NCBI RefSeq assembly: GCF_900100005.1
Contig: NZ_FNEB01000006.1
Location: forward strand, 124,001 to 188,000
From: Lutimaribacter saemankumensis
GTDB taxonomy: Bacteria; Pseudomonadota; Alphaproteobacteria; Rhodobacterales; Rhodobacteraceae
Reading direction: 5' to 3'
Length of the DNA stretch: 64,000 bases
The notes beneath the pieces were generated by a model, which did no database searches, had not been told where the DNA came from, and was given only the letters and a program-made list of their open reading frames with translations. The translations under genes were made by a program, and so were the position numbers. The first letter of the stretch is position 1; the number at the start of each line of letters is the position of its first letter. This document shows positions 1 to 64,000 of this stretch, piece by piece.

Positions 1-213
1 GCCCTTGTCAAAGATCACCGCCACATGGGTCGGCGCATCCGACCCGTTGGCATTGCCGTCGATATAGCGCTGCAACATGTTGCAAAAGCCGCTGACCGCC
101 CCGATCGGCAGCCCGTCGGATTTGCGCGTCAGCGGCGGCAGGGCGTGGTAGGCGCGAAAGATATAGGCCGATCCGTCGATCAGGTGCAGGTGACAGCCTT
201 TGCCGAATGCCAT
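1..213 (-). CDS. polA: DNA polymerase I, N-terminal fragment (5' nuclease domain)
   Basis: Only the first 71 codons lie in the window; the gene continues past position 1. The start is the ATG at 213, with a GGAGGAAA Shine-Dalgarno just upstream. The residues read LIDGSAYIFRAYHALPPL near position 12, then an AVSGF segment and a VAVIFDKG strand. These are hallmarks of the FEN/5'-3' exonuclease domain of bacterial Pol I, including the first metal-binding aspartate in LIDG. Pol I fills gaps and removes RNA primers during repair and lagging-strand synthesis. Whether the 3'-5' exonuclease and polymerase domains follow cannot be seen, but nothing here suggests a stand-alone nuclease. Confidence 0.9.
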   Translation of the reverse strand, partial: MAFGKGCHLHLIDGSAYIFRAYHALPPLTRKSDGLPIGAVSGFCNMLQRYIDGNANGSDAPTHVAVIFDKG

Positions 214-279
214 GGGTGTTTCCTCCGCGCGGTGATTGTCCGCCGTTCTTGCCACGAAGCGCCGCGCGCTTCCAGCAGC

Positions 280-1032
280 TTAACGGCCCACGGGGCAGGG
301 AAACGGGCCGGTATCCGGGCGCTCGGCCTCGACCAGGCGCTGCAGTTGCGCGCGATCCATCCGGCCCAGGACCGCCGTCCGACCGATCACCAGCGCGGGC
401 GTGCCCGCGAACCCGAAGGTCCGCGCCAGCGCCACGGTCCGTACGAATCTGCGGTCGATCTCCGGGTCGGACATATCCGCCAGCAGGCGGGTGGAATCGA
501 TGCCCAGCTCGTCGGCCAGCCGCGCAAGATAGCTGTCGGTCGGCAGCAACGCCGCCCCCATCAGCCGCGTGTGAAAAGCAGCCCTCGCGCCCTGCCGTTC
601 CGCGGCCAGCGTGGCACGGGCGGCGCGTTCCGACATCGGGCCCAGGATCGGCCATTCATGCCAGGTGACATGCACGCCCGGGCCTGCGTCCATCTCGGCC
701 AGGATCGGGCTGACCTTGCGGCAGTTCACGCAGCGCGGGTCCGAGAAATAGGCGATCGGCACGGCATCCGCCGGCCTGTCGGGCGCGAACAGCGCCGTGC
801 AGATATCCGGCAGTTCCACCGCCGGTGTGGGCGCGCTGCCCAGCCCCACGAACGGCGTCGCACCGGACGACACCGCCCCGCCGGCCACGCGGCGAAAGCC
901 CGGCATGCCGGGAAGCGGCTCATATGTCAGCGAAGGTGCGGAAATCCGGCGCAGCAGGCCCGCGCCGCCATAAGCCGCGCCGACCATTGCGCCCGCGCCC
1001 GCGAGTTTCAGGAAAGTCCGCCGGGCGCTCAG
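280..1032 (-). CDS. Tat-exported DsbA-family thioredoxin-like protein
   Basis: About 250 residues. The N-terminus has a twin-arginine signal ([20 protein letters not shown]). A thioredoxin/DsbA-like fold follows, with a redox CVNC motif in [12 protein letters not shown] and a cis-proline region near TPALVIG. It probably acts on periplasmic disulfides; the substrate is unknown. The start is unusual: an in-frame CTG at 1032-1030 overlaps the TGA of the upstream zinc-protein gene as CTGA and gives a textbook Tat leader. The alternative ATG at 1083 would put 17 extra residues before the twin arginines and overlap the neighbour by 55 bases. I prefer the CTG start, but this is inference. It is likely cotranscribed with the zinc protein. 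Confidence 0.75.
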
Positions 1033-1208
1033 ACCTTGCCCTCGAAATCGCGATGCACGTATTTCGCATCGCAATAGGGGCATTCGACAAAGCCGGTGTC
1101 ATGCGGGATCTGCAACCAGACACGGGGGTGGCCCAGCGCGCCTTCGCCACCGTCACAGGCGATTCGCCAGCTGTCCACAACCTTGGTTTCCGGGGCGTCG
1201 ATCGTCAT
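1029..1208 (-). CDS. Zinc-finger protein of the NDUFS6-like (CHCC) family
   Basis: A 59-residue protein with the signature [15 protein letters not shown] and a C-terminal [10 protein letters not shown]. This is the C-H-C-C ligand set of the small zinc-binding family related to complex I subunit NDUFS6. In alphaproteobacteria it is usually a stand-alone small protein thought to associate with NADH dehydrogenase; no nuo genes are nearby. The ATG at 1208 is chosen because AAGGGA sits about 9 bases upstream. The ATG at 1217 directly abuts that AAGGGA and so lacks spacing. It ends in a 4-base overlap with the DsbA-like gene. Confidence 0.8.
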
Positions 1209-1281
1209 CGGGGACATTCCCTTTCGGCTGCTGATGGTTTAGCCCCTTATGGGCGATGCAGCGAACGGGGGCAAGTGGGGC

Positions 1282-2211
1282 ATGAGCGGGAACGCGATCG
1301 AGATCGAAGGCTTGCGGAAAACCTATGCCGGGCAAAAGGGCACCGGGCCCAAGGACGCGCTGAAAGGCATCGACCTCGCGATTCCCGAGGGCTCGGTTTT
1401 CGGGCTTCTGGGGCCGAACGGCGCGGGAAAGTCGACGCTGATCAACATCCTTGCCGGGCTGGTGGTGAAAAGCTCCGGCCGGGTGCGAATCTGGGGGTTC
1501 GACCAGGACGTGAACCCGCGCCAGTCGCGCGCCGCCATCGGGGTGATGCCGCAGGAATTGAACCTCGATCCGTTCTTCACCCCGCGCGCTGCGCTCGAGG
1601 TGCAGGCCGGGCTTTACGGCGTGCCGAAATCGCAGCGCCGCTCGGACGAGATACTTGAGCTGGTTGGACTGTCGGACAAGGCCAACGCCTATGCCCGCAC
1701 GCTCAGCGGGGGCATGCGCCGGCGGCTTTTGCTGGCCAAGGCGCTGGTGCATTCGCCGCAGATCCTCGTGCTGGACGAACCCACAGCCGGGGTCGATATC
1801 GAACTGCGCCAGATGCTGTGGTCGAACGTGCGCAAGCTGAACGAACAGGGCATGACGATCATCCTGACCACCCACTACCTCGAAGAGGCCGAAGAGATGT
1901 GCGACGAAATCGCCATCATCAACCACGGCGAAAAGGTGGCCCAGGATAGCACTGCCAACCTGCTTGGCCGGATCGACGCCAAGACGATGGTCATCCACCC
2001 CGCCAGCGAGGCCGACACCCTGCCCAGCGGCAAGGGGATGGAGGTCGACCGCCGCCCCGACGGCGCCATCGCCATCACCTACCGCGCCGCCGAAACCTCG
2101 GCCGAGGACGTGCTGGCCGCCGTGCATGACGCCGGCATCTCCATCCGCGACGTCAAAACCGAAGAGGCCGATTTGCAGGACGTGTTCCTGGAACTGACAC
2201 GCGCGGGGTAG
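1282..2211 (+). CDS. ABC transporter ATP-binding protein (ABC-2 / DrrA type)
   Basis: About 309 residues. It has a complete nucleotide-binding domain: Walker A GPNGAGKST, signature LSGGM, Walker B ILVLDEP and the switch histidine in TTHYLEE. A C-terminal extension of about 80 residues is typical of DrrA/YadG-type exporters. No membrane subunit is adjacent, since the next genes face the other way, so the permease must be elsewhere. The ATG at 1282 follows a G-rich ribosome-binding stretch; an ATG 33 bases upstream (1249) is possible but adds a non-conserved tail. Role: energises export of an unknown substrate at the inner membrane. Confidence 0.88.
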   Translation: MSGNAIEIEGLRKTYAGQKGTGPKDALKGIDLAIPEGSVFGLLGPNGAGKSTLINILAGLVVKSSGRVRIWGFDQDVNPRQSRAAIGVMPQELNLDPFFTPRAALEVQAGLYGVPKSQRRSDEILELVGLSDKANAYARTLSGGMRRRLLLAKALVHSPQILVLDEPTAGVDIELRQMLWSNVRKLNEQGMTIILTTHYLEEAEEMCDEIAIINHGEKVAQDSTANLLGRIDAKTMVIHPASEADTLPSGKGMEVDRRPDGAIAITYRAAETSAEDVLAAVHDAGISIRDVKTEEADLQDVFLELTRAG

Positions 2212-2241
2212 GGGCGCCAGTTGGGGCGTTTTCTGGCCGCG

Positions 2242-2664
2242 TCACTCCTCGCGGTCCACCCGCCCCCGTAGCGCCTTGACCTCGCCGCGCTGTTTCTTGC
2301 TGGCAAGGCGGCGCTTCTTCGACCCCAGCGTCGGGCGGGTCGGGATGCGGCGCTTGGGCTTGCGGGTGGCCTGTTCGATCAGCTCGGCAAGGCGCTGGCG
2401 CGCGATTTCGCGGTTGCGCGCCTGGCTGCGGGTCTCGTCCACCTGGATGACGACCGCGCCTTCCTTGGTCCAGCGGCGCCCGGCCAGACGTTTCAGCCGT
2501 GATTTCACCGGCCCCGGCAGGTTGGGCGAACGCTCGGCCTCGAAACGCAACTCCACCGCCGTGCTGACCTTGTTGACGTTCTGCCCGCCAGGCCCGCTGG
2601 CGCGGATGAACTGCTCGGTCAGCTCCCAGTCCTCGATGGCGATGTCGTCGGTGATGCGCAGCAT
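2242..2664 (-). CDS. arfB: Alternative ribosome-rescue factor ArfB (peptidyl-tRNA hydrolase)
   Basis: 140 residues. The catalytic GGQ motif sits in ASGPGGQNVNKVSTAVEL at about residue 26, as in class I release factors. The codon-recognition domain is missing and is replaced by a lysine/arginine-rich tail (RRLASKKQRGEVKALRGR). That is the ArfB/YaeJ layout: the basic tail enters the empty mRNA channel of a stalled ribosome and GGQ hydrolyses the peptidyl-tRNA. Length fits the family. The gene is convergent with the ABC ATPase gene. Confidence 0.93.
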   Translation of the reverse strand: MLRITDDIAIEDWELTEQFIRASGPGGQNVNKVSTAVELRFEAERSPNLPGPVKSRLKRLAGRRWTKEGAVVIQVDETRSQARNREIARQRLAELIEQATRKPKRRIPTRPTLGSKKRRLASKKQRGEVKALRGRVDREE

Positions 2665-2705
2665 GGCCTCATCCTATCGCAGCTTGCCGCGGGCAGCCAG
2701 CCAAC

Positions 2706-2740
2706 GGAAAGGGCCGCCCGACGGTACGGACGGCCCCCAC
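2706..2740 (-). terminator. Intrinsic terminator of the small transcript
   Basis: GGGCCG at 2711-2716 pairs with CGGCCC at 2731-2736, with further CCG/CGG pairing inside. Read on the minus strand, the stem is followed by a short U run (from aaa at 2708-2710). It therefore ends a minus-strand transcript coming from the 2805-2925 region, just before arfB. Confidence 0.6.
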
Positions 2741-2804
2741 AGAATTCGGAGGTGGTCTCGGTTAGGTCACCACCAATTCAGGGTCTTCGCACCCGAGGGC
2801 TGCC
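2741..2804 (-). ncRNA. Structured 3' region of a putative small RNA
   Basis: On the minus strand, directly after the micro-ORF stop, the RNA can form two hairpins. In the first, GGGT and ACCC close around a GCGAAG loop. The second is longer: GAATTGGTGGT pairs with ACCACC and then AATTC across a small bulge. The terminator stem follows. The same small locus holds a TTGACA box, a strong ribosome-binding site and an 18-codon frame, so it looks like an independent gene for a small RNA, a micropeptide or both. No homology search was possible. Confidence 0.45.
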
Positions 2805-2861
2805 TCAGTTGCGCATCTCCTGAACTGTTCCGACACCTCTCTCCATTATCCCATTAGACAC
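2805..2861 (-). CDS. Putative 18-residue micropeptide with an extended Shine-Dalgarno
   Basis: A GTG-initiated frame encodes MSNGIMERGVGTVQEMRN and stops at TGA (2807-2805). It is preceded 5 bases upstream by AGAAAGGAGGTG (2878-2867). This is a perfect 12-base complement to the usual 3' end of alphaproteobacterial 16S rRNA, far stronger than any other site in the window. A consensus TTGACA lies at 2925-2920, just after the yhhQ stop, but I see no good -10. I do not recognise the peptide. It may be translated, or the site may serve to capture ribosomes or to regulate. Moderate confidence that this is functional, low on what it does. Confidence 0.45.
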   Translation of the reverse strand: MSNGIMERGVGTVQEMRN

Positions 2862-2932
2862 TAGAGCACCTCCTTTCTGCTGTTGAACCGTAAGGTCAGC
2901 CTGCCACAGAAATCGGGTATGTCAAAACAAAA

Positions 2933-3568
2933 TCATGTGGTCCGGGGGATAAGCGCCCCCACGATGATGCGGAAGGGTACAAGTGCCAAAATAGCGAGCG
3001 AAAGTTTCACCAGCCAGTCGGCCACCGCCAGCGACACCCAAAGCGGCACCATCGGGCCCATGCCAAGCAGCGGCAGGGTCTCGCCCGCCCAGGACACGTC
3101 GTTGCCCGGCTCAAGCCAGGTCATCGAGGCCGAGAACGCGATGGTAAAGAACAGCGCCGTATCGAGCGACGACCCCACAAGGGTCGAGGCCAGCGGCGCG
3201 CGCCACCACTTTCCCTCGCGCAGGCGGTCGAACACGGCGATGTCCATCATTTGCGCGGTCAGAAAGGCCAGGCCCGATCCGATGGCAATGCGCAGCGTGA
3301 CCGCCGGATAGGTGTATCCGTCGCCCTGCAGCATGATCTGGGTGCCGATGAGCGAACAGATCACGCCCACCACGAACCCGGCGGCCACCACCTTGCGCGC
3401 GGCCTGCACACCGTAGACGCGGTTCATTACGTCGGTGACAAGGAAAGCCAGCGGATAGGTGAATGCGCCCCAGGTCAGCCATTGGCCGAACAGGAACTGA
3501 ACAAGGATGTTCGAGGCCACGACGATCGCGGCCATGGCAATAATGCCGGGAAGATGGGTGCGGGTCAT
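2933..3568 (-). CDS. yhhQ: Queuosine-precursor transporter YhhQ
   Basis: 211 residues with about six hydrophobic segments. The family-typical stretch AFLVTDVMNRVYG lies at about 40-55, followed by GSGLAFLTAQMMDIAVFDRLR and a conserved tryptophan/serine-rich centre (KWWRAPLASTLVGSSLDTALFF, quoted here by its key residues W134-W135 and S-S-L-D). YhhQ proteins import preQ0/preQ1, the precursors of the tRNA nucleoside queuosine, across the inner membrane. No queuosine biosynthesis genes are adjacent. The leader (3569-3649) has a small CCTGC/GCAGG hairpin but no convincing preQ1 riboswitch. Confidence 0.88.
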   Translation of the reverse strand: MTRTHLPGIIAMAAIVVASNILVQFLFGQWLTWGAFTYPLAFLVTDVMNRVYGVQAARKVVAAGFVVGVICSLIGTQIMLQGDGYTYPAVTLRIAIGSGLAFLTAQMMDIAVFDRLREGKWWRAPLASTLVGSSLDTALFFTIAFSASMTWLEPGNDVSWAGETLPLLGMGPMVPLWVSLAVADWLVKLSLAILALVPFRIIVGALIPRTT

Positions 3569-3649
3569 ATCTGTGATCCGTTTTTACAAGGTTGCGGAGA
3601 CTTGGCCCTGCAAACCGCAGGACGCGCCGCGTTTACGCCCTGTGCGCCC

Positions 3650-4546
3650 TTATTGCAAGGGTTTGTCGATCACGTATTCCACGATCTCGGTCCGTTGCAG
3701 CCTGCGGAAATTGTCGTCCGAGATCATGCTCAGCCGTATCCGCCCTTCGCCATCCCGCCAGACCGAGATCCCTTCGAGGTTGTCATGTGCCAGGATGGCC
3801 GAACTCATCAGAACCTCGCCCGCCTGTATGCCGCCTTTCAGCGGTTCGATACGGCGCAAGCGGCTGCGGAACCCGATCCCGTTGAACCCGCGTTCCAGGA
3901 TATAGAGCCAGCCGTCCGGCCCGAAATCGGCCCCCACGGGCAGGTAATCGGGATGCCGTTCCAGCCGCGCGACCATCTGCCAGCGCGGGGCGGTGAACAT
4001 CCAGACCGGAAAAGGCCGCCCGTATTCGCCCGACCGTTCCGGCAGGGTGAAAAGCCGCCCCTCGCCGTCAATGGCCAGCGCCTCCATCCCCGAATTGTGC
4101 TGGACCACCTGCAATTCGGGATGCAGGGGCAGTGTTCCCGCGGCTTCGGGCGCGGGGGGCAGGCGGGCGATCATCGGCTCGCCCTCGTAGCTGATGAAAA
4201 TCGTCCCGTCCGGCGCGATTGCCAGCCCCTCGGCATCCCGGGTGTCGTCCGGCAGGCGGCCGGCCGCGCGGGTGGCGATCTCGTCCATGCCGGTCAGCGT
4301 GACGCCCGTGATCCGGTCGCCCTCGCGGGTCAGGTCGGCGGTCAGGATCAGCCCGCGATCCGAAATCGCGGTCAGCGCCATGCCATCGTCCGACATTTCC
4401 AGCCCGGACAGGCCGCCGAACCCGTCCGCGTCGGCCTCCCAGGTGTAGTGTGACAGGAACCGCGCCTTCGGCCCGTCGGCGGTCGCAGTCGTCGCACCGA
4501 TCGTGGCCAGCGCCGCGATCAGGGCGCGCGCAGGACCGAAACGCAT
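3650..4546 (-). CDS. Secreted esterase-like phytase-family (beta-propeller) protein
   Basis: 298 residues starting MRFGPARALIAALATIGATT, a signal peptide ending near TATA-DG. The mature part repeats beta-propeller strands with the phytase-like signatures GLSGLEMSDDG, AISDRG, EGLAIAPDG and DNLEGISVW (PF13449-type). Family members are periplasmic proteins annotated as phytase or esterase, mostly without proven substrates. The start at 4546 overlaps the 3' end of mepA by 28 bases, which suggests translational coupling in the MFS-mepA-esterase chain. In-frame starts further upstream lie entirely within mepA and are unlikely. Confidence 0.8.
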   Translation of the reverse strand: MRFGPARALIAALATIGATTATADGPKARFLSHYTWEADADGFGGLSGLEMSDDGMALTAISDRGLILTADLTREGDRITGVTLTGMDEIATRAAGRLPDDTRDAEGLAIAPDGTIFISYEGEPMIARLPPAPEAAGTLPLHPELQVVQHNSGMEALAIDGEGRLFTLPERSGEYGRPFPVWMFTAPRWQMVARLERHPDYLPVGADFGPDGWLYILERGFNGIGFRSRLRRIEPLKGGIQAGEVLMSSAILAHDNLEGISVWRDGEGRIRLSMISDDNFRRLQRTEIVEYVIDKPLQ

Positions 4547-5460
4547 TGATTGGGCAGATCGGCCAGCGTGTATTCGCGGCGTGGCTTGGGTTTGGGTGCG
4601 TTCGGGTCGGGCGGCGGCGGGTTCAGGATGTTGCGCTGCCATTGGCGGGCATCGGCGCAGCCGTCCCCGGCAGGCGGCGTATCCTGGTCGACGCAACCGC
4701 GGGCGCCCCTGGGGCAGTTCAGCCGCACATGGAAATGGTAATGATGCCCCCACCAGGGCCGCACCTTGCGCAGCCAGGCGCGGTCGCCCTTTTCATCGTC
4801 GCACATCTGAACCTTGGCGCCGGGAAAGACGAAAATCCGCGCCACGCGCGGGTCTTTCGCGGCGGCCTTGATGATTTCGTGATGGGCACGGGTCCATTGG
4901 CCGTTCACATAGGCCCCGTTCGCCCGCCGCATCGAGATCGACGAGATATTCTCGCGCTCGCCGGCGCTCAGGTTCAGGCGGTCGGCGGGGCGCATCCAGA
5001 TGTCGATATCCATGCCGATCTGGTGGCTGCGGTGCCCGGTCAGCATCGGGCCGCCGCGCGGCTGGCTGATGTCACCGATATAGAGCCCGTTCCACCCCGG
5101 CTGCTGCGCCGCCTTGGCCGACAGATCCCGGATGAACCCGATGGCTTCGGGATGGCCCCAGTTGCGGTTGCGGCTCAGCCGCATGGCCTGCCAGGTCGGT
5201 CCGGTTTCGGGCAATTGCGCACCCCCCGCAAGACAGCCCTTGGCGTAGCCGCCAAAGGGCTCGGGTGCTTGTGACGACCCGCGCGGGGCGGCGCCGAAAA
5301 GCTGCTTGGCCTCGACCCCGCGCATCGCGGCGGGGATGGCCTGCTGCGTGGAAACCCGTGGCGCCGCAGCCGAGGTTCCGTCGTAATCGTCGGTAGTGGT
5401 GCGGCTGCCGCAGGCGGCCAGCGTCAGGCAGAGGGCTGCAAGGGCTGCGCGTCGGACCAT
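4519..5460 (-). CDS. mepA: Penicillin-insensitive murein endopeptidase MepA (lipoprotein form)
   Basis: 313 residues. The start MVRRAALAALCLTLAACGS carries a lipobox (LAAC), so it is probably a lipoprotein; Escherichia coli MepA is a soluble periplasmic protein. Metal-site motifs of peptidase family M74 are present: SHQIGMDIDIW (H-x3-D-x-D type) and WGHHYHFHVRLNCP near the C-terminus. Cysteine-rich ends (CPRGARGC, DGC) could form disulfides. The enzyme cleaves D-Ala-meso-DAP cross-links in peptidoglycan. Its 5' end overlaps the MFS gene by 37 bases. Confidence 0.9.
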   Translation of the reverse strand: MVRRAALAALCLTLAACGSRTTTDDYDGTSAAAPRVSTQQAIPAAMRGVEAKQLFGAAPRGSSQAPEPFGGYAKGCLAGGAQLPETGPTWQAMRLSRNRNWGHPEAIGFIRDLSAKAAQQPGWNGLYIGDISQPRGGPMLTGHRSHQIGMDIDIWMRPADRLNLSAGERENISSISMRRANGAYVNGQWTRAHHEIIKAAAKDPRVARIFVFPGAKVQMCDDEKGDRAWLRKVRPWWGHHYHFHVRLNCPRGARGCVDQDTPPAGDGCADARQWQRNILNPPPPDPNAPKPKPRREYTLADLPNQCVSVLRAP

Positions 5461-6794
5461 GTGCCGTGATCTCCTTCCGGTTTCACCCAGCGTAGCAGGA
5501 ACAACCCGATCAGGAAAAGGGCGATCAGCGGGGTTACGCCCAACTGCTGGCTGCCGGTCATGGCGGTGGCGATCCCGATGGCGGTGGGGGCCAGGAACGA
5601 TGTCGCCTTGCCCGCCAGTGCATAAAGCCCGAAGGCCTCGGTCATGCGCTCTGGGTCGGCCTGACGCACCATCATGGTGCGGCTGGCTGCCTGGATGACA
5701 CCGCCCGCCGCCCCGATCAGCGCCCCCATCACGTAGAACGCGATGTCGGGCAGCGACGACTCCGGCCCCACCGCAATGCCGTAAACGCTCTCGCGTGAGA
5801 TGAACACGATCGAGATCGCCACAAAGCTCAGCACCAGGATGCAGACCGTGATCACCGGCTTGGGCCCGAAGGCCTGGTCCGCGCGCCCGCCGATCATGGC
5901 AAAGACCGCGCCCGTGATGATCGCGATGATCCCGAAGATGCCGGTGTCGACGACCGACCATTCCAGCACGCCTGCGGCATAGATGCCGCCGAACACATAC
6001 ATCCCGTTCAACGCGTCCCGGTAGAACATCGAACTGCCCAGATAAGCGAATAGCGACGGCTTCGAAGGCAGCGCCCGCACCGTCGTGACGACCTCGCCCA
6101 AGGCCTTTTTCAGCGCGCCTTTCGGCGGGCGGGTCGGCTTGGGGTCGCGCACCCACAGGAAGAACGGGATCATGAACACCGTGTACCAGATGGCCGTCAG
6201 CGGGCCCACCGCACGGGTGCCTTCGCGGGTGGCTGCATCCAGCCCCAGGATCGGGTCCAGCCCGATGAAGGTCTTGCCGGTATCGGCGCTTTCGGCCAGC
6301 AGAAGCAGCATGATCACCAGCGCCACCAGCCCCCCGGCATAGCCGAAGGCCCAGCCGTTGCCGGAAATCCGCCCGATCTGGTCCTTGGGGCCAAGGTCAG
6401 GCAACATCGAGTTGGTGAAAATCGTGGTGAACTCCATCCCGATCATCCCGATCGCAAAGGAAAACAGGATCAGGTACAGGTTGAAATCGCCCGGCACGGC
6501 CCACCAAAGGCAATAGGCGCCGACGATGTAGAGCAGCGAAAAGAACCATATCCAGCGCAGCCTGTTGCCCGACAGATCGGACAACGCGCCAAGGATCGGC
6601 GCCAGTATCGCGATGACGAACCCCGCCGCCCCGATGCCGAACCCCCAGGCCGATTGCGCCGCCGCCCCGTCCCCGATCAGCTCCTTGACATAGGGCGCGA
6701 AGATGAAGGTGATCAGCAGCGTGTTGTAGGGCTGGCTTGCCCAGTCAAAGAAATACCATCCCCAGATGCGCTTGCGTTGCGATGGTGCCGCCAT
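5424..6794 (-). CDS. MFS transporter of the UMF1 / Atg22-like family
   Basis: 456 residues starting MAAPSQRKRIWGWYFFDWAS, with about 12 hydrophobic helices. The WGWYFFDWASQPYNT segment at the N-terminus is typical of UMF1/Atg22-type permeases (exporters, amino-acid effluxers in fungi). The substrate in bacteria is unknown. The start at 6794 is the first methionine that keeps the conserved N-terminus without a long basic, non-conserved extension. It heads the MFS-mepA-esterase minus-strand unit, with overlapping ends. Confidence 0.85.
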   Translation of the reverse strand: MAAPSQRKRIWGWYFFDWASQPYNTLLITFIFAPYVKELIGDGAAAQSAWGFGIGAAGFVIAILAPILGALSDLSGNRLRWIWFFSLLYIVGAYCLWWAVPGDFNLYLILFSFAIGMIGMEFTTIFTNSMLPDLGPKDQIGRISGNGWAFGYAGGLVALVIMLLLLAESADTGKTFIGLDPILGLDAATREGTRAVGPLTAIWYTVFMIPFFLWVRDPKPTRPPKGALKKALGEVVTTVRALPSKPSLFAYLGSSMFYRDALNGMYVFGGIYAAGVLEWSVVDTGIFGIIAIITGAVFAMIGGRADQAFGPKPVITVCILVLSFVAISIVFISRESVYGIAVGPESSLPDIAFYVMGALIGAAGGVIQAASRTMMVRQADPERMTEAFGLYALAGKATSFLAPTAIGIATAMTGSQQLGVTPLIALFLIGLFLLRWVKPEGDHGTWSDAQPLQPSA

Positions 6795-6864
6795 GCCCGC
6801 TCTCCCCCCGTTTTCCGGGATAAGACAGCCAAAGCATGACGCTGGCAAGACAATCCTTGACCGC

Positions 6865-7401
6865 TCAGTCCTGCATGGGGGGCCAGGGGCGGGCGTCCTC
6901 GGCGGCGATCCACTTGGCCACCCAGTCGGGGATCGGGCGCGTCGCGCCGGCCTGACCGAGGGCCGCAAGCACACGGTCGGTGCCGACGATGCCATCCTGG
7001 TCGGTCACCGCCGCACGATACAGGATATGGCCAGCGCATTGCCCGTCGCGCCGCCACATCGACTGTTCCAGATATACGAACCGCCCGTCCCAGCACAGCG
7101 CCCGGCTGCGCATCTCGATCCGTTCGAACAGCCGCACCCGGCGGCGGTACCGCACACAGGCGCCGGCCATCGTCAGGCCCCACCGGTTGTCGCGCAGCAT
7201 CGTGATCAGCCCCACCCGGTGCGCCAGCGGAATACGCCCCAGGTCATAGAGCGTCAGCGTGCGCCCGTTGTTCAACTCCATGAACGGGTCGAGATCCCAG
7301 GGCAGGCAGACGTGATGCGACACATGCACCCCGTCCAGCGGCAGGTCGGGCAATCTGCGCGCGCGCATGACCTGCGCGGCAAGGCGGATAAACGGATACA
7401 T
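6865..7401 (-). CDS. Acyl-CoA thioesterase-like hotdog-fold protein
   Basis: 178 residues. The region LPWDLDPFMELNNGRTLTLYDLGR is the hotdog active-site helix of the 4-hydroxybenzoyl-CoA thioesterase/THEM6-like group; its key residues are D37 and N44-N45 in ELNNGR. A central RVRLFERIEMRSRALCWDGRFVYLEQ beta-strand pair follows (key: R-F-E, W-D-G-R-F). It probably hydrolyses acyl-CoA thioesters; the chain specificity is unknown. It is the first gene of the minus-strand group before the divergent yggT. Confidence 0.75.
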   Translation of the reverse strand: MYPFIRLAAQVMRARRLPDLPLDGVHVSHHVCLPWDLDPFMELNNGRTLTLYDLGRIPLAHRVGLITMLRDNRWGLTMAGACVRYRRRVRLFERIEMRSRALCWDGRFVYLEQSMWRRDGQCAGHILYRAAVTDQDGIVGTDRVLAALGQAGATRPIPDWVAKWIAAEDARPWPPMQD

Positions 7402-7531
7402 CGCGGCCTCTTGTCTTTTGCGGCGGGGTGCCGCGCGCGGGGCGAAAGGTCAAGCGCGACGGTGCGGCAACCCTTGCCCTTCATGGCGCGCGCGCTTACC
7501 TCTTGCGCGACGAAAGAAAGGTTTTGCGCAA

Positions 7532-7816
7532 ATGATGGCGATTTACGGCCCGCTGGCCCTCATCCTCGATGTGATGTTCTTCATCCTTCTGGCCCATATC
7601 ATCATGAGCTGGCTGATCAATTTCCAGGTTCTCAACCTCAATCAGCAATTCGTGGCGCAGATCTGGTATGGCCTGAACCGCCTGCTCGAACCGATCTACA
7701 CGCCGATCCGCCGGATCCTGCCCGATACAAGGCCGCTCGACCTGGCGCCGCTGGTCCTGTTCATCATCATCATCTCGCTGCGCGACTACATTCTGCCCGA
7801 ACTTCTGCTGCGCTGA
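7532..7816 (+). CDS. YggT-family membrane protein
   Basis: 94 residues with two hydrophobic segments (IYGPLALILDVMFFILLAHI and DLAPLVLFIIIISLRDYIL). The family motif RLLEPIYTPIRRILP lies between them at about 54-68. This is a single YGGT domain; many bacteria have a duplicated version. YggT proteins are inner-membrane proteins linked to cell-division and osmotic functions, with no defined biochemistry. The first of two tandem ATGs (7532) is used; AAAGG lies about 10 bases upstream. Confidence 0.85.
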   Translation: MMAIYGPLALILDVMFFILLAHIIMSWLINFQVLNLNQQFVAQIWYGLNRLLEPIYTPIRRILPDTRPLDLAPLVLFIIIISLRDYILPELLLR

Positions 7817-7926
7817 GGCGCGGTCCGTCTAAATCCGCGAAAACGCCTGGCGGGGCTTGATCCCGCTAGCTGTGGTATGGGATATCCCAAACAAGAGCAG
7901 ATATAGACAATCCCGCAGGATTCCCC

Positions 7927-9966
7927 ATGACATCGGCCAGCGGCCTTTTGCGCGACGTTTTCGGATTCGATGCCTTCCGCCCCGGCCAGGAAGACATCGT
8001 TCAGGCCGTCGCGCGGGGCGAAAACGTGCTGGCGATCATGCCGACGGGCGGGGGCAAGTCGCTCTGTTTCCAGTTGCCCGCCTTGATGCGCGATGGTGTG
8101 ACCGTGGTGATCTCGCCGCTCATCGCGCTGATGCGCGACCAGGTCCGCGCCCTGCGCGAAGCCGGGGTCGAGGCCGGCGCGCTCACCTCGGGCAATACAG
8201 AGGAAGAAACCGATGCGGTCTGGCAGGCGCTGTCCGAAGGGCGCCTGAAACTTCTCTACATCGCGCCCGAGCGGCTGGCGGCGGGCTCGGCGCTGGGAAT
8301 GCTGCGGCGGATCGGCGTCAGCCTGATCGCCGTGGACGAAGCCCATTGCGTCAGCCAGTGGGGCCATGACTTCCGCCCCGACTACCTGCGCATCGGCGAA
8401 TTGCGCCGCGCGCTGGATGTGCCTCTGGCGGCCTTCACCGCGACCGCCGACGCCGAAACCCGCGATGAAATCGTCACGCGGCTTTTCGACGGTCAGCCGC
8501 CCTGCACCTTCCTGCGCGGGTTCGACCGGCCCAACATCCACCTGGCCTTTGCCGCCAAGAACGGCCCGCGCCAGCAGATCCTGTCCTTTGCCGCCGCGCG
8601 CAAGGGGCAGTCGGGGATCGTCTATTGCGGCACGCGTGCCAAGACCGAAACGCTGGCCGACGCCCTGGCCGAGGCCGGGCACAATGCCTGCGCCTATCAC
8701 GGCGGGATGGAGCCGGGCGACCGCCGCGCCGTCGAAACCCGGTTCTCGCGCGAGGACGGCCTGATCGTCGTCGCCACCGTGGCCTTCGGCATGGGCGTGG
8801 ACAAACCCGATATCCGCTGGGTCGCCCATGCCGACCTGCCCAAGTCGATCGAGGCGTATTACCAGGAAATCGGCCGCGCCGGCCGCGATGGCGCGCCGGC
8901 TGAAACGCTCACCCTGTTTGGGCCCGATGACATCCGCCTGCGCCGGTCCCAGATCGACGAGGGGTTGGCCCCGCCGGAACGGCGCATGGCCGATCACGCG
9001 CGGCTTAACGCGCTTTTGGGTCTGGCCGAGGCGCTGGGCTGCCGGCGCCAGACCCTGTTGCGTTACTTCGGGGAAGAGGCCGAACCCTGCGGCCATTGCG
9101 ACCTGTGCGACCAGGCGCCGGAAACCTTCGACGGCACGCAGGCCGTTCGCAAGGCGCTCTCGGCGATCCTGCGCACTGAGGAATGGTTCGGCGCGGGCCA
9201 CCTGATCGACATCCTGACCGGCAACCTGACCGACAAGCTGCGCGAAAAGGGCCATGACAGCCTGCCCACCTTCGGGGTGGGGCGCGAATTCAGCCGCGCG
9301 CAGTGGCAGGCGATCTTCCGGCAGATGATGGGCCATGACCTGATCCGCCCCAATCCCGACCGCCACGGTGCGCTGACGATGACCGACGCGGCCCTGCCGA
9401 TCCTGCGCGACCAGCAGTCGATCACCCTGCGCGCCGACAGCGTGGCGAAACCCGAACGCCGCCCGGCCGTGCGCGCGCTGGTCAGCGACGAGGACGCGCC
9501 GCTTCTGTCCGCGCTCAAGGCGAAACGCCGCGCCCTGGCCGAGGCGGCCAGCCTGCCCGCCTACATGATCTTCAACGACCGCACCCTGATCGAGATGGCG
9601 GAAAAGCGCCCCGCCAACCTCGACCAGATGGCGCGTATCGGCGGTGTGGGCGCGAAAAAGCTCGACCGTTACGGCGCGGAATTCCTGGAAATCATCACCG
9701 GCGCGGCCGAGGGCATGCACCCCGCGCGCATGAAACTGGCCGGGCGCGGCGCGGGTACCGTCTATGACCGTCTGCTCGCCGCGCAGGCCGACCTGATCCG
9801 GGGCCCCGACGGCACGGACAAGCCGATCTCGTGTTCGTCCTCGCAACTGGCAAAGCTGGCCCAGATGCGTCCCGATGACGAACAGGCCCTGACCCGCATC
9901 CTGGGCGACCGCCGCGCCGAACGCTTCGGCCCCGCCTTTCTGGACGTCCTGCGCATGGCGGACTAA
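7927..9966 (+). CDS. recQ: ATP-dependent DNA helicase RecQ
   Basis: 679 residues. Walker A is in MPTGGGKSLCFQLP at about 38, the DEAH box in VDEAHCVSQWGHDFRPDY at about 137, and helicase motif VI in QEIGRAGRDG at about 313. The RQC zinc cysteines (ALGC at about 372, then EPCGHCDLC) and a C-terminal HRDC domain from about 530 follow. This is the full helicase-RQC-HRDC layout. RecQ unwinds DNA 3' to 5' in recombinational repair and fork restart. The remaining tail of about 90 residues is less conserved. It sits next to yaaA, another stress gene, 34 bases downstream. Confidence 0.97.
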   Translation: MTSASGLLRDVFGFDAFRPGQEDIVQAVARGENVLAIMPTGGGKSLCFQLPALMRDGVTVVISPLIALMRDQVRALREAGVEAGALTSGNTEEETDAVWQALSEGRLKLLYIAPERLAAGSALGMLRRIGVSLIAVDEAHCVSQWGHDFRPDYLRIGELRRALDVPLAAFTATADAETRDEIVTRLFDGQPPCTFLRGFDRPNIHLAFAAKNGPRQQILSFAAARKGQSGIVYCGTRAKTETLADALAEAGHNACAYHGGMEPGDRRAVETRFSREDGLIVVATVAFGMGVDKPDIRWVAHADLPKSIEAYYQEIGRAGRDGAPAETLTLFGPDDIRLRRSQIDEGLAPPERRMADHARLNALLGLAEALGCRRQTLLRYFGEEAEPCGHCDLCDQAPETFDGTQAVRKALSAILRTEEWFGAGHLIDILTGNLTDKLREKGHDSLPTFGVGREFSRAQWQAIFRQMMGHDLIRPNPDRHGALTMTDAALPILRDQQSITLRADSVAKPERRPAVRALVSDEDAPLLSALKAKRRALAEAASLPAYMIFNDRTLIEMAEKRPANLDQMARIGGVGAKKLDRYGAEFLEIITGAAEGMHPARMKLAGRGAGTVYDRLLAAQADLIRGPDGTDKPISCSSSQLAKLAQMRPDDEQALTRILGDRRAERFGPAFLDVLRMAD

Positions 9967-10000
9967 GTATCGCCCTGATCCGAAACCACCGGAGGTATCC

Positions 10001-10777
10001 ATGTTCGTCGTCGTATCGCCTGCCAAGAAACTCGACATGTCGCCGATCGGCGGGGTCGAGGCCACGACACCCGAATTCACCGACGCCGCGCGCGATCTTG
10101 CGCAGGTGGCGCGGGGCCTGTCGGTGGGCGATCTGCAAAAGCTTATGCATATCAGCGAAAACCTGGCGAAACTGAACGCCGACCGGTTCCGCGAATTTGG
10201 CGGGATGGAGGCCAAGCCCGCCGTCTACGCCTTTGCCGGCGACACCTACCAGGGGTTCGAGGCGGAGACGCTCGATGCCGACGCGATGCGCTGGGCGCAG
10301 GATCATTTCGGCATCCTGTCGGGGCTTTACGGCATCCTTCGTCCGCTCGACGCGATCGAACCCTACCGGCTGGAAATGGGCAGCCGCCTGAAAACCGACC
10401 GGGGCAAGACGCTTTATGACTACTGGGGCGACCGCATCGCCCGGGCGATCAACGACCGTGCCGCGGCGGTGGGCGCCGAAGTGCTGGTGAACTGCGCCAG
10501 CCAGGAATATTTCGGCGCGGTCGATCTGTCCGCGCTCAGGCCGCGCGTCATCACCCCCGTCTTCATGGAGGACAAGCCCGGCGGCCCCAAGATCGTCAGC
10601 TTCTACGCCAAGCGCGCGCGCGGCTCGATGGCGCGGTTCATCATCGAAAACCGCCTGACCGATCCCGCGGCGCTGCGCGATTTCGACCTTGGCGGCTATG
10701 CCTGGCAGCCGGACCTGTCCGACGACGACAAACCGGTGTTCATCCGCAGCGCCGAAGCCGCCGAAAAAGCCGCCTGA
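10001..10777 (+). CDS. yaaA: Peroxide stress protein YaaA
   Basis: 258 residues covering the whole DUF328/YaaA family: MFVVVSPAKKLD at the start, YAFAGDTYQGF at about 73, GILSGLYGILRPLD at about 101, YRLEMGSRL at about 121 and a C-terminal SFYAKRARGSMARFI. In Escherichia coli YaaA is induced by hydrogen peroxide and limits iron-driven DNA damage; it binds DNA with a helix-hairpin-helix-like fold. The start follows a clear GGAGG at about 7 bases. It probably forms an oxidative-damage pair with recQ. Confidence 0.93.
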   Translation: MFVVVSPAKKLDMSPIGGVEATTPEFTDAARDLAQVARGLSVGDLQKLMHISENLAKLNADRFREFGGMEAKPAVYAFAGDTYQGFEAETLDADAMRWAQDHFGILSGLYGILRPLDAIEPYRLEMGSRLKTDRGKTLYDYWGDRIARAINDRAAAVGAEVLVNCASQEYFGAVDLSALRPRVITPVFMEDKPGGPKIVSFYAKRARGSMARFIIENRLTDPAALRDFDLGGYAWQPDLSDDDKPVFIRSAEAAEKAA

Positions 10778-10792
10778 GCCAGGCTGCCCCCG

Positions 10793-12997
10793 TCATTCTG
10801 CGGCGGCTTGCGGCGGTTGGGTGCCTGTTCCCGGATCGCGCACACCGCCGGGACAATAGGTGCCGATCATGTCCCATATGGCTGCCTTGCGCAGCGGTTT
10901 GGTCAGATAGCCGTCCAGCCCGGCGGCAAGTATCGCCTCGCGGTCGCCTTCCATTGCATGGGCCGTCATCGCAACGATCGGCACGTCGCCACCCGGCTGC
11001 TTGCGGATTTCGGCGGTAGCTGCCTTGCCGTCCATTTTCGGCATCGAGATGTCCATGAACACGATGTCGGGTGAAAACCGGCTGAACGCGGCGACAGCCT
11101 CGATCCCGTTGGCGGCGAATTCCAGGTCGATGTCCAACTCCTGCACCATCTTGCGGAACACAAGCTGGTTGGTCCTGTTATCCTCGGCGGCCAGAATGCG
11201 CATCGCGCGTGCGGTGGCAGTCTGCGCCGGCACCAATTCCGATCCGTCCGGGCCGTCCGCTTGATCCGCGCTTGCGGGCGCCATTCCCATATCCTGCAGC
11301 CGCGCGAAAAGCTGCGCGCGCGGGGTCGGTTTCGGCAGAACGGCCTGCACCATACCCCGAGCAGGGTCCAGGTCTGCCACACCCGGATTGGAGCTCAGGA
11401 TCATGATCGGAACGCTGCTGCCGGTTTCGCGGATCGCGGCGGCCAGCTCCATCCCGTCCATGTCCGGCATGTTGTGATCGCTCATCACCAGGTCGATCGC
11501 GTCATCCAGGGCGGCCAGTGCCTCGGCCCCGGTGCTGCAGACGGAACATGAAACCCCAAGCGCCGACATCTGCTTTTCCAGGATACGGCGGTTCACTTCC
11601 AGGTCGTCCACGATCAGCACCCGGCGCAAGTCGCGGGGCAGGGCGGGGGCGTCGGGTTGCGCCTCGGCAAGGGGCAGGGTGATGCGGAACCCGAAAGCCG
11701 TTCCTTCGCCTTCCTTGCTGTCCACCCAGATCGTCCCGCCCATCAGCTCGATCAGCCGCCGCGAAATCGCCAGCCCCAGCCCGGTGCCTTCGAACTGGCG
11801 GTTCTGTTCGCTTTCGACCTGGTTGAATTCGCCGAAGACGTGCTCGATCTTGTCCTCGGGGATGCCGATGCCGGTATCCTCGACCGTCACGTGCAGGTGA
11901 CATGCGCCGGCCTCGTCCGCGATGCCGGCCACGCGCACCAGCACATGACCGGCAGTCGTGAATTTCACGGCGTTTCCCATCAGGTTGGTCAGAACCTGCC
12001 GGACACGGCCGGGATCGCCCATGAACACGGTCGGCAGAAACAGGTCGTAATCCACCAGGATATCCAGGCCCTTTTCGCGGGCGCCGGGCTGCAGCAGCAT
12101 CGCCAACTCGTGGATACTGCGTTCCAGATCGAAAGGTTCGGGATGCAGAGACAGCTTTTCCGCCTCGATCTTGGAATAGTCCAGAACGTCGTTGATGATC
12201 ACCAGCAACGCTTCGCCAGAGTTGCGGATCGTGTCGACGTAAAGCATCTGTTCCTCGCTCAGTGCGGTGTCGGCCAGCAATTCGGCCATGCCGACGACAC
12301 CGTTCATGGGCGTGCGGATTTCGTGGCTCATATTGGCAAGAAAGGCCGATTTGGCGCGGTTTGCCGCCTCGGCCACCTTGCGCGCCTCGCGCAGTTCGGA
12401 TTCGTAGCGCACTGTCGCGGTAATGTTCAGCGCCAGGCTGACCACGTCGCCGCCATGCCCGCGCTGGTCGATCAGCTTGATGTACTGGTCGTTGTAGCTG
12501 CGCATGACAAAGGGTTCGGGCGTGGGCGATTGCCAGCGTGCCATCATCATCGCGCGCCAGTCTGCCGGGGTCATGTCGCCGATATTGACGATCCCCTCTT
12601 CGGTAAGCAGTTGCAGCAGCCGCGGATAGGTGGTGCCCGGCCGCACCTCTTCCAGCCCGTCGAAGAACCCGACATAGGCATTGTTGGCGGCGATCATCCG
12701 GTTGTCGGCATCGAAAAAGGCGAACCCGTCCTGGATCGTTTCGATCGACAGCCACAAACGGCGTTCGGCGATCTCGACCTGCTGGCGTGCCTGCGTGAGA
12801 TCGGATTTCACGCGCTGGTTTTCGTCGCGGTAGGTTTCGACCTGCGCGCGGGTTTCCACGATCTCTTCGGACAATTGCCTGGCGTGCTGGCCCAGCTTGC
12901 GGTTGGCCGCGAACAGCTCGGCCTGCTTCAGTTCGAGCAGCCGTTCCGCCGCCAGACGCGCGCGGCGTTCTTCGGCCAGTTTGTTGGCAAGGCTCAT
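10793..12997 (-). CDS. PAS-containing hybrid histidine kinase with two receiver domains
   Basis: About 734 residues and no membrane segment. Order: a long coiled coil (about 1-75), a PAS domain (TIQDGFAFFDADNRMIAANN), HisKA with MSHEIRTPMNGVVGM, HATPase_c with GNAVKFT, DTGIGIP and GTGLGLAIS boxes, then two receivers with phospho-acceptor aspartates in DLVMSDHNMPDMDG and DIVFMDISMPKMDG. The C-terminus lacks an HPt domain, so an external HPt protein is implied. The ATG at 12997 has GGAG about 9 bases upstream; the ATG at 13054 has no ribosome-binding site. The palindrome array 13108-13298 lies just upstream. Confidence 0.9.
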   Translation of the reverse strand: MSLANKLAEERRARLAAERLLELKQAELFAANRKLGQHARQLSEEIVETRAQVETYRDENQRVKSDLTQARQQVEIAERRLWLSIETIQDGFAFFDADNRMIAANNAYVGFFDGLEEVRPGTTYPRLLQLLTEEGIVNIGDMTPADWRAMMMARWQSPTPEPFVMRSYNDQYIKLIDQRGHGGDVVSLALNITATVRYESELREARKVAEAANRAKSAFLANMSHEIRTPMNGVVGMAELLADTALSEEQMLYVDTIRNSGEALLVIINDVLDYSKIEAEKLSLHPEPFDLERSIHELAMLLQPGAREKGLDILVDYDLFLPTVFMGDPGRVRQVLTNLMGNAVKFTTAGHVLVRVAGIADEAGACHLHVTVEDTGIGIPEDKIEHVFGEFNQVESEQNRQFEGTGLGLAISRRLIELMGGTIWVDSKEGEGTAFGFRITLPLAEAQPDAPALPRDLRRVLIVDDLEVNRRILEKQMSALGVSCSVCSTGAEALAALDDAIDLVMSDHNMPDMDGMELAAAIRETGSSVPIMILSSNPGVADLDPARGMVQAVLPKPTPRAQLFARLQDMGMAPASADQADGPDGSELVPAQTATARAMRILAAEDNRTNQLVFRKMVQELDIDLEFAANGIEAVAAFSRFSPDIVFMDISMPKMDGKAATAEIRKQPGGDVPIVAMTAHAMEGDREAILAAGLDGYLTKPLRKAAIWDMIGTYCPGGVRDPGTGTQPPQAAAE

Positions 12998-13107
12998 GCC
13001 CGGTCTCCGTCCGACTTGGCCCCTGTCAGGGGTCGGGGCAGGTTCCGTGGTCATGGTGAAAATGGCGTTAAGCCGGGCCGGGGAATGTGCGTCTCTGGCC
13101 GGTTAAC

Positions 13108-13298
13108 GACTGCGCGGTATTGACGGCTGACCGCGCGGTTCTGACGGGCGGTGGTATCATGATACCGCCGCCTGTCGCCCGGCGCTTCCGGTTGGCCGTC
13201 GGGGCATGAAAAAACCGCGCGGTTGGAGACCCGAACCGCGCGGTTTCCGTTCATGTTTCGTCAGGAACCGCGCAGTTTCGCGCCCCGACCGCGCGGTT
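13108..13298 (-). repeat. Palindrome array element, copy A (six AACCGCGCGGTT-like sites)
   Basis: Six 12-base sites close to AACCGCGCGGTT lie at 13108-13119, 13129-13140, 13213-13224, 13234-13245, 13266-13277 and 13287-13298. Core spacing is 21, 84, 21, 32 and 21 bases. Read on the minus strand the element starts 20 bases beyond the thiolase stop codon, and its first 38 or so bases match copy B (56180-56369) closely. Sites 21 bases apart could pair as RNA hairpins with stems of 9-12 bp and loops of about 9 bases. Alternatively they could be DNA sites on one helical face. No gene lies in 12998-13318. Confidence 0.8.
13147..13172. promoter_or_regulatory. Near-perfect 26-base palindrome inside array element A
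   Basis: The arms 13147-13159 and 13160-13172 are reverse complements except at one pair (T at 13152 against C). The centre is GGTATCATGATACC. It lies in the 84-base gap between the second and third array sites and has no equivalent in copy B. No U run follows, so it is more likely an operator for a dimeric regulator, perhaps of the hybrid kinase gene, than a terminator. Confidence 0.45.
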
Positions 13299-13318
13299 AA
13301 CGCCGCGCGCGTATCAGA

Positions 13319-14497
13319 TCACATCCGTTCGATCGCCAGCGCGATGCCCTGCCCGCCGCCGATGCACATGGTGATGAGGGCCTTCTTGCCGCCGATCCGC
13401 TCCAGTTCGTACATGGCCTTGACGGTGATGATGCAGCCCGTCGCGCCGACCGGGTGGCCCAGTGCGATTGCGCCGCCATTGGGGTTCACCTTGGACGGGT
13501 CGAGACCCAGCCCGTTGTTCACCGCAACCGCCTGCGCGGCAAAGGCTTCGTTCGACTCGATCACGTCGAAGTCGTTTATTTTCAATCCGGTACGCGCCAG
13601 CAGGTTCTCGACAGCCGGGACCGGGCCGATCCCCATCACTTCGGGGCGCACGCCTGCATGGGCATAGCCGAGAACGCGGAATTTCGGGTTGAGCCCCGCC
13701 TTTTCCGCCGCACCCGCACGCGCCAGCACGATGGCCGCGGCGCCGTCATTGATGCCGCTGGCATTGCCCGCGGTCACGCTGCCGTCCTTCTTGAACACCG
13801 GCCGCAGCCCCGCAAGCGCTTCGACCGTCGTCGCCTTCGGATGCTCATCCGTGTCGAAAGCCACCATATCTCGTTTGACCTTCACCTCGACAGGCACGAT
13901 CTGGTCCTTGAAGTACCCGGCTTCGATAGCCGCGGCGGCGCGTTTCTGGCTTTCCAGGGCGAAAGCGTCCTGATCGTCGCGCGTGATGCCGTGCTCGGCG
14001 GCCACGTTTTCCGCCGTGACGCCCATGTGCCCGGTGCCGAAGGGGCAGTTCAACGCGCCCAGCATCATGTCCAACGTCTTGATATCACCCATTTTCGCGC
14101 CCCAGCGCTGGTCCTGGATGATGTAGGGGCTGCGCGACATCGCCTCGGCGCCGCCGGCCAGGGCGAAATCGGCGTCGCCCAGCATTAGCGACTGGGTGGC
14201 CGACACGATGGCCTGCGCGCCCGAACCGCACAGGCGGTTGACGTTCATCGCGGGCGTGGTGTCGGGGATGCCGGCCTGGATCGCAGCGACGCGCGACAGG
14301 TACATGTCGCGCGGTTCGGTGTTGATCACGTGGCCGAACACCACATGCCCGATCTGCCCGCCTTCGACGCCGGCGCGCTCCATCGCGGCCTTTGCGGCCA
14401 CGGTCGCGGTTTCGATGGGCGGTGTGCCGGCCAGGCTGCCGCCGAATGTGCCGATGGCGGTGCGTGCCCCGCCCAGGATGACGATATCATCGCTCAT
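13319..14497 (-). CDS. Acetyl-CoA C-acyltransferase (thiolase)
   Basis: 392 residues with all thiolase landmarks: the nucleophilic cysteine in VNRLCGSGAQAIV at about 89, NEAFAAQA at about 317, GGAIALGHPVGATG with the catalytic histidine at about 350, and CIGGGQG with the second cysteine at about 380. It condenses or cleaves acyl-CoA and acetyl-CoA in the cytoplasm. Sequence alone does not separate a PhaA/ThlA biosynthetic enzyme from a BktB-like broad ketothiolase; no phaB or phaC is nearby. The neighbouring aldolase and VOC genes on the same strand may be separate. Confidence 0.93.
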   Translation of the reverse strand: MSDDIVILGGARTAIGTFGGSLAGTPPIETATVAAKAAMERAGVEGGQIGHVVFGHVINTEPRDMYLSRVAAIQAGIPDTTPAMNVNRLCGSGAQAIVSATQSLMLGDADFALAGGAEAMSRSPYIIQDQRWGAKMGDIKTLDMMLGALNCPFGTGHMGVTAENVAAEHGITRDDQDAFALESQKRAAAAIEAGYFKDQIVPVEVKVKRDMVAFDTDEHPKATTVEALAGLRPVFKKDGSVTAGNASGINDGAAAIVLARAGAAEKAGLNPKFRVLGYAHAGVRPEVMGIGPVPAVENLLARTGLKINDFDVIESNEAFAAQAVAVNNGLGLDPSKVNPNGGAIALGHPVGATGCIITVKAMYELERIGGKKALITMCIGGGQGIALAIERM

Positions 14498-14593
14498 GTC
14501 TGTTCCCCTCCTGATGAGTCGTTCCGCCAGACCCTAACGCCGCCCCGCGCCGGATGGCAGGGGAACGTTCCGTCACGTCAGGGCCGCGCAGTA

Positions 14594-15349
14594 TCAGCTT
14601 GCGTAGGTCGAGCCCTCGTCGTCGAGGATCGCCTTGAGTTCGGCCAGGTGCCGTTCGTCCTGTTCGGGGTAGGTTTCCAGTTCCTGCGCCGTCTTTTCGG
14701 CGATCTCGTCCGACAGCACGCGCAGGGGCTGGCCGGTTTGCAGCGCGCGGATATAGGTTTCGGCCGCGCGTTCGAAATAATACATCCGGTTGAAGGTTTC
14801 CGCGACGGTCTGGCCGATCACCAACACGCCGTGATTGCCCATGATCATCACTTTTTTCTTCGGGTCGTCGAAAAGGCGCGCGCAACGTTCGCCCTCGTCC
14901 TCGAAGGCCAGCCCGCCATAGCCGTCGTCGATCACGTAGCGGTTGAAGAAGGTCGCGCAGTTCTGGTCGATCGGGGGCAGGCGGCTGTCGGCGAGCGAGG
15001 CCAGAACGGTCGCGTGGATCGAATGCACATGCATCGCGCAGCGCGCATGCGGGCAGTGGCGGTGAATGCCGCCGTGCAGGCCCCAGGCCGTCGGATCGGG
15101 TGCGTTCGGCCCCTCAAGCGTTTCGGGGTCGTTGGCATCGACCACAATCAGGTCGGATGCGCGGATGCGGGAAAAGTGCATCTGGTTGGGATTCATCAGG
15201 AACCGCGTGCCGTCGTCGTTGATGGCCAGGCTGAAATGGTTGGCGACCGCCTCGTGCATGTTGAGCCGGGCGGTCCAGCGGAACGCGGCGGCAAGGTCCA
15301 CGCGCTCCTGCCAGTGATCCATGTTCGGTTTGAGGTTCGTCACGGTCAT
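14594..15349 (-). CDS. Class II aldolase/adducin family protein
   Basis: 251 residues with the family's metal-binding pieces: ANHFSLAI at about 36, HSIHATVLAS with the HxH-like ligands at about 107, and IMGNHGVLVIGQTVAE with a third histidine at about 173. Members include fuculose-phosphate aldolase-like and dehydratase-like enzymes and related proteins of unknown function; the substrate cannot be assigned. The start at 15349 lies 3 bases after the stop of the VOC gene, so the two are very likely translated from one mRNA. Confidence 0.85.
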   Translation of the reverse strand: MTVTNLKPNMDHWQERVDLAAAFRWTARLNMHEAVANHFSLAINDDGTRFLMNPNQMHFSRIRASDLIVVDANDPETLEGPNAPDPTAWGLHGGIHRHCPHARCAMHVHSIHATVLASLADSRLPPIDQNCATFFNRYVIDDGYGGLAFEDEGERCARLFDDPKKKVMIMGNHGVLVIGQTVAETFNRMYYFERAAETYIRALQTGQPLRVLSDEIAEKTAQELETYPEQDERHLAELKAILDDEGSTYAS

Positions 15350-15352
15350 ATC

Positions 15353-15793
15353 TCAGGTTCCTTGTCTGAATTCAGGTTTGGGCAGGCTGGCGATCCAGGC
15401 GTAGCCGTTGTCGCACAGGATACATGTTTCGCGCAGCCCATGGGGTTTGTCGGTGGGTGGCTGCAGGATCATCGCGCCCCGCGCGGTGGCACGGGCCGCT
15501 GCGGCGTCGGGATCGGTATCGTACAGGCGGATTTCGATGCCAGCGCCGCGCGGCGGGCTTTCCGGCAGAAGGCCCAGCAGCGGGTGGCTGTGATAGGTTC
15601 CGTCGGCGTGGATCTGCATGACCTGGTCGCCATAGGTCAGGATGGCGAAATCGGCGCTGACGCGATGCGCGCCCATGCCAAAGACATCGCGCAGGAAATC
15701 GGCCTGGGCCGGCACATCGCGCACCAGCAGGTTCAACCCGATACCGCGCAAGCCCGCGCCGAACTGCTGTGCGTCGACCGTTTCGTAATCCAT
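15353..15793 (-). CDS. VOC (glyoxalase/bleomycin-resistance) family protein
   Basis: 146 residues starting MDYETVDAQQFGAGLRGIG. Two beta-alpha-beta-beta-beta modules are visible: LNLLVRDVPAQADFLRDVFGM, then AGIEIRLYDTDPDAAAARA with PHGLRETCILCDNGYAWIAS (key H and E ligands near HSHPLL and IEIRL). VOC proteins are metal-dependent lyases, isomerases, dioxygenases or binding proteins. AAGGGGAG sits 7 bases before the ATG at 15793, which decides the start over an upstream methionine. It is paired with the aldolase gene, suggesting a two-step pathway with an unknown substrate. Confidence 0.78.
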   Translation of the reverse strand: MDYETVDAQQFGAGLRGIGLNLLVRDVPAQADFLRDVFGMGAHRVSADFAILTYGDQVMQIHADGTYHSHPLLGLLPESPPRGAGIEIRLYDTDPDAAAARATARGAMILQPPTDKPHGLRETCILCDNGYAWIASLPKPEFRQGT

Positions 15794-15920
15794 CGCCAAA
15801 CTCCCCTTGCGAATGACCCAGACCTTCCGGTGTCGCGCTGGGGCGGTCAACGCCTGACATCAAAGTTGATCTTGCCGGCGCGACCTGTTCCAGTGGTGAA
15901 AATGCAGGAAGGATCCCCCG

Positions 15921-17396
15921 GTGACGCCACCTATCGACATCGAAACCCCGGACGCGCCCGCGGCCGAGTTGTTCACCGACCCGAAGGCGGCGGTGGCGCG
16001 GCTGATCGCGCTGTATGACCAGGCCACGGGGTATCTGTGCGAGGCGTTCACCGCCGCGGTGGAAGGCCGCCCGCCCGCGCACCGGGTGCGGGCCTTTTAC
16101 CCCGAGATACGCATCACCACCCGATCCTATGCCCAGATCGACAGCCGGCTGAGTTTCGGCCATGTCTCGTCGCCGGGGACGCATGCGGCGACGATCACGC
16201 GGCCCGACCTGTTTCGGAACTACCTCGAGCAGCAGATCGGCCTGCTGGTTCAGAACCATGGCCAGCCGGTGCAGATCGGCTTGTCGGACACCCCTATGCC
16301 GGTGCATTTCGCCGTGGCGAGCCGCGCCGACATGACCGTCCCGCACGAGGGCGCGGCGGATTTCACCCTGCGTGACATTTTCGACGTGCCGGACCTGTCG
16401 ACGACGAACGACGACATCGTCAACGGCATCTACAAGGCCGGGCCGGACGGGGCGGAACCGTTGGCGCCCTTCACCGCGCAGCGGGTGGATTACAGCCTGG
16501 CGCGACTGGCGCATTACACCGCCACGGACCCCGCGCATTTCCAGAACCACGTGCTGTTCACCAACTACCAGTTCTATGTCGAAGAGTTCGAAACCTTCGC
16601 CCGTGCGGCGCTGGCCGATCCCGATAGCGGGTATACCGCCTTCGTGGGCACGGGGAACGCCATGATCACGGACCCGACCGCGCCATTGAATGTGCCCGCG
16701 AAGATGCCGCAGATGCCGACCTATCACCTCAAGCGCGCGAACGGCGAAGGTATCACGCTGGTCAATATCGGTGTGGGGCCGTCAAACGCGAAGACCGCGA
16801 CCGATCATATCGCTGTTCTGCGTCCGCATGCCTGGATCATGGTGGGTCACTGCGCCGGGCTGCGCAATTCGCAGTCGCTGGGCGATTTCGTGCTGGCCCA
16901 TGCCTACCTGCGCGAGGACAAGGTGCTGGACGACGATCTGCCGGTCTGGGTGCCGGTGCCCGCGCTGGCGGAAATCCAGATCGCGCTGGAACGCGCGGTG
17001 GCCGAGGAAACCGCGCTCGATGGCTATGACCTGAAGCGGATCATGCGGACGGGGACGGTGGCCAGCGTCGACAACCGCAACTGGGAACTGCGCGATCAGC
17101 AGGGGCCGGTGCAGCGGCTGTCGCAGTCCCGCGCCATCGCGCTGGACATGGAAAGCGCGACGATCGCGGCCAACGGGTTCCGGTTCCGGGTGCCGTATGG
17201 CACGCTCTTGTGCGTGTCCGACAAGCCGCTGCATGGCGAGTTGAAGCTGCCCGGAATGGCCAGCGATTTCTATAAAACGCAGGTCGCCCGGCACCTGATG
17301 ATCGGGATTCGGGCCATGGAACGGTTGCGCGACATGCCGTTGGAGCGCATTCACAGCCGCAAGTTGCGCAGTTTTGACGAAACGGCCTTTCTCTAA
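15921..17396 (+). CDS. amn: AMP nucleosidase
   Basis: 491 residues from a GTG start with AGGAAGGA upstream. It has an N-terminal AMN regulatory domain (to about 170), then a purine-nucleoside-phosphorylase-like catalytic domain. The latter shows FVGTGNAMITDPTAPLN, NIGVGPSNAKTATDHIAVL, GHCAGLRNSQ and the ribose-contacting ALDMESATIAANGFRF. It hydrolyses AMP to adenine and ribose 5-phosphate and regulates the adenylate pool. Length matches the family. It faces away from the VOC-aldolase pair. Confidence 0.95.
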   Translation: MTPPIDIETPDAPAAELFTDPKAAVARLIALYDQATGYLCEAFTAAVEGRPPAHRVRAFYPEIRITTRSYAQIDSRLSFGHVSSPGTHAATITRPDLFRNYLEQQIGLLVQNHGQPVQIGLSDTPMPVHFAVASRADMTVPHEGAADFTLRDIFDVPDLSTTNDDIVNGIYKAGPDGAEPLAPFTAQRVDYSLARLAHYTATDPAHFQNHVLFTNYQFYVEEFETFARAALADPDSGYTAFVGTGNAMITDPTAPLNVPAKMPQMPTYHLKRANGEGITLVNIGVGPSNAKTATDHIAVLRPHAWIMVGHCAGLRNSQSLGDFVLAHAYLREDKVLDDDLPVWVPVPALAEIQIALERAVAEETALDGYDLKRIMRTGTVASVDNRNWELRDQQGPVQRLSQSRAIALDMESATIAANGFRFRVPYGTLLCVSDKPLHGELKLPGMASDFYKTQVARHLMIGIRAMERLRDMPLERIHSRKLRSFDETAFL

Positions 17397-17431
17397 CCTC
17401 GGGAAAAATCCGCAAAATCGGCGATTTTCCC

Positions 17432-17460
17432 TTGCAAAGCCCCACTAATCGTTGTGTTTA
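17432..17460 (+). promoter_or_regulatory. Possible promoter of the HU gene
   Basis: TTGCAA (17432-17437) is followed, after 17 bases, by TGTTTA (17455-17460), about 67 bases before the HU start. The -35 is good and the -10 is weak, so this is only a candidate. Just upstream, AAAATC and GATTTT at 17415-17428 can form a small hairpin after amn. Confidence 0.3.
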
Positions 17461-17526
17461 ACCACCACATGCCGTTAAATATGGCGGGAGAGGCCCTAGA
17501 GATCGGGCATGATAAGGAGACCAAAC

Positions 17527-17814
17527 ATGGCAAAACCGATGACCAAAACCCAGCTCGTTGCCGCTCTGGCCGATGAAATGGGCAGTGACAAGAAAACCGC
17601 TTCGGGCGCGCTCGACGCCATCATCGCGATCATCACCCGCGAGGTTTCGGCCGGCGGCGCCGTGACCCTGCCGGGCGTCGGCAAGATCTACTGCCGCGAA
17701 CGCCCCGAGCGTATGGTGCGCAACCCCGCCACCGGCGAGCAGATCAAGAAAGAGGCCGACAAGGTGGTGAAGATGACCATCGCGAAGGCTCTCAAGGACA
17801 GCGTGAACGGCTGA
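17527..17814 (+). CDS. HU-family DNA-binding protein
   Basis: 95 residues starting MAKPMTKTQLVAALADEMGS, with AAGGAGA placed about 7 bases upstream. It has the HU/IHF fold: two N-terminal helices, LPGVGKIYCRERPERMVRNP as the beta arm with the intercalating RNP motif, and a C-terminal helix. It differs from canonical HupB by a shorter arm, as often seen in alphaproteobacterial secondary HU-like proteins. It bends and compacts DNA. It is monocistronic, judging from the terminator that follows. Confidence 0.9.
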   Translation: MAKPMTKTQLVAALADEMGSDKKTASGALDAIIAIITREVSAGGAVTLPGVGKIYCRERPERMVRNPATGEQIKKEADKVVKMTIAKALKDSVNG

Positions 17815-17835
17815 TCCGACCTGGTTTTAGTGCAA

Positions 17836-17868
17836 GGGGCCGTCCGATTGGGCGGCCTTTTGTATTTT
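17836..17868 (+). terminator. Intrinsic terminator of the HU gene
   Basis: GGCCGTCC and GGGCGGCC form a stem around GATT, followed by TTTTGTATTTT. It lies 20 bases downstream of the HU stop and is one of the clearest intrinsic terminators in the window. Confidence 0.85.
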
Positions 17869-17970
17869 AAATCAATGGGTTTCGCGGAATTGTCAGCCCT
17901 CCTGCCTTAAATTCGGCCGCCCCGACCTCCACGTCATGTTGTGCAAGTCACTACAGAAAGGAGGGCAACG

Positions 17971-18258
17971 ATGTCAGAACGGGATGCCTATATCCAAAAA
18001 GCCAAGGCGCAGCTGGATCAATGGAATGCCGAGATCGACAAGCTTGAGGCCCGCGCCCGCGAAGCTTCGGCGGATGGCGAACTGGCCTATCGCGAGACAT
18101 TGCACGATCTGCGCGGCAAGCGCGACGCGCTGGAACAGCGGATCGAGGACACTCATAAATCCGGCGAAGCGGCCTGGAGCGACATGCGGGCCGGGATGGA
18201 CGCGGCGTGGAAGAATCTGTCCGAGGCGCTGGAAAAAGCCCAATCCCGCTTTGGCTGA
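17971..18258 (+). CDS. Small coiled-coil protein, sll1863-family stress-response type
   Basis: 95 residues, almost entirely charged alpha helix: DAYIQKAKAQLDQWNAEIDK, then heptads through RDALEQRIEDT, ending AWKNLSEALEKAQSRFG. There is no signal peptide or membrane segment. The pattern of repeated LDQWNAEIDKLEARA and a C-terminal AW.....A.S.F fits the small sll1863-like family associated with stress; the assignment is from memory of that family. GAAAGGAGG upstream fixes the ATG at 17971. Function unknown. Confidence 0.7.
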   Translation: MSERDAYIQKAKAQLDQWNAEIDKLEARAREASADGELAYRETLHDLRGKRDALEQRIEDTHKSGEAAWSDMRAGMDAAWKNLSEALEKAQSRFG

Positions 18259-18322
18259 CAGGTGATTGCATCCCCCCGCGTCCCCGTGTCTAAGGAAGGC
18301 ACGAAACGGGCGAGGGGCGGAC

Positions 18323-19198
18323 ATGAACATCCGGGCGATACTTCTGGGGCTGGCCTTTGCGCTGATGTGGTCGAGCGCCTTTACCTCGGCGCGGGTCATT
18401 GTCGCCCACGCGCCGCCCCTTGCCTCGCTGTCTTTGCGGTTTTTCCTGTCCGGCGTTCTGGGCGTGGCAATCGCCTTGATGCTGGGGCAAACGTTTCGGC
18501 TGACGCGTGGGCAATGGCGCGCGACGATCATCTTCGGGATCTGCCAGAACGCGCTGTATCTGGGGCTGAATTTCGTGGCCATGCAATGGGTCGAGGCATC
18601 GCTGGCCTCGATCATCGCGTCGACCATGCCTTTGATGGTGGCGTTTGCGGGCTGGGCGCTGTTTCGGGACAGGCTGCCGTGGATCGGGGTCGCGGGCCTT
18701 GTGCTGGGCGTCGTCGGCGTGACCCTGATCATGGGCGCGCGGCTCGAAGCCGGGGTCGACCGGGCGGGGCTGCTGCTGTGTATCCTCGGGGCGGCGGCGC
18801 TGACCGTGGCGACGCTGTCTGTGCGCGGGGCGTCGGCGGGTGGCAACGTGATGATGGTCGTCGGGCTTCAGATGTTCGTGGGCGCTGGGTGCCTGGCCGT
18901 GGCCTCGGCGTTGACGGAAACGATCACGGTGGACTGGACGTGGCAATTGGTCGTGGCGTTCGCTTACACGACATTGGTGCCGGGGCTGGCGGCGACCTGG
19001 GTCTGGTTCACGCTTGTGGGCGAGATCGGCGCGGTAAAGGCCGCGACCTTCCACTTTCTCAACCCGTTTTTCGGCGTCGCGATCGCCGCGGCCCTGCTGG
19101 GCGAAAAACTGGGGGCTCTGGATGTGGTTGGCGTCGTCGTGATCGCGGCGGGCATCCTGATGGTACAGCTGTCAAAGCAAAAGGCGGCGGTCGGCTGA
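18323..19198 (+). CDS. DMT-superfamily (EamA) exporter
   Basis: 291 residues with about ten hydrophobic helices in two EamA repeats. The first begins NIRAILLGLAFALMWSSAFT, the second near AGLLLCILGAAALTVATLSV. The C-terminal PFFGVAIAAALLGEKLG is the conserved end of EamA domain 2. Members export amino acids or other small metabolites; the substrate here is unknown. The ATG at 18323 removes a short basic, non-conserved extension. It is followed by a copy of the 3'-end repeat family. Confidence 0.88.
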   Translation: MNIRAILLGLAFALMWSSAFTSARVIVAHAPPLASLSLRFFLSGVLGVAIALMLGQTFRLTRGQWRATIIFGICQNALYLGLNFVAMQWVEASLASIIASTMPLMVAFAGWALFRDRLPWIGVAGLVLGVVGVTLIMGARLEAGVDRAGLLLCILGAAALTVATLSVRGASAGGNVMMVVGLQMFVGAGCLAVASALTETITVDWTWQLVVAFAYTTLVPGLAATWVWFTLVGEIGAVKAATFHFLNPFFGVAIAAALLGEKLGALDVVGVVVIAAGILMVQLSKQKAAVG

Positions 19199-19225
19199 GA
19201 CCGGGCGCCGCGCAGGCGCGCGGCG

Positions 19226-19294
19226 CAAGGGGGCGCTGCCCCCTCTTGGGCCTGCGGCCCAATTCACCCCCGGAGTATTTCGGGCAAGATGAAG
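19226..19294 (+). repeat. 3'-end repeat, copy 1
   Basis: A GGGGGC-GCT-GCCCCC hairpin is followed by a second GGGCC/GGCCC hairpin, then CACCCCCGGAGTATTTC and GGGCAAGATGAAG. It starts 28 bases after the DMT stop. The same order of elements recurs at 28445-28508 (minus), 37306-37356 and, partly, 55031-55070. Confidence 0.75.
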
Positions 19295-19311
19295 CCCGGA
19301 CAGGCCGGCTG

Positions 19312-20298
19312 TCAGACCAGCCCTTCGGCCTTGAACAGCGCCATCACATCCGCCTCGGGGCGGGCGCCGTAGTGGCCGATCACCTCGGCTGCGGCGATGC
19401 ATCCCATGCGGCCGGAAACCTGGAGGTTCTGCCCGGTCGCAAGGCCATACAGGAAGCCGGCAGCGAACTGGTCGCCCGCGCCGGTGGCATCGACGGGCGT
19501 GACCGGGTTCACCGGGACGGTCACCGTTTCCTCACCCTGGACCAGAACGACGTCATGGCCCGAGCGGGTGCAGACGATCAGGCCGCTTTCGGCTGCGGCC
19601 TGTTCCAGCGCGCGTCCGAGATCGTCGGTTTCATAGAGTGATTTCCATTCATGTTCATTGCCGATCACGTAGTCGAGCGACTGCACGAGGCGGCGGAAAT
19701 CGGCGCGGTGGCGATCGACGCAGAACGGGTCAGACAGCGCGATGCCCGCGCGCCCACCGCCTGCGCGGCAAAGCCCGGCGGCGCGTTCGAAGGCCTGTTT
19801 GCCCTTGGGCTTGTCGTACAGGTAGCCTTCGAGAAACAGGATTTCGGCACCGCGCGCGACATCGTCGGGCACGTCGTCCGGGCCCAGTTCGGACGAAATC
19901 CCGAGATATGTGTTCATCGAGCGTTCGCCATCCGGCGACACGAAGATCATCGAGCGCGAGGTGGGCAGCTCGCCGCCCGGCACCGGCGCGTTGACGAAAT
20001 CGGTGCCGTCTTCGGCCATGCCGGCGGCGTAGAAACGCCCGAGCTTGTCGTCATGGACACGTCCGATGAATGCGGTGGACAGCCCCAGCGCACCCACGCC
20101 CGCCACGCTGTTGGCGACCGAACCGCCGGGCATCTGCACCCGGTTTTCCATCTGGCCATACAGGAACTCACCGCGTTCCTGTTCGACAAGCTGCATCACG
20201 CCCTTGTCGATGCCCATGCGGGTCAGGAAATGGTCGTCGCATTGCGAAATCACGTCGACCACGGCGTTGCCGATCCCGACGAGCTGGTACTTTGTCAT
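19312..20298 (-). CDS. Adenosine kinase-like PfkB-family sugar kinase
   Basis: 328 residues starting MTKYQLVGIGNAVVDVISQC. The PfkB signatures are GGSVANSVAGVGALGL at about 57 and the C-terminal PVDATGAGDQFAAGFLYGL, with the catalytic aspartate in GAGDQF. The family in Rhodobacterales is usually annotated as adenosine kinase, which fits the nearby AMP nucleosidase gene, but ribokinase-type specificity cannot be excluded. The ATG at 20298 overlaps the nth stop as ATGA, so the two genes are translationally coupled. Confidence 0.85.
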   Translation of the reverse strand: MTKYQLVGIGNAVVDVISQCDDHFLTRMGIDKGVMQLVEQERGEFLYGQMENRVQMPGGSVANSVAGVGALGLSTAFIGRVHDDKLGRFYAAGMAEDGTDFVNAPVPGGELPTSRSMIFVSPDGERSMNTYLGISSELGPDDVPDDVARGAEILFLEGYLYDKPKGKQAFERAAGLCRAGGGRAGIALSDPFCVDRHRADFRRLVQSLDYVIGNEHEWKSLYETDDLGRALEQAAAESGLIVCTRSGHDVVLVQGEETVTVPVNPVTPVDATGAGDQFAAGFLYGLATGQNLQVSGRMGCIAAAEVIGHYGARPEADVMALFKAEGLV

Positions 20299-20939
20299 TC
20301 TGTCTTGTCCTCGAATTGGCACAGGTCACGGATCAGGCAGGCGTTGCATTTGGGCTTTCGCGCCACGCAGGTGTAGCGGCCGTGCAGGATCAGCCAGTGA
20401 TGGGCGTGCTGCTGGAAATCGACGGGCACGTTGTCTTCGATTGCGCGTTCGACGGCGACCACGTCCTTGCCCGGGCAGATGCCGGTGCGGTTGCCGACGC
20501 GGAAGATATGCGTATCGACCGCCTGTGCGGGATAGTGCCACCACATGTTCAGCACCACGTTCGCCGTCTTGCGGCCCACGCCGGGCAGCGCCTGCAGCGC
20601 TGCACGCGAATTGGGCACGACACCGCCATACTCGTCGACAAGGATACGGCTGAGCTTGATGACGTTCTTGGCCTTGTTTCGGTACAGGCCGATCGTCTTG
20701 ATATGTTCGATTACGCCTTCTTCGCCCAGGGCCAGCATCTTTTCGGGCGTGTCCGCGATCTGGAACAGTTTTCGCGTCGCCTTGTTCACGCCCGCGTCGG
20801 TGGCCTGCGCCGACAGGGCCACGGCCACCACCAGCGTGTAGGCGTTCACATGCTCAAGCTCGCCTTTCGGTTCGGGCTCGGCCGCGTGAAAGCGGGTAAA
20901 GATCTCGCGGATCGTGTGGTAATCGAGCTGCTTTGCCAT
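20295..20939 (-). CDS. nth: Endonuclease III
   Basis: 214 residues. The helix-hairpin-helix is LPGVGRKTANVVL with the catalytic lysine, the catalytic aspartate lies in AVDTHIFRV, and the C-terminal [4Fe-4S] site is C-x6-C-x2-C-x5-C in CVARKPKCNACLIRDLC. It is a bifunctional DNA glycosylase/AP lyase for oxidised pyrimidines in base-excision repair. The ATG at 20939 is chosen because conserved homology starts at MAKQLDYHTIREIF. The 3' end couples to the kinase gene. Confidence 0.95.
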   Translation of the reverse strand: MAKQLDYHTIREIFTRFHAAEPEPKGELEHVNAYTLVVAVALSAQATDAGVNKATRKLFQIADTPEKMLALGEEGVIEHIKTIGLYRNKAKNVIKLSRILVDEYGGVVPNSRAALQALPGVGRKTANVVLNMWWHYPAQAVDTHIFRVGNRTGICPGKDVVAVERAIEDNVPVDFQQHAHHWLILHGRYTCVARKPKCNACLIRDLCQFEDKTE

Positions 20940-20995
20940 GTTGCGGGATGGTATGCCCCCAGATCGTCCTGGCCGCAAGCGCCCGTGCGGCACAA

Positions 20996-21029
20996 AGCAA
21001 AAGGCCCGTGGCAAAACCACGGGGCCTGG
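20996..21029 (-). terminator. Intrinsic terminator after the VPLPA-CTERM gene
   Basis: Read on the minus strand, AGGCCCCGTGG and CCACGGGCCT form a stem closed by a TTTTG loop, followed by a T-rich TTTTGCTTTG. It lies about 20 bases past the stop of the minus-strand surface-protein gene. Confidence 0.7.
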
Positions 21030-21049
21030 TCGGATTTGGGGCGAAACGC

Positions 21050-22243
21050 CTAGGAGGTCTTGCGCCGGCGCCGGGTGACCAGCGTCAGGAACCCGACGCC
21101 GCCGGCCAGCAACGGAGCCGAGAACGGCAACGGAATCGTGGTGACAGTCGGGTACGTGGTCGTACGCAGCGTGAAGCTTTGATACTGGATCGAGTCACTG
21201 AGATTGATGGCGAAATTCACGTTCAGGTTCGCCAGATCCTCGATTGCGTCCTCGAACAAGGCGTCGCCCAGTCCAAGCCGTGCGACAAGCGCGCTGAAGT
21301 CGGTGAAGTACTCGACGTCGACACCTGTCAGGCTTTTTGCGGTACCGGCAACCAGGTCCAGAACGTCGCGGCGCATTTCCCAGCTTCCGTCGGTATACCA
21401 TGCCATCAGCAGGGCGTCGGTCGATGCGTCGTTGTCGTTATCCCAGAACGCACCCATCGGGACGCTTTCCTGCGACAGCCACGACCCGAACAAGCCATCA
21501 TACGGGCCGAAGAACCCGGTGCTGGTCAGCGTGGTTTCGGTTTGCAGCACGTTCAGCCCCGCGCGTTCAGGCGCAAAGAAGCCGTCCAGCGAGAAGTTTG
21601 GGTTGCTGATCGCGTCGCCGAACAGACCGAACGGAAACTGCGTTGTCGACGAGGCGCCAGCCGATGCGGGCTGTGCCTGGAAGGCGGTCGAGAATGTCAC
21701 GCCATCGGTCGCTGATGCTTGCTGAAAGCTGTCGCCGACACCAAAGCCAAGTTCAAGGCTGAACCCGTCAAGCGACTGCATCGTCTGGTTTATCAGTCGA
21801 TAGAACACCTGGTAGTTCGATTCCGCCCCTTGCGCGAGGTCGAACACAAGGTCGATCGGTCCGGTATCCGTAACCTGGGTTTTCACGCGCTTGCCGCTCT
21901 GGAACGGGCTGGTGCAGGTCGCTGTCGGATTCGACGTCATGATGCACCCATCCAGCGTCAACGGGTCGGACCCGCCCTGTGTATAGGTTTCTGGAACGAC
22001 GTATATTCCGGGACTGACCGCTTCGGGCGGGGTAAAGGCGATACGGCCGTTCGTCACCGCGTCGGGATCAGTGGCGTCACGATCGTAAACGACACTCACA
22101 CCGGTGTCGCCGACGGTCGCCGGGTCGGAGCCGACATCGACATTGTCCTTGTTCCAACCCAGGATGGTCGCAGCGTTCACCGGTGCAGCAAGAAAAAGCA
22201 GAGCCGGTAATGCTGACAAGAGTAGTTTTGACTTGGGGGTCAT
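21050..22243 (-). CDS. Surface/secreted protein with VPLPA-CTERM-like sorting signal
   Basis: 397 residues. An N-terminal signal peptide (KSKLLLSALPALLFLAAPVNA) is followed by a beta-rich region like the choice-of-anchor F family (DLVFDLAQGAES, FYRLINQT, LELGFGVG). The tail reads IPLPFSAPLLAGGVGFLTLV followed by RRRRKTS. Proline-containing motif, hydrophobic helix and basic end form a VPLPA-CTERM-type signal with IPLPF instead of the usual VPLPA. It is presumably exported, cut and anchored or released by a dedicated exosortase/rhombosortase-like enzyme. GAGGAGG lies upstream of the ATG at 22243. Confidence 0.78.
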   Translation of the reverse strand: MTPKSKLLLSALPALLFLAAPVNAATILGWNKDNVDVGSDPATVGDTGVSVVYDRDATDPDAVTNGRIAFTPPEAVSPGIYVVPETYTQGGSDPLTLDGCIMTSNPTATCTSPFQSGKRVKTQVTDTGPIDLVFDLAQGAESNYQVFYRLINQTMQSLDGFSLELGFGVGDSFQQASATDGVTFSTAFQAQPASAGASSTTQFPFGLFGDAISNPNFSLDGFFAPERAGLNVLQTETTLTSTGFFGPYDGLFGSWLSQESVPMGAFWDNDNDASTDALLMAWYTDGSWEMRRDVLDLVAGTAKSLTGVDVEYFTDFSALVARLGLGDALFEDAIEDLANLNVNFAINLSDSIQYQSFTLRTTTYPTVTTIPLPFSAPLLAGGVGFLTLVTRRRRKTS

Positions 22244-22520
22244 CAGAGCCTCCTCACAAGATTAATTTTGAAAATAACCACGCGATAGAAAAGGTACTGG
22301 ATACGGTCTGCCCCTGGTAAAAGCGTTCCCGTCCCGGTTTGTCCGGCATGCTTGAAAGCCATCCCGGACCGGTAAGGAAACCTTGGTTTATGTATTCTGG
22401 AATTTTTATATATTTAAAAACGAATATGGCAAATTGATTTCAATCAATGCGCAAGAAACGGGTTTGAAAAGGCGATGCCGCGGGACAAAATTCATGCAGG
22501 CTTTTTCAAGGAGCGGCAGG
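22244..22520. other. AT-rich divergent intergenic region
   Basis: This 277-base gap between the surface-protein gene (minus) and the Ada-like gene (plus) is visibly AT-rich around 22383-22450, unlike the GC-rich surroundings. It contains the FNR-type box listed separately and no credible gene. Low GC content in such a gap is compatible with promoters in both directions. Confidence 0.6.
22434..22447 (+). promoter_or_regulatory. FNR/FnrL-type binding site
   Basis: TTGATTTCAATCAA is a perfect match to the FNR consensus TTGAT-N4-ATCAA. A possible promoter follows: TTGAAA at 22464-22469, 17 bases, AAAATT at 22487-22492. That would place the box about 58 bases before the transcription start of the Ada-like gene, a class I activation position. 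It could also act on the divergent surface-protein gene. Confidence 0.65.
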
Positions 22521-23351
22521 ATGACCGAGCATCAAGGCTACCACTACCATGTCATGCGGCGTGCGCTCGACCTGATCGACGCGGCGGATAGTCCGCTTTC
22601 GCTCGACGAACTGTCCGGGGCGATGGGCATGAGCGCGGCGCATTTCCAGCGGCTTTTTACGCAATGGGTGGGTGTAAGCCCGAAACGCTATCAGCAATAC
22701 CTGGCGCTGGGGCAGGCCCGGGCCTTGCTGGCCGAGCGTCACACGATGCTTGAGGCGGCGGATGGGGCCGGTCTGTCGGGGGCGGGCCGGCTGCATGATC
22801 TGTTCCTGCGCTGGGAGGCGATGAGCCCGGGCGACTATGCGCGCGGCGGGGCTGGGTTGACGATCCGCTGGGGCTGGTTCGACAGCCCGTTCGGCAGGGT
22901 TCTTGCGATGGGAACGGATCGCGGTTTGTGCGGGCTTGCCTTCGCCGAGGAAACCGGCGAGGCCGAGGCGATGGCCGACCTGCGCGGGCGCTGGCCCGAC
23001 GCCACCTATGTCGAGGACGCAGAGGCGATCCGAGGCTGGGTCGAAGCCGGTTTCGCGCAAAAGGGCGAGGCGCGGCTGCACATGATCGGCGCGCCGTTCC
23101 AGATCAAGGTCTGGGAGGCGTTGCTGAACGTGCCCACGGGCCATGTCACGACCTATTCCGACATCGCCACCGCCATCGGGCGGCCGCGCGCGGTGCGGGC
23201 CGTGGGCACGGCGGTGGGGCGCAACCCCGTCAGTTTCCTGATCCCGTGTCACCGGGCCTTGCGCAAATCCGGGGGGTTGGGTGGCTATCATTGGGGCCTT
23301 CCGGTCAAGCGCGCGCTGCTGGCCTGGGAAAGCGCGCGCACCGGGGCCTGA
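22521..23351 (+). CDS. Ada-like protein: AraC-type HTH fused to O6-methylguanine methyltransferase
   Basis: 276 residues. Residues 1-100 form an AraC-type helix-turn-helix pair (LSLDELSGAMGMSAAHFQRL). Residues from about 110 form the methyltransferase, with the acceptor cysteine in FLIPCHRALRKSGGLGGYHWG. The N-terminal Ada zinc domain, which senses phosphotriester damage, is missing, so the protein cannot be a classical Ada. The regulatory half is retained without the known activation switch. AAGGAG upstream fixes the ATG at 22521. An FNR-type box lies 74 bases before it, an unusual setting for an alkylation-repair gene. Confidence 0.88.
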   Translation: MTEHQGYHYHVMRRALDLIDAADSPLSLDELSGAMGMSAAHFQRLFTQWVGVSPKRYQQYLALGQARALLAERHTMLEAADGAGLSGAGRLHDLFLRWEAMSPGDYARGGAGLTIRWGWFDSPFGRVLAMGTDRGLCGLAFAEETGEAEAMADLRGRWPDATYVEDAEAIRGWVEAGFAQKGEARLHMIGAPFQIKVWEALLNVPTGHVTTYSDIATAIGRPRAVRAVGTAVGRNPVSFLIPCHRALRKSGGLGGYHWGLPVKRALLAWESARTGA

Positions 23352-23472
23352 CCCGTTATGCGCGGATTACCGCCGAATTCCCCCCAGAAGCTTGTTGGGT
23401 CGGCATCGTGCCGTGCCTATACTGGCGATGTCCGGCGATGGACGATAACACCACCAGATCAGAGGCATATTC

Positions 23473-24111
23473 ATGATCCGAGCATCGAAACTTTCCCTTC
23501 TTCTCGCGGGCTCGGCCCTTGTGCTGACTGCCGCCTGTAACGTGCAGCCCGCCGAAAAGACCCGCACCGGTGCCGTGACCGGTGGGCTTATCGGCGCGGT
23601 TCTGGGCGCTGCGACCAGCGACAACAAGGCGCAAGGCGCAATCAAGGGGGCGGCCCTGGGGGCCGCGGCGGGCGGCGTGATCGGCTACAGCCTCGATCAG
23701 CAGGCCGCGGAACTGCGCGAAGGCCTGGGCGATGCCGCAACCGTGACCAACACCGGCGACCGGCTGATCGTGTCGATGTCGCAGGACATCCTGTTCGCGA
23801 CCGACAGTTCGGCCCTGGCGCCGTCCATTCGCGACGAGCTGCGTACCGTTGCGGTCAGCCTGAACAAGTATCCTGAATCGACCGTGCAGGTCGTGGGGCA
23901 TACCGACAATACCGGGGATGCGGGCTATAACTTCGACCTGTCGCAGCGCCGTGCTGCGGCCGTGTCGTCCGAGCTGATCGCCTCGGGTGTGCCCTCGCGG
24001 CGCATCCAGACCATCGGCCGCGGCGAGGATCAGCCGGTCGCGTCGAACCTGACGCCCGAAGGCCGGGCGCAGAACCGCCGGGTTGAAATCGTGATCCTGC
24101 CGACCGCCTGA
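23473..24111 (+). CDS. OmpA-family lipoprotein with glycine-zipper segment
   Basis: 212 residues. The signal peptide ends in a lipobox (VLTAACN, cysteine at about 23). A glycine-rich zipper follows: GGLIGAVLGAATS and GAALGAAAGGVIGY. The C-terminal OmpA-like domain has VVGHTDNTGDAGYNFDLSQR and NRRVEI, which bind the diaminopimelate of peptidoglycan. It is probably an outer-membrane lipoprotein that ties the envelope together, like YiaD. A strong hairpin follows the gene. Confidence 0.9.
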   Translation: MIRASKLSLLLAGSALVLTAACNVQPAEKTRTGAVTGGLIGAVLGAATSDNKAQGAIKGAALGAAAGGVIGYSLDQQAAELREGLGDAATVTNTGDRLIVSMSQDILFATDSSALAPSIRDELRTVAVSLNKYPESTVQVVGHTDNTGDAGYNFDLSQRRAAAVSSELIASGVPSRRIQTIGRGEDQPVASNLTPEGRAQNRRVEIVILPTA

Positions 24112-24133
24112 TTTCGGCGCTTGCACCTCAAAC

Positions 24134-24164
24134 GCGCCCCGCCGGGACATCCCGCGCGGGGCGC
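24134..24164 (+). terminator. Hairpin after the OmpA-family gene
   Basis: GCGCCCCGC (24134-24142) pairs with GCGGGGCGC (24156-24164), with a further CGGG/CCCG inside. It is a very stable stem, but only TGCAGTTT follows, so it may be a weak terminator or an mRNA-stabilising structure. Confidence 0.5.
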
Positions 24165-24258
24165 TGCAGTTTCACAGGGTCTGTGCGGCGGTGCGCGTTT
24201 CGGGCGCGGTGCCCGTGCACTAGGTGGATGCGAAAGAGAATCTTGGAAAGGTGAAAAG

Positions 24259-24801
24259 ATGAGTAGACCGACGCTTCTGGGCATTTCCGGCTCTTTGCGT
24301 GCCGCGTCGACCAACCGCAAACTCCTGCGCGAGGCCGCGCGCGTTTTCGGCGATGCCGACTATATCGAGGCGGATGTGAATTTTCCGCTCTACGATGGCG
24401 ATCTCGAGGCCGATGAGGGCATTCCGGCTGCCGTTCAGGCGTTGTCCGATCAGATCGCCGCCGCCGATGCCGTGCTGATTTCCGGGCCGGAATACAACAA
24501 GGGCATTTCCGGCGTGCTGAAAAACGCGCTGGACTGGGTCAGCCGGACCGAAGGCAACCCGTGGGCGGACAAGCCCGTCGCCATCATGTCGGCGGCAGCG
24601 GGCCGCGCGGGCGGCGAGCGCACGCAGGTCATGCTGCGCATGTGCCTTTACCCGTTCCGGCCACGGCTTTTGCAGGGCCCCGAGGTGCTGGTTGCCGCAT
24701 CGGCGGACCAGTTCGACGATCAGGGCCGCCTGCAGGGCGAGATGAACGTCAAGACGCTGAACGCGCTGATCGAGGCGCTCAAGGCCGAGATGGCGCGCTA
24801 G
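24259..24801 (+). CDS. NADPH-dependent FMN reductase family protein
   Basis: 180 residues. The flavodoxin-like fold shows LGISGSLRAASTNRKL at the N-terminus, the FMN phosphate loop. ISGPEYNKGISGVLKNALDW at about 75 is the isoalloxazine-contacting region of the NAD(P)H:FMN/quinone reductases (ChrR, ArsH, SsuE group). It may reduce quinones or flavins for oxidative defence. A GAAAGG site lies before the ATG at 24259. It converges with the VOC gene, whose stop overlaps its own by 4 bases. Confidence 0.87.
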   Translation: MSRPTLLGISGSLRAASTNRKLLREAARVFGDADYIEADVNFPLYDGDLEADEGIPAAVQALSDQIAAADAVLISGPEYNKGISGVLKNALDWVSRTEGNPWADKPVAIMSAAAGRAGGERTQVMLRMCLYPFRPRLLQGPEVLVAASADQFDDQGRLQGEMNVKTLNALIEALKAEMAR

Positions 24802-25193
24802 TCGCGGGTTGCGATCTCGATCAGGTTGTTGTCGGGGTCGCGGACATAGATCGACAGGATCGGCCCGGTTGCCCCTGTGCGGGCAATCGGGCCTTGTTCT
24901 ACCGCGATGCCCATGTCCGCAAGGTGCGCGATCCAGGTTTCGAGCGGGGTTTCCGTCAGGAAACACAGATCCGCGCTGCCGGGGCGCACATGGCCTGCCT
25001 TGGGTTCGAACTCATGACCGGATTGGTGCAGGTTGATCTTTTGCTGACCGAAATGCAGCGACCAGCGCGTGGTGCCGTCGGCGGGCATGAACGGCTGCGC
25101 CGTCATTCCCAGGCCGTCACGGTAGAACGCAATCGTCGCAGGGATATCCGCGACCGTAAGAACAAGGTGATCCAGCCCGGTCACATGCGGCAT
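24798..25193 (-). CDS. VOC (glyoxalase-like) family protein
   Basis: 131 residues starting MPHVTGLDHLVLTVADIPAT. HLVLTV with the N-terminal metal histidine, LHFGQQKINLHQSG, and IYVRDPDNNLIEIA with a C-terminal glutamate are the paired betaalphabeta modules of VOC proteins. It resembles single-domain glyoxalase-like proteins more than fosfomycin-resistance enzymes, but the activity is not determinable. The ATG at 25193 has AAAGGAG about 9 bases upstream. Confidence 0.82.
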   Translation of the reverse strand: MPHVTGLDHLVLTVADIPATIAFYRDGLGMTAQPFMPADGTTRWSLHFGQQKINLHQSGHEFEPKAGHVRPGSADLCFLTETPLETWIAHLADMGIAVEQGPIARTGATGPILSIYVRDPDNNLIEIATRD

Positions 25194-25258
25194 TTGCGAT
25201 TGCTCCTTTCCCTGCGCGGGCCTAGCCTGCGCGGTGCAATAGGAAGGATGGGCCGTAG

Positions 25259-26047
25259 ATGAGCGACAGTCAAACCGATGTGATGGACCCCGCCCGAGCC
25301 CGTGCGCTGCAGGCGACATTGGGTATGGATCAGACGATCGGTTCAGGCGACCCGCTGCCGCCCTTTTTCCACCAGATCTATTTCTGGGCTCCCGAACCGC
25401 CCGCCAGGCTTGGGCGCGATGGGCATCCGAAAACCGGGATCGGCCTGATCCCGGACATGGGCCTGCCGCGCCGGATGTGGGCCGGGGGACGGCTGGAATT
25501 CCACGGCCCGCTGCGCGCGGGCATCATTGCCGAGAAACGCTCGGTCGTTGAAAAGACTGCGCGCAAGGACGGGCGCACCGGCCCGCTTGCCTTTGTGACG
25601 CTGCGCCACGAAATCGCGCAGGACGGCGTGACGCGCGTCACCGAATGGCAGGATCTCGTCTACCGCGAAGATCCGGCCCCAGACGCCCCGCAGCCGGTGC
25701 CGCCGCAGGCCCCAACAGACGAGGATGCCTGCATGCGCTGGGAGTTCGGCACGACGCGCCTGTTTCGATATTCCGCGCTGACTTTCAACGGGCATCGCAT
25801 TCATTACGACCTGGACTATTCCACCGGGGTCGAGGGCTACGCCGGGCTGGTGACGCACGGCCCGCTACTGGCGCAATTGCTTATGCTGCTGGCGGAAAAG
25901 CGGCTGGGCGGGCTTGGATCATTCGCGTTCCGCGCCACCGCACCGCTGATGCATGACGAACCGGCCGAGATCTGCTGGCGCGATGACGGAACGCTCTGGG
26001 CGCGCGGGCCGGACGGGCGGCAATGCATGTCAGCCAGCGCCAGCTGA
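25259..26047 (+). CDS. MaoC-like / FAS1-like dehydratase-domain protein
   Basis: 262 residues. The N-terminal half carries the FAS1-like dehydratase hotdog (LPPFFHQIYFWAPEPPARLG, DMGLPRRMWAGGRLEF). The C-terminal half has the MaoC-type catalytic motif: SALTFNGHRIHYDLDYST with the D/H pair, then VTHGPLLAQLL. This is the two-hotdog layout of mesaconyl-C4-CoA hydratase and mitochondrial HTD2 relatives. It probably hydrates or dehydrates an acyl-CoA; the substrate is not known. It is convergent with the merR gene and may belong with the nearby tesB thioesterase in acyl-CoA metabolism. Confidence 0.8.
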   Translation: MSDSQTDVMDPARARALQATLGMDQTIGSGDPLPPFFHQIYFWAPEPPARLGRDGHPKTGIGLIPDMGLPRRMWAGGRLEFHGPLRAGIIAEKRSVVEKTARKDGRTGPLAFVTLRHEIAQDGVTRVTEWQDLVYREDPAPDAPQPVPPQAPTDEDACMRWEFGTTRLFRYSALTFNGHRIHYDLDYSTGVEGYAGLVTHGPLLAQLLMLLAEKRLGGLGSFAFRATAPLMHDEPAEICWRDDGTLWARGPDGRQCMSASAS

Positions 26048-26053
26048 CCCCGC

Positions 26054-26464
26054 TCAGTGCGCACTGGCGCATTGTCCGTGATCCGCCAAAGCTTCGAGTA
26101 GGCGACACGGGGCGCCGTCGTGATCGCAGGCATTGGTGATGCGCTCCAGCTCCTGTTCCAGGCGCTGAAGCCGGGCAATCCGGTCGCGGATATCGGCAAG
26201 ATGCGACTCGGCGATGGCATGGGCCTGCCGGCATGGCGCGCGCTCGCGGTCGGACAGGTCCAGCAGGGCGCGGATCGCATCCAGCGAAAGCCCCAGCGCC
26301 CGGCCATGTGCGATAAAGCGCAGCCGGTCGCGGCCCGCAGCCGTGTAGCGGCGCTGATTTCCCGCGCTGCGGCCATCGCAGGCAAGCAGGCCGATTTCCT
26401 CGTAATAGCGGATGGTGGGCACCTTGACCCCGCTGGCCTGCGACAACTGGCCGATCGAAAACAT
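26054..26464 (-). CDS. MerR-family metal-responsive regulator (CadR/PbrR/ZntR-like)
   Basis: 136 residues. The winged helix starts MFSIGQLSQASGVKVPTIRY with the YYEEIGLL signature. A dimerisation helix follows, with metal-ligand candidates: a cysteine near ERAPCRQA (about 80), then CDHDGAPC and GHGQC-like cysteines and a C-terminal histidine. This arrangement matches zinc/cadmium/lead sensors rather than CueR or SoxR. It is divergent from the CDF efflux gene and faces a MerR-type promoter with a 19-base spacer, so it probably controls that gene. The exact metal cannot be fixed. Confidence 0.87.
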   Translation of the reverse strand: MFSIGQLSQASGVKVPTIRYYEEIGLLACDGRSAGNQRRYTAAGRDRLRFIAHGRALGLSLDAIRALLDLSDRERAPCRQAHAIAESHLADIRDRIARLQRLEQELERITNACDHDGAPCRLLEALADHGQCASAH

Positions 26465-26475
26465 GAAAACCCCCC

Positions 26476-26506
26476 TTGAACCTCTAGTCACTAGAGAGAT
26501 TAAGTT
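26476..26506 (+). promoter_or_regulatory. MerR-type promoter and operator of the CDF gene
   Basis: TTGAAC (26476-26481), a 19-base spacer and TAAGTT (26501-26506). The spacer contains an inverted repeat CTCTAGT-C-ACTAGAG. An over-long 19-base spacer with a dyad between -35 and -10 is the hallmark of MerR-regulated promoters, and the dyad resembles PbrR/CadR operators. Confidence 0.75.
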
Positions 26507-26536
26507 GTTTCGCGTCACAACCGCAAGGAGGCGCAT

Positions 26537-27451
26537 ATGCCCCACGACCACCACCATCACCACCACCCCGAGGTCGATCTTGCCGGCGACCGCCGCGTCG
26601 CCGCCGCGGTGGGCGTCAATATCCTGCTGACGGTTGTCCAGATCGTTGCGGGGCTGTTTTCCGGCTCGCTCGCGCTGATCGCGGATGCGGTGCACAACCT
26701 GTCGGACGCGTTGTCGCTGGTCATCGCATTCGCCGCACGGCGCATCGCGCGCCGCCCGGCCGATGCCGACATGACATTCGGCTATGGCCGGGCCGAGGTG
26801 GTGGCCGCGCTGATCAACTATGTGACGCTGATCGTCATCGCGTTGTGGCTGGCCGTCGAAGGGGTGGGGCGTTTCCTGAATCCGGTCGAGGTCGAAGGCT
26901 GGACGGTTGTGATCGTGGCCGGTGTCGCGCTGGTGGTGGATCTCGTGACTGCGGCGCTGATCCTGCGTCTGTCGCATGACAGCATGAACATCCGGGCGGC
27001 GTTTCTTCACAACGTGGCGGATGCGATGGGGTCGGTCGCGGTGGTCGTCGGCGGCACACTGATCCTTCTTTATGGCTGGTGGATCGTCGATCCGATCATC
27101 ACGCTGCTGATCTCGGGCTATATCCTGTGGCATTCCTGGCAGGGCATCGGCCCCGTCATCCGTGTGCTGATGCTGGGAAGCCCCGACAGCCCCCGCATCG
27201 ACGAGGTCGCGCACACGCTGTGTTCGGCGGATGGCGTGGCCGATGTCCATGCGCTGCATCTGTGGCGGGTGCAGGAACACCGCGTGGCGCTGCAAGCCCA
27301 TGTCGTGATCGAGGACACGGCAGGGATGGACGTGGTGCGTGCCGATCTCAAGGCGTTGCTCGAGGACCGGTTCGGCATTACCCACAGTTCCCTCGAACTC
27401 GAAGGGCCCGGCGCCGCCTGCCATGACCGGGCGCTGATCGGGTCGGGCTAG
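26537..27451 (+). CDS. Cation diffusion facilitator (zinc/cadmium efflux)
   Basis: 304 residues. The N-terminus is histidine-rich (MPHDHHHHHHPEVD). Six membrane helices follow, with the zinc-site H-x3-D pairs: HNLSD in helix 2 (about 56) and HNVAD in helix 5 (about 158). The C-terminal cytoplasmic domain ends in DVHALHLWRVQEHRVALQAH, the ferredoxin-like metal-sensing fold. It exchanges protons for divalent cations at the inner membrane. The H/D pairs match zinc or cadmium, not iron or manganese CDFs. It is regulated by the divergent MerR protein. Confidence 0.92.
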   Translation: MPHDHHHHHHPEVDLAGDRRVAAAVGVNILLTVVQIVAGLFSGSLALIADAVHNLSDALSLVIAFAARRIARRPADADMTFGYGRAEVVAALINYVTLIVIALWLAVEGVGRFLNPVEVEGWTVVIVAGVALVVDLVTAALILRLSHDSMNIRAAFLHNVADAMGSVAVVVGGTLILLYGWWIVDPIITLLISGYILWHSWQGIGPVIRVLMLGSPDSPRIDEVAHTLCSADGVADVHALHLWRVQEHRVALQAHVVIEDTAGMDVVRADLKALLEDRFGITHSSLELEGPGAACHDRALIGSG

Positions 27452-27508
27452 GGGTTGCACTCGGCCCCGTTTTGCCGCCTTTTGGCGGCAGCACGAACGG
27501 AGGGCCCG

Positions 27509-28405
27509 ATGGCCGATGAACACCAGCAGATCGATGACGCGACGCTGACGCGCGCCTTTGTCGATGTCCTGACCGTCGAACGGATCGAGGAAAATTTCTA
27601 TCGCGGCATCGCCACGCCGCAGGGGCGCGGGCGCAGCTTTGGCGGCCAGGTGATCGCGCAGGCGCTGAGCGCGGCGACGATGACCGTGCCGGATGACCGG
27701 CCGGTGCATTCGCTGCATGGCTATTTCATGCGTCCGGGCGACGCCACGCAGCCCGTGCTCTATCAGGTCGAACGGGACCGCGACGGCGGCAGCTTCACCA
27801 CCCGCCGCGTCGTCGCGATCCAGCATGGCGCGCCGATCCTGAACCTCGCCGCATCGTTCCACGTCGCCGAACCGGGGCTGTTTCACCAGGACGAAATGCC
27901 AGAGGTCACCCCGCCCGAAGACCTGCCTACGGAACATGCGCTGGCCGAAACCATGCGCGAAGACCTGCCCGAGATGTTCCTGAAATGGCTGGCCACGCCG
28001 CGCCCGGTCGAGATGCGCGCCGAGTTTCCGCGCCCGCCCTTCGACCGGACGCCGCGCCCGGCGGTGCAACACATGTGGTTCCGCACCAAGGGCAATCTGG
28101 GCGACGATCCCAAGCTGCACCGCGCGGCGCTGGCCTTCATCTCGGATTTCGGGTTGCTGGGCACCTCGATGATGCCGCATGGCAAGGCTTTTGCCGATCC
28201 CGACATGCAGTTCGCAAGCCTGGATCATGCGCTTTGGATTCACGACGATTTCCGCGTCGACGAGTGGCTGTTGTACGTGATGGACAGCCCCTGGGCGGGC
28301 GGTGCGCGCGGGTTCAACCGCGGCCGCATCTTCACCCGCGATGGCCGCATGGTCGCGAACGTCGCGCAAGAGGGCCTTGTGCGCAATATCCAGCGCAAGG
28401 GCTGA
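27509..28405 (+). CDS. tesB: Acyl-CoA thioesterase II
   Basis: 298 residues with two hotdog domains. The first has GRSFGGQVIAQALSAA and HSLHGYFMRPGD. The second has ASLDHALWIHDDFRVDEWLL with the D/T/Q active site, followed by GFNRGRIFTRDGRMVANVAQE. It hydrolyses medium- and long-chain acyl-CoA to free fatty acid and CoA. The ATG at 27509 follows GGAGGGCCC; longer starts have no site. It lies after the CDF gene and is separated from the SET gene by a 3'-end repeat. Confidence 0.93.
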   Translation: MADEHQQIDDATLTRAFVDVLTVERIEENFYRGIATPQGRGRSFGGQVIAQALSAATMTVPDDRPVHSLHGYFMRPGDATQPVLYQVERDRDGGSFTTRRVVAIQHGAPILNLAASFHVAEPGLFHQDEMPEVTPPEDLPTEHALAETMREDLPEMFLKWLATPRPVEMRAEFPRPPFDRTPRPAVQHMWFRTKGNLGDDPKLHRAALAFISDFGLLGTSMMPHGKAFADPDMQFASLDHALWIHDDFRVDEWLLYVMDSPWAGGARGFNRGRIFTRDGRMVANVAQEGLVRNIQRKG

Positions 28406-28444
28406 CAAGACTTCCGGCGCCGGGCGGCTTGATGCCGCCCGCTG

Positions 28445-28508
28445 CTTCATCTTGCCGAAAATACCTCCGGGGGTGAGCCCGGAACGGGCGAGGGGGCAGA
28501 GCCCCCTT
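28445..28508 (-). repeat. 3'-end repeat, copy 2
   Basis: On the minus strand, starting at the SET stop codon, the order is GGGGGC-TCT-GCCCCC hairpin, GCCC/GGGC pair, CACCCCCGGAGGTATTTTC and GGCAAGATGAAG. This is the same element order as copy 1. The G/C hairpin beside the stop codon could act as a terminator or 3' stabiliser. Confidence 0.75.
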
Positions 28509-28924
28509 TATTCGGCCGCCAGAATCTCCATGCCGACGCGATGGCGCGAGGGTTGGAAAAACACCCCGTCAGCGCAGAACTGCCGATAGTCGCAGGTCAG
28601 TTCCTCGCCAGCGGCGATATCGCGCGTGGCGGTGCCGCGGGCGGGGTCGGACAAATCGACATTCGGCATGTCGCTGTGGTTCATGAACCGCCCTTCGTCG
28701 CAATCCAGAACGATCCGGTCGGGGTCGGTCGGATGATCGTAGGTATAGCGCTCCAGGAACTCGCGGAAATGGGCGGGCAGGCTGTCCAGCTCTTCGCGGA
28801 AATAGCTGACATCGAACCGCGGATCGTAAAGCCAGACAAGCTCGCCCTTGCGGATCGGGCCGTGCGAAAATACCCCCAGCCCTTCGATCGAAGAGGGGGC
28901 AAGATAGGCGCGCATCATCATCAT
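28508..28924 (-). CDS. SET-domain protein
   Basis: 138 residues. The SET fold is visible as IEGLGVFSHGPIRKGELVW at the N-terminus, GRFMNHSDMPN, the pseudoknot asparagine/histidine motif, at about 88, and AGEELTCDY at about 113 with the catalytic tyrosine. Bacterial SET proteins are lysine methyltransferase-like enzymes with few known targets. The ATG at 28924 is preferred because AAGGG lies 9 bases upstream; further tandem methionines follow in the MMMM run. No substrate can be inferred. Confidence 0.85.
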   Translation of the reverse strand: MMMMRAYLAPSSIEGLGVFSHGPIRKGELVWLYDPRFDVSYFREELDSLPAHFREFLERYTYDHPTDPDRIVLDCDEGRFMNHSDMPNVDLSDPARGTATRDIAAGEELTCDYRQFCADGVFFQPSRHRVGMEILAAE

Positions 28925-29102
28925 GCGCTTCATCCCTTGAAAGAGGGTCGGCCCGCCCGTTCCGAACCGGGGAAAAGCGCGCGCCCGAGGGAACGGCGCG
29001 CGCACGCCGGGCGGGTGGCGCAGGGAAATGCTAAGCGTCAGATCGCGAAATCCCGCAACGGAAATTTAGCCTGTAACGAAAGATGTGATCGCCGCACGCG
29101 GA

Positions 29103-29873
29103 TCACGCATCCTGCATCCAGCGCAGCCCGGCGACCGTATCGTCCGCGGGGACATATTCCCCGCTGACAATGCCGGCATAGCCGTCGGCATCGAGCCGCG
29201 CGAAGAAAGCCGGATAATCTATCGCACCACCCGGCAATGGTTCGTGCCGGCCTTCGGCGGCGGCCACCTGCACATGCGCCGCGCGGTGGCCGTGACGCGC
29301 CCATGCGGCCATGACGTCGCCTGTGATGCGGTGCGCGTGATAGGCGTCGAATTGCAGCGCCAGGTTCGGCCGGCCGAGCCTGTCCAGTATCGCGGCGGCC
29401 TGGTCGAAATCGATCAGGAAATAGCCCGGCATGTCATCGGGGTTGATCGGTTCGATCGTGAGGGTCAGGCCGGGGGCAAGGCGCGCGGCCGTTGCCGTGG
29501 CCCAATCGAGGTTCTCGATGAACGTATCGGCCGCGTCCTGCCCCGCCGCAAGCCCGGCCATGACGTGCAGCACCGGCACGTCCAGCGCGGCAGCATAGTC
29601 CAGCGACCGCGCGAAATCGGCCCGGAACCGCGCGGTTTCACCGGGGATCGCGGCGGCCCCGCGCCCGCCCGCGGCCCAGTCGTCGGCGGGTGTGTTGATC
29701 AGAACCATGCGTGTGCCCGTGCCTTCGAGCTGCGCGCGCAGATCGTCCACCCGCAGCGCATAGGGAAAGAGCATTTCGACCCGTTCGACGCCTGCCTCGG
29801 ACGCAGCCGGTATGCGGGCCGACAGCGGCAGTTCCACGAAAGCCAGCGTCACGTTCAGGGCAAAGCGTGGCAA
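29103..29873 (-). CDS. Hydroxypyruvate isomerase-like TIM-barrel protein
   Basis: 256 residues from a TTG start at 29873, which has GAAGG about 9 bases upstream and lies 5 bases after the DUF1285 stop. It is a xylose-isomerase-like TIM barrel: RFALNVTLAFVELPL, GVERVEMLFPY, LTIEPINPDDMPGYFL with the metal glutamate, LQFDAYHAHRITGD and AGIVSGEYVPAD. Hydroxypyruvate isomerase (Hyi) interconverts hydroxypyruvate and tartronate semialdehyde. A 2-oxo-tetronate isomerase activity is also possible in this family. ATG starts further upstream overlap the neighbour and are less likely. Confidence 0.85.
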   Translation of the reverse strand: MPRFALNVTLAFVELPLSARIPAASEAGVERVEMLFPYALRVDDLRAQLEGTGTRMVLINTPADDWAAGGRGAAAIPGETARFRADFARSLDYAAALDVPVLHVMAGLAAGQDAADTFIENLDWATATAARLAPGLTLTIEPINPDDMPGYFLIDFDQAAAILDRLGRPNLALQFDAYHAHRITGDVMAAWARHGHRAAHVQVAAAEGRHEPLPGGAIDYPAFFARLDADGYAGIVSGEYVPADDTVAGLRWMQDA

Positions 29874-29878
29874 TGGCT

Positions 29879-30463
29879 TTAGCCTTCGGGCAGTTCGGCG
29901 GACGGGATCATGCCGAAGAATTCGCCGCCCGACCAAAGCCCGAACCAGCCGTCGTGATGGCTGCCGATCTCGACCAGCCGGTAAAAGCTCTTGCGGTCGA
30001 TCAGCGCTTCGAGGTTGGCGCGGATCAGCACATAAGGCGAAGGTTCGCCGGTTTCGGGATCGCGGATCACCCGGATCGGGTGGTCCGGGCCTGCGGTCGC
30101 CCTGTCGCCTACGTTGGTGATGAATGTCAGGGTCTGGTCACGGCCTTGGCCGGCCGCTTCGAAATCCACGGCCACGAATGGTGCGTCATCGACGGTGATG
30201 CCGACCTTTTCGACAGGCGTGACAAGGAAATACTTGTCGCCGTCCTTGCGCAGGATCGTCGAAAACAGGCGCACCAGTTCAGGCCGCCCGATTGGCGTTC
30301 CGAGGTAGAACCAGGTGCCGTCCCGCGCGATCCGCATATCCAGATCGCCGCAAAATGGTGGGTTCCACAAATGCACAGGCGGCAGGCCTTTGCCCTTTTG
30401 CGCGGCTTTCGCCGATGCGGCGATGCCGTCGGCCGAGGGTTTCACGATGTTTTGTCCGCTCAT
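29879..30463 (-). CDS. DUF1285 family protein
   Basis: 194 residues. The family blocks are present: [46 protein letters not shown] (key R-x-L-V-x-L-F), PEKVGI and the C-terminal [24 protein letters not shown]1285 proteins have a pleckstrin-like fold of unknown function. Several ATGs (30463, 30475, 30499) are possible and none has a clear Shine-Dalgarno, so the start is uncertain. It is divergent from the MoxR operon and is followed closely by the isomerase gene. Confidence 0.85.
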
Positions 30464-30532
30464 TGCTTTTGCCATTTCGATTGTGCGCGATACACTCATA
30501 CCAAGACATAGGTCCATGACAGGAGGAATGCC

Positions 30533-31540
30533 ATGACCGATGACACCGATCTGGTGGCCGGGATCGAGGCGCTGGAAGAAAAACTGGCGCATGCGCGCGC
30601 GTCGATCACGCGGCGATTCATCGGGCAGGAGCGCGTTGTCGACCTGACCCTGACCGCGCTTTTGTGTGGTGGACACGGGTTGTTGATCGGCCTTCCGGGC
30701 CTTGGCAAGACCCGGCTGGTCGAGACCCTGTCCACGGTCATGGGCCTGGATGGCAACCGTATTCAGTTCACGCCTGATCTGATGCCTTCCGACATCCTCG
30801 GCTCCGAGGTCCTGGACACGTCGGACGACGGCAAGCGGCATTTCCGTTTCGTGCCCGGGCCGATCTTCTGCCAGCTTCTGATGGCCGACGAGATCAACCG
30901 CGCAAGCCCCCGCACGCAATCGGCGCTGCTGCAGGCGATGCAGGAACGCCGCGTGACCGTCGCTGGCGAGGATCGTCCGCTCGGTGTCCCGTTCCACGTT
31001 CTGGCCACCCAGAACCCCATCGAACAGGAAGGTACCTACCCGCTGCCCGAGGCGCAGCTTGACCGTTTCCTGGTGCAGATCGACGTGAAATACCCCGACC
31101 GCCAGACCGAGCGGGATATCCTGCTGGCCACCACCGGCGTGGCCGAGGAAGAGGCGCACGGGGTGTTCACCGCCGCCGAACTGATCGAGGCGCAGACGCT
31201 GCTGCGCAGGATGCCGGTCGGCGACAGCGTGGTCGAGGCGATCCTTGATCTGGTGCGTGCGTTCCGCCCGGATGACGACAGCGCGAATGACCGCGTGCGC
31301 CAGACCGTGGCCTGGGGGCCTGGACCGCGCGCGGCGCAGGCGCTGATGCTGACTGTACGGGCGCGGGCGCTGCTGCAAGGCCGTCTGGCGCCTTCGGTCG
31401 AGGATGTGGCCGACATGGCCCACCCGGTTCTCATTCACCGCATGGCGTTGAACTTTGCCGCGCGTGCGCGGGGTGACGATCTTGCTTCGCTGATCGCTGA
31501 AACCGTGGGCCAGGTGACCCGTAAAGAGGCCGCAGCGTGA
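30533..31540 (+). CDS. MoxR-family AAA+ ATPase
   Basis: 335 residues. Walker A is in [13 protein letters not shown] at about 62, Walker B in [20 protein letters not shown] at about 119, and [20 protein letters not shown] at about 160 is the MoxR-specific insert around the sensor-1 region. These ATPases act as chaperones for membrane or metal-cofactor complexes, often with VWA/DUF58 proteins. A strong AGGAGG precedes the ATG. It is the first gene of a four-gene operon. Confidence 0.93.
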
Positions 31541-32415
31541 CAACACCCCTTGCCCTTCGTGCCCGGGCCGAGTCCGAAGCCGCCCGGCTGCCGCCGCTTC
31601 TGGCGCGGGCCGAGCAACTGGCCGGCACCGTCCTTTTGGGCGAACACGGACGGCGGCGCGCGGGGCTGGGGGATGATTTCTGGCAATACCGACCGGCACA
31701 GCCGGGCGATCCGGCGCACCGCATCGATTGGCGCCGCTCCGGGCGGGGCGATCAGCAATTCGTGCGCGAGCGCGAATGGCAGATCGCTCAGTCGGTGATG
31801 CTGTGGGTCGACCGTGCGGCCTCGATGCGGTTTTCGTCTGACAAGGGATTGCCGGAAAAGGGCGACCGCGCGCGCCTTTTGGCACTGGCGCTGTCTGTCA
31901 TGCTGATCCGCGGCGGCGAGCGTGTGGGCCTGACTGGCGCCAGCCTGCCGCCGCGCCGTGGCAATGCGCAGCTGGAACGGCTTGCCGCGATTTTCATGGA
32001 CGACGATGCCAGCGACTATGGCGAGCCCGAGGCGCGCGGCATGATCCCGCATGCGCGGGCGGTGTTCATTTCCGATTTCATGGGCGACGTGGCGCCGGTT
32101 CATGCGGCTTTGACCAAGGCCGCCGACCGGGGTGTGCGGGGCCTGCTTATCCAGGTTCTCGACCCCAGCGAAGAGGCGTTCCCGTTTCAGGGCCGCACGG
32201 TGTTCGAAAGCGTCGGCGGCACGCTCAGCCATGAGACGCTGAAGGCGGGCGATCTGCGCGACCGGTATCTGCAGCGCCTTGCCGCGCGAAAGGACGAGCT
32301 GGCGCAGCTTTGCCGCGCGACCGGGTGGCAATATCATTGCCACCACACCGGTGACAGCGCGCAGGCCGCGCTGCTGTGGGCGTGGCGGGCAATGGACCAG
32401 GGGGCTGTGCGATGA
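31537..32415 (+). CDS. DUF58 (MoxR-associated VWA-like) protein
   Basis: 292 residues. The conserved DUF58 patch [20 protein letters not shown] followed by RRSGR lies at about 45-70. [14 protein letters not shown] at about 86 is a metal-ion-dependent-adhesion-like strand, a VWA-type fold with one degenerate serine. It starts in a 4-base overlap with moxR, so the two are coupled. It is presumed to recruit or respond to the MoxR ATPase; the target is unknown. The operon is likely membrane-linked, given the two large membrane proteins that follow. Confidence 0.88.
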
Positions 32416-35201
32416 CGTTTGGCCCGATTGGTTTTGCCGCGCCCTGGTTGCTGGCGGCGCTCGTTGCGCTGCCGATCCTGTGGCTGATCCTGCGGGCGAT
32501 CCCACCGGCGCCGATCCGGCGGCGGTTCCCGGGCGTGGCGCTGCTGCTTGGCCTGACCGACGACCACACGGTGACAGACCGCACACCGTGGTGGCTGTTG
32601 CTGTTGCGGATGCTGGCGGTTGCGGCGGTGATCGTCGGGCTGGCCGGCCCGATCCTGAACCCGGAACCGGAAGACCCGACCGCGGGTGACGGGCCTGTCC
32701 TGTTCGTCCTGGATGGCGGCTGGACCGGTGCGCAGGACTGGACCGCGCGGGCCGATATGCTGGACCGTCTGCTGGCCGAGGCGGGGCGTGCGGGGCGTAC
32801 TGCGGCGGTTTTGCGGCTGACCACGCCGGAAGAGCCGGTTTTCCAGGCTCCTGATCAATGGCAGGCACGGATCGCGGGACTGACCCCCCAACCGTGGGAG
32901 CCGTCCGAAGACTTGATTGCGCAGGCCGCGGCTGCGTTGGGGGACGGGCCGTTCGATACCGTCTGGCTGTCAGACGGGCTGGCCTTGACGGGACGTGACG
33001 GTTTGCTGTCGGCGCTCGAGGCGCGCGGCGCCGTGCGCGTGATCGAAGGCGGGCGCGGTGCGATGGCGTTGCTGCCGGCGACATTCGAAGGCGGCATCGT
33101 CACGCTGACCGCGCGCCGCGCCGTCACCACCGGGCCGCGCGACATCACCATTGCCGCGCACGGGCTGGACCCCGCCGGCGTCGCCCGCATCCTGGCGCGG
33201 CTGAACCTGAGCTTCGCGCCTGGCGAGGCCGAGGCGACGGGCGAGTTGTCCCTGCCGGCGGAACTGCGCGGGCGGATCACCCGGTTCGAGATCGAAGGCG
33301 CGCGCAGTGCGGGCGCCGTGGCGCTGTCGGATGACAGCCTGCGCCGGCGCGAGGTCGCGCTGATTGCCGGGCGGGACGACCGCGAAGGGCTCGAACTGCT
33401 GGAGCCGCTGCATTACCTGCGCCAGGCGTTGGAGCCGTCGGCCGACCTTCTGGATGGCGCGCTGACCGATATCCTGCCGGCCAACCCCGATGTCGTGGTC
33501 CTGGCCGATGTCGCGACGCTGTCGGGGGCCGAGCAGGCCGATCTGCTGGATTGGGTGGATGGCGGCGGCCTGCTGTTGCGATTTGCCGGGCCGCGCCTGG
33601 CGGCCAGTGACGTGAGCCGCAGCGAAGAGGCGCCGCTGATGCCCGTGCGCCTGCGCGCCGGCGGCCGCACGGTGGGTGGTGCGATGAGCTGGGGCGAGCC
33701 GAAATCGCTGGCGCCCTTTGCCGAGGACAGCCCGTTCTACGGCCTCGACATTCCGGGCGACGTGCGTGTCAGCGCGCAGGTCATGGCCCAGCCCGACCCG
33801 ACGCTGGCCGAGCGGGTGATCGCGCAGCTTTCGGATGGCACGCCGCTGGTCACGCGCAAGCGGATCGGGCAGGGCCAGGTCGTGCTGGTGCATGTGACGG
33901 CCAATGCTGAATGGTCGACGCTGCCTCTGTCGGGCCTGTTCGTCCAGATGCTGGAGCGTCTGGCGGTGTCCTCGGCGACGGGCCAGCCCGAGGCGGGCGA
34001 TCTTGAAGGCACCACTTGGCAGCCGCGCGCCGTGCTGGATGGGTTCGGGCGCATCGACGAGGCACAGACTTTGCCCGGTGTCGATGGCGCCGATCTGGTG
34101 GCGGCGCCGCTGGGCCCCAACCTGCGGCCCGGCGTTTATGAGGGCGAAGACAGGCGTATCGCACGCAATGCCATGAGCGCGGACCGCGTCCTGGTGCCTG
34201 CGGCCTGGCCCGCGCGTATTCCTGTCGAGGGTATGGATCGTCCGCCCGAACAGCCGCTCGGCGGCTGGCTGCTGGCGCTGGCGCTGATCCTGCTGGCGGC
34301 GGATGTGATCGCGACGCTGGCGCTGTCGGGCCGTCTGCGTGGCGGTGGCGGTGGCATTGCGAAAGGCACGGGCGCCGCGTTGGTCGCGCTGTCGCTGATG
34401 CTGCCGGCCGGGCAGGCGCGGGCGCAGGATGCGGCGCAGGTCGACGAGGATTTCGCCATCGCGGCCACCGCCGAGATGGTGTTGGCGCATGTCCTGACGG
34501 GCAACAGCCAACTGGACGAAATGGCCGAGGCGGGCATGCGCGGATTGTCGGATGTGCTGTTCTTCCGCACGTCGGTCGAACCCGCCAACCCGATCGGCGT
34601 GAACCTGGAAACCGACGAATTGTCGCTTTTCCCGATGCTGTACTGGCCGATCACGCCTGATCAGCCGATGCCGTCCGCCGAAGCCTATGCCAAGCTCAAC
34701 CGCTACCTGCGTTCGGGCGGGATGATCCTGTTCGACACGCGCGATGCCGATGTCGCCGGGTTCGGCGCGGCCAGCCCGAACGGGCGCAAGCTGCAGGAAC
34801 TGGCCCGCCCGCTGGACATTCCGCCGCTGGAGCCTGTGCCGTCCGACCACGTGCTGACGCGCACCTTCTATCTGCTGCAGGATTTCCCCGGCCGCCATGT
34901 CAGCCGTGATGTCTGGGTCGAGGCGGCCCCCGCGGATGCCGAACAGATCGAGGGCATGCCGTTTCGCAACCTCAATGACGGGGTGACGCCGGTGGTGATC
35001 GGCGGCAACGACTGGGCCGCGGCCTGGGCGATGGATGACCGGGGCAACCCGCTCTATCCGGTGGGGCGCGGGTTCAGCGGCGAACGCCAGCGTGAACTGG
35101 CCTATCGTTTCGGGGTGAACCTGGTGATGCATGTGCTGACGGGCAACTACAAATCCGACCAGGTCCATGTGCCTGCGTTGCTGGACAGGTTGGGCCAATG
35201 A
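32412..35201 (+). CDS. BatA-like N-terminal domain / DUF4159 membrane protein
   Basis: 929 residues. Residues 1-60 are the aerotolerance-regulator N-terminal membrane domain (PWLLAALVALPILWLILR, FPGVALLLGL). A degenerate VWA-like and glutamine-amidotransferase-like middle follows (VVVLADVATLSGAEQADLLDW). There is another hydrophobic segment near 605 (LGGWLLALALILLAADVIAT) and a signal-like stretch near 665. The DUF4159 domain at the C-terminus has KLNRYLRSGGMILFDTRD and HVLTRTFYLL. The start overlaps DUF58 as ATGA. It looks like a fusion of parts that other bacteria encode as separate Bat genes. Confidence 0.85.
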   Translation: MTFGPIGFAAPWLLAALVALPILWLILRAIPPAPIRRRFPGVALLLGLTDDHTVTDRTPWWLLLLRMLAVAAVIVGLAGPILNPEPEDPTAGDGPVLFVLDGGWTGAQDWTARADMLDRLLAEAGRAGRTAAVLRLTTPEEPVFQAPDQWQARIAGLTPQPWEPSEDLIAQAAAALGDGPFDTVWLSDGLALTGRDGLLSALEARGAVRVIEGGRGAMALLPATFEGGIVTLTARRAVTTGPRDITIAAHGLDPAGVARILARLNLSFAPGEAEATGELSLPAELRGRITRFEIEGARSAGAVALSDDSLRRREVALIAGRDDREGLELLEPLHYLRQALEPSADLLDGALTDILPANPDVVVLADVATLSGAEQADLLDWVDGGGLLLRFAGPRLAASDVSRSEEAPLMPVRLRAGGRTVGGAMSWGEPKSLAPFAEDSPFYGLDIPGDVRVSAQVMAQPDPTLAERVIAQLSDGTPLVTRKRIGQGQVVLVHVTANAEWSTLPLSGLFVQMLERLAVSSATGQPEAGDLEGTTWQPRAVLDGFGRIDEAQTLPGVDGADLVAAPLGPNLRPGVYEGEDRRIARNAMSADRVLVPAAWPARIPVEGMDRPPEQPLGGWLLALALILLAADVIATLALSGRLRGGGGGIAKGTGAALVALSLMLPAGQARAQDAAQVDEDFAIAATAEMVLAHVLTGNSQLDEMAEAGMRGLSDVLFFRTSVEPANPIGVNLETDELSLFPMLYWPITPDQPMPSAEAYAKLNRYLRSGGMILFDTRDADVAGFGAASPNGRKLQELARPLDIPPLEPVPSDHVLTRTFYLLQDFPGRHVSRDVWVEAAPADAEQIEGMPFRNLNDGVTPVVIGGNDWAAAWAMDDRGNPLYPVGRGFSGERQRELAYRFGVNLVMHVLTGNYKSDQVHVPALLDRLGQ

Positions 35202-37249
35202 CGGGAACGGTGATCTTCGACCCCCTGCTGCACTGGGTGGTGCTGGCGGTTCTGGCGGCGGTCGCGGCGGCCGGCATCGGCCTTGCGCTGTGGCGCGGGC
35301 TGACGGGCTGGGCGCTGCGGGCCCTGGCGGCGATGGTCGTGCTGGGGGCGTTGGCCGGCCCGAGCTGGCAGATGGAGGACCGTGCGCCCTTGTCCGATAT
35401 CGTGCTGATGGCGGTCGATGGCTCGTCGAGCCAGAAACTTGGCGATCGCGCGGCCCTCACCGACGATGCCGCGCGCCAGATCGAAGCGGCGATCGCCGCG
35501 CGCCCCAACACCGAGCTGCGCCGGATCAACCTGGGCGATGGCGAAGACGACACCGGCACACAGCTTATGACGGCCATCAACGAGGCCCTGGCCGAGGAAC
35601 CGCGCGGCCGCATAGCCGGGATCGTGGCGTTGTCCGATGGACAGGTGCATGACGCGGACCTGGCCAGCGATCTGCCCGCACCGTTCCATTTGCTGCATAC
35701 CGGGCGCGACAGCGACTGGGACCGGCGGCTGGTGGTCGAGAACGCCCCGGCCTTTGCCATCCTGGGCGAACCGGTCACCCTGTCGATCCGTATCGAGGAC
35801 ATGGGGGCCGCGCCCGAACAAAACGCCATGGCTTCGCTGGATATCTCGGTCGATGGCGGTGAAGCGCAACGCTTTGACCTGCGCGTGGGCCGCACGGTGG
35901 ATCTGCCGCTGGAGCTGCCGCATGGCGGGCGCAACGTGATCCAGTTCTCGGTGCCCGAAGCCGAGGGCGAACTGACAGACCGCAACAATACCGCGCTGGT
36001 GCAGATCAACGGTGTGCGCGACCGGCTGCGGGTGCTGCTGGTGTCGGGCGAGCCCCATGCCGGCGGGCGCACCTGGCGCAACCTTCTGAAATCCGACAGC
36101 TCGGTCGACCTGGTGCATTTCACGATCCTGCGGCCGCCCGAGAAACAGGATGGCGTGCCGGTGGCCGAGCTGAGCCTGATCGCGTTTCCGACGCGCGAGC
36201 TGTTCATGGACAAGATCGAGGATTTCGACCTGATCATCTTTGACCGCTACAAGCGGCGCGGCATCCTTCCGTCGCTCTACCTGGACAATGTGCGCAACTA
36301 TGTCGAAACCGGCGGCGCGGTGCTGATCGCGGCGGGGCCGGATTTCGCGAGTGCGGACTCCATCTATCGCTCGCCGCTGAGCCAGGTGGTGCCGGCCGCG
36401 CCCACGGCGCGGGTGATCGAACAGGGATATACGCCCTCGGTCACCGATATTGGTCAGCGCCACCCGGTGACTGCCGGCCTTGCACCGCAGGGTGCGGGCG
36501 ACTGGGGGCGCTGGATGCGTCAGATCGAGGTCGAGCCGCAATCCGGCAACGTCGTCATGTCAGGCGCCGAGGAAAAGCCGCTGCTGGTGCTGGACCGTGT
36601 GGGCGAGGGTCGGATCGCGCTGTTGGCGTCGGACCAGGCGTGGTTGTGGGATCGCGGGTTCGAAGGCGGTGGGCCGCAGCTGGAGTTGCTGCGGCGGCTG
36701 GCCCACTGGATGATGAAGGAGCCCGAGCTGGAGGAAGAGGCGATCTGGGCCGAGCCGACGGGCCAGACGATGCGCATCATCCGCCGCACGCTGGGTGAGG
36801 CCGTCGGGGACGTGACGGTCACCACGCCGTCGGGTGACGAGGTGCAGGTGCCGCTAACTGAGGTGCGGCCCGGTCAGTACGAAGCGATTTACCAGGGCCC
36901 TGAAATCGGCCTCTATCGCCTGGAAGAAGGGGATCAGGAGGCGGTGATCGGGCTGGGGCCGGCAGCGCCGCGCGAATTCGTGCAAACCATCGCCACCGAC
37001 GAGGTGCTGCGCCCGGTCATCGACGCGGGCCGCGGCGGCGCGGTGGCTCTTGCCGCGGAAGGTGTGCCGCAGGTCCGTGCCGTGCGCGAGGGTCGCCCCG
37101 CCGCCGGCCGCGGATGGATCGGGATCACCCCGCGCGATGCGTATCAGACGCTGGACGTGACCAAGGTGCCCTTGCTGCCGGAATGGCTGGTTCTCTTGCT
37201 GGCGTCGGCCCTGATCGTCGGGGCGTGGCTGCGCGAGGGCCGGCGCTGA
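35198..37249 (+). CDS. Large membrane protein, glutamine amidotransferase-like
   Basis: 683 residues. Two N-terminal membrane helices (LLHWVVLAVLAAVAAAGIGL, ALAAMVVLGALAG) precede a long periplasmic or cytoplasmic part. It has a VWA-like strand (LMAVDGSSSQKLGDRA), a class I amidotransferase-like fold (LLVSGEPHAGGRTWRNLL, LIIFDRY, GGAVLIAAGPDF) without an obvious catalytic cysteine, and one C-terminal helix (LLPEWLVLLLASALIVGAWL). The start overlaps the upstream gene as ATGA. It completes the MoxR/DUF58/DUF4159 operon; the biochemical role is unknown. A 3'-end repeat follows. Confidence 0.8.
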   Translation: MTGTVIFDPLLHWVVLAVLAAVAAAGIGLALWRGLTGWALRALAAMVVLGALAGPSWQMEDRAPLSDIVLMAVDGSSSQKLGDRAALTDDAARQIEAAIAARPNTELRRINLGDGEDDTGTQLMTAINEALAEEPRGRIAGIVALSDGQVHDADLASDLPAPFHLLHTGRDSDWDRRLVVENAPAFAILGEPVTLSIRIEDMGAAPEQNAMASLDISVDGGEAQRFDLRVGRTVDLPLELPHGGRNVIQFSVPEAEGELTDRNNTALVQINGVRDRLRVLLVSGEPHAGGRTWRNLLKSDSSVDLVHFTILRPPEKQDGVPVAELSLIAFPTRELFMDKIEDFDLIIFDRYKRRGILPSLYLDNVRNYVETGGAVLIAAGPDFASADSIYRSPLSQVVPAAPTARVIEQGYTPSVTDIGQRHPVTAGLAPQGAGDWGRWMRQIEVEPQSGNVVMSGAEEKPLLVLDRVGEGRIALLASDQAWLWDRGFEGGGPQLELLRRLAHWMMKEPELEEEAIWAEPTGQTMRIIRRTLGEAVGDVTVTTPSGDEVQVPLTEVRPGQYEAIYQGPEIGLYRLEEGDQEAVIGLGPAAPREFVQTIATDEVLRPVIDAGRGGAVALAAEGVPQVRAVREGRPAAGRGWIGITPRDAYQTLDVTKVPLLPEWLVLLLASALIVGAWLREGRR

Positions 37250-37305
37250 TCCGGCGGAGCGGGCTGGCGCCCGCGCCGTATGTGCATCGCTGGCGCGATG
37301 CGGGT

Positions 37306-37356
37306 CGAGGGGCGCTGCCCCTCGAACTCCCCGGGATATTTTCAGGAAAGAGAAAG
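37306..37356 (+). repeat. 3'-end repeat, copy 3
   Basis: A GAGGGGC-GCT-GCCCCTC hairpin, then CTCCCCGGGATATTTTC and a diverged AGGAAAGAGAAAG. It starts 56 bases after the amidotransferase-like gene's stop and abuts the TRIC gene's stop on the other strand. Confidence 0.65.
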
Positions 37357-37357
37357 A

Positions 37358-37984
37358 TCAGGTGCGAGGCGGGCGGCTGCGGTAAACCGGCAGGCGCCAT
37401 CCGAAGCGCAAGGAGCCCGCGCGCAGTATCAGCGTGACCGCCGCGCATGCCGACAGGGTGATCCATGGCGTTTCGCCTATCCGTTCGGCGGTCACCGCGG
37501 CCAGCGCGCCCGCGAAGGCGGCGGTTACGTAGAGTTCGCCCTGTTTCAGCACCAGCGGCACCTCGCCCACGACAACGTCGCGCATCAGCCCGCCCATGCA
37601 TCCGGTGACCATGCCCATGATGATGACGATGGGCGCGGGCTGGTTCAGCGACAGCGCCACACCCGCACCGGCGGTGACGGCGACGGCCAGGGCGCAGGCA
37701 TCGAGCCACAAGAGCGCGCGGTAGCGGCTTTCGAGCAGGTGCGCGGTGAAGAACACAAGGATCGCGGCCGCCGCAGCGACAGCCAGGAAACTGGGTGCGG
37801 CTATCCAGAACACCGGGTTGCGGTCCAGAAGAACGTCGCGCAGCGTGCCGCCGCCCACCGCCGTCAGGCAGGCGAGAAACGCAAAACCCACGATGTCAAG
37901 CTGGGCGCGGCTGGCCACCAGCGCGCCGGTCAGTGCGAAGATCAGCACCGCCGCATAATCGAGCGCGAGAAGAAGCGCGCTCAT
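37358..37984 (-). CDS. Trimeric intracellular cation channel family protein (YicG/UPF0126)
   Basis: 208 residues with six to seven hydrophobic segments and two UPF0126 repeats. Each repeat has a glycine-rich kinked helix followed by a basic/acidic pair: [20 protein letters not shown] at about 35 and [19 protein letters not shown] at about 120. The GGGTLRD/GGLMRD motifs are diagnostic for the TRIC-type homotrimeric cation channels. Its start at 37984 overlaps the rnhA stop by 4 bases, so the two are cotranscribed. Confidence 0.9.
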
Positions 37985-38445
37985 CCCGCCTTGCCCGGTT
38001 TGAAGGGGGCCATGCCCGCGCGGGCCAGTTCGTCGGCGCGTTCGTTTTCGGGGTGGCCGGCATGCCCCTTGACCCATTCCCAGGTCACGTCGTGGCGGCG
38101 TTGCGCCTCGTCCAGGCGCTGCCATAGTTCCACGTTCTTGACCGGCTTCTTGTTCGAGGTTTTCCAGCCGTTGCGTTTCCAGCCGTGAATCCAGCCGGTG
38201 ACGCCGTTCTTAACATAGGCGCTGTCGGTGACGATGGTGATCTGCGATGGTTTGGAAAGCGTTTCCAGCGCGGCGATGGCGGCCAGCAATTCCATCCGGT
38301 TGTTCGTTGTCTCGGGTTCGCCGCCGTTGAGTTCGCGCTCTTTCAGGATGGTATCGCCATCCAATGCGCGCAGCAGGACGCCCCAGCCTCCGGGGCCTGG
38401 ATTGCCGGAACATGCACCGTCCGTGTAAGCGAAAAGCTGTGTCAT
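37981..38445 (-). CDS. rnhA: Ribonuclease HI
   Basis: 154 residues. The catalytic carboxylates are in [17 protein letters not shown] (D9), [10 protein letters not shown] (E48), IVTDSAYV (D70-72) and [10 protein letters not shown] (D135). The basic protrusion is [18 protein letters not shown]. It degrades RNA in RNA-DNA hybrids, including R-loops and primers. The length is standard. It is in a minus-strand chain: methyltransferase, rnhA, TRIC channel. Confidence 0.96.
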
Positions 38446-38485
38446 GGGCGCATCTAGCGGAGGGCGGGGGCAGGGCGCAAGACGA

Positions 38486-39091
38486 TCACGCGCGTTTCGC
38501 GCGGATCGCGACCCAGTCGGCGAGGGTGCCGTCCAGCCCCTGGTCCCGCCCCTGCGCCATAGACTGCGGTGCAAGGCCAGCCTGATCCAGCAGGGCCGAA
38601 AGCTCGTCCGGCATGTAATAGCTGTAGACACGGCCCAGACGGTCACGCGCCTCGCCAGTGCCGGTTTTGACCGCGATGTGAAACAGGCCATCGGGCTGAA
38701 GCGCTGCGTGAATCGCGGCGAGATATCCGGGCAGCGCGGCGCGTGGCGCGTGAAGCAGACTGAAATTGGCCCAGATACCGTGATAGATCCCGGTATGACC
38801 TTCGGCGGCGAACATGTCGAAATCGGCCTGGCGTGCGGCCACGCCGTCCTGCGCGCGGGCCAGCGACACCATCGGTTCGGAGGCGTCGACCGCCTCGACG
38901 ACAAGTCCCGCGGCGGCCATGTGACCGGCGTCGGTGCCCGGTCCGCAGCCCAGGTCGAGCACGCGTGCCCCCGCGGGCAATGCCGCGATGAAGGCTGACA
39001 GCAAGTCGCCCGGCGCAGTCGTGGCGGTGACGCGGGCATATTCGGCAGCGCGGGCGTCGTAGACGCGCAGGGTTTCTTCGTCGCGGCTCAT
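38486..39091 (-). CDS. Class I SAM-dependent methyltransferase
   Basis: 201 residues. Motif I is [10 protein letters not shown] at about 46 and post-I is [34 protein letters not shown] at about 107 forms the motif II/III region. This is the UbiE/COQ5-like fold, but nothing indicates the acceptor. The ATG at 39091 overlaps the upstream DUF3429 stop by 4 bases, so it is coupled to the ispH-DUF3429 genes. It may modify a small molecule. Confidence 0.87.
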
Positions 39092-39540
39092 CCCAGCAGG
39101 GGTATGGCAAGGCAGGCGACGACGACCACCGTCAGCATCACCCGCAGCGACATCCACCAGGGTGGGGCCAGTTCCTGTTTCCAGAACAGCCAGTCCAGCC
39201 CCAGAAGCCCCAGGAATCCGGCAATCAGGCTGATGCCGGCGCTGGTGGGGCCGCCGCCCGTCATGAAGAACGCCCAGAGCGCCGGAATGACCGACAGCGC
39301 GTATCCCGTGGCAGCCACATTGCCGTTGGCGCGGGTGGCAAAGCCCCACAACACGCCCGACATGAAGGACAGGATGACCGCGCCATAGAAGAGCCCCACA
39401 TAGGGCCCGGTGAAGCGGGGGCCGATGGCGCGTGCGCTCCACATTCCGAGGTCGGGAAAGACGGTGGTGATCGCGCCCCAGACGAACGGGATCAGGCCGG
39501 CAAGGCCAAGCAACAGGGCAGAGCGAGGTATCTGTGTCAT
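39088..39540 (-). CDS. DUF3429 family membrane protein
   Basis: 150 residues with five hydrophobic segments (LLLGLAGLIPFVWGAITT, FYGAVILSFMSGVLWGFATR and three more). These are typical of DUF3429, with the conserved SGVLWG motif at about 58. Function unknown. The ATG at 39540 is used; a GTG at 39558 overlaps the ispH TGA as GTGA and is an equally possible coupled start. It sits between ispH and the methyltransferase gene. Confidence 0.82.
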   Translation of the reverse strand: MTQIPRSALLLGLAGLIPFVWGAITTVFPDLGMWSARAIGPRFTGPYVGLFYGAVILSFMSGVLWGFATRANGNVAATGYALSVIPALWAFFMTGGGPTSAGISLIAGFLGLLGLDWLFWKQELAPPWWMSLRVMLTVVVVACLAIPLLG

Positions 39541-39554
39541 GGGCCGTTCCGGTG

Positions 39555-40505
39555 TCACGCCTCTTCGCGCAGAACGCGGGGCACCTTGAAGTTCACCCGT
39601 TCCTGTGCGGTCTCGACGAGGTTCACGGTGACGTCGAACCGGTCGCGGAAGGCGTCGATCACCTCGTTCACCAGAACCTCGGGGGCCGATGCGCCTGCGG
39701 TGATCCCAAGGCTGCCGATGCCTTCCAATGCGCGCCAGTCGATGTCGCCGGCGCGCTGGACGAGCTGTGCATAGGAGCAGCCGGCGCGTGCGCCGACCTC
39801 GACCAGGCGTTTGGAGTTCGACGAATTGGGCGCCCCCACGACAAGCAGCGCATCGCAGAGCGGGGCGATTTCCTTGACCGCCTGCTGGCGGTTGGTCGTT
39901 GCGTAACAGATGTCTTCCTTGTGCGGGCCGACGATCGCGGGGAACCGTTCCTGCAGCGCGGCCACGACATCGGCCGTATCGTCGATCGACAGGGTTGTCT
40001 GCGTGACATAGGCCAGCTTTCCGGGGTCGCGCACGTCCAGGGTGGCCACGTCTTCGACCGTTTCGACCAAGAGCACGTCGCCTGCGGGCAACTGACCCAT
40101 CGTCCCGATGGTTTCCGGGTGGCCGGCATGGCCGATCATCACGATCTGCAGGCCGTTTTCGGCATGGCGTTCGGCCTCGATATGGACCTTGCTGACCAGA
40201 GGGCAGGTGGCATCGACATAGATCATCTGCCGGGCCTCGGCCGCGGCGGGAACCGATTTCGGAACGCCATGGGCCGAAAAGATCACCGGGCGGTCGTCGG
40301 GGCAGTCTTCCAGTTCCTCGACGAAAACCGCGCCCTGGTCGCGCAGATTATCGACCACGAACTTGTTGTGCACGATCTCGTGCCGGACAAAAACCGGCGC
40401 ACCCCATTTCTCCAGCGCCATCTCGACGATCTTGATCGCACGATCCACGCCGGCGCAAAATCCGCGCGGCGCCGCAAGGTGAATTGTCAGTGGGGGCTTC
40501 GTCAT
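39555..40505 (-). CDS. ispH: 4-hydroxy-3-methylbut-2-enyl diphosphate reductase
   Basis: 316 residues. The three cluster cysteines are in [12 protein letters not shown] (N-terminal), [13 protein letters not shown] (middle) and [11 protein letters not shown]. The substrate-binding pieces are [17 protein letters not shown] and [10 protein letters not shown]. IspH makes IPP and DMAPP in the last step of the MEP isoprenoid pathway, using a [4Fe-4S] cluster. The ATG at 40505 removes a 23-residue non-conserved extension. It leads the minus-strand chain down to the TRIC gene and is divergent to the B12-binding protein gene. Confidence 0.95.
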
Positions 40506-40569
40506 CGCGGTCTCCGGGCTTTTGTCCAGAGGTAGGGGAATGCCCAGCCCACGTCCAGTGCGGGCTTGG

Positions 40570-40608
40570 ATCAAGTGGACTTGATTTGCTTTCCGACCGG
40601 GCTAGAAA
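40570..40608 (+). promoter_or_regulatory. Palindromic operator overlapping a promoter
   Basis: ATCAAGT-GG-ACTTGAT (40570-40585) is a perfect 7-base dyad. Its right arm contains the first five bases of a -35 TTGATT (40581-40586). A 16-base spacer and TAGAAA (40603-40608) follow, 30 bases before the cobalamin-binding gene. A repressor bound to the dyad would block that promoter. It does not fit TTGAT-N4-ATCAA. Confidence 0.55.
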
Positions 40609-40637
40609 ATCGTGTTCAATTGTATGCAGGTCCAAAA

Positions 40638-41450
40638 ATGACCAGCCTCGACGAAGAATTCTTTCTGCTGTCCCAGCAACGCGTCCGCGCGTTGGAGCAA
40701 CGTCTGTCCAGAATTGCGCTGGAAGAGCTGGCGCGAGAGGTGATGGCCAGGCTGGCCGCGCGGGGCCCTGCGCTGGAACCCGACGACCCGTCGCACCCGC
40801 AACGTGCCGACATCAATATCCTGTGCCAAGCGCTGATATCGGAAAACCCGTCCGAGGCACGCGAGATGATGCTGGACCTGCAGGCGGACGGGTATTCCCT
40901 GGACCTGCTGTTCGCGCGCTATCTTGCGCCGGCGGCCGAAAGGCTGGGCGCGATGTGGGATGCAAGCGAGCTGGATTTCATGCAGGTCACGTTGGGTGTC
41001 GGGCGTATCCACGACCTGGTGCGCATCCTGCGCGACCACTTGCCGGCAACCCGCATCACGCAGAAAGAGCCGGTTCTGTTCGCCTCGGTTCCGGGGGAGC
41101 AGCATAGCGTCGGGTTGGACATGGCGGCCGAGCTGTTCCGGCAGCGCGGCTGGGATGTGCGGCTGCTTATCGGTGCCACCCACGACGCGATCATGAACGA
41201 GATCGAGAACATATCCTGCCTCGTGCTGGGGCTGTCTTCGGGCGGGCGTGCCACGGCCGAGGCCTTGGCCAGGATCGTTCATGCCGCGCGTGTCGCGCAT
41301 CCGGCGATATACGTGATCGTCAGCGGACGGATCGTCGATCGCGAACCGGACCTCGTCAACCTGATCGCGCCGGACAGCGCCGTGAAAACGGTGGAAGAGG
41401 CGATTGCCACGATGGAACGTCTGTCCGGCGCGCCCACGCAGGAACCATGA
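40638..41450 (+). CDS. Cobalamin (B12)-binding regulatory protein, PpaA/AerR-like
   Basis: 270 residues. An N-terminal helical cap (YSLDLLFARYLAPAAERLGAM) is followed by a corrinoid-binding Rossmann fold. The fold has FASVPGEQHSVGLDMAAELF, in which E-x-H-x2-G stands where the family has D-x-H-x2-G, a central SCLVLGLSSGG and a late IYVIVSGRIV glycine loop. That is the SCHIC/PpaA-AerR type, not a catalytic mutase or methionine synthase. Such proteins sense light or redox through cobalamin or haem and modulate transcription. It is followed by a hybrid kinase gene 136 bases downstream on the same strand, a plausible partner. Confidence 0.8.
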   Translation: MTSLDEEFFLLSQQRVRALEQRLSRIALEELAREVMARLAARGPALEPDDPSHPQRADINILCQALISENPSEAREMMLDLQADGYSLDLLFARYLAPAAERLGAMWDASELDFMQVTLGVGRIHDLVRILRDHLPATRITQKEPVLFASVPGEQHSVGLDMAAELFRQRGWDVRLLIGATHDAIMNEIENISCLVLGLSSGGRATAEALARIVHAARVAHPAIYVIVSGRIVDREPDLVNLIAPDSAVKTVEEAIATMERLSGAPTQEP

Positions 41451-41586
41451 TCGGCGCACGCCTCAACCTTGCCATGTTTTTTCCGTTCTAATTGCACCGT
41501 GCCGTGCGATCCCGTCGGGCGGTGCATTGCGTCTGCCGCGTTCCGGCGGCGGGATCATCCGACAAGAACGAGTTTGAGGCTTTATC

Positions 41587-43716
41587 GTGAGCAGCGAGTC
41601 AGACCTCTTTTCAGACGGTGATGCGCATATCACCTACACCGTGCGTGTCACGGCGTGGATCGTTATTGCCCTGAGCCTGTTCTGGCTGATGCTGAGCCTT
41701 GCCGGACAGCAGTGGGTCGTCGGTGCCGTCGCCGCGTTCGTCCTGGTCGGTACGAGCCTTTCTTTGCTTGTCGTCTTGATGGGCTACAACCTGCTTGGCC
41801 GCCTTTTGTGGTATGTCATCGGGGTTGCTGCGATCACGGCGGCCGTGTTTCTTGTGCATCCGGCCGGCAATGTCGAGGCGATGTATGCCGCCCTTCTGGG
41901 CGGGCCGTTCCTGACATTTTCGATCAAACGAGAGCGCAATTACCTGATTGCCGCCGTTCTGGGCGTGATGATGGCGTGGCTTTGCACCCGTATCCTGGGG
42001 CACGACTATTTCGGTCCGCCGCTTCTGGATGCGGAATTCGCGCGCAATCACGTCTCGTTCTTTGCGCTTTCAAGCACCTTCGTCGTCGTCAGCTTTGAAA
42101 TGGGCGTGTTCACCTATCTGATGTACAAGAGCAACGAACGCCTGCGCGCGTCGCGCGAGGCGGCGGATGTGGCCAACCGGGCAAAAAGCGAATTCCTCGC
42201 CGCCATGAGCCATGAAATCCGCACGCCGATGAACGGTGTCGTCAGCATGGTCGAAATCCTTGAGAATACCGAACTGACACCAGACCAGCGGCGTATCCTG
42301 CAAACCGTGCAGGAATCCTCGGCGTCACTGCTGCGCATCATCGAAGACATTCTGGATATGTCCAAGATCGAGGCCGGCAAACTGGAACTTTTGAACGAAC
42401 CCACCGATTTGCTGCACACGGTCGAGGCGGCGGTCGATACGCTGCGGTCCTATTCGGATTCCTACAACGTGGATCTGAGCCTGCATTTCGACATGTCGCT
42501 TCCGCGTATGGTCACTTGCGACGCGGGCCGGCTGCGTCAGGTGATCCTGAACCTGCTGGGCAATGCGATCAAGTTCTCCCGCCGGCCTGCCGACGAGCCC
42601 CGCGGGCATGTCCACCTGAGCGTGACCCGCGATGCCGAAGATCGGATGCGCCTGGTCTTCCGTGATGATGGGATCGGCATCAGCGAAGAGTTCCAGGCCC
42701 AGCTTTTCGAACCCTTCCGGCAATCCGAGGACGTCACGACCCGTCGTTACGGCGGTTCCGGGCTGGGGCTTGCCATCGTGCAGCAGCTGGTGACCAAGAT
42801 GAACGGAACGATATCGGTCGAAAGCGTTCTGGGCGAGGGCGCGGAGTTCACGCTGGATCTGCCGATTGTCGAGCCTTCCCAGAGCATAGAAACCCCCGAT
42901 TTCACCGACACGGCCTTTGTGGTCTTCCGCGCGGGTGAGCGGCAGCGGAAAGTCTGGAAGGACTACATCGGAGCCTGCGGCGGAGTGATGATCGCGCTCG
43001 ATGAACGCGACGACCTTTGGGATCGCGCGCGTGCGCGGTCGCGCGATGCGGTGTTCGTGATGGATATGTATTCCGACAGTCAGGACGACCGCGATGCGCT
43101 GATCGCCGCGTTCCGCAAGGATTTCCCCGAGGCGCGCATGATCGTTCTCAACCGGATACGCAACGTGGCCGGCGGCACGCCCGTCGACGGAACGGCGATC
43201 GTTCAGGCCGGGCCGCTTCTGCCATCGGAACTCTGGGCCGGGCTGCGCCAGCTTCAGCGGCGTGGCACGGCCGATAGCGAGGGCAAGTCGCTGCGCCCTG
43301 GTGCCATCACGGCAAAGCCGGCCGGCGCGGTGCCGCGTATCCTTGTAGCCGAGGACAACGAGATCAACCAGGTGGTCATCCGCCGCCAGATCGAGCAACT
43401 CGGCTATCTCGCAACCATCGTCGGGGACGGCCGCGAAGCTGTGAAAGAGTGGATGAACGGCGATTTCGACATCGTCCTGACAGATTGCCATATGCCGGAG
43501 ATGGATGGGTTCGCGTTGACGCAGCATATCCGCGACATGGAATCCGCGCGTCCCGGCGAACATATCCCCATCGTGGCGATCACGGCGAACGCACTGAATG
43601 GCGAGGCGGAAAGGTGCCTGTCCGCTGGAATGGACGCCTACCTGTCCAAGCCGGTCAAACTGGCCGAGCTGAAATCGACGATCGACGCCTTGGCCCGGCA
43701 GAACGACGCGGCCTGA
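41587..43716 (+). CDS. Membrane-bound hybrid histidine kinase
   Basis: 709 residues from a GTG start with GAGG upstream. About six membrane helices span 18-180 (IVIALSLFWLMLSLAGQQWV and others). HisKA follows, with MSHEIRTPMNGVVSM at about 210. HATPase_c boxes are GNAIKF, DDGIGIS and GSGLGLAIV. A degenerate receiver without its aspartate motif spans about 440-560. The true receiver at about 580-700 has ILVAEDNEIN and DIVLTDCHMPEMDG. The closest layout is the RpfC/LuxQ-like group. No response regulator is next to it; the B12-binding protein gene is. Confidence 0.9.
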   Translation: MSSESDLFSDGDAHITYTVRVTAWIVIALSLFWLMLSLAGQQWVVGAVAAFVLVGTSLSLLVVLMGYNLLGRLLWYVIGVAAITAAVFLVHPAGNVEAMYAALLGGPFLTFSIKRERNYLIAAVLGVMMAWLCTRILGHDYFGPPLLDAEFARNHVSFFALSSTFVVVSFEMGVFTYLMYKSNERLRASREAADVANRAKSEFLAAMSHEIRTPMNGVVSMVEILENTELTPDQRRILQTVQESSASLLRIIEDILDMSKIEAGKLELLNEPTDLLHTVEAAVDTLRSYSDSYNVDLSLHFDMSLPRMVTCDAGRLRQVILNLLGNAIKFSRRPADEPRGHVHLSVTRDAEDRMRLVFRDDGIGISEEFQAQLFEPFRQSEDVTTRRYGGSGLGLAIVQQLVTKMNGTISVESVLGEGAEFTLDLPIVEPSQSIETPDFTDTAFVVFRAGERQRKVWKDYIGACGGVMIALDERDDLWDRARARSRDAVFVMDMYSDSQDDRDALIAAFRKDFPEARMIVLNRIRNVAGGTPVDGTAIVQAGPLLPSELWAGLRQLQRRGTADSEGKSLRPGAITAKPAGAVPRILVAEDNEINQVVIRRQIEQLGYLATIVGDGREAVKEWMNGDFDIVLTDCHMPEMDGFALTQHIRDMESARPGEHIPIVAITANALNGEAERCLSAGMDAYLSKPVKLAELKSTIDALARQNDAA

Positions 43717-43768
43717 TCCTCACGCAGACGTGGGTTGATCCGGCGCGGATATCTGACAGCGTTGCGGC

Positions 43769-44227
43769 ATGATAACGACGATGCCCAAACGCTTTGCGAT
43801 ATGTCTGCTGCCGGTGATGGCTGCACCGGCATTCGCGACCGAAGATGCGGGATTGCTTCCCTATCGCGATCCGGTGGTGGTGCGCACCGGTGAACGGATT
43901 TACGCCGACTATTGCGCGTCCTGTCACGGCGCCAATCTTGAGGGTGAGGAAAACTGGCGCGACCGCGATGCCGACGGATACCTGCCGGCACCGCCTCATG
44001 ACCCAAGCGGTCATACCTGGCATCATCCCGACAGTCAGTTGTTCGAAATCACCAAACACGGGATCGAGGCGATGGTCGGCAATGGATACCGCAGCCGAAT
44101 GGGCGGTTTCGGCGATATCCTGACCGATCGCGAAATCCTGGCGGTGCTTGCGTTCATCAAAAGCACCTGGCCCAAACCCATAATATCGCGCCACAACGAA
44201 TTGAACGCGGTGGCGGACAACAAGTAG
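43769..44227 (+). CDS. Periplasmic c-type cytochrome (single haem)
   Basis: 152 residues. A signal peptide ([15 protein letters not shown]) is followed by one haem motif, [16 protein letters not shown], and a methionine ligand candidate in [20 protein letters not shown]. This is the compact class I cytochrome c fold, close to small subunits of oxidases or dehydrogenases. No electron-transfer partner is adjacent. The first ATG (43769) is used; a second at 43781 is possible, and neither has a clear ribosome-binding site. Confidence 0.85.
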
Positions 44228-44231
44228 GGCG

Positions 44232-44801
44232 TCAGCCGGCCTGGTACGCGGTTTCGCGCTGTGCGCTGGGTTCGCGCGGCGGGCGGCCTATGACTTCTTT
44301 CAGCTCGTCCAGTTCGATGAAATTGTCGGCCTGGCGGCGCAGTTCGTCGGCGATCATCGGTGGCTGGCTGCGGATCGTCGATACGACGGAAACCCGTACA
44401 CCCTGACGCTGGAGGCTTTCGACCAGGGGCCGGAAATCGCCATCGCCGGAAAACAGCACGATGTGATCGACGCGCGGTGCAAGCTCCATAGCATCGACCG
44501 TCAGTTCGATGTCCATGTTGCCTTTCACCTTCCGCCGTCCCTGGCTGTCGGTGTATTCCTTCGCCGGTTTCGTCACCATGGTGAAACCGTTGTAGTGCAA
44601 CCAGTCTACGAGTGGCCGGATGGGAGAATACTCGTCGTTTTCAAGCAGCGCCGTGTAATAGAACGCACGCAGCAGCTTTCCGCGCCGCATGAATTCCTGA
44701 CGGAGCAGCTTGTAATCGATATCGAAACCCAGCGCCTTGGCAGCCGCATACAGGTTCGATCCATCGATGAACAGCGCAAGCCGTTCGTCTTTGTAGAACA
44801 T
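44232..44801 (-). CDS. NYN-domain (LabA/DUF88) protein
   Basis: 189 residues. The PIN-like fold starts MFYKDERLALFIDGSNLYAA with the first metal aspartate in FIDGSN. The others are KGNMDIELTVDAME and VLFSGDGDFRPLVESL. These four acidic residues match metal-dependent RNases of the NYN family. The target RNA is unknown. GGAAGGAAGG just upstream fixes the ATG at 44801, against a hydrophobic upstream extension. It converges with the cytochrome gene. Confidence 0.88.
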   Translation of the reverse strand: MFYKDERLALFIDGSNLYAAAKALGFDIDYKLLRQEFMRRGKLLRAFYYTALLENDEYSPIRPLVDWLHYNGFTMVTKPAKEYTDSQGRRKVKGNMDIELTVDAMELAPRVDHIVLFSGDGDFRPLVESLQRQGVRVSVVSTIRSQPPMIADELRRQADNFIELDELKEVIGRPPREPSAQRETAYQAG

Positions 44802-44935
44802 ATACCTTCCTTCCGGTTTTCCCCAAGGTGCCGTCCGTGAGTGAAAAAATAATGGACACCTCGGGTGTAGCAAAAAAATAAGGCTACCAGACTTGGTCAG
44901 CAAGCGATTTATTGTCGCAAAAGGATAGGGCTCTT

Positions 44936-45505
44936 ATGTCGTTGGATCAATCTTGTCTGATAGCGCTAGGCGCGAACTTGCCCACAGGCGACACCTCACC
45001 TGAGGTTGCATTGCGCTCTGCGGTCGCCCGCATGGATGGGCGCATCGGCCGCATTGCGGCCCTCAGCCGGATTTACCGCACCCCTTGTTTTCCGCCCGGA
45101 GCGGGGCCTGATTACGTCAACGCCGCCGTCTCGGTCGACACCCATTTGACGCCACAGGAGATACTGGCAGGCCTGCATGAGATCGAAGCCGATTTCGGTC
45201 GCGAAAGAAAGCAGAGATGGGGCGCGCGTACGCTCGATCTCGATCTTCTGGCGGTAGGCGACCAGGTGCTGCCGGACCGGGCGACCCAGCAGGAATGGAT
45301 GCGATTGCCGCCGGATGAGCGTGGACGCGTCGCGCCGCAAGAGCTGATCCTGCCGCACCCGCGCCTGCAAGAGCGTGCTTTCGTGCTCGTGCCTCTGGCC
45401 GATGTCGCGCCGGACTGGCGGCACCCGGTACTGCGGCAGACCGTCCGGGAAATGTGCGATGCGCTGCCGGAAACGGACCGCAAGGAGGTGATCGCGATCG
45501 CGTGA
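44936..45505 (+). CDS. folK: 2-amino-4-hydroxy-6-hydroxymethyldihydropteridine diphosphokinase
   Basis: 189 residues. The N-terminus is CLIALGANLPTGD. The catalytic centre is RWGARTLDLDLLAVGD with the paired aspartates binding two magnesium ions, and LILPHPRLQERAFVLVPLAD is the HPPK signature PROSITE-type. It transfers pyrophosphate from ATP in folate synthesis. AGGATAGGG before the ATG at 44936 decides the start. No other folate gene is adjacent; it begins the plus-strand block leading to rpoZ. Confidence 0.94.
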   Translation: MSLDQSCLIALGANLPTGDTSPEVALRSAVARMDGRIGRIAALSRIYRTPCFPPGAGPDYVNAAVSVDTHLTPQEILAGLHEIEADFGRERKQRWGARTLDLDLLAVGDQVLPDRATQQEWMRLPPDERGRVAPQELILPHPRLQERAFVLVPLADVAPDWRHPVLRQTVREMCDALPETDRKEVIAIA

Positions 45506-45580
45506 ATGCCCTTGTCATTTCTCAAATGATCAGTTAGGCAGCGGTCTTCTGATCTGCCCAAAGTGACTGGAGTGTGCTGA

Positions 45581-45940
45581 ATGGCCCGCGTGACCGTAGA
45601 AGATTGCGTCGACAAGGTTCCAAACCGGTTCGAGCTGGTGATGCTTGCCGCTCATCGTGCGCGTGAAATTTCTTCCGGTGCAGGCCTGACGGTCGATCGT
45701 GACAACGACAAGAACCCTGTCGTGGCGCTGCGCGAGATTGCCGAGGAAACCCAGTCCGCCGACGAGCTGCGCGAGCGGCTGATCGAATCGAATCAGACCC
45801 AGATCGAGGTCGACGAGCCCGAAGAGGACTCGATGGCGCTGCTCATGGGTCGGGGTGAACCCGCCGACAAACCGGCCGAGGACGATCTTTCCGAAGAAAA
45901 ACTCCTGCGCGCCCTGATGGAAGCACAGGGGCAGGGCTAA
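45581..45940 (+). CDS. rpoZ: RNA polymerase omega subunit
   Basis: 119 residues. It starts [20 protein letters not shown], followed by [14 protein letters not shown] and [12 protein letters not shown], all standard omega motifs. The acidic C-terminal tail is typical of alphaproteobacteria. Omega aids assembly of beta prime and, in many bacteria, binds (p)ppGpp. That fits the next gene, the (p)ppGpp synthetase/hydrolase, 25 bases downstream. Confidence 0.96.
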
Positions 45941-45965
45941 GCCCGCCGAACGGGACGCGGAAAGA

Positions 45966-48098
45966 ATGATCGCGGCTGACGACCTGATCGCGCTTGTCCG
46001 CAACTACAACCCGAAAACCAACGAGGCGCTCATTCGCGCGGCCTATGATTACGGCCTTGCGATGCACGAAGGGCAGCTTCGCCGTTCCGGCGAGCCGTAT
46101 TTCACGCATCCCGTTGCCGTCGCGGCGATCCTGACCGAACAGCGGCTGGACGATGCCACCATCATCACCGCGCTGCTGCACGATACGATCGAGGACACCA
46201 AGGCCAGCTATGCCGAGGTCGAGAAACGGTTCGGGCGCGAAATCGCCGAACTGGTGGACGGTGTCACCAAGCTGACCAACCTGCAGCTTTCCAGCACCGA
46301 AACCCAGCAGGCCGAGAACTTCCGCAAGCTGTTCATGGCAATGTCCAAGGATCTGCGCGTGATCCTGGTCAAGCTTGCCGACCGTCTGCACAACATGCGC
46401 ACGATCAAGGCGATGAGCGCGGAAAAGCAGGTCAAGAAAGCGCGCGAGACAATGGATATCTATGCCCCGCTGGCCGGTCGCATGGGTATGCAGTGGATGC
46501 GCGAAGAGCTGGAAGACCTCGCCTTCAAGGTTCTGAACCCCGAAGGCCGCGCGTCGATCATGCGCCGTTTCATCACGCTGCAAAAGGAAACCGGCGACGT
46601 GATCCCGCGCATCACCGGCGACATGCGCAGCGAACTGGAAAAGAACGACATCGACGCGCAGGTGTTCGGCCGCGCCAAGAAACCCTATTCGATCTGGCGC
46701 AAGATGCAGGAAAAGGACATGGGGTTTTCCCGCCTTTCCGATATCTACGGGTTCCGCATCATCACCCGGTCCGAAATGGACTGCTACAAGGCGCTGGGCG
46801 CAATCCACCAGCGGTGGCGCGCGGTGCCGGGCCGGTTCAAGGATTACATCAGCCAGCCGAAATCCAACGGATACCGGTCGATCCACACGACCGTGTCGGG
46901 CCGTGACGGCAAGCGCGTCGAGGTGCAGATCCGAACCCAGGCCATGCACGACGTGGCCGAAACCGGGGTTGCGGCGCACTGGTCCTATCGTGACGGCGTG
47001 CGCAGCGAAAACCCCTTTGCGGTCGATCCTGCCAAGTGGATCAGCGGCCTGACCGAACAATTCACCTCGGAAGAAGACCACGAGGATTTCCTCGAGGCGG
47101 TCAAGCTCGAGATGTACACCGACAAGGTGTTCTGCTTCACCCCCAAGGGCGAGGTGGTCAAGCTGCCGAAAGGGGCGACCCCCATCGACTTCGCCTATGC
47201 GATCCACACGCGGATCGGCAATGCCTGCGTTGGCGCCAAGGTGGATACCATGCGGGTGCCGCTGTGGACGCGGCTCAAGAACGGTCAATCCATCGAGATC
47301 ATCACCGCCGAAGGCCAGACGCCGCAGGCCACCTGGCTTGAAATCGCGACGACTGGCAAGGCCAAGACCGCGATCCGCCGCGCCCTGCGCGAGGCCGACC
47401 GCGAACGGTTTTCCAAGCTCGGCCGTGAACTGGCGCGCGCCGCGTTCGAAAACGTGGGCAAAAAGGCGACCGACAAGGCGCTCGATACCGCGGCCAAGCA
47501 CCTGCGGCTTTCCGACCGCGAAGAATTGCTGGCCCGGCTGGGCAGCGCCGAGCTGACGGGCCGCGAGGTCGTGCAGGCGATCTATCCCGACCTTGCCCCC
47601 ACCAAGACCGAAGAGATCGACCGCACCCGCGCCGTGATCGGCCTGTCGCCGGACCAGAGCTTCGACCGCGCGCCATGTTGTCAGCCGCTGCCGGGCGAAC
47701 GGATCGTCGGCATCACCTATCGCGGCCGCGGCGTTGTCGTGCACGCGATCGACTGCGAGGCGCTGGCCGAATACGAGGATCAGCCCGAACGCTGGCTCGA
47801 CCTGCACTGGCACAGCGGCACGCACCCAGCGATCTACACGGCCACCCTGGATATAACCATCGGCAACGATGCCGGGGTGCTGGGACGGATTTGCACATTG
47901 ATCGGCGAGCAGAAGGCCAATATCTCGGACCTTGAGTTTGTCGACAGGAAACCAGATTTCTACAGACTACATATTGATGTTGATTTGCGTGACGCCGAAC
48001 ATCTTCATTCGCTTGTTACAGCCCTCGAGGCAGAAAGCGATGTTGCCGAGGTCAGCCGTCTGCGCGACCCGACGCGCCTGAACGCGCAAAGGAACTGA
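45966..48098 (+). CDS. rsh: Bifunctional (p)ppGpp synthetase/hydrolase Rsh
   Basis: 710 residues. An HD hydrolase domain comes first, with LLHDTIEDTKASY at about 60. The synthetase domain then has YRSIHT-type motifs and GRFKDYISQPKSNGYRSIHT, where RFKD marks a Rel/Spo-type bifunctional enzyme rather than RelA. A TGS domain (VFCFTPKGEVVKLPKGATPI) starts at about 383. A C-terminal ACT domain has IGEQKANISDLEF. It sets alarmone levels in starvation. It is in the rpoZ operon and the DUF2062 gene follows at 14 bases. Confidence 0.97.
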   Translation: MIAADDLIALVRNYNPKTNEALIRAAYDYGLAMHEGQLRRSGEPYFTHPVAVAAILTEQRLDDATIITALLHDTIEDTKASYAEVEKRFGREIAELVDGVTKLTNLQLSSTETQQAENFRKLFMAMSKDLRVILVKLADRLHNMRTIKAMSAEKQVKKARETMDIYAPLAGRMGMQWMREELEDLAFKVLNPEGRASIMRRFITLQKETGDVIPRITGDMRSELEKNDIDAQVFGRAKKPYSIWRKMQEKDMGFSRLSDIYGFRIITRSEMDCYKALGAIHQRWRAVPGRFKDYISQPKSNGYRSIHTTVSGRDGKRVEVQIRTQAMHDVAETGVAAHWSYRDGVRSENPFAVDPAKWISGLTEQFTSEEDHEDFLEAVKLEMYTDKVFCFTPKGEVVKLPKGATPIDFAYAIHTRIGNACVGAKVDTMRVPLWTRLKNGQSIEIITAEGQTPQATWLEIATTGKAKTAIRRALREADRERFSKLGRELARAAFENVGKKATDKALDTAAKHLRLSDREELLARLGSAELTGREVVQAIYPDLAPTKTEEIDRTRAVIGLSPDQSFDRAPCCQPLPGERIVGITYRGRGVVVHAIDCEALAEYEDQPERWLDLHWHSGTHPAIYTATLDITIGNDAGVLGRICTLIGEQKANISDLEFVDRKPDFYRLHIDVDLRDAEHLHSLVTALEAESDVAEVSRLRDPTRLNAQRN

Positions 48099-48112
48099 CG
48101 AAAGGGCCCAAA

Positions 48113-48775
48113 GTGGTTTTCAAACGCAGGGACAGACGGCCGATCTGGAAGATCGTGCTCGAGTTTTTCTGGCCCCGCGGCGGTTGGAAGCGTGCCGCCC
48201 TATACGTCAAGCACCGGCTTCGGCGCCTTCCCGACCCGCCGCATCGCATCGCCCGTGGTATCTTTGCAGGCGTTCTGACCACGTTCACCCCGTTCTACGG
48301 CCTGCATTTCGTGATCGCGGCAACCATAGCCTGGATCATGCGGGGCAACATCATCGCCGCGCTTCTGGCCACGTTTTTCGGCAATCCGCTGACATATGTG
48401 CCGATCGGGGTGATCTCGCTCAATACCGGGTACTGGCTGCTTGGCATGAGCCGGCGCGCCGATCCCGAATTGCACGGATCGCTGGGGCGGATGTTCGTGG
48501 ATGCGGGGGCCGACCTGAAACGCAACCTGATCGCCGCCTTCACCGATACCGACATGGACTGGTCGCGCCTTTCCGTCTTTTACGACGAGGTGTTCTTTCC
48601 CTATCTGATCGGGGGTATCATTCCCGGGATCATTGCGGGCGTGATCTGCTACTACATCAGTGTGCCGCTGATCCGGGCCTATCAGAACCGCCGCAAGGGG
48701 GCGATGAAAGCCAAGCTTGCGGCGCTGCGCAAGAAACGGCCATTGGCCACTGACGACCGGGCGAATGGCGATTAG
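48113..48775 (+). CDS. DUF2062 family membrane protein
   Basis: 220 residues from a GTG start. HRIARGIFAGVLTTFTPFYG and ATFFGNPLTYVPIGVISLN are the two conserved DUF2062 blocks, the latter with the GNP motif. Two to three hydrophobic helices are visible, the last near GGIIPGIIAGVICYYISVPL. Members are inner-membrane proteins of unknown role, commonly placed beside rsh/pdxJ in Rhodobacterales. The basic C-terminal tail (AYQNRRKGAMKAKLAALRKK) faces the cytoplasm. It continues the operon. Confidence 0.88.
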   Translation: MVFKRRDRRPIWKIVLEFFWPRGGWKRAALYVKHRLRRLPDPPHRIARGIFAGVLTTFTPFYGLHFVIAATIAWIMRGNIIAALLATFFGNPLTYVPIGVISLNTGYWLLGMSRRADPELHGSLGRMFVDAGADLKRNLIAAFTDTDMDWSRLSVFYDEVFFPYLIGGIIPGIIAGVICYYISVPLIRAYQNRRKGAMKAKLAALRKKRPLATDDRANGD

Positions 48776-48814
48776 CCCGACGCCTTGACCGCCCGCCAAA
48801 TGAAAGGAAAAGCG

Positions 48815-49564
48815 ATGGAGCCGCTTGGAAAACTGCGCCTCGGCGTGAATATCGACCATGTGGCCACCGTGCGCAACGCGCGCGGCGGGGCGTATCCCGA
48901 CCCGGTGCGTGCCGCCAAACTGGCCGAAGAGGCCGGGGCCGACGGCATCACCGCGCACCTGCGCGAAGACCGCCGCCACATCACCGACCGCGACATCGAC
49001 GCGCTGATGGAGGCGCTGAGCGTGCCGCTCAATTTCGAAATGGCGGCGACCGACGAGATGCAGAAAATCGCCCTGCGGCACAAACCGCATGCCGTCTGTA
49101 TCGTGCCCGAAAAGCGCGAGGAAAAGACCACCGAAGGCGGGCTGGAAGTCGCGCGCGAGGAAAACCGCCTTGCCCATTTCATAGCGCCGTTGCGCGAAGC
49201 GGGCTGCCGCGTGTCTATCTTCATCGCCGCCGACCGCCCGCAGATCGAGGCCGCGGCCCGGATCGGGGCGCAGGTCATCGAACTGCACACTGGCGCCTAT
49301 TGCGATGCCCATGCCGAAGGCCGCTTTGACGACCGCGATGCGGAACTTGTGCGGATGCGCGACATGTCTGCCTTTGCGCATGAGCTCGGGCTCGAGGTGC
49401 ATGCGGGCCACGGGCTGACCTATGACACGGTGAAACCGGTCGCGGCCTTCCCTGAGGTGATGGAGCTGAACATCGGCCATTTCCTGATTGGCGAGGCGAT
49501 CTTTCGCGGGTTGGGTCCGGCCATCGCGGAAATGCGCCGCCTGATGGACGAGGCGCGCGCCTGA
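48815..49564 (+). CDS. pdxJ: Pyridoxine 5'-phosphate synthase
   Basis: 249 residues. It starts [20 protein letters not shown], with the diagnostic [16 protein letters not shown] at about 9. [23 protein letters not shown] and [17 protein letters not shown] complete the TIM-barrel active site. It condenses 1-amino-acetone 3-phosphate with deoxyxylulose 5-phosphate to pyridoxine 5'-phosphate. AAAGGA before the ATG at 48815 decides the start over an upstream TTG. The stop overlaps the deaminase start. Confidence 0.96.
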
Positions 49565-50028
49565 TGACCGCGCCCGGCGATCTTGAACGGCGCGTCCTGC
49601 AAGAGATCGTGACCTGGGCGCATGATATCGCCGCCGAAAAGGCCGCACCGGTCTTTACCGCCGCGATCCTGCGTGACGGCGCCGAACTTTGCCGCGCGCA
49701 GAACCGTGTCGCCGAAACCTGCGACCCGACGCGCCACGCCGAGATCGAGGCCATCGCCAAGGCCGGCGCGCTGATGGGCGGCCCGGATTTGTCGGGCATG
49801 ACGCTGATTTCTTCCTGCCAACCCTGCGAGATGTGCCTAGCCGCGATGCGTTGGGCCAGGATCGACCGGGTCGTGTTCGCGGCGACCCAGGAAAAGGTCG
49901 GTCCGCGGTTCTTCAAGTTCCCGCAGCTCGGTATCGCCGATTTGCAGGCCGCCTCGGGCGGGGCGTTCAGTTTCCACGGCGGGCATGACGAGGCGCGCGC
50001 GCTGCCGCTCTATCTAGGGGATGCGTGA
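49564..50028 (+). CDS. Nucleoside/base deaminase (guanine-deaminase-like)
   Basis: 154 residues. The zinc site is HAEIEAI (H-A-E) and SSCQPCEMCLAAM (P-C-x2-C), the cytidine-deaminase-superfamily signature. The YNR-like region and a short C-terminus resemble GuaD or TadA-like enzymes; here the length and RHAEIEAI context favour guanine or related purine deaminase. It starts in a TGATG overlap with pdxJ and ends in one with the CAP gene. The substrate is not certain. Confidence 0.82.
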   Translation: MTAPGDLERRVLQEIVTWAHDIAAEKAAPVFTAAILRDGAELCRAQNRVAETCDPTRHAEIEAIAKAGALMGGPDLSGMTLISSCQPCEMCLAAMRWARIDRVVFAATQEKVGPRFFKFPQLGIADLQAASGGAFSFHGGHDEARALPLYLGDA

Positions 50029-50498
50029 TGAAAACGGTCTTCGGCGCCTTCATGTTTCTTGTGGCTTTCTCCGGGGCAGTGCTGGCGGATTGCGCGGTGC
50101 CGCGCGATGCCGGCGCGCAGGCTGCGCAGGTGTTGGCCCTCGTCAATGCCGAACGGCGGCAACGCGGGTTGAACGCGCTTGCGCAGGACGACGCGCTGGC
50201 GGGTGCGGCAGGCGATCATTCCTGTTTCATGGCCGAAAGCGGGCGTATGTCGCATGTCGGCAAGGGTGGCCGAAAGCTGGCCGCGCGGCTGCGAGGGGTG
50301 GGCTATGGCTATCGCGCGGCGGCGGAAAACGTGGCCTACGGGTATCGCGATGCGGGCCGGGTGGTCCACGGCTGGATGCAGTCGGACGGCCACCGCCGCA
50401 ACATCCTGATGCGTGGCGTGACAGAAGCGGGCGCGGGCCTGCGTATCGGTCGGGATGGGCGTCCCTACTGGACGCTGATCCTGGGGCGTCCGCGCTGA
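50028..50498 (+). CDS. CAP (SCP/PR-1-like) domain secreted protein
   Basis: 156 residues. A signal peptide (KTVFGAFMFLVAFSGAVLA) precedes a CAP domain: NAERRQRGLNALAQDDALAG, the histidine in RMSHVGKGG, AAENVAYGYRDAGRVVHGW and HRRNILM. These are the metal-binding and tetrad residues of bacterial CAP proteins. Its extracellular or periplasmic function is unknown. The ATG at 50028 overlaps the deaminase stop. Cysteines at about 22 and 66 could form a disulfide. Confidence 0.87.
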   Translation: MKTVFGAFMFLVAFSGAVLADCAVPRDAGAQAAQVLALVNAERRQRGLNALAQDDALAGAAGDHSCFMAESGRMSHVGKGGRKLAARLRGVGYGYRAAAENVAYGYRDAGRVVHGWMQSDGHRRNILMRGVTEAGAGLRIGRDGRPYWTLILGRPR

Positions 50499-50571
50499 TC
50501 GTCAGGTTTTCTTGACACTCAGGGGCGCCGGACCAATTGTGCCCGGACGTTGCAGCATGCAGGAGGCGGCC

Positions 50572-52050
50572 ATGACGCGCGGTACCCGGTCGGGTTTGGC
50601 TGGCCCTGTGATCGTCGGCGCGATTGCGCTGGCCATCGCCTGCCTGTCGCTTTGGACGCTCGAAAAGGCCCGCTCCGGCATCGTCATCACGCGCGTCGAT
50701 GTCGGGGATACGCCCGTAACCCGCTATGCCCGGAGCGATGCCGATGGGCCGCCGGTCGTCGTGGCGCATGGTTTTGCCGGATCACGGCAGATCATGCAGG
50801 CTTATTCGCTGGCCCTGGCGCGGGCGGGCTATGTGGCCTACGCGTTCGATTTCCAGGGCCATGGCCGCAACCCTGTGCCGATGTCGGGGGACGTGACCTC
50901 GGTCGACGGCACCACGCGCCGGCTGGTGGATCAAACGCTGTCCGTGATCGACGGGATCGGGGCCGAGGTGCCGGTTGCGCTGCTGGGCCATTCCATGGCG
51001 ACGGACATTCTGGTGCGCGTGGCCTTGCAGACCCCCGGGGATGAGCCGCTGGTGCTGATCTCGGCCTTTTCGCAGGCGGTCACCGGGTCAGAACCCGACA
51101 AGACCCTGCTGATCGCCGGCGCATGGGAGCCGGGTTTGCGCGACTTCGCGCTGAAAGCCGCGCGGATGGTCGATCCGGGCGCCGCGCCCGGTCAGACGGT
51201 CGAAGCTGCGGGGATCACCCGCCGCGCGGTCACCGCGCCCAATGTCGAACATGTTGCGATCCTGCACAGCCGCGTTGCGCTGGCCGAAACCGTTGACTGG
51301 CTGAACCGGTTTTCCGGGCGGTCCGACACAGCCGCCATTCCGCGGACGGGTTGGGCGCTGCTTGCGCTGCTCGGTGCGCTGGTTGCGCTGGCGCTCCCGC
51401 TGGGGCGCCTGCTGACGCCGCGCGATACTGCCGCGCCGCCCTTGCCCGCGCGCCGTTTCGCACTGGCCGTGATCCTGCCCGCCGTCCTGGCGCCGCTTGT
51501 GGCGGTGCCGCTCAATCCCGGCTGGCTGCCGGTGCTGGTGGCCGACTACCTTGCGCTGCACCTTTTCATTTACGGGCTTGTGCAACTGGTCGTCCTGCGT
51601 TGGGCCGGGCTGCGGCCGGGGCCTCTTGTCCCGCTGGCCGCAGTTCTGTTGCTGGTCTGGGGGCTTGGCGTGTTCGGTTTCGCGCTGGACCGATACGGTG
51701 CCAATTTCTGGCCGGGTCCGGGCCGGGTCTGGGTTCTGGCGGCGCTGATCGCCGGGGCGATCCCGTTCGGGCTGTCCGACGCCACGCTTGCCCATCACGC
51801 GCCGCTTTGGCAAAGAGTGCTGGCGCGGTTGGGTTTTTTCGCTTCGCTCGCGCTGGCTGTCGCGCTGGATTTCGAGGAGTTGTTCTTTGTCGTGATGATC
51901 GTGCCGGTAATCCTGCTGTTCTTCTTCGTCTTCGGGACGATGGGCCGTTTCGTCGCCGCGCGCGTTGGTGCAGCGGCGCCGGGGCTGGCCCTTGGAGTGA
52001 TCCTGGGCTGGGCGCTTGGCGTCAGCTTTCCGCTGTTCGCGGCGGGGTGA
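50572..52050 (+). CDS. Alpha/beta hydrolase with a multi-helix membrane C-terminus
   Basis: 492 residues. An N-terminal anchor helix comes first ([20 protein letters not shown]). The alpha/beta hydrolase has [24 protein letters not shown], the nucleophile in LLGHSMATD at about 143, and a late histidine in HVAILHS. From about 260 onward there are seven or so hydrophobic helices ([20 protein letters not shown] to [14 protein letters not shown]). AGGAGG before the ATG at 50572 sets the start. The combination of a lipase-like domain and a large membrane bundle in one chain is uncommon. It precedes acpS by 4 bases. Confidence 0.82.
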
Positions 52051-52054
52051 CGCG

Positions 52055-52456
52055 ATGATCCTGGGCATCGGCACCGACCTTGCGAATATCGACCGCATCC
52101 AGAACACGCTCGACCGTTTCGGCGACCGGTTCCGCAACCGCGTCTTCACGCCCGTTGAACAGGCCAAGGCCGAACGCCGCCGCGACACCGCCGGCACCTA
52201 CGCCAAACGCTGGGCCGCGAAAGAGGCATGCTCCAAGGCGCTGGGGACCGGTCTGCGCATGGGCATCGCGTGGCGCGACATGGCGGTGTCGAACCTGCAT
52301 ACCGGCCAACCCGTGATGGAGGTGACGGGCTGGGCGCGCGACCGGCTGGACGAAATGACCCCGCCCGGCCACGAGGCGATCATTCACGTAACATTGACCG
52401 ACGATCACCCTTGGGCACAGGCCTTCGTCGTGATCGAGGCACGGCCCTTGGCTTGA
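52055..52456 (+). CDS. acpS: Holo-[acyl-carrier-protein] synthase
   Basis: 133 residues. It starts [20 protein letters not shown] with the magnesium-binding aspartate in [29 protein letters not shown] has the catalytic WAxKEA box. It transfers 4'-phosphopantetheine from CoA to apo-ACP for fatty-acid synthesis. Length and motifs are standard. It lies 4 bases after the hydrolase gene and 55 before lepB. Confidence 0.96.
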
Positions 52457-52511
52457 CTCCCACCGCGCCCGCCCGCATGTAGCGACCAACCCGAACCGCA
52501 AGGAGCACGCA

Positions 52512-53348
52512 ATGGCAGCCGAGGCCAAAAAGGGCAACGCCTTCGTCGAAACCGTCAAGACGGTGGTCTATGCGCTGCTTATCGCCGGCGTCTTCCGCAC
52601 GATCTTTTTCCAGCCGTTCTGGATTCCGTCCGGGTCGATGAAGGACACGCTGCTGATCGGGGATTTCCTGTTCGTCAACAAGATGACCTATGGTTATTCC
52701 TACGCCTCCTGCCCGACGATCCGCATCCCCGCGATCGGGCTGCATATCGACGCCAAGGACATCTGCGGGTTCCTCGACGGCGACAACACCCGCATCCTGG
52801 GCGGCGATCCAAAACGCGGCGACGTGGTGGTGTTCCGCCATCCGGTGAACGGCAACGATTACATCAAGCGCCTGATCGGCCTTCCGGGCGATACCGTGCA
52901 GATGCGCGAGGGCCGGCTTTTCATCAACGGCACCCCCGTGGAGGTGCGCGATGATGGCACGTTCGAGGAGGTTGCCGCACCGCAGGGTCCGCAGGGCCTG
53001 CGCCCGCGCTGCGAAAACGGCCCGGTCGGCATGGGGGCCGTCTGCACCAAGTCGCGCCAGATCGAAACTCTGCCCGGCGGGACCGAGCATGGCATTCTCA
53101 ACATCACGCGGCAGGGCTCGGACGACACGCCGGTCTATACCGTTCCAAGCGGGCATTACTTCTTCATGGGGGACAACCGCGACAACTCCACCGACAGCCG
53201 TGTGCCGCCGCAGGCGGGTGGCGTGGGTTTCGTGCCTTACGAAAACCTGATCGGGCGCGCAGACCGGATTATGTTCTCGTCGGCGGGCCGGTCGATGCTG
53301 GCCTTCTGGACATGGCGCGGCGACAGGTTCTTCAAGGGGATCGAGTGA
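52512..53348 (+). CDS. lepB: Signal peptidase I
   Basis: 278 residues with an N-terminal membrane anchor ([20 protein letters not shown]). The catalytic serine is in [16 protein letters not shown], the lysine in [14 protein letters not shown], and box E is [17 protein letters not shown]. There is a cysteine pair in the insert ([18 protein letters not shown]). It cleaves signal peptides of Sec- and Tat-exported proteins at the outer face of the inner membrane. Its stop overlaps the rnc start as GTGA, the conserved lepB-rnc pairing. Confidence 0.97.
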
Positions 53349-54031
53349 AGCTTGCGGCCGAATTGAAGGCGCTCGAGGCGCGCATCGGCCACGGGTTTGC
53401 CCGGCCCGAGCTTTTGGCGCGGGCGGTTACCCATTCCTCGATGTCCTCGCCCACGCGCAAGGACAACCAGCGGCTTGAATTCCTGGGCGACCGGGTTCTG
53501 GGCCTCGTCATGGCCGAGGCCCTGCTGGCGAATGACAAATCCGCGACAGAAGGGCAGCTTGCCCCGCGCTTCAACGCGCTGGTCCGCAAAGAGGCCTGTG
53601 CCGATGTCGCCCGCGAGATCGGTCTGGGCGAGGCGCTGAAACTGGGCCGGTCCGAAATGCTGTCGGGTGGGCGGCGCAAGCAGGCGCTGCTGGGCGACGC
53701 GATGGAGGCGGTGATCGCTGCCGTCTATCTCGATGCCGGGTTCGAAGTGGCGCGTGACATGATCCTGCGGCTTTGGGGCGACCGGATCGGGCGGGTCGAG
53801 GCAGATGCCCGCGATCCCAAGACATCCCTGCAGGAATGGGCGCAGGCCCGTGGCATGCCGCCGCCCGTCTATTCCGAGGTCAAACGCGCCGGCCCCGACC
53901 ACGCGCCGGAATTCACCATCGCGGTCGAATTGCAGAACGGCGACCGCGCCGAAGCTGTCGCAGGCAGCAAACGGCAGGCCGAACAGGCCGCAGCCAAGGC
54001 TCTGCTGGAGCGGTTGCCGGCCTCGGGTTGA
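53345..54031 (+). CDS. rnc: Ribonuclease III
   Basis: 228 residues from a GTG start that overlaps the lepB stop. The nuclease signature is [20 protein letters not shown], with the catalytic acidic residues, and [20 protein letters not shown] contains the second catalytic Asp and Glu. The C-terminal double-stranded-RNA-binding domain ends [18 protein letters not shown]. It processes rRNA precursors and degrades duplex RNA. It is coupled to era, 90 bases on. Confidence 0.97.
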
Positions 54032-54121
54032 CCGCGCGCATCCGCGCGCCCGATCAAGCGGACTCGCCTTGGCGGCCGCAATCGGCTATGCCGCCCGCAT
54101 TATCACGAAGGATAGACCAGA

Positions 54122-55030
54122 ATGACCACGCGCTGCGGCTTTGTCGCCCTGATCGGTGAACCGAATGCCGGCAAATCGACCCTCACCAACCGGATGGTGG
54201 GGGCCAAGGTTTCGATCGTCACGCACAAGGTGCAGACCACCCGTGCGCGCATTCGCGGTGTCGCGCTGCAAGGCGACACGCAGATCGTGTTTGTCGATAC
54301 GCCCGGTTTGTTCAAACCGCGCCGGCGCCTTGATCGCGCGATGGTCGCGGCGGCCTGGGGCGGGGCGGCGGATGCCGATGTCGTCGTGCTGCTGATCGAG
54401 GCGCATCGCGGCGTGACCGAAGGGGTCGAGGCGATCCTGGCCGAACTGCCCGAGGTGGCCAAGGGCCGCAAGGTCGCCCTGGCGATCAACAAGATCGACC
54501 GCGTCGAGGCGCCGGTTCTGCTGGCGCTGACAAAGGACATGAACGACCGCTACGATTTCGCCGAAACCTTCATGATCTCGGCGGAAAAGGGTCATGGCGT
54601 CGAAGACCTCAAGACGTGGCTGGCGGGCGAATTGCCCGAGGGTCCGTGGCTTTACCCCGAGGACCAGATCGCCGACCTGCCGCTGCGCATGATCGCGGCG
54701 GAAATGACGCGCGAAAAGCTGACGCTGCGGCTGCACCAGGAGTTGCCCTATCAGTTGACCGTCGAAACCGAGAACTGGGAGGAACGCAAGGACGGCTCGG
54801 CCCGGATCGACCAGGTGATCTATGTCGCGCGGGACGGGCACAAGGGCATCATCCTCGGCAAGAAGGGCGAGACGATCAAGGCGATTTCCAAAGCCGCCCG
54901 CGAGGAGCTGGAAGAGTTCCTGGGCCGCCGGGTGCACCTGTTCCTGCAGATCAAGGTGCGCGAGAACTGGCTGGACGAAGCCGAGCGCTATTCGGAAATG
55001 GGGCTTGATTTCCGCGACGGGAATGCCTGA
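54122..55030 (+). CDS. era: GTPase Era
   Basis: 302 residues. G1 is GEPNAGKSTLTNRMVGAKVS, G3 is FVDTPGLFKP and G4 is ALAINKIDRV. The C-terminal KH domain has KGIILGKKGETIKAISKAAR, which binds 16S rRNA near the anti-Shine-Dalgarno. Era matures the small ribosomal subunit. Order rnc-era-recO is conserved in many proteobacteria. A partial 3'-end repeat follows the stop. Confidence 0.97.
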   Translation: MTTRCGFVALIGEPNAGKSTLTNRMVGAKVSIVTHKVQTTRARIRGVALQGDTQIVFVDTPGLFKPRRRLDRAMVAAAWGGAADADVVVLLIEAHRGVTEGVEAILAELPEVAKGRKVALAINKIDRVEAPVLLALTKDMNDRYDFAETFMISAEKGHGVEDLKTWLAGELPEGPWLYPEDQIADLPLRMIAAEMTREKLTLRLHQELPYQLTVETENWEERKDGSARIDQVIYVARDGHKGIILGKKGETIKAISKAAREELEEFLGRRVHLFLQIKVRENWLDEAERYSEMGLDFRDGNA

Positions 55031-55070
55031 TGGCCTACCGGGTTTCATGAGTATTTTCAGCAAGATGAAG
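55031..55070 (+). repeat. 3'-end repeat, copy 4 (truncated)
   Basis: CTACCGGGTTTCATGAGTATTTTCA and GCAAGATGAAG, lacking the G/C hairpin. It directly follows the era stop. Its GATGAAGG end also provides the ribosome-binding site of the next gene, so this copy has been reused as a leader. Confidence 0.55.
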
Positions 55071-55078
55071 GTGCAGGC

Positions 55079-55411
55079 ATGAGCGCCCGGCTGACCGCGC
55101 GGTTCTGGGTCGACGCCTATCTGGCGCGGTTGCGGCTGATGGATATCCCCGCCTTCGTCGTGGCCCATGGTGACGACACCGGGGGCGCGGTGATGATCAA
55201 GCTGAATACGCTCGATGGACAGGCGCGGCTGTTTCACCGCACCTTCGACCTGGCAAGCGGCGACCGGGTCTGGGACGTGCTGGCCGAGGGCGAAGAGGAC
55301 GGTGTCGATGCGGCGCTTGCGCGGCAGCGCGCCACCGATCCCGACCTGTGGGTGATCGAGGTCGAAGACCGCAACGGGCGGCATCTGCTGGATCAGGCGG
55401 GGCTAGGATAA
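55079..55411 (+). CDS. DUF1491 family protein
   Basis: 110 residues. The family motifs are RFWVDAYLARLRLMDIPAFV at the start, GDDTGGAVMIKLNTLDGQA, and DPDLWVIEVEDRNGRHLLD at the end. DUF1491 is restricted to alphaproteobacteria and has no known function. The start has a GAAGG derived from the 3'-end repeat. It lies between era and recO, a usual place in Rhodobacterales. A single 12-base array-type site at 55093-55104 falls inside the coding sequence and looks accidental. Confidence 0.88.
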   Translation: MSARLTARFWVDAYLARLRLMDIPAFVVAHGDDTGGAVMIKLNTLDGQARLFHRTFDLASGDRVWDVLAEGEEDGVDAALARQRATDPDLWVIEVEDRNGRHLLDQAGLG

Positions 55412-55449
55412 CCCCTTGTTTTTCTAGGGATTGCGCGGGATGATCCGGC

Positions 55450-56181
55450 ATGGAATGGCGCGATCAGGGCATATTGCTGCATAGCCGCAGGCATGGCGAA
55501 AGCGCCGCGATCATCGAGGTGTTCACACCCTCGCGCGGGCGCCATGCCGGCGTCGTGCGCGGTGGGGCGGGGCGGCGGATGGCGCCGGTGCTGCAACCCG
55601 GCGCGCAGCTTGACCTGACCTGGCGCGCGCGGCTGGAGGATCACATCGGCGCCTTCACGGTCGAGCCGTTGCGCAGCCGGATGGCGGCGGTGATGGGCGA
55701 CAGGTTGGCGCTGGCGGGGTTGAACGCGGTCGTGGCGCTGCTGCAGTTCGCGCTGCCCGAACGCGAGGCCCATGAAAGCCTGTACCGGCACAGTCAGAAC
55801 TTACTGGATTTGCTGGGAGATTCCGATCTCTGGCCGTTGGCATATCTGCGGTGGGAACAGGTTTTGCTTGAGGATCTGGGCTATGGGCTGGACTTGTCGC
55901 GCTGCGCTGTAACGGGGGTCGAAGAGGGGTTGGCCTATGTCTCGCCGCGCACGGGACGGGCGGTTTCAAGGGCTGGGGCGGGTGACTGGGCCGACCGTTT
56001 GCTGCCCTTGCCCGCCTGCCTTCTGGGACAGGGTGAGGGCACGGATTCCGAGATCGTCGAGGCGTTGCGGGTGACGGGTCATTTCCTGACGCATCACCTT
56101 GCGCACGAGTTGGGCAACAAGCCGTTGCCGGAGGCGCGGCAGCGGTTCGTGGATGCGCTGGCGCGGCGTTCGCTGCGTTAA
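55450..56181 (+). CDS. recO: DNA repair protein RecO
   Basis: 243 residues. [20 protein letters not shown] is the conserved OB-fold start and [16 protein letters not shown] follows. The helical middle has [20 protein letters not shown]. The zinc-finger cysteines of many RecO proteins are largely absent here (one in SRCAVTG), common in alphaproteobacteria. RecO loads RecA with RecR and anneals single strands. Its TAA stop is also the first bases of array element B. Confidence 0.93.
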
Positions 56182-56369
56182 CCGCGCGACCGGGGCGCGA
56201 TACTGCGCGGTTCTTGCCCGAAGGTTACCAAAACCTGCGCGGTTTCCGCCCCGAACCGCGCGTTTCCTGACGAAAGCTTAACCGCAAATGGGCCGGAATG
56301 ACCCCTATGCGGGCCGGATCGCCCGGATTTTCGAAGAACCGCGCGGTCCTGGGCGAAAATCGCGCGGCC
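56180..56369 (+). repeat. Palindrome array element, copy B (six AACCGCGCGGTT-like sites)
   Basis: Sites at 56180-56191, 56201-56212, 56233-56244, 56254-56265, 56337-56348 and 56358-56369. Core spacing is 21, 32, 21, 83 and 21 bases, exactly copy A read in reverse. The opening TTAACCGCGCG-NN-CGGGGCGCGA (positions 56178-56200) matches copy A nearly base for base; further on only the palindromes are kept. The element starts on the recO stop codon and lies in its transcribed direction. No gene lies in 56182-56460. Confidence 0.8.
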
Positions 56370-56460
56370 GTTAGGATTTGAGTGGGGCGATTGCTTATCG
56401 GGTCTTGCGACCCTCCGCGCGGCGGCCGGGCGTCGCGAAGAGGGCCAGCCCGATGAGCGC

Positions 56461-56994
56461 CTAGCGCAGCGCCAGCACCAGATCGACGAGCGTGCCCATC
56501 GGGTCGCCCGTCACCTTTTTCGGCAAGCCGTTGGCGGCGGCCAGGATCAGCTGCGCGATCTCGCGGTTCGACACCCCGATCCGGTCGAGCAGGGCCGCGA
56601 TCACCTGCATGCGTTCTGCATCGACCGAAGCGATCGCCTGGGCCGCGCCCTTGTGCGAGGCGGCCCAGGCGCGCATCGCGGGTTCGGCGCGGGCGAAGGG
56701 GTCGCGCGGGGCGGGGGCCGCGATCTGCTGGGCCATGCCGCGCAAGGCGGCGGTGTGCGTGTCGGCCTCTTCCGCGGCGTCGAACAGGGCGCTGTTGGCC
56801 CCGCCCGTCCAATGCGCGATCAGGTCGGCGTGAAAGGCGGGCACATCCGCGAAATGCCAGTAGAACGATCCCTTGGTCGTATCCAGGGCACGGGCCAGCG
56901 GTTCGGCCTTGAGCGCGTCGGGGCCGTCCTTGGCAAGGGCGGCCAGCCCGGCGTCGAGCCAGTCGGATTTCCTGAGACGTGATGATCTGGCCAT
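56461..56994 (-). CDS. TetR/AcrR-family transcriptional regulator
   Basis: 177 residues starting MARSSRLRKSDWLDAGLAAL. The helix-turn-helix is ALKAEPLARALDTTKGSFYW followed by HFADVPAF, the usual TetR signature. The ligand-binding half is short and has no recognisable ligand motif. The ATG at 56994 is chosen because the conserved TetR start begins there. It is the last gene of the ena-rdhA-tetR minus-strand unit, 52 bases after the dehalogenase-type gene. A likely local regulator; its operator may be in the 61490-61648 divergent region. Confidence 0.87.
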   Translation of the reverse strand: MARSSRLRKSDWLDAGLAALAKDGPDALKAEPLARALDTTKGSFYWHFADVPAFHADLIAHWTGGANSALFDAAEEADTHTAALRGMAQQIAAPAPRDPFARAEPAMRAWAASHKGAAQAIASVDAERMQVIAALLDRIGVSNREIAQLILAAANGLPKKVTGDPMGTLVDLVLALR

Positions 56995-57046
56995 GGCTGC
57001 GCGCCCCGCGATCCCGGTTTCGGGGTCACGCATACTGTGCCGGGCG

Positions 57047-60000
57047 TCAAAGGTCCAATTCAATCACGCCGCCCGGTTCGGCGGCGCGCGATTTGCACAA
57101 AATCATCGCATCCTTGCGCTGCGCTGCGGACAGAACGAAATCGCGATGTTCCACCGCGCCCGACAGCACGCCGCATTTGCAGACGCCGCATAGCCCGTCG
57201 GAGCATTTCACGTCGACATGAATGCCGGCCTCGGCCAGTGCGTCGGTGGCTGATTGGTCGGCGGCCACGTCGATCTGACGCCCGTCGTTCAAACGCAGGA
57301 TGAAGGGGTGGTTTTCGTATTCGGGCTCTTCTGGGACCGAGAAATATTCCAGGTGGCGGGCGTCCTCGGGAAAGCCCGCTTCGGTCGCCGCGTCGATCAC
57401 CGCGTCCATGTAGCGGTCGGGCCCGCAGGTATAGACGTGCCAGCCGGGGCGATAGTCCGCCAGGATCGCGGACAGGTCGGCGCGTGTGCCTTCGTCGCTG
57501 AAATGCAGGTGCACGCGGTCGGCCCATGGGGCGTTTGCCAGCGTGTCGAGATAGCCCGCCGCCGCGCGGCTGGCGCAGGAATAGTGCAGCGCGAAATCCC
57601 GCCCCAGCGCATGCAGGCGGTGGGCGAAGGCGATCATCGGGGTGACGCCGATTCCGCCGCCCATCAGGAACGTCTTTTCCGCGTCCTCGATCAGGCCGAA
57701 ATGGTTGATCGGTTTCGAAATAAACACCCGCCGCCCCGGCGTGAAGATGCGGTGCAGCATGGCCGAGCCGCCGCGGCCCGCATCCTCGCGCAGGACGCCG
57801 ATTTCATAGCGGCCGCGGTCGGACGGATCGCCCGACATCGAATATTGCCGCAGGTATTCGGGCGTCACCAGCACGTCGAGATGCGCGCCCGCCGTCCATT
57901 CCGGCAGAGGCGCGCCGTCGGGGGCGGTGAAGGTGTAGCGGGTGATGTCGGGCGTCATCCGGTCGGCTTCGGCGACCGTCACCTTCACCACGGGCGCGTC
58001 GCCCGGCACGGTGTAGCGGTGGATGTGGCCGGTTTCGCCGCGCGCGGATTTCGCGCGGTAGGCGTCGGCGCCGATCATCGCCTGGTAAGCCTTGATCCCG
58101 GCCTCGCGGTCCATGGGGAAAGGGTAGGGCCACGGCCAGGGCGCAAGCGGGGCGGGGTAGACGGCCAGCGTCTGATCCTCGTACCGCAGGTCGAGACCCC
58201 TTTGCAGGTCGCGCCGGTTCACCGGGGCTGCCGGCGCGCCGTAGCTGCCATCGGGCTGCAATTCGATGTCCCACCACCATTTCTTGGTATCGTTGAGCCC
58301 GCCATTGCCCACCGCATCGTCGAGTTTCGCCAGCAGCGGCGCGGTGCCGGGCAGGTTCATCGCGGCCCAGCGGAACGGGGCCTCGGCGAACAGCCCTTCG
58401 AGGTTCCAGGGGCAGGTTTTCATGCAGCGGCCGCACATCGACCCGCCTTCGGTGGTGATACGGTAGGTGGCGCAGCGCTGGCTGTCGGATTTCCAGATCT
58501 CGTAGCCGTTGAACATCAGTTTCGGCCCGGCGGTGATCGCGCCCGAGGGGCATTCGCGGGCGCATTTGTTGCATGCCTCGCAGAACCGTTGCAGGCCGAA
58601 ATCTATCGGCTTGTCATGGGTTATCGGCATGTCGGTGGTGACGGCGCCGGACTTCAGGCGCGGTCCGAGGAAGGGGTTCAGGATCACCTCGCCGATGCGG
58701 CTGACCTCACCCAGGCCGGACAGGAGCAGAAGCGGAGGTTGCAGCACCTCGCCGTCCATCACGCTGTGGGACTTGGCCGAAAAACCCAGGTTGCGGATCT
58801 GCTGGGCGATGACGGTGCCGAGGATCGAAAAGCGCAGGTAGGCGCGCATGGATTGCGCGACCGATATCCAGTCGTCGCCGCTGGCGCCTTCCATGGTTTC
58901 ATAGCCCTGGTCGACGATCATGCTGATGGCCTGGTCGTGGGGCGGGTCGATCGGGTCGCCAAGCGCGTCGTGGGAATACCAGGCCCAGTCGGGGCAGCGC
59001 GACAGGCCCACCGCATCGAGCCCGAGGAAATAGCTGGCCGCCTTGAGGTTGGCGGCATTGCGCGCCGGATCGGATTGGGCGGGCGTGGGGCCGGGCGCGC
59101 CGTCCTGCAGCAGGACGAAGGCCCCCAGCGCGCGGCGCTGTGCCAGCGAGGGCGCCTGCCTGCGGACATAGAGCCCGCCGCCCGCACCCTTTTGCATCTT
59201 GTCGCCCATGTCGCCGAATTGCGCGCGGGCGAACATGTCGGTGCGCTTGGGCACGCGGGCGACGTTGGGTTCGTCGATATAGGTGGTGGGGCTGTCCACG
59301 CGTTTGAGCGTTTCGAACGGGTGGGGGCCGGCGGCGAAATCCCGTTTGGCATAGGGGTCGGCGGTGCGGCCGGTTTTCGCGGTGTGGCCGGTGCCGAATT
59401 GCCAGCCGGGGCCTTGCATCCAGTACCAGGGTTGTCCGCGCATCGGCGCAAGCGGCCGGTCGGCGGCAAGGTCCATGTCGGTGGTGACGACGGCAAGGCC
59501 ATAGCGGTGGCCGAGCCAGGGCGCGGCCAGATCGGCATCGGCCAGCCCGGCGGCCACGGCCAGCCGGTTCAGGCAGACATCGCTGGCCGCGCCGGAATGC
59601 GCGCGGGCGTCCCAGCCGAGGACGCGGATATAGTTTGCCAGCACCGTCGCGGTTTCGGCGGCGCGCAGGCAGGCACGCTGGGCCTGGGCGTCCATGATCC
59701 AGTCGCTGCCCGGCTCGTCCGCGCGGGGATCGCGCGGCCAGGCATAGAGAAGCACCAGCGCATGGGTATGGTGCGTGATGGGCGCGGGTGGGGTTTCGAC
59801 GCTTTCGCGCAGTTCCGCCATGATCTGGTCGATGCCCGCGGCCAGCGTCTTGGTCTGTTCGGTACGCAGGCGGTCGATCAGGCGGGGGATGCCGCTGTTT
59901 TCGACGGGCCGGTCAAGCCAGGCGGCACCGGGGATGCGCGCCACGCCTGCCATGTCTGCATCGCAGAAATAGGCGAAGGATTTGAGGTGATTGGTGCGCT

Positions 60001-60241
60001 CGGCGGGATCGGCGGGGATGTCCGAGCGCGCGGGGTTGGCGGTGCCGTTGCGCAGCACGTCCAGCATGGCCTGCGGCTCGCGCATGGCGTTCACGAGGCT
60101 GGCGGGGTCATCTGGACGGTCGAACCCCACGGGCGCGGCGTGTGGCACAAGCGCAAGGTCGGGCAGCGACCCGCGGCGCAGCCGTTCGAGCGGGTAAGGC
60201 CCGAGATGCATGGGCCGGTTCTGCGTGGAGAAAATGCGCAT
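57047..60241 (-). CDS. Self-sufficient reductive-dehalogenase-type fusion protein
   Basis: 1064 residues in one chain with no Tat signal. Residues about 10-300 are a degenerate and 390-550 an intact-looking corrinoid-fold module of the RdhA/QueG type (parallel motifs ANYIRVLGWDARAH and AQQIRNLGFSAKSH, then VVTTDMDLAADRPL and AVTTDMPITHDKPI). Two [4Fe-4S] sites follow: C554, C557, C560, C564 and C590, C603, C606, C610. Residues about 750-960 form an FMN/NAD reductase (LRQYSMS, MGGGIGVTPMIAFAHRL). The end is a plant-type [2Fe-2S] domain (C1013, C1018, C1021, C1049). This is the layout of the aerobic bromophenol-type enzyme BhbA. GGAGG precedes the ATG. Substrate unknown; dehalogenation is inference. 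Confidence 0.85.
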   Translation of the reverse strand: MRIFSTQNRPMHLGPYPLERLRRGSLPDLALVPHAAPVGFDRPDDPASLVNAMREPQAMLDVLRNGTANPARSDIPADPAERTNHLKSFAYFCDADMAGVARIPGAAWLDRPVENSGIPRLIDRLRTEQTKTLAAGIDQIMAELRESVETPPAPITHHTHALVLLYAWPRDPRADEPGSDWIMDAQAQRACLRAAETATVLANYIRVLGWDARAHSGAASDVCLNRLAVAAGLADADLAAPWLGHRYGLAVVTTDMDLAADRPLAPMRGQPWYWMQGPGWQFGTGHTAKTGRTADPYAKRDFAAGPHPFETLKRVDSPTTYIDEPNVARVPKRTDMFARAQFGDMGDKMQKGAGGGLYVRRQAPSLAQRRALGAFVLLQDGAPGPTPAQSDPARNAANLKAASYFLGLDAVGLSRCPDWAWYSHDALGDPIDPPHDQAISMIVDQGYETMEGASGDDWISVAQSMRAYLRFSILGTVIAQQIRNLGFSAKSHSVMDGEVLQPPLLLLSGLGEVSRIGEVILNPFLGPRLKSGAVTTDMPITHDKPIDFGLQRFCEACNKCARECPSGAITAGPKLMFNGYEIWKSDSQRCATYRITTEGGSMCGRCMKTCPWNLEGLFAEAPFRWAAMNLPGTAPLLAKLDDAVGNGGLNDTKKWWWDIELQPDGSYGAPAAPVNRRDLQRGLDLRYEDQTLAVYPAPLAPWPWPYPFPMDREAGIKAYQAMIGADAYRAKSARGETGHIHRYTVPGDAPVVKVTVAEADRMTPDITRYTFTAPDGAPLPEWTAGAHLDVLVTPEYLRQYSMSGDPSDRGRYEIGVLREDAGRGGSAMLHRIFTPGRRVFISKPINHFGLIEDAEKTFLMGGGIGVTPMIAFAHRLHALGRDFALHYSCASRAAAGYLDTLANAPWADRVHLHFSDEGTRADLSAILADYRPGWHVYTCGPDRYMDAVIDAATEAGFPEDARHLEYFSVPEEPEYENHPFILRLNDGRQIDVAADQSATDALAEAGIHVDVKCSDGLCGVCKCGVLSGAVEHRDFVLSAAQRKDAMILCKSRAAEPGGVIELDL

Positions 60242-60313
60242 GACCCCTCCGTCAGATCAGGCGCCGAGATTGATGCGCGGGGCCTGCAGGGTCAAGCAGG
60301 CCCCGGTTGAAAG

Positions 60314-61489
60314 TCACTTCACGACCTGCGGCAGGCGCATGGCGGGGGGCGTGTTGCGGCTGCGCTCCGAGCGCACGATGCCGTCGATGATCGTCATGCC
60401 GACGCCGGGCAGGTTGCCCAGTTGCACCGATTCAAGGATGTGCTTGCCCGGCGCGTGCTGGGCTTGGTCCATCAGCACGAAATCGGCCGCGCGCCCCTTT
60501 TCGATCAGCCCGCAATCCAGCTCGCGCCGCCGCGCGGTGTTGCCGTTGGCAAAGCAGAACGCAACTTCGGCCGGGATGTTACCGAGCGCCGAGAGCATCG
60601 CGACCATGCGCAGGATGCCCAAAGGCTGCACACCAGATCCGGCGGGGCCGTCGGTGCCGAGGATCAGCTGATCCATCTTGTTCAGCTCGCGCGCGGTGTT
60701 GAGTGTCAGCAGGGCCGCACGTTCGTTGCCGTTATGGACGATTTCCAGCGCCGCCTTGCAGTTTTCGCAGATGCAGACGATCTGGTCGTCGGGCAGCGCG
60801 GAATGCCCGCCATTGATATGGCCCACGACGTCGGTGCCGGTTTCAAGCACCATGTCGGCGTCGATCAGGCCCGAGCCGGGGATCGAAGGGCCGCCGGTGT
60901 GGATGGTCGATTGCATCCCGTATTTGCGCGCCCAGCCAATCATCTTGTTGGCTGTCTTGCCGTCCTTGACGGTGCCCAGCCCGACCTCGCCGATGAGCCG
61001 CACGCCGGCGGCGGCCATTTCCTTGAAGTCCTCTTCTTCAAGCCCCTGCTGGAGCAGCGGCGCGCCGGCGTGAACCTTCATGCCCGAGGGGCGGAGGTTG
61101 TCGTACCAGCGCTGCGCCGCGATCGCCATCGCCTTGGTGCCGATGGGATCGTTGGGCCGTCCCGGCATGTGCACCTCGCCGGCCGATATCATCGTGGTCA
61201 CGCCGCCATGCAGGGTGGAATCGATCCAGTGAAGCTGCTGCTGGCGCGGGGTGTAATCGCCCACGACGGGGTGGACGTGACTGTCGATCAGCCCCGGGGC
61301 GAGCGTGACGCCATTGGCATCGACCACCGTATCGGCGCCGCTGGTATCGAGATCGGCCTCTTTTCCCCATTCGGAAATCCGGCCGTCCAACGCGATCAGG
61401 CAATCGGCGTCGAAAATCGGTTCTTCCATCTTGCCCGATAGCATCAGGCCGATATTGCGGATGACAAGTTTCTTCGGCGCGTCTGACAT
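60314..61489 (-). CDS. Enamidase-like amidohydrolase
   Basis: 391 residues. The metal site shows LIDSHVHPVVGDYTPRQQQ (H71, H73), the bridging carboxylate region LIGEVGLGT, TIHTGGPSIPGSG, DVVGHINGGHSALP and the late aspartate in ILGTDGPAGSG. GDYxPRQ, HGGVTTMISAGE, PGRPxD, the HINGG box and SRNTPPA near the C-terminus closely match the Eubacterium barkeri enamidase of nicotinate fermentation, as I remember that sequence. Enamidase opens tetrahydro-6-oxonicotinate to 2-formylglutarate and ammonia. The gene heads the minus-strand unit; rdhA-type gene follows after 72 bases. Confidence 0.82.
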   Translation of the reverse strand: MSDAPKKLVIRNIGLMLSGKMEEPIFDADCLIALDGRISEWGKEADLDTSGADTVVDANGVTLAPGLIDSHVHPVVGDYTPRQQQLHWIDSTLHGGVTTMISAGEVHMPGRPNDPIGTKAMAIAAQRWYDNLRPSGMKVHAGAPLLQQGLEEEDFKEMAAAGVRLIGEVGLGTVKDGKTANKMIGWARKYGMQSTIHTGGPSIPGSGLIDADMVLETGTDVVGHINGGHSALPDDQIVCICENCKAALEIVHNGNERAALLTLNTARELNKMDQLILGTDGPAGSGVQPLGILRMVAMLSALGNIPAEVAFCFANGNTARRRELDCGLIEKGRAADFVLMDQAQHAPGKHILESVQLGNLPGVGMTIIDGIVRSERSRNTPPAMRLPQVVK

Positions 61490-61648
61490 GGCCGGTGACT
61501 CCCTGGTTCATTTCATTTGAACGCTAACAGAATTGGCAAAGCGATCAAGACGGTGCCTTTGCATTTGCAGCATGCACGAAAGGGTTTGACAGAATCCCCC
61601 GCGGGGCGCTTTCTTGTTCGTGTGCAAATGAAATCACGCGGGGGTCGC
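61490..61648. promoter_or_regulatory. Divergent promoter region with inverted ATTTCATTTG repeats
   Basis: ATTTCATTTG at 61510-61519 and its exact reverse complement CAAATGAAAT at 61625-61634 flank the gap between the enamidase and molybdenum-hydroxylase genes. A TTGACA at 61586-61591 may be the -35 of the plus-strand operon, though no good -10 is seen. The repeats are plausible operators for the TetR protein encoded nearby. Confidence 0.5.
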
Positions 61649-62476
61649 ATGGGGTTTCACCGACCTGACAGGATCGAAGACGCTTTGGCGGCACTGGGCG
61701 CCGGGGCGTCGGTTATCGCGGGAGGCACCGATTGGTACCCGTCGCGCGGGGACGGGCCGGTGCCGCAGGATGTGCTGGACGTGACGCGCCTGCCCGGTTT
61801 CCGCGGGATCGAGCAGGACGGCGCGGGCTGGCGCATCGGCGCCGCCGCCACCTGGACCGAGATCGTTCGGGCGCCGCTGCCGCGCGGGTTCGACGGGCTG
61901 AAGCGCGCGGCGCGGCAGGTCGGTTCGATCCAGATTCAGAACGCGGGGACGGTCGGCGGCAATATCTGCAACGCCTCGCCCGCCGCTGACGGGATGCCGC
62001 CGTTGCTGACACTGGACGCCGAGGTCGAGCTGGTCGGCCCCGAGGGCGTCCGGCAGATGCCGCTCGATCGGTTCGTGACGGGCGTGCGCCAGACCGACCT
62101 GCGGCCGGGCGAATTGCTGCGTGCGATCCATATCCCCGATCCGTTGTCGGCGGGTGCGGCCTTTGAAAAGCTGGGGTCGCGGAAATACCTCGTGATTTCT
62201 ATCGCGATGGTCGCGGCCTGTATGCGGATGGAGGCGGGCCGGGTGGCGGACGCCCGCGTGGCGGTCGGTGCCTGTTCGCCCGTGGCGCGGCGGATGCCCG
62301 CGCTGGAACGCGCGCTTGTCGGGGCTGAAGAGGGCGATGTCGCCCAGATCGTGACGCCGGACCTGCTGGAGGGGCTGGCGCCGATTTCCGATGTGCGCGG
62401 CAGCGCCGATTACAGGATGGACGCGGTGGCGGCGCTGATCGCGCGCGCCCTCGAGACAGCGGCGGAGGAGCCATGA
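61649..62476 (+). CDS. FAD-binding subunit of a xanthine-dehydrogenase-family enzyme
   Basis: 275 residues. FAD contacts are VIAGGTDWYPSRGDG at about 25 and the GTVGGNICNASPAADGMPPL loop at about 100. The C-terminal CO-dehydrogenase flavoprotein domain has AAFEKLGSRKYLVIS and ARVAVGACSPVARR. The subunit passes electrons from the molybdenum subunit to the final acceptor. The ATG at 61649 is preferred because family homology starts at MGFHRPDRIEDALAAL; 61628 is possible. It overlaps the next gene as ATGA. Confidence 0.88.
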   Translation: MGFHRPDRIEDALAALGAGASVIAGGTDWYPSRGDGPVPQDVLDVTRLPGFRGIEQDGAGWRIGAAATWTEIVRAPLPRGFDGLKRAARQVGSIQIQNAGTVGGNICNASPAADGMPPLLTLDAEVELVGPEGVRQMPLDRFVTGVRQTDLRPGELLRAIHIPDPLSAGAAFEKLGSRKYLVISIAMVAACMRMEAGRVADARVAVGACSPVARRMPALERALVGAEEGDVAQIVTPDLLEGLAPISDVRGSADYRMDAVAALIARALETAAEEP

Positions 62477-64000
62477 TGGACAAGCCCAACGCAATCACGC
62501 GCACGGGGTTCACCCTGAACGGCCGCGCGGTGTCGGTCGATGCCGATCCCGGCGAGCGTCTGTCGCAATCGCTCCGTGAACGGTTGGATGCGCGGGACGT
62601 CAAGATCGGCTGCAACGCGGGCGATTGCGGGGCCTGCACCGTGCTGGTGGATGGCGCGCCGGTCTGTGCCTGCCTGATGCCCACGGCGCAGGCCGAAGGC
62701 GTGCAGGTCGAAACCGTGAAGGGAGTGGTCGCCAGCGATGAAGGCCAGCGGCTTGTGCAGGCGTTCCAGGCGCACCAGGCGGCGCAATGCGGGATCTGCA
62801 CGCCGGGCATGATGGTGTCTGCGGTGGCGCTCTTGCGCGCGCAGGCCCGGCCCGGCGTGGCCGAGATCGAGGATGCGCTGGGCGGCGTTCTGTGCCGCTG
62901 CACCGGGTATCGCAAGATCGTTGACGCGGTCGCTGCGGCGGGGCTGGGGGATGTCACGCCCGCGCCCGCCAGCGGGGCGGTCGGCACGCCGCTGATGCGG
63001 CTTGACGGGCAACCCAAGGTCGATGGTCGCGAACGGTTCGGCGATGACGTGGCGCCGGAGGGGGCGCTGGTCTTGCGGGTGATCCGCAGCCCGCATTTCC
63101 ATGCGCGATTCACGCTTGGCGATCTGGACGGGTTCCGCGCCGCGCACCCCTGGGTGCGTCTGGTGCTGACGGCGGCGGATGTTCCGGGGCGCAACAATTA
63201 TGGCGTGATCCCCGGCTTTGAGGACCAGGCCGTTTTCGGTGAAGGTTATGTCCGGTTCCGTGGTGAGGCGGTGGCGGCGATTGTTGGTCCTGCAGATGAG
63301 ATGGCGCGGTTCGACCCGGCGGAATTTCCCGTGACATGGGAGGACTTGCCGCCCGTCCTGACGGTGGACGAAGCGATGGCCGAAGGTGCGCCGCAACTGC
63401 ACGAGGGGCATGCGCAGAACGTGATGACCGGGGGTTTCGTCAAGCATGGCGAGGCCGAGGCGGCGCTGGCGCGCGCCGATGTGGTCGTCGAGGGGGATTT
63501 CGCGACCTCGTTCGTGGAGCATGCCTATATCGAGCCCGAGGCCGGTTTCGCAGAGATGGTGGACGGGCGGCTGCACATGCATGCCTGCACGCAGGCCCCG
63601 GTGATGGATCAGGAGATGCTGGCCGGTGCGCTGGCGATGCCGATGGATCGTATCCGCATCGTGCCGACGGCGACGGGCGGCGGGTTCGGTTCCAAGCTGG
63701 ACGTTTCGGTGCAGCCCTACCTGGCGCTGGCCGCGCTGAAGCTGGGACAGCCTGTGCGCATGGCCTATAGCCGGATCGAGTCGATGCAATCCACCACCAA
63801 GCGGCATCCCGCGCAGATCAGCCTGGCGGTGGGCGCGACGCGGGATGGCGTGATTTCGGGGATGCGGTTCGAGGGGCTGTTCAACACAGGGGCCTATGCA
63901 AGCTGGGGGCCGACCGTGGCGAACCGGGTGCCGATCCATGCCTCGGGGCCGTACCGGGTGCGCGATTACCTGGCGCGGGCGCAGGGGATTTACACCAACG
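62473..64000 (+). CDS. Fused [2Fe-2S]/molybdopterin subunit of a xanthine-dehydrogenase-family hydroxylase (cut by window end)
   Basis: 509 codons are seen and the frame is open to the end. Residues 1-150 are the iron-sulfur domain: C47, C52, C55 with C65/C67 (GCNAGDCGACTVLVDG), then C106, C109, C141, C143 (QCGICTPGMM, LCRCTGY). From about 165 the molybdopterin domain begins (GQPKVDGRERFGDD, SFVEHAYIEPEAGF, PTATGGGFGSKLDV). Such enzymes hydroxylate N-heterocycles or purines with water. It starts in ATGA overlap with the FAD gene. The fusion of small and large subunits in one chain differs from nicotinate dehydrogenase of Eubacterium. Next to an enamidase, an N-heterocycle substrate is favoured. 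Confidence 0.9.
   Translation, partial: MMDKPNAITRTGFTLNGRAVSVDADPGERLSQSLRERLDARDVKIGCNAGDCGACTVLVDGAPVCACLMPTAQAEGVQVETVKGVVASDEGQRLVQAFQAHQAAQCGICTPGMMVSAVALLRAQARPGVAEIEDALGGVLCRCTGYRKIVDAVAAAGLGDVTPAPASGAVGTPLMRLDGQPKVDGRERFGDDVAPEGALVLRVIRSPHFHARFTLGDLDGFRAAHPWVRLVLTAADVPGRNNYGVIPGFEDQAVFGEGYVRFRGEAVAAIVGPADEMARFDPAEFPVTWEDLPPVLTVDEAMAEGAPQLHEGHAQNVMTGGFVKHGEAEAALARADVVVEGDFATSFVEHAYIEPEAGFAEMVDGRLHMHACTQAPVMDQEMLAGALAMPMDRIRIVPTATGGGFGSKLDVSVQPYLALAALKLGQPVRMAYSRIESMQSTTKRHPAQISLAVGATRDGVISGMRFEGLFNTGAYASWGPTVANRVPIHASGPYRVRDYLARAQGIYTN

Follow-up and report, generated by a model that had tools for sequence, protein, structure and literature searches.

Layout of the two palindrome arrays

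The window, that is the whole 64-kb stretch of DNA that was analysed, carries two arrays of six 12-bp palindromes resembling AACCGCGCGGTT, one next to a beta-ketothiolase gene (array A, 13108–13298) and one next to recO (array B). The 12-mers of array A start at 13108, 13129, 13213, 13234, 13266 and 13287, with spacings of 21, 84, 21, 32 and 21 bp, and those of array B at 56180, 56201, 56233, 56254, 56337 and 56358, with spacings of 21, 32, 21, 83 and 21 bp, which is the spacing series of array A read on the other strand. These coordinates agree with the preliminary description of the locus, which had counted six sites per array and noticed the reversed series. The nearly identical first 38 bases that it had pointed out are also real (GCGTTAACCGCGCGGTCGGGGCGCGAAACTGCGCGGTTC in one array and GCGTTAACCGCGCGACCGGGGCGCGATACTGCGCGGTTC in the other): set in a common direction, both arrays open with GTTAACCGCGCGG, and their first blocks are near-identical, including the same 9-bp spacer. 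The features are as follows.

10793–13054, minus strand: hybrid histidine kinase gene, the next gene beyond array A
13108–13119, minus strand: array A site P6, the most degenerate, GACTGCGCGGTA on the plus strand, with a GTTAACC border on the minus strand
13129–13140, minus strand: array A site P5
13153–13166, no strand assigned: extra palindrome GGTATCATGATACC within the 84-bp gap of array A
13213–13224, minus strand: array A site P4, a perfect 12-mer
13234–13245, minus strand: array A site P3, a perfect 12-mer
13246–13265, minus strand: array A 20-bp linker, consensus CCTGACgAAAGGTTAACGGA, better conserved than any other part outside the palindromes
13266–13277, minus strand: array A site P2, 21 bp from P1
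13287–13298, minus strand: array A site P1, GACCGCGCGGTT on the plus strand, 20 bp past the thiolase stop
13319–14497, minus strand: beta-ketothiolase gene of the BktB type, upstream of array A
29605–29637, no strand assigned: isolated degenerate pair at 21 bp, within a predicted gene
55450–56181, plus strand: recO, the upstream gene of array B
56180–56191, plus strand: array B site P1, overlapping the recO stop codon TAA (GTTAACC)
56201–56212, plus strand: array B site P2
56213–56232, plus strand: array B 20-bp linker
56233–56244, plus strand: array B site P3
56254–56265, plus strand: array B site P4, followed by CCTGACGAAAGCTTAACC
56337–56348, plus strand: array B site P5
56358–56369, plus strand: array B site P6, followed by GTTAGG
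56461–57063, minus strand: convergent gene beyond array B, with a sub-threshold match to the regulator AcuR (18.5 bits, cutoff 247)

Both arrays begin where the gene that reads into them ends, as had been claimed for the thiolase and recO genes. Scanning the window for the 12-mer with up to two mismatches returned 16 matches, compared to 7.2 expected.

The 21-bp pair and the six-site array across genomes

The perfect AACCGCGCGGTT is present in 69, 78, 10 and 26 copies in the genomes G000 to G003 of the Lutimaribacter clade, respectively, and in 0–4 copies in each of 57 other genomes. Besides the window's own genome (G000), the carriers are Lutimaribacter pacificus DSM 29620, Lutimaribacter sp. 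EGI FJ00013 and a Rhodobacteraceae MAG (G003); only these four genomes carry the motif, one of them being the mixed MAG with two recO loci. The spaced pattern ACCGCGCGGT-N9..13-ACCGCGCGGT gave 17, 17, 1 and 3 matches in the four clade genomes, always at a spacing of 21, and none in the 57 other genera sampled; all 17 matches in the own genome have this spacing, and the reversed pattern gave 0. In an 85,000-species collection, the spaced motif outside the clade is scattered in unrelated taxa, with one or two stretches each. No copy was found in the plasmid and phage sequences searched, and no viral contig had the 21-bp pair. The motif system is restricted to the marine genus Lutimaribacter. A literature search for the 12-mer found no paper printing it, and among the matches listed for its nine-letter core string the titles appear unrelated. 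The genome-wide search that the preliminary description had proposed yielded further copies with conserved spacing, the opposite of the absence of copies that it had named as refuting.

Two side observations concern the taxa hit by these searches. The MAG encodes RecO twice, on contigs C81 and C261, at 100% and 80% identity to the protein of the window, and this assembly probably mixes two Lutimaribacter species, one of them very near the window's genome. A Tannerella MAG carries the spaced motif in a tandem series with 42-bp steps, which looks like an unrelated tandem repeat.

In a 2.37-Mb sample, made up of the own genome and 0.4 Mb of L. pacificus, a partner site lies exactly 21 bp away, on one side or the other, for 48 of the 50 perfect 12-mers, compared to a null rate of 1.3%, and for this reason we consider the pair as the unit. 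The own genome is a 3.77-Mb draft, with the window on its contig C14, in which the site census covered about 2 Mb in detail and the remainder by pattern. In these roughly 2 Mb, exact CCGCGCGG pairs occur 26 times at distance 21 and 0–3 times at any other distance. Of the exact CCGCGCGG pairs at distances 17–25 in L. pacificus, about 41 of 43 lie at 21 bp, and other genera show no preference. A chance origin of the motif spacing is excluded. The pair is also found deep inside predicted genes (11 exact pairs at 21 bp, at most 2 at any other distance). A coding heptad repeat (RAV..RAV) was considered as the sole cause of these intragenic pairs and rejected, since other Rhodobacteraceae have no such excess.

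Using a four-site model in which the gap to the third pair was left free at 60–109 bp, we found 21 six-site arrays, A and B among them: 11 in the own genome, and, from a census that was partial in the other genomes, at least 8 in L. pacificus and at least 2 in a third species. The sites lie at offsets of 0, 21, 53 and 74, followed in all 21 arrays by a gap of 73, 74, 83 or 84 bp and then by a last spacing of 21, which places the third pair at 147–158/168–179 bp from the array start. In helical turns these spacings correspond to two (21), three (32), seven (73/74) and eight (83/84), and the period fitted to all site offsets over a scan of 9.5–12 bp is best at 10.50 bp, with a vector strength R of 0.97, bearing out the earlier remark that the spacing is close to whole turns. 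Self-palindromic sites at constant whole-turn spacing are what characterises cooperative operators. Sites P6 and P4 are often degenerate, and the middle sites of array C38 are degraded.

The 20-bp linker with consensus CCTGACgAAAGGTTAACGGA follows site 2 and recurs after site 4 in most arrays of the 83-bp class; in most arrays it is CTGA-N7-TTAAC-like, with TTAA as the first half in a few. GTTAAC strings flank most arrays. The palindrome GGTATCATGATACC in the gap of array A, which may be a second operator, has similar counterparts in four more arrays with a gap of the 74/84 class. Single copies of the linker string CTGACGAAAGGTTAACG, not accompanied by the palindromes, are found right at gene 3′ ends in other genera of the Rhodobacteraceae; the signal is weak, with 9 hits compared to 2 control hits in 197 other genomes.

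Selection, location and the choice between DNA and RNA

Seven array pairs were taken as orthologous, their flanking proteins being 83–97% identical on at least one side. At these seven loci the palindrome cores are 90.5% identical, the whole 12-mers 85.5%, the linkers 69%, the gaps 52% and the 9-bp spacers 48%, with no indels. In a further pair, for which the upstream gene alone was the criterion, the gaps measure 84 and 74 bp and thus differ by about one turn. The isolated pairs that lie at orthologous loci behave in the same way, both 12-mers being kept and the spacer replaced (e.g., C20:248688 and C31:198188). The selection on the palindromes that had been suggested from the comparison of A with B is confirmed across orthologous loci. 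The arrays within a genome may share one ancestor, and the 21 arrays should not be counted as 21 independent events, A and B in particular; common descent accounts for part of the fixed spacing, with one architecture and orientation across arrays. For this reason, the strongest evidence is that at orthologous loci the sites are kept and the spacers are not, together with the 21-bp pairing rule.

Every one of the 21 arrays comes after the stop codon of a gene reading into it, with starting points between 2 bp ahead of the stop and 89 bp beyond it, save one at 857 bp, where the gene caller may have missed a gene; array A starts 20 bp past its stop and array B overlaps it. Gene calls came from a codon-bias script and were checked against families at the named loci. 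Seventeen of the 21 arrays lie between convergent genes, compared to 154 convergent spaces among 1249 intergenic regions (12%). Likewise, 19 of 28 isolated intergenic pairs are within 40 bp of a stop codon, as against 15% of random positions, only four of the 28 are in a divergent position, and some exactly fill a convergent intergenic space. The genes beside five arrays (thiolase, hybrid kinase, recO, a possible regulator, a phosphohexomutase-like protein, an M3 peptidase, hspQ, a short protein without a family, olsA and a thiE-like protein) have no common pathway.

The preliminary description had left two readings open, operators on DNA or RNA hairpins between neighbouring sites. According to the second, sites 1-2, 3-4 and 5-6 would pair in the transcript as terminators or as 3′-end processing or stability elements. 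Such an RNA 3′-end element would suit the conservation and the 3′-end location, including the position of isolated pairs right after stops and those that exactly fill convergent spaces, and the predicted RNA fold of array A is clearly stronger than its shuffles (z = −5.3). The fold of array B is little above them (z = −1.7), however, and neither array folds as three simple hairpins. In an ungapped alignment of the 21 sequences, sites 1-2 and 3-4 are 84.3% paired, compared to 84.3% after shuffling, with a covariation score of 0.103 compared to 0.101; a permutation test over all three neighbouring site pairs found no covariation, and the compensatory changes expected from the hairpin reading between sites 1-2, 3-4 and 5-6 did not appear. 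Substitutions are strand-symmetric, with 28 C-to-T at positions 3/4 and 28 G-to-A at positions 9/10, and this symmetry argues against an RNA stem, in which the G-U resulting from the former is tolerated and the A-C resulting from the latter is not.

Outside the pair, T amounts to 14–34% at positions 3–8, near background, so that there is no U-tract. T is enriched only at positions 1-2, and a matching enrichment is seen inside the pair and in genes, indicating an extension of the palindrome rather than a U-tract. An intrinsic terminator scan gave nothing at array A, and no Rfam covariance model matched the window at its gathering threshold. An intrinsic (Rho-independent) terminator was rejected for the missing U-tract and the missing compensatory stem changes, and the three-hairpin model was discarded because of the pair counts, the symmetry of the substitutions, the U-tract profile and the folds of single sequences. 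Furthermore, the pair is enriched within coding sequence, and a hairpin would presumably require neither self-palindromic arms nor a 10.5-bp phase. Altogether we regard an RNA function as unlikely, and the results favour binding to double-stranded DNA. The operator reading was strengthened by the strand symmetry, but its own prediction that each 12-mer stays self-palindromic did not hold in the form of covariation, which was not found within sites either; half-sites drift independently, as tolerated operator mismatches would.

We also weighed the possibility that the arrays are a dispersed repeat family of the REP/BIME kind, spread by copying, whose architecture would be inherited rather than selected. 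The fixed order and orientation, the terminal GTTAAC strings, the near-identical first block of A and B with its shared 9-bp spacer and the 66% identity of 20-bp linkers between non-orthologous arrays are consistent with it. The linker is the exception, however: between non-orthologous arrays the 9-bp spacers are 35–48% and the far gaps only 28–35% identical, near the values for shuffled sequences (26–34%; 26% for the far gaps), and at orthologous loci palindromes persist while spacers are replaced. A RAYT-type Y1 transposase (PF01797) is absent from the own genome and was detected in 5 of 14 control genomes, and no copies turned up on the plasmids or phages searched. A REP/BIME repeat was rejected for the lack of sequence common to copies beyond the palindrome (linker excepted) and of a RAYT-type transposase, and spread by copying appears improbable as the main explanation.

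A transcription-factor regulon, in which local promoter operators happen to fall near gene ends, would account for the few divergent or upstream pairs, such as those before MocR-type and GntR/FCD regulator genes; it is very unlikely in view of the small divergent share of isolated pairs and of the placement of all arrays at 3′ ends of functionally unrelated genes. Inverted uptake sequences can occur as pairs at gene ends, and a DNA-uptake-type or other recombination marker would resemble them in this respect and would fit a genus-specific motif in many copies, but we can hardly credit it, as perfect 12-mers are almost never single and uptake sequences should need neither the 21-bp lock nor the helical phase.

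A putative operator and its relation to known systems

The 12-bp palindrome is probably the operator of a putative sequence-specific dimeric DNA-binding protein, which would occupy cooperative pairs and arrays at gene ends. We infer the protein, its dimeric binding and its cooperativity. A dimer would sit on each 12-mer, and two dimers two turns (21 bp) apart would cooperate on the same helix face. Three pairs, as present at about a dozen loci in each genome, would build a one-faced six-dimer nucleoprotein complex that spans about 190 bp and may be wrapped, or bridged, via the 73–84 bp gap, whose two classes differ by about one turn. The conserved CCTGACgAAAGGTTAACG and the GTTAAC strings between and around the pairs may hold a second protein, which the CtrA-box-like geometry of the linker (CTGA-N7-TTAAC) may allow to join. 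Such a complex could block read-through, or it could anchor the DNA topologically at places where positive supercoils accumulate. Since the complexes would lie after stops, mostly between convergent unrelated genes, a job in chromosome structure or as a transcription boundary is likelier than promoter control, and we tentatively propose, from this location, a boundary or architectural role. More speculatively still, a putative architecture protein might form six-dimer complexes at convergent gene ends and two-dimer complexes elsewhere, including inside genes, as a boundary system arisen within one genus. The isolated pairs C10:232077 and C10:304888 lie upstream of regulator genes (encoding a MocR-type GntR-aminotransferase and a GntR/FCD protein), which are possible autoregulation leads for the putative binder.

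Few of the nucleoid proteins of bacteria are sequence-specific, most of them reading DNA loosely. A code that is confined to one genus, in which pairs are locked at two turns and arrays tolerate a shift by roughly one turn, offers a natural experiment on how DNA is packaged cooperatively, and its gene-end placement would give a direct test of whether protein-DNA boundaries separate convergent genes in bacteria. The sharp appearance in one genus would make the protein traceable by comparative genomics and one pull-down.

REP, BIME and RIP elements of enterobacteria are intergenic palindromes bound by gyrase, IHF and Pol I. Like them, the Lutimaribacter sites are palindromes dispersed over the intergenic regions 3′ of unrelated genes, where a protein probably binds them, and are mostly extragenic, but 21-bp pairs occur inside genes too. 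They differ in that each 12-mer is self-palindromic, pairs are locked at 21 bp with unrelated spacers, six-site arrays are helically phased and no RAYT-type transposase was found in the own genome. A survey of REP elements is available (PMC12306157).

The likeness to GapR is one of lineage and place, both systems being alphaproteobacterial and located at gene 3′ ends and convergent pairs, whereas the Lutimaribacter sites are a specific palindrome. GapR is bound where positive supercoils arise, including gene 3′ ends and convergent pairs, and what it reads is the structure of the DNA, not a GC-rich palindrome. In Caulobacter, GapR is described as recognising overtwisted DNA (PMC8360656).

The Lutimaribacter linker, CTGA-N7-TTAAC, has the half-site spacing of the CtrA box, but its first half is usually CTGA and it is located 3′ of genes. 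The CtrA box itself is TTAA-N7-TTAA(C).

Phased operator arrays and partition sites are known from NrdR boxes about three turns apart, from Lrp and from sopC. As in these, the Lutimaribacter sites are palindromes at whole turns, with dimers that would face the same side; unlike these, which serve one promoter or centromere, they form about a dozen arrays and dozens of pairs per genome at unrelated gene ends. By their layout, the arrays would work like a cooperative operator array, placed at gene ends rather than at promoters.
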